A DNA stretch of 32,191 nucleotides from Thermoplasmata archaeon (GCA_023261755.1 JAGDXS010000023.1:1-32191), one strand, 5' to 3'. Shown: positions 1 through 32,191, counted from the stretch's first letter. Notes: generated by a model not told the origin, from the sequence alone. Numbers and translations: made by a program.

Positions 1-93
1 CTTTTGATGAAAGAGGTATACCAGAAATACCAAACCTGAACATTTAAACACCTTTTATACATTTAATGCAAATTTAATTAATTAACTTTTGCA

Positions 94-312
94 CTAAATT
101 TCTAGTAGAAATTTATCATATTCCATGATTCTTGCTTTTTTAATGTTAAGCATTTCCCTTATTTTTTCTTTTCTTTCTTCAATATACTCGACAAATTTAG
201 ATTTTTTTTCAGGGTATAGATCCATTATTCTTTCAGCGTTTTTTATCAGTGAAATCTGTATTTTCACATTAAAAGCTAAATCCTTATCAATGCCTTCAAG
301 ATGCAAATCCAT
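94..312 (-). CDS. small hypothetical protein (72 aa, charged helical)
   Basis: ORF MDLHLEGIDKDLAFNVKIQ...; starts about 20 nt after the stop of the upstream minus-strand ATPase gene, consistent with an operon; no family recognised. Confidence 0.55.
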   Translation of the reverse strand: MDLHLEGIDKDLAFNVKIQISLIKNAERIMDLYPEKKSKFVEYIEERKEKIREMLNIKKARIMEYDKFLLEI

Positions 313-332
313 ATAGGTTAATTCACTCTCTC

Positions 333-1124
333 TTATTTTAATTTTTTAGGTATAAATTCTTTAATGTGAGGTCTAATTTTCTCTACTATTTCTCTAGAAT
401 TTCCCTCAAATTCTGGTATCATTATATTTTCTATGTGCTTATTTTTGTACCTGTTCATTATGTAACCATTCACCTTTAAACCCATATGCTCAAGATCTTT
501 CCCTATTTCCTTCCCCTGTATATAGGAAAGATCATCGTCAGTTTCAATCACCCAGAAATTTGTATCATTTTTAATAAGATTCCACACATTTTTAGCAAGA
601 TCTTTCCAGTTTTCCAAAATCTCTAAGGGATCCTTTGCACCTCTTTTTATAATGGTTAAAGTGTCTTTTATGGACAAATAAAATTTTATGTCCCTGTTAA
701 TATGTTCATAAAATTCCATTTCAGTTACCAAAAGATGTAATGTTGAAGATGAAGCAGCAGTGTCCCATATAATTATATCAAAATCATTTTTTATATCCAA
801 AAGTTTTGCAAGCAGAAATTCATCTGCTATTCCTGGAGCCTTGGATATGTGTTCTATAATTTCTGGTCCTAAAGAAAAAAAGCTTGATATTAAATTATAA
901 ACTTCTTCTCCATACTTCTTTTTCCATTCTTTCTGAGCATCAAATTCAGTATATTCAATGATACTAAGTCTGTCTATTTTCTCATTGAATATATAATGTG
1001 TCATGGGCATAAAATCCATTGAAATTAAACATGTGTCATAACCCGATTCTGCGTACTCAAGAGCAAATGCTGAGGAAATTGATGTTTTCCCTACACCACC
1101 CTTACCCACAAGTGAAATAATCAT
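333..1124 (-). CDS. ArsA/Get3-like (SIMIBI class) P-loop ATPase
   Basis: N-terminal deviant Walker A GKGGVGKTS; ArsA/Get3-like 'APGIADEF' and 'WDTAASSSTLHLL' segments; 4-nt overlap with the upstream nadM-like gene. Confidence 0.75.
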   Translation of the reverse strand: MIISLVGKGGVGKTSISSAFALEYAESGYDTCLISMDFMPMTHYIFNEKIDRLSIIEYTEFDAQKEWKKKYGEEVYNLISSFFSLGPEIIEHISKAPGIADEFLLAKLLDIKNDFDIIIWDTAASSSTLHLLVTEMEFYEHINRDIKFYLSIKDTLTIIKRGAKDPLEILENWKDLAKNVWNLIKNDTNFWVIETDDDLSYIQGKEIGKDLEHMGLKVNGYIMNRYKNKHIENIMIPEFEGNSREIVEKIRPHIKEFIPKKLK

Positions 1125-1636
1125 TCTATCATCCTGTAAAGATTCTTAATTCTTTTATCAATTTTATTTTTTGTAATAAATTCATAAACATTCTCTGGAA
1201 CAGAATTCTTCCATTCAAGATCCATTGCAATTCTCTTCCTTATTTCTGAACCTTGATAAATTTCTCTGCTTTTAAATTCAATTCTTTTTACTTTAATATC
1301 ATCATTTTCCATAAGAATTTTAACAAGATCATTGTTAGAATAACAAATATCAAACTTCGGAAGCATAATTTTTAAATGATGTACCCATTCTGCATTATTA
1401 GGGATATTCTCCATTGGGACTATAATTAAATCTTCCGATTTTAAATTCAATTCCATTATTGTTTCAAAAATCATTTCAAATCTTTCACCAGCTGTCATTG
1501 GATTTTTAAATGTAAATGATTCACCTGCATTTTCAATTATTATCATTATAGAATCATTTTCATCCAAAATCTTTTTAATTGCATATAGATGGCCATTATG
1601 AAATGGTTGAAATCTACCAGGAAATATGGCTCTCAT
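1121..1636 (-). CDS. nadM: nicotinamide-nucleotide adenylyltransferase (archaeal NadM type)
   Basis: MRAIFPGRFQPFHNGHLYAIKKIL: nucleotidyltransferase GRFQPFHNGH motif; length and 'GSEIRKRIA' (ISSTxIR-like) segment. Confidence 0.88.
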   Translation of the reverse strand: MRAIFPGRFQPFHNGHLYAIKKILDENDSIMIIIENAGESFTFKNPMTAGERFEMIFETIMELNLKSEDLIIVPMENIPNNAEWVHHLKIMLPKFDICYSNNDLVKILMENDDIKVKRIEFKSREIYQGSEIRKRIAMDLEWKNSVPENVYEFITKNKIDKRIKNLYRMIE

Positions 1637-1770
1637 AAATAAACATAATGCAGAACAGATAAAAAAAATTAATGTATTTCAAAAAATTTGAAAATAATTC
1701 TTCACTCAATTAATTAACAAATAAGGATTTAATGAAAAAGATTATTAATAAATTTCACTTTAAATGGATG

Positions 1771-3066
1771 ATGAGAACCCACTATACAAATCAACTAAAG
1801 GATTTGGAAAATGGAACATATGTAACAATTTGCGGCTGGATTCAAGAAATAAGAAATATTGGTAATATTGCATTTATTATAGTAAGGGACAGGGAAGGCA
1901 TAGCACAGGTAACTCTCCTCAAAAATGATCATGGTGATGAAGAATTTCAGAAAATAGTTTCCCTATCTAGGGAAAGTACAATATGTGTAAAAGGTAAAAT
2001 TAACAAAAATACAAAAAGTAAACTTGGTGTTGAAATATATCCTGAAAAAATAGATATACTAAGCATTGCAGAAGCACCATTACCCATGGGTGTTGTAGAT
2101 AAGGTTTCTGTTGATATTGAAACAAGGTTGAATGAACGTTTTATGGATTTAAGAAGGCCTGAAGTTCTTTCACTATTCAAGGTTGAATCATCATTAGGAA
2201 AAAGTATAAGGAGAACGCTAGAAGAAGATGGGTTTTTGGAAGTTCATACCCCAAAAATTATTGCCACAGCGACAGAGGGTGGTACAAATCTGTTTAAAGT
2301 TAAATATTTTGAAAAGGATGCATATCTTGTTCAAAGTCCACAACTCTATAAGCAAATAATGATGGCTGCTGGATTCGATAGAGTATATGAAATAGCACCT
2401 GCCTTTCGTGCAGAGGAGCACAATACAACAAGGCATCTCAATGAATTTATCTCCATTGATATTGAAATGAGTTTTGCAACACATGAAGATGCAATGAGTC
2501 TTCTAGAAAAAGTAATAACAAATGCAATTGAATTTGTGATAAAAAATAATAAGGATGATATGAATAGATTAAATTTAAATTGGAAGATCCCTGAAAGACC
2601 TTTTCCTAGAGTAACATATTCAGAATTGTTGGACTATGTAAACAAAAATGGTGTCGAAATGAAGTTTGGAGAAGATTTTTCAAGCGAGGCTCTAGAATTA
2701 ATAGGGAAAAAATACAAAGAATTTTATTTTATAACTCGCTGGCCTATGGAAACTAGAGCATTTTATGTTATGCCATGCGAAGATGACCCAACCTTTGGAA
2801 AGGCCTTTGATCTACAATATGGTGAAAGGGAAATAACATCTGGTGCTCAGAGAAACCATAATTATAATTCACTAAAGGAAAATATAGAAAAAAAAGGTCT
2901 TGATCCAAAAAGTTTTGAATTTTATTTAGAGGCATTCAAATACGGAATGCCACCACATGCTGGGTGGGCAATAGGCCTTGAAAGACTAACAATGATATTA
3001 ACGGGTGTAAAAAATATAAGGGAGGTAACACTTTTCCCAAGAGACAGGAAAAGAGTAGTCCCGTAA
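1771..3066 (+). CDS. aspS: aspartyl-tRNA synthetase (archaeal type)
   Basis: OB-fold N-terminus 'MRTHYTNQLKDLENGTYVTICGWIQEIRNIGNIAFIIVRDREG' and class II motifs ('FRAEEHNTTRHLNEF', 'GWAIGLERLTMI'). The ORF track begins at 1732, but the family N-terminus suggests a start at 1768/1771. Confidence 0.95.
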   Translation: MRTHYTNQLKDLENGTYVTICGWIQEIRNIGNIAFIIVRDREGIAQVTLLKNDHGDEEFQKIVSLSRESTICVKGKINKNTKSKLGVEIYPEKIDILSIAEAPLPMGVVDKVSVDIETRLNERFMDLRRPEVLSLFKVESSLGKSIRRTLEEDGFLEVHTPKIIATATEGGTNLFKVKYFEKDAYLVQSPQLYKQIMMAAGFDRVYEIAPAFRAEEHNTTRHLNEFISIDIEMSFATHEDAMSLLEKVITNAIEFVIKNNKDDMNRLNLNWKIPERPFPRVTYSELLDYVNKNGVEMKFGEDFSSEALELIGKKYKEFYFITRWPMETRAFYVMPCEDDPTFGKAFDLQYGEREITSGAQRNHNYNSLKENIEKKGLDPKSFEFYLEAFKYGMPPHAGWAIGLERLTMILTGVKNIREVTLFPRDRKRVVP

Positions 3067-3198
3067 TCACTCATATTCACCATTTTCCTCTAGCTCATCA
3101 AAATCCAAGTCTTCCAAATCGCCATTTTTTATTTGATCCAATTCTTTTTTTATCTCTTTCTCCTCCTCATAAAATTGCTTCTTTTTCTTAGAGGTCAT
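3067..3198 (-). CDS. small acidic hypothetical protein (43 aa), not in ORF track
   Basis: Hand translation MTSKKKKQFYEEEKEIKKELDQIKNGDLEDLDFDELEENGEYE*; GGAGG about 10 nt upstream of the ATG; tail-to-tail with aspS. Confidence 0.5.
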   Translation of the reverse strand: MTSKKKKQFYEEEKEIKKELDQIKNGDLEDLDFDELEENGEYE

Positions 3199-3265
3199 AC
3201 CATTCAAGCCTCCATAAATAATTAAAAAAAACTATTACTTAATCTTTTTCAATAAAATTTATAGA

Positions 3266-3340
3266 TGGGACCGCCGGAATTTGAATCCGGGTCGCCAGCG
3301 CCCCAGGCTGGTAGGATGGACCAATCTACCCCACGGTCCC
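3266..3340 (-). tRNA. tRNA-Pro (anticodon GGG)
   Basis: Reverse complement GGGACCGTGGGGTAGATTGGTCCATCCTACCAGCCTGGGGCGCTGGCGACCCGGATTCAAATTCCGGCGGTCCCA; acceptor GGGACCG/CGGTCCC, anticodon stem CCAGC/GCTGG, loop CTGGGGC; CCA not encoded, no intron. Confidence 0.96.
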
Positions 3341-3345
3341 ATATG

Positions 3346-3567
3346 TTAGTCAAATTCAATTACTTCATCTATGAGATCAATGTGGGAAACAATCATTCTC
3401 CTGCAACAGTATCTTTTTACTCCAAGATCATCAAAAATTTTTGAAATTTCTTCTTTTGTAGGTTCCCTCTTTTCAGTGTTTCTTATTCTTTCTACCTCAT
3501 CCCTGAATTTTATGTAGTCTGTTGCAATGACCCTTCCGCAGGAAAAACATCTAACAGGTATTATCAT
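3346..3567 (-). CDS. rpoN: DNA-directed RNA polymerase subunit N
   Basis: MIIPVRCFSCGRVIATDY...RYCCRRMIVSHIDLIDEV: signature zinc-ribbon CxxC...CC; ORF-track start extended upstream of MIIPVRCF. Confidence 0.96.
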   Translation of the reverse strand: MIIPVRCFSCGRVIATDYIKFRDEVERIRNTEKREPTKEEISKIFDDLGVKRYCCRRMIVSHIDLIDEVIEFD

Positions 3568-3574
3568 TTTTATT

Positions 3575-3973
3575 TCACCTGTAAGATTTTTGCCTCTTTG
3601 CCCTAGCACCACGACCCATTGGAAGCTTGGGTAACTTTCTCCTTACATCATTTACAAGTAATGTCCTATCATACTCTTTGAATAACTTTTCAATATTTGA
3701 ATCAGAAAAGTATTGATTAATTGCTCTTGCTATAGCTGTTCTACTTGCTTCAGCTTGACCTACGATTCCGCCGCCCCTTACATTAACATCTATATTTATT
3801 TCATTAGCTTTATCACCTATCAAAAGAATAGGCTCCTTGATCATAGTCTTTAGAATTTCTGGCTTATAAATATCAATGGGTATTTTGTTAATTCTCACTA
3901 TACCTTTACCCTCCCTAATAACTGCCCTAGCTACAGCAGTTTTTCTTTTCCCGGAAGCTACAATTACTTTCAT
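3575..3973 (-). CDS. rpsI: small ribosomal subunit protein uS9
   Basis: KVIVASGKRKTAVARAVIREG...RRKLPKLPMGRGARAKRQKSYR. Confidence 0.96.
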   Translation of the reverse strand: MKVIVASGKRKTAVARAVIREGKGIVRINKIPIDIYKPEILKTMIKEPILLIGDKANEINIDVNVRGGGIVGQAEASRTAIARAINQYFSDSNIEKLFKEYDRTLLVNDVRRKLPKLPMGRGARAKRQKSYR

Positions 3974-4404
3974 TCTTTCACCTCAAACTTTGCACCTAAA
4001 TTTCTAGAAATTTCACCAAGTGTTATTTTATTTCTAATTTTTCTGTAAATAGCATCGTCAATTTTCTCAATCTTAGATTCATCAATGTTATCAGGCTTAC
4101 CTATGAAAACCTTCAATCTTTTATATGCTTCCCTACCATGTGATGTTTTAAATGGAAGCATACCCCTTACAGTTCTTCTTAATATTCTGTCTGGCATCCT
4201 TGGATAATGAGGCCCTTTTCTAACGGAGCCTCTCTGCCATTTCTCCAGGTAATCATTTAATATGAATTCCTTATTTCCAGTAACAACAGCTTTCTCTGCG
4301 TTAATTATGATTACCTCTTCTCCATTAAGCAACATTTTAGCGACATGAGATGAAAGTCTTCCCAAAATATTATCAGTGGCATCAATAATCTTCATTGAAA
4401 TCAC
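3970..4404 (-). CDS. rplM: large ribosomal subunit protein uL13
   Basis: KIIDATDNILGRLSSHVAKMLLNGEEVIIINAEKAVVTG; RGMLPFKTSHGREAYKRLKVFIG; start may be 4395. Confidence 0.95.
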   Translation of the reverse strand: MISMKIIDATDNILGRLSSHVAKMLLNGEEVIIINAEKAVVTGNKEFILNDYLEKWQRGSVRKGPHYPRMPDRILRRTVRGMLPFKTSHGREAYKRLKVFIGKPDNIDESKIEKIDDAIYRKIRNKITLGEISRNLGAKFEVKE

Positions 4405-4754
4405 CCAAAAATCCTCACTTCTTTTCCCTTTGGATTAATGGCCATCAGTTCTTTTATTGTTAATACTTTACCACCCGCACTTTCTATCTTTTCTTTCGCC
4501 TCAGAGGAAAATTTGAAAGCCGATACTGTTACTTTTTTTGTTAATATCCCTGCTCCTAGAACCTTTCCAGGAACTAATATTATGCTATCATTTTCAGCAT
4601 ACCTTTCTATTCCGCTAAGATTAACCTCAGGCCAGACACGTAAAGGTTTTTCAAGCCTTTCAGCAATGTCTCGCCAGATGTTCACATTTTCCTCTCTTGA
4701 TTTCTGCTTTAAAGTCCTTATTAAATCAATCAATTCTGGATTTGTTTTGCTCAT
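4401..4754 (-). CDS. large ribosomal subunit protein eL18
   Basis: SKTNPELIDLIRTLKQKSREENVNIWRDIAERLEKPLRVWPEVNLSGIERYA...VPGKVLGAGIL; likely start MSKTNPEL within the longer track ORF (to 4814). Confidence 0.93.
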   Translation of the reverse strand: MSKTNPELIDLIRTLKQKSREENVNIWRDIAERLEKPLRVWPEVNLSGIERYAENDSIILVPGKVLGAGILTKKVTVSAFKFSSEAKEKIESAGGKVLTIKELMAINPKGKEVRIFG

Positions 4755-4827
4755 CTGACTCACCCGACATTTGCGTAAGGAATAAAAAGATTGAATTAAT
4801 AAATCTTTTCTCAAATTACCATTAAAA

Positions 4828-6240
4828 ATGTTAAAATATCATAATTCAATTTTTGAAGATATGGATTTTATATTTGCTCCTAAAAGTGTAGCTGTAGTCG
4901 GTGCATCTAGCAAAGAGGGTAAAATAGGGTATGAGATAATGAATTCTTTAAAGGAAAGTAAAACTAAACTATTTCCTGTTAATCCAAATGAAAATGAAAT
5001 AATGGGTTTCAAATGTTATAAAAATGTATCAAGCATTCCTGAAAATGTGGATTTAATGGTAATAAGTTTGAATGCAAATCAAATACCACAGGTTTTGGAG
5101 GAAGGAGCAAAAAAAGGGATCAAGGGTGCAGTAATAATATCTGGTGGCTTCGGTGAAGTTTCACAGGAAGGTGCAATTCTGGAAAATAATATAAGAAAAA
5201 TTTCAAAAAATTTTGGATTAAGAATAGTAGGCCCAAATTGCATTGGTGTTTTTTCATCCATTGATGGTTTTGACACATTTTTCCAGGCAAGGGATGCGAT
5301 GAAGCGTCCCGGTCCAGGGCCAGTTTCTTTCATGACACAATCTGGTACCTATGGTGTAACTCTTTTAGAATTAATGAAAGAAAATAGCATAGGAGTTAGT
5401 AAATTTATTAGTTTTGGGAACAAAGTAGATATTAATGAGGTAGACATGCTTGAATATTTCAAAACAGACAAAAACACTAGAATCATAAGTGCATACTTGG
5501 AAAGCTTTTCAGATGGAAGGGCATTTTTTAATTTAGCAAAAGAGATTTCAAAAATTAAGCCTATTATAGTTTTAAAGGCAGGTAGAACCTTTGAAGGCCA
5601 GAAGGCAGCAAAATCGCACACAGGGGCCCTTGCTGAAAACCACGTTATTTTTGAAGGATCTATGAAACAATCGGGTGTTATAGTCGTTGATGATATTGAA
5701 GACATGGTTGATATAATCAAAATACTAGCACATCAACCTCTTCCATCTGGAGGGAATGTTCTTCTACTTACAAATGGTGCTGGACCTTGCGTTGTGACAG
5801 CAGATGCAATAGGGATGTCTAAAAATCTAAAAATGGCAGAATTAAATGATTTTCAGAAAAATGAATTGAAAAAAATACTTCCTGATTATTCTATAATATC
5901 TAATCCTTTAGACCTTACCGGATCGGCAACTCCAAAATGGTATGAGAATGCACTTGATGTGCTTAAAGGATCTGACAATATAGATATCTTCGTTCTTTAT
6001 TTTGTAATTCCAAATGCACCAATATACCGAAATATTAATGAACTATTTGAACTATTTAAAAAGAATTGGAACAAACCAATAATGGCTGTAATGGCTGGAG
6101 GTACGTATACAAATGAAATATCGAAAAATCTGGAAAAAATGCATATACCAGTTTTGCCCACCGCGAGGAGGCTTGTAAATGCACTTGACAAAATTGTTGA
6201 ATACTCCAGATGGAAAGCTAATCATCATAAGAAAAGCTGA
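4828..6240 (+). CDS. NDP-forming acyl/acetyl-CoA synthetase alpha-subunit-like protein (CoA-binding)
   Basis: 'PKSVAVVGASSKEGKIGYEIMNSL' CoA-binding Rossmann, 'KSHTGALAEN' phosphohistidine motif, 'LLLTNGAGPCVVTAD' domain; no ATP-grasp (beta) domain in the ORF. Confidence 0.9.
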   Translation: MLKYHNSIFEDMDFIFAPKSVAVVGASSKEGKIGYEIMNSLKESKTKLFPVNPNENEIMGFKCYKNVSSIPENVDLMVISLNANQIPQVLEEGAKKGIKGAVIISGGFGEVSQEGAILENNIRKISKNFGLRIVGPNCIGVFSSIDGFDTFFQARDAMKRPGPGPVSFMTQSGTYGVTLLELMKENSIGVSKFISFGNKVDINEVDMLEYFKTDKNTRIISAYLESFSDGRAFFNLAKEISKIKPIIVLKAGRTFEGQKAAKSHTGALAENHVIFEGSMKQSGVIVVDDIEDMVDIIKILAHQPLPSGGNVLLLTNGAGPCVVTADAIGMSKNLKMAELNDFQKNELKKILPDYSIISNPLDLTGSATPKWYENALDVLKGSDNIDIFVLYFVIPNAPIYRNINELFELFKKNWNKPIMAVMAGGTYTNEISKNLEKMHIPVLPTARRLVNALDKIVEYSRWKANHHKKS

Positions 6241-6703
6241 GGAATATGATGCAAATGGTATTATAGATTGCTTTAACGATGTAATGAGCGAAGAAATATA
6301 TCTTCTGGGTGACGTATATCTTGGTGGCGAAGAATTTCTATCAATGAGAATAGAAGATCAGGAAAATGAGTTAATTCTCGTTGCAGATCACAATAAAAAT
6401 ATTATTGGTGTTTTAACACTCACAAGGGAATCATACAGAAAAAATAATCATGTGGCAGTTTTAGGAATTGCAATAAGATATGGTTATAGGCATATGGGCA
6501 TAGGGACTGTATTAATGAAAACATCCTTCGAATGGGCAAAGGAAAATGGAATAGAAAAGATATGCTTAGAAGTTTTTTCAACAAATAAAAATGCAATTTC
6601 ACTTTACCAAAAGCTTGGATTTGAAATAGAAGGTATAAAGAAAAAACAATTTAAGATACGAGGAGAATACGTAGACGATATTCTAATGGCTAAATTTTTA
6701 TAA
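6179..6703 (+). CDS. GNAT family N-acetyltransferase
   Basis: 'IIIRKAEEYDANGIIDCF...VAVLGIAIRYGYRHMGIGTVLMKTSFEWAKENGIEKICLEVFSTNKNAISLYQKLGFEIEG': GNAT acetyl-CoA-binding and C-terminal motifs; overlaps the upstream ORF by up to 62 nt. Confidence 0.9.
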   Translation: MHLTKLLNTPDGKLIIIRKAEEYDANGIIDCFNDVMSEEIYLLGDVYLGGEEFLSMRIEDQENELILVADHNKNIIGVLTLTRESYRKNNHVAVLGIAIRYGYRHMGIGTVLMKTSFEWAKENGIEKICLEVFSTNKNAISLYQKLGFEIEGIKKKQFKIRGEYVDDILMAKFL

Positions 6704-6723
6704 GTATTATGATATGAACTTTT

Positions 6724-8259
6724 ATGAAATTCAGAATTCAAAAATCGGATTATATAATTGGAAGAAGGACAGCATTCTTGAATATTTATGACGCAGAGGC
6801 GTTAGGTGTCAAGGAAAATTCAAGAATAATTGTTGATTTCGGTAATTATAACAGCATATTTTTTGTTTCATTATCAAAAAATCAGGTGAACAGGAGCGAA
6901 GTAATAATAACTGCAGATTTTTCAAATGAAATTAATGATGAATTCGTAAATATCATGCCAGCTCCCCCATTGAAGTCCGTAGATTCCATAAAGAGAAAAA
7001 TTTATGGTAAAAAATTATTGCAGGATGATTTTGAATCAATAATTAAGGATATTAATGATGAAAATCTTTCACAAATTGAATTATCAAGCTATGTTACATC
7101 GCTTCAAACTGTTGGTTTAGATGATGATGAGATTATTTATCTAATAAATTCAATGGTTTCACATGGGGAAAAGATAAATTTTGAATATGAAGTATACGAT
7201 GTACATAGTATTGGAGGAGTTCCTGGAAATAAATATGCATTAATAACTGTGCCAATACTTGCATCATTAGGTTTAAAAGTCCCGAAAACATCTTCAAAGG
7301 CTATAACAAGTGCAGCTGGTACTGCGGATGTGATGGAAGTACTTGCAAATGTGAACCTGAAGGCAGAGGAAATTAAAAAAATTGTAGATAATGTAGGAGC
7401 TACACTAACCTGGGGTGGATCTATTAATATAGCTCCAGCAGATGATAAAATAATCAAGGTGGAACAGCCTCTAGGAATTGACCCTATCCCCCAGTTAATT
7501 TCATCCGTATTATCAAAAAAAGTGGCTACTAGCATAAGATATCTTCTTATAGACATTCCAATGGGTAATGAAACGAAAGTCCAAGATGAACAATCTGCAA
7601 GATCACTTGCTGAAAAATTTATAAGGATAGGAAATAGAATTGGTCTCAAGATTGAATGCGCAATAACTTATGGAGGTCAGCCCTTGGGAAGAGCTATAGG
7701 TCCAGCAATTGAGGCGCAAGAGGCACTTAGGGCATTGGAGGGTAAGCAAACATCCAACAGTTTTATTGTAAAATCATTGGAAATTGCAGCATTGATGCTT
7801 GAGATATCAGGGATATCTGAAAGAGGTGAAGGCATAGAAATAGCTAGGGATACCCTCAGAAATGGCAAAGCTAGAGAAAAGTTCTTTGAAATAGTTAACG
7901 CTCAGGGAAGCAAGGGGATAGAAAAAAGTGAAGATATACAACTTGGGGAATTTACATATGATATTTTATCAGGATTTGATGGATATATTTCCTATTTGTC
8001 AAATAGATCTTTAGTTGAAATTGCTAGAATTTTAGGAGCACCGCATATAAAAGAAGCAGGATTATGGGTTTATAAGAAAATAGGTGATAAAGTAGAAAAA
8101 AATGAACCAGTCCTTCGCCTTTATTCAAAGAATAAGGAGAAATTGGAACAGGCAGTTAGGTTGTCAAGGAAAATAAAATTGTACAGCATAGAGGGCATGG
8201 TAATAGAAAATATACCAGATATAAAAAGGAGTAAAAGGATCTGGGAGGTAAAAGAATGA
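6724..8259 (+). CDS. AMP phosphorylase (archaeal thymidine-phosphorylase-like)
   Basis: 'DVHSIGGVPGNKYALITVPILASLGLKVPKTSSKAITSAAGTADVMEVL', 'GQPLGRAIGPAIEA'; ~511 aa with the N-terminal extension typical of archaeal AMP phosphorylases. Confidence 0.92.
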   Translation: MKFRIQKSDYIIGRRTAFLNIYDAEALGVKENSRIIVDFGNYNSIFFVSLSKNQVNRSEVIITADFSNEINDEFVNIMPAPPLKSVDSIKRKIYGKKLLQDDFESIIKDINDENLSQIELSSYVTSLQTVGLDDDEIIYLINSMVSHGEKINFEYEVYDVHSIGGVPGNKYALITVPILASLGLKVPKTSSKAITSAAGTADVMEVLANVNLKAEEIKKIVDNVGATLTWGGSINIAPADDKIIKVEQPLGIDPIPQLISSVLSKKVATSIRYLLIDIPMGNETKVQDEQSARSLAEKFIRIGNRIGLKIECAITYGGQPLGRAIGPAIEAQEALRALEGKQTSNSFIVKSLEIAALMLEISGISERGEGIEIARDTLRNGKAREKFFEIVNAQGSKGIEKSEDIQLGEFTYDILSGFDGYISYLSNRSLVEIARILGAPHIKEAGLWVYKKIGDKVEKNEPVLRLYSKNKEKLEQAVRLSRKIKLYSIEGMVIENIPDIKRSKRIWEVKE

Positions 8260-8492
8260 AACTGAAGATTCTATATTTTGGAATATTCAGGGACATTACT
8301 GGAAAAATAAACGAGACCATAGATTTCACTGGAAAAGATCTTGAAGATTTAAAAAAATATCTAAATGAAAAATATCCAAATATTGTAAATGAAAATTTTA
8401 TCGTTTCTATAAATTATAAATATGTCGATGGGAATGAAAAATTAAAAGAAAATGATGAAATAGCAATAATGTCCCCTGTAAGTGGAGGTTAA
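8256..8492 (+). CDS. MoaD/ThiS-family ubiquitin-like sulfur carrier (possible SAMP)
   Basis: ~78 aa, 'LKILYFGIFRDITGK...LKENDEIAIMSPVSGG' with C-terminal GG; ATGA overlap with the AMP phosphorylase gene. Confidence 0.88.
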   Translation: MKLKILYFGIFRDITGKINETIDFTGKDLEDLKKYLNEKYPNIVNENFIVSINYKYVDGNEKLKENDEIAIMSPVSGG

Positions 8493-8887
8493 TCTTCAAC
8501 GATTTCGTATTCATATGTTACCTTTGCACCAGATCTCTTGAACATAATGCTTGCTGAACAATATTTTTCCTGTGAAAGCTCTATGGCTTTAATGAGTTTC
8601 TCATTTTTTATTTTTCCCTTGGCTATATATTTAATTTTAACTTCAGTATAAACTCTGGGAGGCTCATCAGCTCTTGTGCCTTCCACTTCAACTTTTAATG
8701 CTGTAAGCGGTTCTTTCATTTTTCTTAATATATCAACCACATCAATTGCAGTACAACTACCCAAACCTACCAAAAGAAAATCCATAGCCGAAGGTGCTAT
8801 TATCCTTCCACCATCTATTGTTAAAGAATGTTTTCCATCAACTGTAGATATGAATTTATCCTCTTTTATCCAATCAATTTCTATTTT
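8489..8887 (-). CDS. OsmC family protein
   Basis: 'DGGRIIAPSAMDFLLVGLGSCTAIDVVDILRKMKEPLTALKVEVEGTRADEPPRVYTEVKIKYIAKG' with 'SQEKYCSASIMF' cysteine motif; likely start MKIEIDW. Confidence 0.88.
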   Translation of the reverse strand, partial: KIEIDWIKEDKFISTVDGKHSLTIDGGRIIAPSAMDFLLVGLGSCTAIDVVDILRKMKEPLTALKVEVEGTRADEPPRVYTEVKIKYIAKGKIKNEKLIKAIELSQEKYCSASIMFKRSGAKVTYEYEIVED

Positions 8888-9004
8888 CATTAAAACTTTC
8901 AAAAATCTGGGGTACAAAAATTTTCTGTTAATAAAATTGACAATTGTTCAATAGATAAAATTAATAACTTTAAATGGATTTACCATAAAAGGAGATGTGT
9001 TGTT

Positions 9005-10480
9005 ATGCCTGAGACCCTTATTTATAGATTAAATTTCAAAAGGGTACCAATAAAAAGAACCAAACCTGAAGAAAGGATTAAGGATTTTAAATCTCCCGTT
9101 ATACTTGGATACACAAAAGCAGAAGCTATGAGAGAAGCATCCAGATGCATGGGATGCGGTCTTTGTATACAGGGCTGTCCTGCAAGGCTTGATATACCAG
9201 GATATGTCCAAGCAATTGCTAGAGGAGAGTTTGAAAACAGTCTCAGGATCATTTTAAGGGATCTGCCATTCCCTGAAATTTGTGGTAATATTTGTACACA
9301 TAGGTGTGAAGATAATTGTGTTTATTCTGAACCTGTTGCAATAAGGCATCTAAAAAGATTTGTTGCTGAACAGTTCAAGGATTATGCCCCTGTAATTAAT
9401 CATAATAAAAAAGAAAGCACTGGAAAAAAAGTAGCAATTATAGGTTCAGGACCAGCAGGTCTCACAGTTGCTTACTATCTCTCTTTATATGGTGTTGATT
9501 GCACAGTTTATGAAGCATTACCAGTTCCGCTTGGAATGCTCAATGTTGGAATCCCTAAATATAGATTGGCGGCATCAGTTATTGAGAAAGAATACAACTT
9601 TGTAAAAAATGCTGGTGTCAAATTTTTATTTAATACTAAGGTTGGTGTAGATATACCTTTCAAAAAAATTTATGATGAATTTGATGCAGTATTTCTTGGC
9701 ATAGGCACCATGATGGGCAATATGACAGGAACTCCAGGCAGTGATGGTAAATACGTATACCATGCCCTTGATTTCTTAAGGATGGCAAATTTAGGAGAAA
9801 CAATTCCAATGGGGAAGAAAGTGGCAATAATTGGTGGTGGATTTACAGCAATGGATTCAGCTAGAACAGCTCTAAGGTTAGGTGCAGAAAAAGTTTATGT
9901 ATTGTACAGGAGAAGGGCAGAGGATAGGCCAAGCTATCCTAGTACAAATGCTGAAGAAGAGATGGAAGAAACAGTTGAAGAAGGTGTAGAATTCTGGTGG
10001 AAGATTACACCTATTGAATATGTTAAAGACAGCAATGGATTCATCAAAGGAATTAGATACTGGAAGAATGATATGGTACCAGATCCAAGGGGAGGTAGAT
10101 TAAAACCTGTACCAATAAAGGATGTTGAATTTTTTGTTGAAGTTGATACAATCATAGAAGCTACTGGACAGGTACCTAATCTTTCATTTATACCAAGTGA
10201 TATACTTCAAAATTTAAAAATGAAAGGTAATGAAATAATCGTTGATGAAAAGGGAAGGACTTCTATACCAAAAATATTTGCTGGTGGAGATGCTACAAAT
10301 GAAACTAAGGATTTCATTTCAGCTGTTGCAGACGGGAACAAAGCAGTAAAAGGCATTTTAGAATTTCTTAGAATAGATTTCTCAACAATGAGGAAGGTGG
10401 AATGTCTAAAGGTTTCGGAAGAAATGAAAGAAACTTTTGGTAAAGATGTAGTATGCGATGAATTCCTGAATGTCCAGTAA
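9005..10480 (+). CDS. glutamate synthase small-subunit-like NAD(P)H oxidoreductase (GltD/NfnL-like)
   Basis: 'CMGCGLCIQGCPARLDIPGYVQAIARGEF' Fe-S domain, 'KKVAIIGSGPAGLTVAYYLSLYG' FAD and 'KKVAIIGGGFTAMDSARTALRLGAEKVYVLYRR' NAD(P) Rossmann motifs. Confidence 0.92.
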   Translation: MPETLIYRLNFKRVPIKRTKPEERIKDFKSPVILGYTKAEAMREASRCMGCGLCIQGCPARLDIPGYVQAIARGEFENSLRIILRDLPFPEICGNICTHRCEDNCVYSEPVAIRHLKRFVAEQFKDYAPVINHNKKESTGKKVAIIGSGPAGLTVAYYLSLYGVDCTVYEALPVPLGMLNVGIPKYRLAASVIEKEYNFVKNAGVKFLFNTKVGVDIPFKKIYDEFDAVFLGIGTMMGNMTGTPGSDGKYVYHALDFLRMANLGETIPMGKKVAIIGGGFTAMDSARTALRLGAEKVYVLYRRRAEDRPSYPSTNAEEEMEETVEEGVEFWWKITPIEYVKDSNGFIKGIRYWKNDMVPDPRGGRLKPVPIKDVEFFVEVDTIIEATGQVPNLSFIPSDILQNLKMKGNEIIVDEKGRTSIPKIFAGGDATNETKDFISAVADGNKAVKGILEFLRIDFSTMRKVECLKVSEEMKETFGKDVVCDEFLNVQ

Positions 10481-10519
10481 AAAGAAAAAATAATATGTTT
10501 GTTTACGATATCTAGTTTA

Positions 10520-10894
10520 ATGGATGATCCAGCAAAAAAATACTTTAATTGTAACGATAAGGAGAGGGCTGTATTCGAGGCTGGCATTAAATTAGGTACT
10601 ATATATCATCAATTTGTAGGTACCCCATTCAATTCATCCAACATTACTGTTCTGGAAAAAGCAATAGAGGAGAGTGTAAAGGTTCAGCCATTCGTAAAAG
10701 GAATAAAGGTTAGAATAAATGCAGAAAGGATAAAAAAGGGTAAGGGATTATATAAATATCTTACACTTACCGGTGACATGCTCGATGTAGATCTTGTAAT
10801 AGAATATAACAATATAGAAGCATATTGTTCAATGAAATATATTGAAGAAATGAATTATCCTCTTATGTTTATAAGGGAAATAAGAGTGAAATAG
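10520..10894 (+). CDS. mptD: archaeal dihydroneopterin aldolase-like protein (MptD/DHNA family)
   Basis: 'DPAKKYFNCNDKERAVFEAGIKLGTIYHQFVGTPF' and overall length resemble the archaeal MptD family; track ORF starts at TTG 10499, the ATG at 10520 is more plausible. Confidence 0.72.
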   Translation: MDDPAKKYFNCNDKERAVFEAGIKLGTIYHQFVGTPFNSSNITVLEKAIEESVKVQPFVKGIKVRINAERIKKGKGLYKYLTLTGDMLDVDLVIEYNNIEAYCSMKYIEEMNYPLMFIREIRVK

Positions 10895-10896
10895 TT

Positions 10897-11430
10897 ATGT
10901 ATGTTAAAATAGGTATAAGCGGATTACCGGGTGTTGGAAAAACAACAACCCTGTTAAAAACAATAGAACTATTAGAAAAAGAATTTACAGTGGGAGGAAT
11001 AATTACTGAGGAGGTTTTGGATGGCAAGGATAGAATAGGTTTTACCATTATGGATTGGGCAACAAAGGAAAAAGCAATGTTTGCATCCAAAAATTTTCAA
11101 TCTAGATACAGGGTAGGTAAATATGGCATAGATACAAAAATCCTGGATGATTTAGGTGTACGTGCACTTGAGTCAGCCAAGGAAAAAGACATAATTATAA
11201 TTGATGAAATAGGAAAAATGGAATTAGAATCTAAAAAATTGAGCGAAAAAATAAAGGAAATACTTGACATGGAAAAAAATATTATTATGACATTGAATAA
11301 GAAATCAAGAAATCCAATACTTCAAGATATAAGAAGAATGGATGATGTGAGAATTTTAGAGGTGACGCCAATAAATAGAAATATTCTTCCATTCAAAATT
11401 TTGAGCATTATAAAAGGTGAACAGATCTGA
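10897..11430 (+). CDS. THEP1-like nucleoside-triphosphatase
   Basis: 'VKIGISGLPGVGKTTTLLKTIELL' Walker A; 'GGIITEEV...DRIGFTIMDW' and 'DIIIIDEIGKMEL' Walker B, typical of THEP1 NTPases. Confidence 0.9.
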   Translation: MYVKIGISGLPGVGKTTTLLKTIELLEKEFTVGGIITEEVLDGKDRIGFTIMDWATKEKAMFASKNFQSRYRVGKYGIDTKILDDLGVRALESAKEKDIIIIDEIGKMELESKKLSEKIKEILDMEKNIIMTLNKKSRNPILQDIRRMDDVRILEVTPINRNILPFKILSIIKGEQI

Positions 11431-12478
11431 ATTTAAAATGATTATCAGGGAAGGTTTAATAGAATTAGAATTAAATTCAATAGCGAAGGGGAATGGGCCT
11501 GGAAGAAAGGCGCCTGGATATTATTCCCAAGCTATGGTAATATCACGTGATCTAACAATATCTGTTCTTAAAAACTATTTTTATGGAAGTTTTAAGGCTC
11601 TTGATATGCTTGGTGGCTCTGGTATACGTGGTTTAAGAATTGAAAAGGAATGCAAAGCAGAAGTAACAATAAATGATAACAACCCTAAGGCATTGGAAAT
11701 TATAAAAAGGAATAGGGAATTAAATTTTTCTAAGGCTAGGATAACATCATTAGATGCTTCAAGATGCATAGAAAATTTCTATGATTATATAGATATAGAT
11801 CCATACGGGTCGCCAGTACCATTTTTAGACCCAGCATTGAAATCAATAAAAAAGTATGGTCTAATTGGAGTTACGGCAACTGATCTCCCCAATCTAACTG
11901 GCACGAATTTTAAGAAAGGTATAGAACTTTATCATTCAAAGATAATTAGAAATTATTACAGTCATGAATCGGGTTTAAGAGCTCTGATTTCATTCATAAT
12001 AAAAAGGTCAGCTGAATACGAATTGGCTCTAAGACCAATACTATCATTCTATGGCGGATATTATTACAGAATATTTTTTAAGGTAGAAAAAGGATCTAAA
12101 AAATTGGAAAAAAATTTAGATTATATTCAATCACTTAATTATCTATCAAGAAATAAAGAACTTGGTCCTATATGGATAGGCAATATCCATGATACAAATT
12201 TCATTAAGAACTTGATAATAGAAGATTATATGCAGAATTCAGAAAAAATTAAAAAATATAAAGAAATATTTTTAAATGAAAATATTTTATTTTTCTATTC
12301 TCTTGAAGAATTATCAAAGAAATTTAAGAGAAACATACCTAAAATTGATGAATTTATTAGTTATTTAAAGGATTTGGGTTATAGTGCATCTAGAACACAA
12401 TTTTCAAATATAGGTATTAAAACAAATGCATCTTTCGTTACATTAAGAAAAATTTTTAATGAAAGATTTATAAAGTAA
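11417..12478 (+). CDS. trm1: tRNA (guanine26-N2)-dimethyltransferase Trm1
   Basis: 'REGLIELEL', 'FKALDMLGGSGIRGLRIEKE', 'YDYIDIDPYGSPVPFLDPALKSIKKYGLIGVTATD'; start either GTG 11417 or ATG 11438. Confidence 0.92.
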   Translation: MNRSEFKMIIREGLIELELNSIAKGNGPGRKAPGYYSQAMVISRDLTISVLKNYFYGSFKALDMLGGSGIRGLRIEKECKAEVTINDNNPKALEIIKRNRELNFSKARITSLDASRCIENFYDYIDIDPYGSPVPFLDPALKSIKKYGLIGVTATDLPNLTGTNFKKGIELYHSKIIRNYYSHESGLRALISFIIKRSAEYELALRPILSFYGGYYYRIFFKVEKGSKKLEKNLDYIQSLNYLSRNKELGPIWIGNIHDTNFIKNLIIEDYMQNSEKIKKYKEIFLNENILFFYSLEELSKKFKRNIPKIDEFISYLKDLGYSASRTQFSNIGIKTNASFVTLRKIFNERFIK

Positions 12479-12512
12479 AAAATGTTTATGAATTGAAATG
12501 AGGTGAAAAATT

Positions 12513-13235
12513 ATGCAACCAGCACAAATGGCTTATGATCGTGCAATAACGGTTTTCTCGCCAGAGGGAAGGTTATATCAGGTTGAATATGCAAGAGAAG
12601 CTGTAAAAATGGGGTCAACCACAATAGGAATCAAATTTAAGGATGGTGTTGCTCTTATTATAGATAAAAAGGTAAGAAGCAGATTAATAGAACCTAAAAG
12701 TATTGAAAAAATATACATTATAGATGATCACATAGGTGCTGCATCATCAGGTTTAATGGCAGATGCAAGAATTCTTGTAGATTATGCAAGGGTGAGCGCA
12801 CAGGTTGAAAAAATAACATATGGAGAAAAGATAGGTGTAGAAGCACTTGTAAAGAAAATTAGCGATTATGTTCAGCAGTATACTCAATACGGTGGTGTAA
12901 GACCATTTGGTACGTCTCTTTTAATTGCAGGAATAGACGACACGGATGTTTATCTATTTGAAACTGAACCTAGCGGAGCGTTCACAGGTTATAAAGCATC
13001 ATGCATAGGCAGGGGAAGAGAATCAGTTATGAATCTTTTTGAAAAGGAATATCAGGAAGATATGGATCAAGACAGTGCCATATTGCTTGCTCTAAAAGGC
13101 CTTAAACAGGTATCTGAGGATCCCAATCAGCCTCTGGTAGTAGAAATAGGTTTGATTACAAAAGGTAAAAAGTTTGAAATAATGGCTCAGGAAGAAGTTG
13201 AAAAATATTTAAAAAGATTGAATGAAGCCAAGTGA
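12513..13235 (+). CDS. psmA: proteasome alpha subunit
   Basis: 'MAYDRAITVFSPEGRLYQVEYAREAVKMGSTTIGIKFKDGVAL' alpha-subunit signature; GAGGTGA ribosome-binding site upstream. Confidence 0.97.
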   Translation: MQPAQMAYDRAITVFSPEGRLYQVEYAREAVKMGSTTIGIKFKDGVALIIDKKVRSRLIEPKSIEKIYIIDDHIGAASSGLMADARILVDYARVSAQVEKITYGEKIGVEALVKKISDYVQQYTQYGGVRPFGTSLLIAGIDDTDVYLFETEPSGAFTGYKASCIGRGRESVMNLFEKEYQEDMDQDSAILLALKGLKQVSEDPNQPLVVEIGLITKGKKFEIMAQEEVEKYLKRLNEAK

Positions 13236-13241
13236 ATTAAT

Positions 13242-13940
13242 ATGGTAAGAGTGGAGGATGCAATTGTAGCGAGATATGAATCCAAGGGTCATAAACTAGA
13301 AATTCTAATAGATCCTAAAGTTATAGATCTAGTTAAGGAAGGAAAGGTAAATAACGTAGTTGATTACATGGTAATAGATCAAGTATTCAAGGATGCTAGG
13401 AAGGGAGACAAGGTAGGCGATGAGGTTCTAAAGGAAGTTTTTGGTACTACAGATATAAATGAAGTTGCAAAAACAATAATCTTAAAGGGACAGGTTCAAT
13501 TAACAACAGATCAAAGGAGAAAAATGTTAGAGGAGAAGAAAAAACAGATAGTTGCAGAAATAGCAAAGAATGCTATAAATCCTCAAACAAATGCACCACA
13601 TCCACCTCAAAGGATTGAAAAGGCCATAGAAGAAGCAAAGGTACACATAGATCCTATGAAAAGTGTTGAGGAACAGATACCCATTGTTCTTAAGGCAATA
13701 AAAGTGATACTTCCAATAAGAATAGAAAAGATAAAGGTTGAAATTAAAGTATCATCTGATGGATATGGTAAAATATATCAAGATATAGTGAAATCCGGTA
13801 CATTGCTCAAGGAACAATGGTTAAATGACGGATCTTGGGTAGCTACAGTTGAAATTCCTGCGGGAATACAAACTGAATTTTTTGATATGTTAAATAAAAA
13901 AACTCATGGCAATGTTGAAACCAAATTTGTTAAAGGGTGA
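13242..13940 (+). CDS. SBDS family ribosome maturation protein
   Basis: '[19 protein letters not shown]...[19 protein letters not shown]...[26 protein letters not shown]'; position within exosome superoperon. Confidence 0.95.
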
Positions 13941-14620
13941 AATTAAAGATGGAGAAGATTAGAGAAATAGTTCTACCAGGTGAAGAAATTATATTGGGTG
14001 AAAATAAGCCAGGAAATGGTATTTTTATAGAAAATGGAAAGGCTTATGTGGAATATTTAGGAGTAAAATCTATTAAATCGGGTTATGTAAACATAATCCC
14101 CCTTTCAGGAAAATATCAACCTCAAAAGGGTGACAAGGTAATAGGAAAAGTTGTAGACATATTATCATCAAACTGGGTAGTTGATATAAATGCACCATAC
14201 CTTGCACCACTTCATGTGAATGATACACCATGGAAGGTTGATTTTGGTGACACAAGTAAATACCTTAACATTGGTGATACAATTTTGGCAAAGGTAATGA
14301 GCGTAAATGAGGTCAAACAGGTGTGGCTTACTCTTAAGGAACCAGGATTAAGAAAATTGCAGGGTGGCCACATAATAACTGTTTCACCGACAAAAGTACC
14401 AAGGATAATTGGTAAAGATGGATCCATGATAAAGATATTAAAGGATATGACAAATTCAAAAATTTATGTTGGTCAAAATGGTATAATTTGGGTAGAAGGC
14501 ACCACAGAATCTATACTTCAGGTTGTGGGTGCTATAAGATTAATTGAAAGGGAAGCACATATTATTGGTTTAACTGATAGGGTAAAGGAATATTTATCAA
14601 AACCTAAAAAGGGAGAATGA
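13937..14620 (+). CDS. rrp4: exosome complex RNA-binding subunit Rrp4
   Basis: S1-like '[30 protein letters not shown]' and KH '[23 protein letters not shown]'; ATGA overlap with SBDS; track start GTG 13937, internal ATG close by. Confidence 0.95.
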
Positions 14621-14626
14621 TGAATC

Positions 14627-15370
14627 ATGAGTGGAATGAAAACTGATTTAAAATTAATTGATGAAAATGGAAAAAGAATTGATGGAAGAGGGTTTGATGA
14701 GCTCAGACCAATTAAGATTGAAGCTGGCGTTTTGGAAAGGGCTGATGGATCGGCATATATAGAATGGGGCGGCAACAAAATAATAGCTGCTGTATATGGG
14801 CCAAGAGAGGTGTATCCTAAGCATATGCAGGATCCAAGTAAGGCTGTTCTTAGGGCCAGATACAACATGGCCGCATTTTCAGTGGATGAAAGAAAAAAAC
14901 CTGGTCCTGATAGAAGGTCAATTGAGCTTTCAATGGTAATATCAAATGCATTAAGTTCAGTGGTATTTTTGGAACAATTTCCTAGAACAGCCATTGATGT
15001 ATTTATAGAGGTACTTCAAGCCGATGCTGGTACGAGAATAGCAGGACTTACAGCTGCATCTGTAGCTCTTGCAGATGCTGGCATACCAATGAAAGACCTA
15101 ATAGTAGGATGTGCAGCTGGAAAGGTAGAAAATACAATAGTATTGGATCTTAACAAAGAAGAAGACAATTTTGGACAGGCGGATTTACCAGTTGCAATAA
15201 TACCAAGAACTAAGGACGTAGTTCTTTTTCAGATGGATGGGGATATGACTCAGGAAGAGATTGATAAGGCTATGGACATGGCCATAAATGCAGCAATGAA
15301 AATTTATGATTTACAAAAGGATGCTTTAAAAAGAAAATATTTCAGCATAGTACAGGAGGATGAACAATAA
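14627..15370 (+). CDS. rrp41: exosome complex exonuclease Rrp41
   Basis: '[52 protein letters not shown]' RNase PH family. Confidence 0.96.
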
Positions 15371-16164
15371 TGAGCAAATTTACAGAAAGCGTTGTATCTG
15401 AAATTAAGAAAGATTATATTCAAAAATTACTTTCACAGGGGTCAAGGCTTGACGGGCGCGCTTATGACGAATTTAGGAAAATTGAAATAGTAAAAAATTT
15501 TGTTCCCAGGGCATGTGGATCAGCTCTGGTGAAAATAGGAAATACCCAGGTTCTTGTTGGAGTGAAGATAGAGCCTGGAGAACCATTTCCAGATACACCT
15601 GACACAGGTGTTTTAAGCACAAATGCTGAACTTGTCCCTCTTGCTTCACCAACGTTTGAGGCTGGCCCACCTGGGGAAGAAGCAATAGAACTTGCAAGGG
15701 TAGTTGACCGTGGTATAAGGGAAAGTAAGGCAGTCGATCTAGAAAAGCTTGTTATAAAACCGGGAGAGCTTGTATGGGTAGTATTTGTAGATATACATGT
15801 TCTTGATTATGACGGAAATTTGTTTGATGCCTCTGCCTTAGGTTCAATAATAGCACTAAAGAATTCCATAATTCCTGCCAGTAAATTTAATCAAGGCGAT
15901 GATTTTCCATTACCAATGAACCATTATCCAGCTACGGTAACATTTGCAAAAATTGGTGATAATATGGTAGTGGACCCAAATCTTGATGAAGAGAATATAG
16001 CACATGCCAGGATAACAATAAGTTCTGACGAATCTGGGCGTATTCATGCTATACAAAAAGGATTAGAAGGTACATTTAAAATCGAAGAGATTAAGAATGC
16101 GATCAGCATGGCGATTAGTATTGGTAATAAATTAAGAGATGAATACATATTAAAAGGTGATTAA
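15370..16164 (+). CDS. rrp42: exosome complex component Rrp42
   Basis: 'GSRLDGRAYDEFRKIEIVKNFVPRACGSALVKIGNTQVLVGVKIEPG...DTGVLSTNAELVPLASPTFEAGPPGEEAIELARVVDRGIRES'. Confidence 0.96.
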   Translation: MSKFTESVVSEIKKDYIQKLLSQGSRLDGRAYDEFRKIEIVKNFVPRACGSALVKIGNTQVLVGVKIEPGEPFPDTPDTGVLSTNAELVPLASPTFEAGPPGEEAIELARVVDRGIRESKAVDLEKLVIKPGELVWVVFVDIHVLDYDGNLFDASALGSIIALKNSIIPASKFNQGDDFPLPMNHYPATVTFAKIGDNMVVDPNLDEENIAHARITISSDESGRIHAIQKGLEGTFKIEEIKNAISMAISIGNKLRDEYILKGD

Positions 16165-16165
16165 A

Positions 16166-16429
16166 ATGTCAAAGAGGACTAAGAAGGTAGGAATAGCTGG
16201 AAGATTTGGTCCGAGGTATGGCGTTGCACCAAAGAAGCAATGGAAAGATATAATGGAGCAAAGAATAAGCACTTATGTATGTCCTAATTGTGGCCATAAA
16301 ACTCTTAGAAGGGTAAGTACGGGCATTTGGTCCTGTTCTAGATGCGGATATACCATGGCAGGAGGAGCATACATTCCATTTGTTAGGAAAGAGATAGTAA
16401 AGGAGGGAAATGAGAATGTCCAGGTTTAG
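16166..16429 (+). CDS. large ribosomal subunit protein eL43 (L37Ae)
   Basis: 'MSKRTKKVGIAGRFGPRYGVAPKKQWKDIMEQRISTYVCPNCGHKTLRRVSTGIWSCSRCGYTMAGGAY' zinc ribbon. Confidence 0.95.
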   Translation: MSKRTKKVGIAGRFGPRYGVAPKKQWKDIMEQRISTYVCPNCGHKTLRRVSTGIWSCSRCGYTMAGGAYIPFVRKEIVKEGNENVQV

Positions 16430-16553
16430 GTGCGCAATCTGCGGAAGGATTCACGAAGGGGAGATTGATGCACAAAACCTTTCCTGTGAATGTGGGTCAA
16501 CAATATTTTACAAGGAAAGGCCAAATATTAAGAGGGTATTTACCTCTGACTAA
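16416..16553 (+). CDS. rpoP: DNA-directed RNA polymerase subunit P, not in ORF track
   Basis: Hand translation MSRFRCAICGRIHEGEIDAQNLSCECGSTIFYKERPNIKRVFTSD* (45 aa): Rpb12/RpoP CxxC...CxC zinc ribbon and 'GSTIFYKERP'; AGGAGG upstream; overlaps eL43 end by 14 nt. Confidence 0.93.
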   Translation: MSRFRCAICGRIHEGEIDAQNLSCECGSTIFYKERPNIKRVFTSD

Positions 16554-16604
16554 GAAAACTTTTAATATAGATTGGCATGGTGTTCCAATACTCCTCCTTA
16601 GAGG

Positions 16605-19600
16605 ATGGTGAAAATACATATGCGTATGAGCTTAAGTGAGGAAAGGAAAAGAGATTTAACAGTACTGATATTGATGGTATCAATAGTTCTTCTAGGTCTA
16701 TTTTTAAGGACTTATTATGTAGCGATACCATCAATACAGAATGGTTTTGCAGTTTCGGGTGGATCGGATTCATATTACCATGAAAGAGTAATTGATTACA
16801 TTGTTGCAACTGGGCATCAGCTCATACGCGATCCAATGCTTAATTATCCTATAGGAATGAACGATCCAAGGCCACCGATATTTGAGTGGTCTGTAGTTGC
16901 GATGGCATACTTGTTCCTACCCTTTGTAGGAAGTATGTCAAATGCAATTGGATATTCTCTAATAATGATTTCAGCAATATTCGGCGCTCTAATAGCAATA
17001 CCCATGTACCTTATGGGCAAGGAGGCATTCAATAGGAAGGTTGGAATTATTTCAGCATTCTTGATTGCAACAAGTGCAGCAAACATGATGCGAAGTGTAG
17101 CATCATGGGGTGGATATGATGTTACAATACTTTTCTTCGCTGTATGGACATGGTATTTCCTTCTTAAGGCATTAAAGAGTATAAATCGTAGTGTTTGGGT
17201 AGAAAATTATTTAAGTTTGTCCAGCTGGAAAAAAGGTACAAAGAAATTTTTCAGCGAAAATAAAAAAGCTGTTGTATATTCAGCCTTATCTGGTATAAGT
17301 TTGGCCACCGTAACATTAATGTGGCAGGGATTCGCTTATGTAGAAGCAATAGTATTAATTTATTTAGTAATTCAGGTATTTTATAATAGGTTTAAAAATG
17401 TATCATCATTCCATATCTTATGGATAACTGTGATCATAGGACTTTTCACATACCCAATTTCAATACCATATTATCATGCAGATGTAACTAATATATTTAC
17501 TAATTCATATTTTGCAACTCCACTTTATCTTATGCTGTTCACAATAATATTGATTCTTTTCATAGAATTCACATCTAAATTACCATGGACATTTACATAC
17601 TCATTAGCTGCAATTTTCATTGCAGCGATAGTTCTCATAGGTTATTTCTTCGTACCATCCATAATGACTTATATTTACACAGGTGAGGGTTATTTTGTAA
17701 AATCACCAATATATTCAACTATAGCTGAAGCTCAAGCCCCTTCACTTGGAGAAGTAATAATGAATGTCGGTGTAGGATTATTTTTCATATTTGTAGCGGG
17801 CTTTGTTTACATGATTTATGAAATGAGAAAGAATAGGGGCGAATATTATCTATTCTTCATTATTTTCTCCGTTGTATCTGTATATATGGCATTTTCAGCT
17901 GCAAGGTTCATTTATGAAGCATCGCCAGCATTCATTTTCCCTGCAGCATATATGCTGGATTTAATAATAACCAAATTGAATCTTAAGGAAATTTCTCAGA
18001 CCTTAAGATCATTTACATTTTCTTGGAGGGTAGCCCTTAAAAAAGGATTAAAATGGACTAAGATAGTTGCAATAATTTTGATTGCATTTTTCATAATTCT
18101 ACCAAATATGTGGGGGGCTGTAGATTCAGCAATTCCTTATAATACTAAAAATACATACGATCAACAAATTTATAATGTAATGCCTCAGATATTTAGGCCA
18201 CAAAATTACACGCCTCCATGGTATTTAGGTGCATACGGTGTAGAACTTGACACAAACCAGACAGACCCATGGATATCTGCTTTGAACTGGTTAAGTACAC
18301 AGGATACAAATTTGCCACCATCACAGCGTCCTGCTTTCCTATCTTGGTGGGACTATGGATTTCAAGAAATTGAACAGGGAAAGCATCCTGCAGTTGCTGA
18401 TAACTTCCAGAATGGTTATCAAATAGCTGGTCAATTCATTACAGCCCAAAACGAAAGCCAAGCCATATCATTGTTAATAGCAAGATTGTTGGATAGCTCC
18501 TTATTTAATTCAACATATGGGCCACAGGTAAAACAGGCACTGATACAATACCTAGGAATAAATGAAACAGATAAAATAATATCATATTACACAAATCTAT
18601 CCAAAGATCCCAAGCCATACATAGAGGAAGTACTTAGCGATCCATCATACTATGGAAATTACTCAACTGACTTGCTTTCAGAATTAAACGTATCACCAGG
18701 TTTCTCTATTCCAAATACAAGGTACATAATGATTAAGGCAGATTTATCAAATAAATATCCAGAAAATGTTTTAGTGAATTTATACGATGATATAGAATCT
18801 ATTACTGGATTGGGCATAGGATATTTTGCAACTGATTATAGGCTATTTCCATTCTCAGGAACTGACACTGGCATATTCTATGCACCTGCATACCTTTCTG
18901 GAAGGGTAGTAGAAAATGTTAATGGAGAAGTAATTCCTACTGATTTCTATACAATTGAGGCCGTAGCATCTGATGGCACGACCTATCCAATAAATGAAAC
19001 ACCACCAAATGCTCAAATAGTTAATTATCAAATTACTTATAAACAAATGTTCTTCGATTCCATGCTTTACAGGGCATTTGTAGGATATTCAGGTTTAAAT
19101 CTAGGAATTGGCCCATATATTCCTGGCTTGACTTCCAATATGTCCTATTATCCAATAATGCCAGCATGGAATTTAACACATTTCGAGGTTGTATATTCAA
19201 TCTCTTTCTGGAATCCCTATAAAGATTACCAAAATCATTCAAAGGCATGGAAAGTAGTACCTTTGCAGGAAGCATATTATTTGCAGAAGACAAACAATGG
19301 CACTGTAGTTTTAATGCCCCCTGCAAATGATACCTTGCCTCAGGATGTTGTAATAATAAAATATTATCCTGGAGCCATAATTCAGGGAAGGGTTTTATTA
19401 TCAAATGGTCAGCCCATGGACCATGTTCTAGTTACTCTTTATGATCAATACGGTATACCACATGACTACAATTATACAAATTCAACTGGTTATTATACAT
19501 TGTATGGTGTTGCTGGGAATGATACAATTGAAGTATCCACAAATGGAGGATTTAATAAATTATATTTGAGTGAAAATACAATTCTTTCTTCTAAGCAAAT

Positions 19601-22600
19601 ATATATTAGTAATGATCAGGCATTGAGGATAACAACATCATTCTATCCTAATGGCACTCCTAATTATTATATATTCCAGAATTTTGTTGTAAATGCTAGT
19701 TCACTTGACGGCGTTGCCTATTACCAAGAAGGAACAAACTCAACATATACTGCTGGAGAACCAGTTCTGAGTCACGTTAAACTTTATCTTGAAAATAATA
19801 CTTATGGTCTAAATTATACAACAATTGTTTCAAGCTCAGGTTATTATAAATTTTCAGATGTTCAGCCGCATACTTATAACATATATGCAAAAATTAATGG
19901 AACATTAGTTTATGTCATGAATGTAACTTTAAATGCTGGAATTAATATCACAAGAGACATTGCATTGAAACCTGATATAGTGAAAGGTGTTGTCATACTA
20001 CCGAACGGTGAACCTGCAATATATGCTAATGTTTATCTAATGAATAATGAAACTCTTACAACTGAAACAAACATTTTAGGTGCTTATATATTTTACGTTC
20101 CTCCTGGAAATTATACATTAAAGGTCTCTTATCCTGGATATTTTGCTCAGGAAAGGTTGATACATATTAGTTCTTGGAATGTTTCATCAACTGAAAATAT
20201 ACAATTGGAAAATGCATATGATTTAACAGGTACCGTTCTTGTAAATGGTAAACCTGCTTCGAATGCATTTGTTAAATTTACAGATGAATTCAACTCCACA
20301 GATACAGAAACTGTAATGACAAACTCGAATGGAGAATTTTCTTTACCATTATTGCAAAATTATTATTCTATTTACATTAATTATTTTGCAAATAATTCAA
20401 ATTATATTTACTTTGGAAATTATACACCAAATGGAAATTCATCCATGATTTTCAACCTGGAAAAGGCAGTATCAATTAGTGGCTTTGTAAAATACAAGAA
20501 GACAAATATTGGAGATGCTGAAATAATGCTGTTCTCAGGTCAAAATTTCATTAGGTCATATTCAAACAATTCAGGTTTTTACATGGTATATGTTACACCA
20601 GGGATTTATAATATTGGTGTCTTAGGATACAATGGATCAGCATCAATACCTTATGGATATTATTCACAAATAATAATCAATGGCAATTTATCCATGAATA
20701 TATATTTGAAAAATACAACAGAAATTAGTGGAACAGTTATGTATAACAATAATATAATAAAAGATAGTTTAGTTTTCTTAACGGGCCCATCTGGAATATT
20801 TTATGAAACGAATATATCATTCAATGGACGTTTCAATTTATTTACTACATTTAAAGATTACAATATATCTGCATGCATATATGGTTATGAGATGAAAACT
20901 TTACAAAACTATAACGGTAGTATTACAATAAATGTGATACCACAGAATATTAGCCTCCAGGGTAGCGTAACTTATAATCACATTTATAAGGGGCCTATTT
21001 ACCTAGAATTTTACAATTCTAATTATAATAAAAAAGTACAGGTTATAAATGGAAAATATGAGGTAGTATTACAGCCAGGTACATACAATGTTACAGCATT
21101 AACAGAATATTCCTACAGTAAAATACATCCAGATATTGCATACATAAATGTTGGTATTCTAAACCAAACTTATAATTTCCTAATAAATATTAACGCCACT
21201 GTATCATTGGTTCCTTTCGTTAAAAACATATACTGGTTCAATGAGAATGGAACATTGGTTAATTCTGGAAACAATGTTACATTGCCCGTTGGAAATTATA
21301 CTGTATATGCATATGAAGGAAACAAAGCACAAATATTGGGTATATCTGTTGCAAACAATAGCATTTACTCTCTTGATTTACAACAGGCATTCAACATAAG
21401 GGTAAACATAATAAATTATACAGGTGAAATAAATCTCACAATTATTAATTACAATATGAAAATAACAAAGCCTGTAAGTTCTTACGCGAATATATTATTA
21501 CCATATGGTTACTATAAGTTTTATGCAAATAAGAGAATTGCAAATCAATTCGCCTATTATGGAGAAAATTCAACTTATGTTTATGGAAATTCTAGCCTGA
21601 GCATTCATGTAAAGAAAATTCAATATATTTCATACATTTATGGATATGTTGAATATAACGAGCAACCTCTTTCATTTGCAACTATAAATATATTTGGAAA
21701 TAACAATAATTATGTAATTTCTTCAAATGCAAATGGATTTTATTCAATTTCCCTACCAGCTGGTGAATACACTTTATACGCATATTACATTTCAGCAGGA
21801 CAGTACTCCTATATAGGTAATTTAACAGTACCAGGCAATGGTTCTATGGAAAAGGATTTAAATCTTGTTGTTAGTTATAGGGCAAGTATTTTATTTACAG
21901 CTGGAAATACCACATATAGTGGATATTTCAATATAACCAATTCCCAAGTAAGTATGCAATTTTTCACACCAAATGGATTTTATTCAATAATATTGCCATC
22001 AGGGAATTACACATTCTATGCTAACACTACAGTCAAGGAATATGGTATGAGTGTAAATTATGTAATGAATAGGACATTCTATATATCATCAAATACATAT
22101 ATAAATGCTATATTTTATAGAATTAATGTAGATAAAATAGAAATGAAAACAATAACGCCTACAATTACCGCACAGGTTGGAGAGAATTTAACATATAACA
22201 TAAGTGTAAGCAATGTTGGAAACAGACCAGAAAATGTTTCAGTAGAGGCTGTCGGTGTATGGAACGTTTCATTTTCTGAAAGGTACTTAAAACTGATGCC
22301 TGGAGAAACAAAATATATAACTGCATATGTAATTGTTTCAGATAAAGCAAGTTTAGGTTTGAATTCCATTTCTATTAGGGGAATTTACAGGACCTCTATG
22401 ATTGCAGAAACACACATAGATGTTAATGTAACAACTTATCACAATGTATCATTCCAGTGGGGAAATCCATACATCATAGGAAAGAATTTATTTGTGAATC
22501 TTACAATCATTAACCATGGAAATGTTGTTGAAAACTTCACAAATCTTTATTTGAACTATTTGCAATTGAAATCCCTTGGATGGAACTATACAATACTCTA

Positions 22601-22919
22601 TCATAATAAGAATGCCACTCAAGTTCCAGTTTACACCTGGTCAAATTCAAATATAACAATAGAGCTAAGTCCAACTAAATATAATTCAGCAGAAGTATTT
22701 CCTGTAATATTTTCAGGTATGTCATATGGAATGGAATATACTACGAATAAAGAAATACACATTCCGCAGTTAAATGAATTAAAAACAAACATTCAGGCAG
22801 GAAATATTTCTTATGTTCTACCATCAACTTCAGCTCTGGTACTTGAGCTTATTGTAGCTACAATAGTAGTAGCATTTGCAATATTGCTATATGTTGCATT
22901 AACAAGGGTGAGAAAATGA
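16605..22919 (+). CDS. aglB: STT3/AglB oligosaccharyltransferase with giant C-terminal modular extension (2104 aa)
   Basis: Multi-TM N-terminus; 'GGSDSYYHERVIDYIV' acidic motif, 'TIAE' (TIxE-type) loop motif, 'SWWDYGFQEIEQGKHPAVADNFQNGYQ' WWDYG catalytic motif; then ~11 divergent carboxypeptidase-regulatory-like modules, a CARDB/NEW3-like region and a C-terminal TM helix. Exact start uncertain (Met at 16605 or nearby). Confidence 0.93.
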   Translation: MVKIHMRMSLSEERKRDLTVLILMVSIVLLGLFLRTYYVAIPSIQNGFAVSGGSDSYYHERVIDYIVATGHQLIRDPMLNYPIGMNDPRPPIFEWSVVAMAYLFLPFVGSMSNAIGYSLIMISAIFGALIAIPMYLMGKEAFNRKVGIISAFLIATSAANMMRSVASWGGYDVTILFFAVWTWYFLLKALKSINRSVWVENYLSLSSWKKGTKKFFSENKKAVVYSALSGISLATVTLMWQGFAYVEAIVLIYLVIQVFYNRFKNVSSFHILWITVIIGLFTYPISIPYYHADVTNIFTNSYFATPLYLMLFTIILILFIEFTSKLPWTFTYSLAAIFIAAIVLIGYFFVPSIMTYIYTGEGYFVKSPIYSTIAEAQAPSLGEVIMNVGVGLFFIFVAGFVYMIYEMRKNRGEYYLFFIIFSVVSVYMAFSAARFIYEASPAFIFPAAYMLDLIITKLNLKEISQTLRSFTFSWRVALKKGLKWTKIVAIILIAFFIILPNMWGAVDSAIPYNTKNTYDQQIYNVMPQIFRPQNYTPPWYLGAYGVELDTNQTDPWISALNWLSTQDTNLPPSQRPAFLSWWDYGFQEIEQGKHPAVADNFQNGYQIAGQFITAQNESQAISLLIARLLDSSLFNSTYGPQVKQALIQYLGINETDKIISYYTNLSKDPKPYIEEVLSDPSYYGNYSTDLLSELNVSPGFSIPNTRYIMIKADLSNKYPENVLVNLYDDIESITGLGIGYFATDYRLFPFSGTDTGIFYAPAYLSGRVVENVNGEVIPTDFYTIEAVASDGTTYPINETPPNAQIVNYQITYKQMFFDSMLYRAFVGYSGLNLGIGPYIPGLTSNMSYYPIMPAWNLTHFEVVYSISFWNPYKDYQNHSKAWKVVPLQEAYYLQKTNNGTVVLMPPANDTLPQDVVIIKYYPGAIIQGRVLLSNGQPMDHVLVTLYDQYGIPHDYNYTNSTGYYTLYGVAGNDTIEVSTNGGFNKLYLSENTILSSKQIYISNDQALRITTSFYPNGTPNYYIFQNFVVNASSLDGVAYYQEGTNSTYTAGEPVLSHVKLYLENNTYGLNYTTIVSSSGYYKFSDVQPHTYNIYAKINGTLVYVMNVTLNAGINITRDIALKPDIVKGVVILPNGEPAIYANVYLMNNETLTTETNILGAYIFYVPPGNYTLKVSYPGYFAQERLIHISSWNVSSTENIQLENAYDLTGTVLVNGKPASNAFVKFTDEFNSTDTETVMTNSNGEFSLPLLQNYYSIYINYFANNSNYIYFGNYTPNGNSSMIFNLEKAVSISGFVKYKKTNIGDAEIMLFSGQNFIRSYSNNSGFYMVYVTPGIYNIGVLGYNGSASIPYGYYSQIIINGNLSMNIYLKNTTEISGTVMYNNNIIKDSLVFLTGPSGIFYETNISFNGRFNLFTTFKDYNISACIYGYEMKTLQNYNGSITINVIPQNISLQGSVTYNHIYKGPIYLEFYNSNYNKKVQVINGKYEVVLQPGTYNVTALTEYSYSKIHPDIAYINVGILNQTYNFLININATVSLVPFVKNIYWFNENGTLVNSGNNVTLPVGNYTVYAYEGNKAQILGISVANNSIYSLDLQQAFNIRVNIINYTGEINLTIINYNMKITKPVSSYANILLPYGYYKFYANKRIANQFAYYGENSTYVYGNSSLSIHVKKIQYISYIYGYVEYNEQPLSFATINIFGNNNNYVISSNANGFYSISLPAGEYTLYAYYISAGQYSYIGNLTVPGNGSMEKDLNLVVSYRASILFTAGNTTYSGYFNITNSQVSMQFFTPNGFYSIILPSGNYTFYANTTVKEYGMSVNYVMNRTFYISSNTYINAIFYRINVDKIEMKTITPTITAQVGENLTYNISVSNVGNRPENVSVEAVGVWNVSFSERYLKLMPGETKYITAYVIVSDKASLGLNSISIRGIYRTSMIAETHIDVNVTTYHNVSFQWGNPYIIGKNLFVNLTIINHGNVVENFTNLYLNYLQLKSLGWNYTILYHNKNATQVPVYTWSNSNITIELSPTKYNSAEVFPVIFSGMSYGMEYTTNKEIHIPQLNELKTNIQAGNISYVLPSTSALVLELIVATIVVAFAILLYVALTRVRK

Positions 22920-23671
22920 AAATCAAGAGTTTAATTTTAATTTCTCTCATTATATTTTCATTGACTATTCCACTAAGCCAGGCAAGGCCAGTATCAGTAA
23001 ATATAACAGGTCCAACAACAGTAGGAATCAATGATACATATGAATATAAAATAGTTGTATCAGGGTTTTTTGAAGAATATGGTTTTCATCTATTCCTCTC
23101 TGGAAATAATCTAACAGGCGCGACTAAAAATGAGCTATATGGCTATTCATTTAATACGAATATATTCTACGCTAATGTAACATTCCCATCTGTTCCTGAA
23201 GTAGTCTACATTTATGTTCTCGGAATTGGCATAAATAATGGTAGCAATCCAGTCTCAACAATATCTTACATAAAAGTTAATGTAATAAAATCAACGCCCA
23301 TATCAGTGGAAATAAAAAATCCATCCCAATATAAAGTGAGCAATGTAACAGTTACATTCTTCTTGAATGGAAAATACATAGGCACATCCAACATAAGTTC
23401 AATTAATCCCAACGGTACTGCAAGCGCAACCTTATATTATGTGGGCAGTTTTGTACAGGGTGTGAATGTTATTTCAGTAAGAATTAATTCACAGGTACTT
23501 AAATTTTCGAATGGTTCAAATGTTACAAGCATATATTTTAATTATGGTCCATTACCTAATTATACCTGGGTCTGGTATACATTTGCAGGCATAGCCATAG
23601 TGATAATTTTCTTCGTCCTAATGTTTAGGTCAAGCAGAAAAACAACAAACATACCAAAATGGAAAAGGTAA
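22916..23671 (+). CDS. secreted, C-terminally membrane-anchored surface protein
   Basis: N-terminal signal peptide 'MKIKSLILISLIIFSLTIPLSQA', multiple N-x-S/T sequons, C-terminal TM 'WYTFAGIAIVIIFFVLMF' with basic tail; ATGA overlap with aglB. Confidence 0.8.
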   Translation: MKIKSLILISLIIFSLTIPLSQARPVSVNITGPTTVGINDTYEYKIVVSGFFEEYGFHLFLSGNNLTGATKNELYGYSFNTNIFYANVTFPSVPEVVYIYVLGIGINNGSNPVSTISYIKVNVIKSTPISVEIKNPSQYKVSNVTVTFFLNGKYIGTSNISSINPNGTASATLYYVGSFVQGVNVISVRINSQVLKFSNGSNVTSIYFNYGPLPNYTWVWYTFAGIAIVIIFFVLMFRSSRKTTNIPKWKR

Positions 23672-23674
23672 AAA

Positions 23675-24382
23675 TTATTTTTTTTGAATTTTTATTGCAT
23701 TTTCAATATCCATTTCCCCACTTAATACTTTAATAGCTAATTTTTTAGATATTGTAATTTCGTTGTTGCTTAATAATCTACTTCTTCTTTGAACTTCTGA
23801 TATCTCTCCATTTTTAAATCTCCTATACATTCTCTTATTTATTAATTCTCCCTTTTTCATTGCAATTTTCCTTGCAGCTTCAATATTCCTATTTTTTATA
23901 GGAGATGTTTTTGTTTCATCCACAAGTTCAATATCAAAATATCCTAGAATATCATTTATTATTCTATTTCTATCAGGGATATCCCCCATACCAATTCTTA
24001 TTAGAAATTTATTGGGTGAATAATCGTTTTTTACAGAATTAAGAATGTTTTTCACATTTTTTAAATCGTTCAATTCAAATTCTTCAAGCGTAACACCATC
24101 ACCCATGATTACAATGCCCGTTCTAAGGCCAGGATCTATACCTACAACAATTTCTTGAAATCTCTCCTTTCCATAATTATAACTTAATGCTCTTCTTAAG
24201 GATCTTTTTATATCATCTATTATTATTTCTTTTGGAAAATTTCTTGGTTTATCCGTCAAAACAACAGAAACTTTTTCAGATGAATCCTGATGCAGATCAT
24301 AAAATCCTATATTTCTCTTTTTTAATTCATTTACAAGCTGAAAATATATTTTGAAATTTTCAACGTAAATACCTATTTTCAT
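23675..24382 (-). CDS. RNase H-fold (RuvC/YqgF/DUF460-like) protein
   Basis: 'EIVVGIDPGLRTGIVIMGDGVTLEEF' RuvC-like first strand with Asp; 'VDETKTSP' and 'NRNIEAARKIAMKKGE' at expected later positions. Confidence 0.6.
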   Translation of the reverse strand: MKIGIYVENFKIYFQLVNELKKRNIGFYDLHQDSSEKVSVVLTDKPRNFPKEIIIDDIKRSLRRALSYNYGKERFQEIVVGIDPGLRTGIVIMGDGVTLEEFELNDLKNVKNILNSVKNDYSPNKFLIRIGMGDIPDRNRIINDILGYFDIELVDETKTSPIKNRNIEAARKIAMKKGELINKRMYRRFKNGEISEVQRRSRLLSNNEITISKKLAIKVLSGEMDIENAIKIQKK

Positions 24383-24408
24383 TTATTGTTTATTATGCAA
24401 TATAATAT

Positions 24409-25071
24409 TTAAATATTTTTCTCGCAGAAATGATTTATTGGGCAGGTATCGCATGAAGGTGATTTTTTACAGTATCTTTTTGCCAATTCTACCAATAAAG
24501 CGTGAAATTCTTTCAAATTTTCAGTGTTGTAATTAAAATTTTTTTCAATTTGCATTTTTATAGTTTCATAATCTCTCAAATCAAATCCAATTCTTTTGAA
24601 TATTCTTAAGGTATATGAATCCACTACAAAAACGGGTTTATCCATTGCATAAAGTATTATGGAATCAGCAGTTTCTTTTCCTATTCCTTTAATTGAAAGT
24701 AAAAATTTTCTTGCTTCATTTACTTCTTGATTTAAAAAATTCTCAAGTGATCCATAATTTGAATGTATGGAATATACTAGAGATTTCAATCTATTTGCCT
24801 TTTGCCTGTAAAAGCCCGAGGATTTTATTTCATTGGCTAAAACCTCTACACTTAAATTATATATTACATTAAAATCCAGAAGGTTTTTTAATTTAAGATT
24901 TTTTATACTTTTTTCTACATTTTTCCATGAAGTGTTTTGTGTTAATATTGCACCTACGATTACTTCAAATTTAGTGTCAGCAGGCCACCAGCCCTGAGGA
25001 CCAAATGCATTATATAGAAAACTATAAAGGTCTGAGATTGAGAAATTATTTTTGTTTTTCAATGAATTCAT
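24409..25071 (-). CDS. HhH-GPD DNA glycosylase with C-terminal 4Fe-4S loop (endonuclease III / MagIII-like)
   Basis: 'GPQGWWPADTKFEVIVGAILTQNTSWKNVEKSI', 'LLSIKGIGKETADSIILYAMDKPVFVVDSYTLRI' HhH-GPD, 'CKKSPSCDTCPINHFC' Fe-S cysteines. Confidence 0.9.
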   Translation of the reverse strand: MNSLKNKNNFSISDLYSFLYNAFGPQGWWPADTKFEVIVGAILTQNTSWKNVEKSIKNLKLKNLLDFNVIYNLSVEVLANEIKSSGFYRQKANRLKSLVYSIHSNYGSLENFLNQEVNEARKFLLSIKGIGKETADSIILYAMDKPVFVVDSYTLRIFKRIGFDLRDYETIKMQIEKNFNYNTENLKEFHALLVELAKRYCKKSPSCDTCPINHFCEKNI

Positions 25072-25366
25072 CCTTGATCTTTTTTGGGTCCATTCCAGAT
25101 GGTGAAATTATTGCGTAAAAATCTCTAGGCCCATTTGGAAACATTATAACGTTACCTTCATCGCCATAAATTGTAAGAAGTTCTGGATCTTTAAAATGAA
25201 GTTCATCATAAGCAGTAGATGCACCACCAAAAACTGTTGCACACATAATAGAAAATGTTTCTTTATCAACGTAATCAGGCAATATACCCTCGATCAGGGT
25301 ACCATCACGCCTTATTAATGTGGCACCAATGAGCCCTAGATCCTTAATAACTTGATCATTGATCAT
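25046..25366 (-). CDS. roadblock/LC7-like domain protein
   Basis: ~106 aa 'DLGLIGATLIRRDGTLIEGILPDYVDKETFSIMCATVFGGASTAYDEL...LLTIYGDEGNVIMFPNGPRDFYAIIS' fits the roadblock pattern. Confidence 0.6.
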   Translation of the reverse strand: MINDQVIKDLGLIGATLIRRDGTLIEGILPDYVDKETFSIMCATVFGGASTAYDELHFKDPELLTIYGDEGNVIMFPNGPRDFYAIISPSGMDPKKIKDEFIEKQK

Positions 25367-25512
25367 ATTAATTTCACTTTAAGGAAACAATTATTGTATT
25401 ATAAAATATTTTATAAACTTTTCCATAAAAATTCTCTAACTTTTGTAAATTTTTAAAAAATCAAATATATGCTTTTTAATTGTTTTTAATTATTTATATT
25501 AATATATTAAAT

Positions 25513-26379
25513 TTATCTCATTGTAGTAACATATACCTTATCCGATGTTACAACAAATGTGTGCTCAAATTGTGTTACCATACCTCTCTTTTTTTCTTTT
25601 AAAATAGGAAACTTATACACGTTTTTATTTGTCATGAGTGAATTAATGAGTTTCTCTGAATTTGAAAAATCTTTGTATATCCACCTGGTACAGAATGGTA
25701 ATGTTCTATATTTTTCATATACCACTCTATTATCAGGATCTTCCCTAATGATTTGCATAATGTTTCCAAATTTTCCCTCTTTTACAAAACCTGCGCCATC
25801 TGTTGCAAAAGGTTCTATTGCAAAAGCCATTCCTGCATCAATTCTTGTTGAATTTCCATCATCATAGTTAGGTATGCTAATTCCAGCGTGAAGAATATAC
25901 TGCTTAAGCTGGTGACCAGTTAAATTGTAAATTGGTTTATAGCCAAATTGGTATATTGAATTTTCAATTATTTTACCTATTTCCCCTATTGATATGCCAG
26001 GGCGGATTTCTTTAATTACATTATTCAAAGCATTTCTGCTTGCATTAATAAGGCTAGAATCATTATTACCAACTTGAAATGTTATAGCAGTATCAGCGAT
26101 GTAGCCATCTATATGAGCACCTAAATCCAATTTTATAATATCATTTTTCCTAAATATACGGTCATCTTTGTAACCGGGGCTGTAATGCGCCGCCTCATCA
26201 TTTACGCTCAAGTTTACAGGAAAAGCAAGAGCTGCATTATTTTTAATAATAAAATTTTCTATTTCATCTGCAACATCTTCAGCTTTTTTACCTTCACTTA
26301 TAATACCAATACCAAATTTTATAGCTTCAGCAGCTATTTTTCCTGCTTTTAAGTAATTTTCAATTTCATTTTGATTCAT
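25513..26379 (-). CDS. map: methionine aminopeptidase, type II (archaeal)
   Basis: 'AFPVNLSVNDEAAHYSPGYKDDRIFRKNDIIKLDLGAHIDGYIADTAITF', 'GHQLKQYILHAGISIPNY', 'AIEPFAT', 'QFEHTFVVT' metal-ligand motifs. Confidence 0.95.
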   Translation of the reverse strand: MNQNEIENYLKAGKIAAEAIKFGIGIISEGKKAEDVADEIENFIIKNNAALAFPVNLSVNDEAAHYSPGYKDDRIFRKNDIIKLDLGAHIDGYIADTAITFQVGNNDSSLINASRNALNNVIKEIRPGISIGEIGKIIENSIYQFGYKPIYNLTGHQLKQYILHAGISIPNYDDGNSTRIDAGMAFAIEPFATDGAGFVKEGKFGNIMQIIREDPDNRVVYEKYRTLPFCTRWIYKDFSNSEKLINSLMTNKNVYKFPILKEKKRGMVTQFEHTFVVTSDKVYVTTMR

Positions 26380-26953
26380 ATAGGGAAATCACCCTATTAA
26401 AAGGTATTGCGCCCTCCCTTATTAGTCTTGGTGTTTTTCCAGTTAAATCTATAACAGTTGAAGGAATGCCACTGCAAGGACCACAATCAAGATATATATC
26501 AACTTTGTCTTTTAATTGTTCGTAAGAATCTAATACCGTCACAGGATTCTTTCCTCCATGTAAATTTGCACTTGTTAAAGTAATTGGACCGGCATACTCC
26601 ATTATTTTTTTTATTTGCTCATTTTTGGGTATCCTTATTCCAACGGTATCTCCAGCTATGTATTTCGGCACTTTTTTATTTTTTAGGACTATGGTAATAA
26701 GATAGCTCCAGTCCTCTTTGAGAATTTTATATACAAAATCAACTGGTTCTGCTATTTCCTCAAGCATGTTAATATCTTTAACCCCTACAGGTACAGGTAT
26801 ACTTTCAGATCTTCCTTTTATGGTATATATATCCTTTGATTTATCAGAATATATATTTATAGAAAGTGCATATAAAGTATCTGCAGGTAATACAGCAAAA
26901 TTAAATTTTACCATAGGCGCAATTTTTTCCAATTCAAAGCACTTATAAATCAA
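26366..26953 (-). CDS. tsaC: Sua5/YciO/YrdC-family threonylcarbamoyl-AMP synthase (YrdC domain only)
   Basis: 'FAVLPADTLYALSINIYSD', 'IYTIKGRSESIPVPVGV', 'VGIRIPKN', 'GPITLTSANLHGGKNP', 'GIPSTVIDLTGKTPRLIREGAIPF'; TTG start 4 nt from tRNA-Asn. Confidence 0.9.
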   Translation of the reverse strand: MIYKCFELEKIAPMVKFNFAVLPADTLYALSINIYSDKSKDIYTIKGRSESIPVPVGVKDINMLEEIAEPVDFVYKILKEDWSYLITIVLKNKKVPKYIAGDTVGIRIPKNEQIKKIMEYAGPITLTSANLHGGKNPVTVLDSYEQLKDKVDIYLDCGPCSGIPSTVIDLTGKTPRLIREGAIPFNRVISLYESK

Positions 26954-26957
26954 GGAG

Positions 26958-27030
26958 CGCCGCCGGTCGGATTCGAACCGACGACCGCCCGGTTAACAGC
27001 CGGGCGCTCCACCAGCTAAGCTACGGCGGC
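26958..27030 (-). tRNA. tRNA-Asn (anticodon GTT)
   Basis: Reverse complement GCCGCCGTAGCTTAGCTGGTGGAGCGCCCGGCTGTTAACCGGGCGGTCGTCGGTTCGAATCCGACCGGCGGCG; acceptor GCCGCCG/CGGCGGC, anticodon stem CCCGG/CCGGG with loop CTGTTAA; T-loop TTCGAAT. Confidence 0.97.
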
Positions 27031-27042
27031 TGACAAAAACAT

Positions 27043-27074
27043 AAAAGTAAAAGTGTATTAAAACTTTTACTTTT
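27043..27074. repeat. 12-bp perfect inverted repeat (AAAAGTAAAAGT-8 nt-ACTTTTACTTTT)
   Basis: Read directly: aaaagtaaaagt (27043-27054), loop gtattaaa, acttttactttt (27063-27074); overlaps the rfcS stop codon and sits just upstream of tRNA-Asn. Confidence 0.85.
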
Positions 27075-28026
27075 GATTTTTACCTAAATTTGAAAATTTA
27101 GCCAGCAGTGCATCGAGACCTATTTTTTCATTTGCACCCTCTGTAATTCTAAATTCAATATCTGCCATAATTTCTAACAACTGGACAAGTAAATCCTCAG
27201 GTATTGATATTTTGTAGAGTTCACTGTGCATTTGTTTTATAATATCTTCAGCTGCAACACCGTATTCAACTATCATCTTGTCTAAGAGTTCCCTCGCACC
27301 AAGAAAATCACCATTAAGTGACTTTTCAAGCATTTTTCTCACAACGTCCCTACTAGCTAAACCTGAAGCCTTGTAAATTATGTCTGAATTTATTTTTTCT
27401 CCCATACTGGCAGCTGCCTGCAGGATATTAATAGATTTCCTCATATCTCCATTTGCAACTATATATATAGCTTCAATTGCATCATCTTCAAGTTTTATTT
27501 TTTCTTTTTCTGCTATGTACTTCAATCTTCTCGAAATATCTTCCTTTGAAAGAGGTTTAAATCTAAAAATACTCGCCCTTGATTGTATAGGATCTATAAT
27601 CCTTGATGAGTAATTGCAGGATAATATGAACCTGCAAGTTTTTGAAAATTTTTCCATTGTTCTTCTTAATGCAGCCTGTGCATCTGGTGTTAAATGATCA
27701 GCTTCATCTAGAAAAATTATTTTAAATCCAACATCATTCGATGGAGCTGTTCTTGCATAATCTTTAATTTGTACCCTTACTGTATCTATTCCTCTCTCAT
27801 CACTTGCGTTTAATTCGTTAAAACTAGCCTTCCAATTTTCACCAAATAGACCAATTGCAAGTGCTATGGCACTTGTGGTCTTTCCTGTTCCTGGAGGACC
27901 AGCAAATATTAAATGGGGCATATTTTTCTCTTTTACATAAGATTTTAATCTTTCAACTATATAATCTTGGCCTACTATGTCATCAAGCTTAACAGGTCTA
28001 TATTTTTCGACCCATACGTCCTCCAT
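27067..28026 (-). CDS. rfcS: replication factor C small subunit
   Basis: 'EDVWVEKYRPVKLDDIVGQDYIVERLKSYVKEKNMPHLIFAGPPGTGKTTSAIALA' Walker A, 'IIFLDEADHLTPDAQAALRRTMEKFSKTCRFILSCNY' ; ORF track extends to 28110 but the family start is MEDVWVEKYRP. Confidence 0.97.
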   Translation of the reverse strand: MEDVWVEKYRPVKLDDIVGQDYIVERLKSYVKEKNMPHLIFAGPPGTGKTTSAIALAIGLFGENWKASFNELNASDERGIDTVRVQIKDYARTAPSNDVGFKIIFLDEADHLTPDAQAALRRTMEKFSKTCRFILSCNYSSRIIDPIQSRASIFRFKPLSKEDISRRLKYIAEKEKIKLEDDAIEAIYIVANGDMRKSINILQAAASMGEKINSDIIYKASGLASRDVVRKMLEKSLNGDFLGARELLDKMIVEYGVAAEDIIKQMHSELYKISIPEDLLVQLLEIMADIEFRITEGANEKIGLDALLAKFSNLGKNQK

Positions 28027-28192
28027 AATATTACACCATATTTGCTTATATCTTAACATTATATTATTTTTTTCATTTTTATATATCCAATTATTTAAAT
28101 AAAAATACAAATTACTTTATATCCTTATACCAAAAAGTATTTAATTAGGAATAGTTTTCCTTCTTTAATCCCGAAATTTGGAGGGATGATAT

Positions 28193-31100
28193 TTGAGATC
28201 AATTAATGCAAAAAGTGCAATGGCTTTAGTGATTATTTCAGTGTTCCTAGTGAGCTCTATGTTTGTTCCTTTGGAGTCCAGTGCTCAAAGTATAAAAACT
28301 GGGAATGTGAATATTGGAGTGATGTATTATGATACAGTTACACATGAAGTGGATTATATTAGCGGATTGACAGTTAACTTAATAGATTATTCTGGGCATG
28401 TTATATCATCCCAGGTTTCAAATCCAATAGTTACATTTACAAATGTTCAGATAGGGAATTATATACTCCAAATAACACCACAGAAGATTGGTAATTATGC
28501 ATATAGCTTTGATTATACTCCAATAAAAGTTACTACAGCAGGTGCCAATATAACAAATGTAGTTGTCCAAAGGACACCAATAAATCAAAATGTTAATTTA
28601 ACAATTATGAATAAGGGAGCTCCTTTGGTGGGGGTACAAGTAAGTGCTTACACATTATATAATTTAGAGATATTTTCAGGATATACAGGTTCCAAGGGGA
28701 ATATAACATTCAATGCAACACCAGGATCATTTATACTTGTAATTACCAATAATAATGGTGGTGCGATCAAAAATTATTATACGAATATAAATGCGCCATA
28801 TGCAGGATCAGTGGATTTATCCAACTTTTACCACATATTTGGTATGGTTAAGGATAATACCACTGGAACGCTTGTAAGTTCCACAGTAAGGATAAGCATA
28901 TTCAATGATCAGGGTCTCTGGGATGTTCTAAATTTCAATAACGGAATCTTTGATTTCTATATTTATGGTGGTCCTTACACAATTTATCTTACTGCAGATG
29001 GTTATTCAATAACTAGTATACCCTACCAGTCAGGTTATTATGTTATCTCCCTCGGAAAGACTTATAACTATTATCAATACAATTATGGATTTTCATCAGA
29101 TTTCAAATACCTTTACATGAATGAAACGTTCTACTTAAACAATAAAACAACATTTCAGTCTCTACCATATTCTTCAATGACAATTCTTTACTACCAATTA
29201 CTTTTCAATAATATGAATCAGTATTCACTTCAACAATTTTTCCTAAATTCATTGCCAATATATTCAAACAATTTAGTGACATTATCAAATTATACTTATT
29301 CACTTAGGGGCTCATCAATAAGTGCAATATCAATGAATTATAATGGATTTTATGTTAAAATTACATCAGAATATTACAATGCATCAGTAAATTCATCCAA
29401 CATTTTATCAGAAAATGGATACATACCCATATATCTTCATGTTGAGCAAAACAATGTATATGGTGCCCAGAATATTTATAATTATAGTGTATCAATACCA
29501 AGCAATTATGAACTATCAAATACTGTTACAGGCGCTTCAGAGACAGGATACATAAATAATTTAAAAATAACAAATGCTACACAATCTTCAATAGAATTGG
29601 ATCTTAAAGTGAGAAAAGCCCCTGAAATAGTTTTGGGTTCAAGCACTTTCATAATGTACTGGCATGGAATGACACCAGGTAATTATATACTCAATGATAG
29701 CGCAAGCAATTTTACAGTTGTTGTACCAGCAAATAAAGAAATATCATATAACGTAAGTCTTGCTGTTAAGGACATGGTTAGAAATCAATATTCCTGGACT
29801 CAGATGACATTTAACTGGACATTTGACGGAACGTTAGTTTCAAGCGGCATTGGAGATGCAAATGTATCTTATTCTTTAAATCCAGGAATACACAAGCTTA
29901 ATCTACAGGTAACAGATGTTGGAAATAATGTTAACAGTACGACAATAACCATATACTCAGATGGGGCATATCCAGCAAGCTATACGTATATAAGTTATTT
30001 AACAAGCCCGGATAAATACATAATCTCATGGAATGTTTACACAAACAATAGTGCCTATTATGTTTATAATGGAACTGGTACTTCTGTGGCTGTATTAAAC
30101 AATAAGGTAGTTTTTGGTCAAATAACTGTGGATGAGAACAAGGAAATAACTTTAAATGTTAAATCAATTACTGATACAATAAATGGAGTAGTTCCATCAC
30201 ATGAGACAACAACTGTAATTTGGCATATTAATAATACAAAATATGTAGGTTTAAGTGTTAATTATACATTCAGTTACCCTACCAGAAATACAAATGACTG
30301 GATAAATGTAACATATATGGATCAGGTAGGCAATAATATTACCGTTTCAATTCCAGTATTTGTTAAGGATACATTAAAACCAGTACCTGTTATAATATTC
30401 CAGAATTCTACAAATGCAACCGTTTCACAAATATATGAGAATCAAACAATTAAGTTGAATGGAACGAATTCATATGATCCCCAGAATGGTCAGATAGTTT
30501 TATACAATTGGACAATTAAAAGTTCTTCAGGTAAGGTACTTTCAATAAATTCAACAAATTTCACTGTTATATCAGGATCATTGACTAGCAGTGTAGTCAC
30601 TTTAAAATTCAATGCATATGGAACATATACCATTTTATTGAACGTATCTGACAGGTCAGGAAATTATAATACAACATCAAGGACATTAAATGTAGTACCA
30701 GTTGCACCAGATTTATTACTTAACAATGTAACATGGCATGGAAATTTAACAGCTGGCTCATCAACAACATTTTATGTAAATGTGACAAACACAGGTAATG
30801 CTCCTGCAACAAAATACTATCTTGAATTGTATGTGAATGGCAAAGAGGTTTCAAATGTAACATATTACAATCTTGCTGTAAATAAAACTGTAAAACTTTT
30901 TATATCTTGGACACCATCTTCTTCAGGTAACTTTACACTGAAATTTGAAGCATATACACCTCAGGAACCTACAATGTATCTTGGAGACAATGTTCAAACT
31001 AAAGTAGTATCAGTTCAAGAAGCAGGCTGGGTATTACCAGTTACAATTTTGGGCATAATACTTGTAATAGTTGTCTTAGCATTCATTGGATGGAGAATAA

Positions 31101-31198
31101 AGAAGGGCGGATCAACGGTCACTAAGAAACAGAAGCCTCAGGAAAAAGAACAACAAAAGAAGAGCAGTGGATTACTACATAAAAAAGAAGAAAAATAA
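28193..31198 (+). CDS. large secreted, membrane-anchored surface (S-layer-like) glycoprotein candidate
   Basis: TTG start preceded by GGAGGG; signal peptide 'AMALVIISVFLVSSMFVPLESSAQS', many sequons, PKD-like ('LNGTNSYDPQNGQIVLYNWTI') and CARDB-like ('PDLLLNNVTWHGNLTAGSSTTFYVNVTNTGNAPA') domains, C-terminal TM and Lys-rich tail. Confidence 0.82.
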   Translation: MRSINAKSAMALVIISVFLVSSMFVPLESSAQSIKTGNVNIGVMYYDTVTHEVDYISGLTVNLIDYSGHVISSQVSNPIVTFTNVQIGNYILQITPQKIGNYAYSFDYTPIKVTTAGANITNVVVQRTPINQNVNLTIMNKGAPLVGVQVSAYTLYNLEIFSGYTGSKGNITFNATPGSFILVITNNNGGAIKNYYTNINAPYAGSVDLSNFYHIFGMVKDNTTGTLVSSTVRISIFNDQGLWDVLNFNNGIFDFYIYGGPYTIYLTADGYSITSIPYQSGYYVISLGKTYNYYQYNYGFSSDFKYLYMNETFYLNNKTTFQSLPYSSMTILYYQLLFNNMNQYSLQQFFLNSLPIYSNNLVTLSNYTYSLRGSSISAISMNYNGFYVKITSEYYNASVNSSNILSENGYIPIYLHVEQNNVYGAQNIYNYSVSIPSNYELSNTVTGASETGYINNLKITNATQSSIELDLKVRKAPEIVLGSSTFIMYWHGMTPGNYILNDSASNFTVVVPANKEISYNVSLAVKDMVRNQYSWTQMTFNWTFDGTLVSSGIGDANVSYSLNPGIHKLNLQVTDVGNNVNSTTITIYSDGAYPASYTYISYLTSPDKYIISWNVYTNNSAYYVYNGTGTSVAVLNNKVVFGQITVDENKEITLNVKSITDTINGVVPSHETTTVIWHINNTKYVGLSVNYTFSYPTRNTNDWINVTYMDQVGNNITVSIPVFVKDTLKPVPVIIFQNSTNATVSQIYENQTIKLNGTNSYDPQNGQIVLYNWTIKSSSGKVLSINSTNFTVISGSLTSSVVTLKFNAYGTYTILLNVSDRSGNYNTTSRTLNVVPVAPDLLLNNVTWHGNLTAGSSTTFYVNVTNTGNAPATKYYLELYVNGKEVSNVTYYNLAVNKTVKLFISWTPSSSGNFTLKFEAYTPQEPTMYLGDNVQTKVVSVQEAGWVLPVTILGIILVIVVLAFIGWRIKKGGSTVTKKQKPQEKEQQKKSSGLLHKKEEK

Positions 31199-31203
31199 AT
31201 TTT

Positions 31204-31947
31204 TTAATTTTTATTTTCTATTTTTTCTTGTTTTTCATCCGTGTGTTTTTCTTCAGTTTTCTTCTCTTCTTCTTTTGGTTTGTATATTTCAATGAATCTT
31301 ATTTCTTTATTTGTATAATCCCTTAAATTTGCTACTATATAGTACTTAGCAGATATCCATTCATTCCTGTATTTACAACTTTCAGCTAAGATTATTTCCA
31401 AATGATCATCGAAATCTTTTACCTTAAATTCATTTATATCTAGTCCATAACTTGCCTCAATCAATGCAATTGCTTTATTTTCTATACCCTCAACAATTTC
31501 TTTGACAACGAATTTATAATGGAGTTTTTTTCCTGCAAGTGGATTGTTATAATCCACAAGTATTCTTCCAGGAGAGATAGAAACTACTTTTCCCCTCATT
31601 CCATTGATTAATACAAACTTTCCAATTTCAGGTGTTATTTTATTTTTTTCGAACTCTGCGTATGAATGTATTTTTAATAATGATGGTTTTCTATCTCCAT
31701 ATGCCTTAGATGGATCTAGAAATACATCATATTCTTTTCCAACTTCAGCCTTCATAATCTCTTCTTCTAAAGCTTCAAGAACCATTTTCTTTCCAAGAAT
31801 AATTACTTCTGGGGCATATCTCCTGTTTGGATCATGTATGCCATTGTCCTTTGCTATTTGTTCTATAGTAGTATCGTAAATTTCCTCTTTATCTTGTTCT
31901 ATTGTCCATAATGTATAATCGATTCTTACAATGTCACCATTATTCAT
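31204..31947 (-). CDS. FKBP-type peptidyl-prolyl cis-trans isomerase (SlyD-like)
   Basis: 'NNGDIVRIDYTLWTIEQDKEEIYDTT...IILGKKMVLEALEEEIMKAEVGKEYDVFLDPSKAYGDRKPSLL', 'GRILVDYNNPLAGKKLHYKFVVKEIV'. Confidence 0.9.
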   Translation of the reverse strand: MNNGDIVRIDYTLWTIEQDKEEIYDTTIEQIAKDNGIHDPNRRYAPEVIILGKKMVLEALEEEIMKAEVGKEYDVFLDPSKAYGDRKPSLLKIHSYAEFEKNKITPEIGKFVLINGMRGKVVSISPGRILVDYNNPLAGKKLHYKFVVKEIVEGIENKAIALIEASYGLDINEFKVKDFDDHLEIILAESCKYRNEWISAKYYIVANLRDYTNKEIRFIEIYKPKEEEKKTEEKHTDEKQEKIENKN

Positions 31948-32191
31948 GATTCATCACATCCATTTTTGATTTAGAACCACAATATATAAAAGATATTTAA
32001 TCCTTTCATTTAAAAAAGGAGCTCAGTAGAAATCCTCAGAAAAATATTTAAAGAAGAGGGTTTTTGTCGCATTTATGTCATACCCAAATATGACTAAAAC
32101 ACTCAAAGTTGGCATGAATAACGATGTTTATAAATTTGACTGAATTGTAAATTTTCTTTTGCTGGCTTTTTTTCAGCAACACGAAATCAGT

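Follow-up and report, generated by a model that had tools for sequence, protein, structure and literature searches.

Sequence and setting of the long AglB

The aglB gene studied here raises the question of why an archaeal oligosaccharyltransferase (OST) should continue for ~1185 amino acids beyond its YYxGA motif, and what such an extension does. The window, that is, the whole stretch of 32,191 nucleotides that was analyzed, is a 32.2-kb contig from a host genome of 1.22 Mb. The nearest named relatives are all uncultured Thermoplasmata (Cuniculiplasma sp. KMA_Bin18, Euryarchaeota MV2.Eury.2014, Aciduliprofundum sp. ARK-15, and KMA_Bin14). When the ORFs of the window were read, aglB formed one intact frame of 2104 codons with the following layout:

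16605..22919, + strand: aglB, 2104 aa (STT3 core, 13-domain extension, and C-terminal transmembrane [TM] helix)
16605..18119, + strand: STT3 transmembrane core, residues 1-505, with GGSD at 52-55, GYD at 170-172, and TIAE at 372-375
18120..19346, + strand: catalytic globular domain, residues 506-914, with WWDYG at 581-585 (18345-18359)

Judged by core homology and motifs, the protein is an STT3/AglB-family OST. In a profile search of the genome, PF02516 (STT3) passed on aglB with 48.8 bits (cut-off, 24.5). The NCBIfam model TIGR04154 (archaeo_STT3) matched the protein with an E value of 4e-63, yet under its curated cut-off, and the AglB_core-like match in Pfam was weak. Residues 18 to 506 aligned with Archaeoglobus fulgidus AglB (E = 3e-34, profile search). 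WWDYG is invariant in 62 of 62 aligned proteins of the class and absent from one family, f11. The TIxE motif on EL5, TIAE in the window AglB, reads T-I/V-x-E in all 62 class sequences outside f11. The sequence-only reading of this DNA had placed a core with both motifs in one ORF with the extension, and the located motifs and the unbroken frame bear this out. As for the DxD-type motifs, EL1 carries GGSD, and EL2 carries GYD, not DHD, in the window AglB and its close relatives. This second DxD position (17112-17120) is DHD or DWD in most other relatives and RMH, RAH, LFD, or NYL in several other acidophile-type ones; WWDYG and TIxE are intact in the latter, as they are in the window AglB.

The start of aglB is ambiguous (window 16605-16628): GGTGA stands ahead of residues 6 and 8, both encoded by ATG, and translation may begin there. 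The setting looks like normal chromosome because the two ORFs upstream read, from their translations, as exosome RNase PH-like subunits.

A string of 13 beta-sandwich domains is predicted to lead back to the membrane

Beyond the catalytic domain, the same chain continues as an arm with three parts:

19368..22085, + strand: 11 transthyretin/CarboxypepD_reg-like beta-sandwiches, residues ~922-1827, module 1 starting after YYPGAIIQG
22095..22760, + strand: two larger Ig/CARDB-NEW3-like domains, residues ~1831-2052, with an NxGN motif in each
22827..22910, + strand: C-terminal TM helix, a second membrane anchor, residues 2075-2102

In Pfam, PF13620 (CarboxypepD_reg) matched the arm in five stretches (130.9 bits against a cut-off of 32.3; E = 2e-38), and four of the five matches of this model in the host genome lie in aglB, to which it is thus almost confined. 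We modeled residues 905 to 2104 with AlphaFold2, using an alignment with 48 relatives. The result was an all-beta string (mean pLDDT, 87.4; pTM, 0.44) in which the single domains are well predicted and their relative arrangement is not. Its strand pattern gives 11 transthyretin-like modules, two Ig-like domains, a disordered linker, and the helix at 2075 to 2102. The sequence-only reading, which had counted about 11 repeats followed by a CARDB/NEW3 region and a terminal TM helix, was accurate here. A whole-chain Foldseek search with the arm returned generic Ig-string matches only.

Hydropathy and the model are consistent with a tail that lies outside the cell and returns through the C-terminal helix, which is followed by positive residues. 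This predicted topology, together with the domain string, supports the earlier description of a large, modular, doubly membrane-anchored OST ectodomain. The first module adjoins the YYxGAxxxG motif, and modules 1 and 2, next to the catalytic domain, are the most conserved part of the tail. Among the sampled outgroup AglBs, only the shortest, that of L139 (930 aa), failed to match the module 1 profile; even AglBs whose tails span just 270 to 310 aa matched it.

The long AglB is the norm in the class Thermoplasmata

Such length had been implied to be rare among Thermoplasmata. In a survey of 400 genomes of the class, however, most STT3-bearing ORFs among those listed were ~2040 to 2440 aa long; the shorter ones mostly came from fragmented genomes or bordered a contig end. 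On these sequence data, the window AglB is an ordinary AglB of its class with a lineage-specific architecture. With the window protein as the query, all 30 of 30 chosen genomes gave matches, mostly reaching well into the extension, and the whole-protein query also recovered aglB in genomes where a search with only the STT3 Pfam model had missed it. Homologues of the same length are colinear throughout, with 54% identity over residues 7 to 2104 in a congener and 34% over residues 20 to 2100 in another family. An assembly or frame error joining two genes, a possibility that the sequence-only reading had raised itself, has a negligible probability and is ruled out by colinear ORFs of equal length, which recur in many families and in many genomes independent of one another, several of them single-contig.

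In an alignment of 62 full-length proteins, every tail segment was covered at 96 to 99%; identity to the window AglB was 36 to 45% in the core versus 16 to 25% beyond the first module. The core tree held a class clade of 30 rows (SH-aLRT, 100), and L047 grouped outside it. The distance from WWDYG to the end of the protein was 1470 to 1610 aa in all rows of the clade but one, L147. In this single genus, AglB (7520-11845, - strand) is 1442 aa long and the middle of the tail is gone; modules 1 to 3, the last Ig domain, and the TM helix are retained.

Other Thermoplasmatota AglBs bear tails of differing lengths. The proteins are ~3000 to 3300 aa in f46/f52; 2300 to 2750 aa in f38-f40, f42, and f53; 1400 aa in f41 and f45; and 1120 to 1300 aa in f36, f37, f55, f56, and f58. 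In L132, L133, and L148 (f46/f52; AglB of 3100 to 3250 aa), WWDYG lies ~350 residues further from the N terminus than in the window protein. A subtilase (PF00082) gene follows aglB directly in L132 and L133, and an ORF of the same size stands there in L148.

A partner gene follows aglB throughout the class

Immediately downstream of aglB lies a co-conserved gene that the sequence-only reading had missed:

22906..22912, + strand: GGGTGAG, Shine-Dalgarno-like as read from the sequence, within the 3' end of aglB and ahead of the start codon of the partner
22916..23671, + strand: partner gene, 251 aa (signal peptide, two Ig-like domains of which the second is CARDB-like, TM helix 217-239, and a basic tail ending in PKWKR)

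The partner start and the aglB stop share four bases (ATGA). Of the class loci whose flanks were long enough, 57 of 57 had a gene matching the partner profile directly downstream of aglB, with an overlap of exactly four bases in 34 of them, and the profile matched 199 of 201 class genomes. The next commonest neighbor family within 4 kb was found in only 20 of 40 loci. A convergent gene in the window (23675-24382, - strand) has apparent relatives, starting MK.GIY..NF, that make up that neighbor family. At an E value of 1e-15, almost all matches of the partner profile fall within the class. Beyond the class, f39 has the partner gene beside aglB, and the few remaining matches lie mostly within larger ORFs elsewhere; in the other sampled lineages, unrelated genes (subtilase, AMMECR1, and aminotransferase) follow aglB.

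The AlphaFold2 model of the partner (pLDDT, 92.5) has a generic Ig fold, with Ig-string matches only in Foldseek. PF07705 (CARDB) matched 49 of 52 partner orthologues at an E value of 0.01 (best, 4.2e-16); the window partner itself scored 22.0 bits, just below the cut-off of 22.7. The layout is the same as that of the arm end: extracytoplasmic beta domains, then a TM helix with positive residues after it. We rejected the PKWKK/PKWKR tail as a universal signature of the partner, since 17 of 52 orthologues end in this way and the others have different basic tails. In hhalign, the C termini of the L140, L142, L143, and L150 AglBs resembled the partner CARDB domain (92 to 96%), partly with the TM helix. 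CARDB is so common that we regard this "Rosetta stone" fusion evidence as merely suggestive.

The partner is co-encoded with aglB and probably cotranslated. It could be a second subunit, in an enzyme described hitherto as having only one, and it may bind AglB physically, although operon pairing alone is no proof of binding. The sequence-only reading had allowed that the extension might be typical of all Thermoplasmata AglBs and already described. Typical of the class it is; within the open-access literature, we found no description of the long AglB, its partner, or the motif-less family treated below. The partner gene and that family are apparently two unreported features.

Sequon richness varies over a conserved arm

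The sequence-only reading offered an autoglycosylated acid shield as one function of the extension. We compared N-x-S/T sequon counts with those expected from composition-preserving shuffles. Residues 915 to 2060 of the arm hold 55 sequons, in line with the "roughly fifty" first counted by hand, versus 23.1 expected (z = 7.7). An excess is also found in the AglB globular domain (z = 5.4), the partner (z = 3.5), and a surface protein encoded at 28193-31198 (z = 4.2); in the remaining window proteins it is small or nil. That surface protein, of 1001 aa, has CARDB and PKD-like domains, two hydrophobic segments, and 39 sequons (22 expected).

Across 62 relatives, sequon density was negatively correlated with GC content (r = -0.68), and tail sequons ranged from 78 (z = 8.2) down to 5 to 9 (z ~ 0) at nearly constant tail length. 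L082, L090, L092, and L102 have a near-zero excess on a full-length arm and ~2 to 3 times as many acidic residues. Single sequon positions are mostly poorly conserved. Sequon richness seems to be a trait of particular lineages at large, superimposed on a structure that is itself conserved.

The arm of the window AglB is probably glycosylated, as its sequons suggest. A main role as a coat of sugars that protects against acid would fit its own excess and the strong excess in other sequon-rich members of the class, but the other extracytoplasmic segments of the window show a like excess, the excess nearly vanishes in the four relatives above at the same tail length, and most single sequons vary in position. 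Because all extracytoplasmic window proteins share the excess and some relatives with an arm of this length lack it, we consider a shield or glycocalyx very improbable as its primary function. What stands of the overall interpretation in the sequence-only reading is the architecture of the ectodomain and its probable glycosylation, and a scaffold or substrate-presenting role may yet apply; its unusualness and a primary role as an acid shield find no support.

One family keeps arm and partner around a motif-less core

In f11, AglB lacks both WWDYG and TIxE in 22 of 22 genomes, and the acidic residues of EL1 and EL2 are mostly lost too. The members are the following:

L051, L151-L155, L157-L158, L160-L167, and L174-L179: f11 genomes, apparent pseudo-OST

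All 18 members tested carry mcrA, and we infer that f11 corresponds to Methanomethylophilaceae. No second substantial STT3-like match was found in the 19 f11 genomes searched with TIGR04154. The long tail is nevertheless kept in 22 of 22 AglBs (total length, 1808 to 2544 aa), and the partner gene lies directly downstream in 22 of 22. The motif replacements vary between members, which suggests that catalysis is less constrained, not that a new motif is shared. If so, the arm and partner would have a role beyond aiding sugar transfer, and the family offers a natural experiment on the accessory parts of AglB without it.

This family bears on two other explanations. The arm and partner might bind particular surface proteins and present them to the active site and have no other role. 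Modules 1 and 2, the best-conserved part of the tail and adjacent to the catalytic domain, favor this, and accessory subunits of the eukaryotic OST serve such substrate-selection roles. However, tail and partner persist in all 22 genomes without WWDYG and TIxE, and unless that core is active by means of other residues, we think it quite unlikely that substrate selection is all they do.

The main rival of the reading that we favor is an envelope scaffold: arm and partner would be chiefly a cell surface structure (a spacer, an anchor, or part of an unordered layer), fused to the OST only for anchoring and giving no aid to glycosylation. Their persistence where the catalytic motifs are lost agrees with this idea. 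The surface layer of Thermoplasmatales is dense and unordered and consists of an unidentified glycoprotein (PMC12448462); the arms could contribute to it. Against a scaffold, in all class members sampled the arm remains joined to an STT3 core, degenerate cores included, and its conservation extends to methanogens and halophile-like members with other envelopes. We regard the scaffold as somewhat unlikely.

A candidate membrane-tethered platform

The reading that we favor, and to which we give about even credence, is that arm and partner are a membrane-tethered platform built onto the OST. In this reading, the catalytic domain of the STT3 core would face the cell exterior, and from it the arm of 13 beta-sandwiches would run back to the membrane, entering it at the C-terminal helix. 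Stationed where proteins leave the membrane, such a platform, structural or secretory in nature, may keep the enzyme beside exported chains or the surface protein layer. Such a role would resemble that of the non-catalytic subunits of the eukaryotic OST and would be partly independent of sugar transfer; any effect on glycosylation, and any link to SecY or the ribosome, would be conjectural.

Several observations argue for a platform. The tail is colinear and near constant in length across the class despite its low identity, aglB and the partner are paired, and L147, which has lost the middle of its tail, retains both ends and the partner gene. The arm is kept in sequon-poor lineages, arm and partner are kept in f11, and NOMO2 is matched by the AglB profile. 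Against it, AglBs outside the class have a tail and no partner gene (except in f39), the Ig fold of the partner is generic, and the arrangement of the arm domains is unpredicted.

More tentatively, Thermoplasmata may possess a two-component OST, with a 13-domain arm and a dedicated partner forming an export-site platform as an archaeal counterpart of the eukaryotic non-catalytic subunits. Its function would be separable from glycosylation because a methanogen family keeps the assembly around an apparently catalytically dead STT3. A conserved second gene and a membrane-returning arm across a class would mean that N-glycosylation has accessory machinery in archaea too, and aglB and its partner are a specific candidate complex to purify from a culturable species.

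Comparison with known systems

Modular surface adhesins of the CNA-B/SdrD type (PDB 6fwv and 10ps) share the module fold of the arm (profile E values, 3.5e-8 and 1.8e-4). Unlike theirs, the arm modules belong to the same chain as an OST core; that chain is predicted to return to the membrane, and its length is near constant class-wide.

Ribophorin I, OST48, and TRAP alpha, which are found with STT3, are built of beta domains outside the cytoplasm followed by a single TM helix at the C terminus. The partner is analogous to these non-catalytic OST/TRAP subunits in layout, but there is no match at the family level: ribophorin, OST48, and TRAP families were absent from the Pfam matches of 52 partner orthologues and from the listed Foldseek PDB matches of the partner.

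The best non-OST match of the full-length AglB profile was NOMO2 (E = 8.7e-27). NOMO (PDB 9c7v, chain B), part of the BOS complex of the ER multipass translocon, is, like the arm, a string of transthyretin-like modules. Unlike the arm, it is a separate eukaryotic protein with no STT3 fusion, and the likeness, a comparison of how the two may work and not of membership, may reflect the shared module type. NOMO domain models stayed below cut-off on the window AglB (NOMO_5th, 13.4 bits versus 27). A search of the host genome with PF09767 (TMEM147, a partner of NOMO in that complex) gave no match, but no control matched either.

Archaeoglobus fulgidus AglB-L (PDB 3waj/5gmy/7e9s) has the STT3 TM core, TIxE, and WWDYG in common with the window AglB. 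A possible homology between its last domain and module 1 is a lead only; hhalign against one fragment paired VVIIKYYPGAIIQGRV with VKIFERVKGAVVTGKV at negligible probability. The A. fulgidus enzyme ends at 868 aa (PMC8342417), with no arm, no second membrane anchor, and no partner gene in its single-subunit description. The literature treats archaeal AglB as an enzyme of one subunit (PMC2952790, Table 1; PMC8342417). From such OSTs, which are ~800 to 1050 aa long without a long C-terminal extension, the window AglB departs with its 2104 residues.
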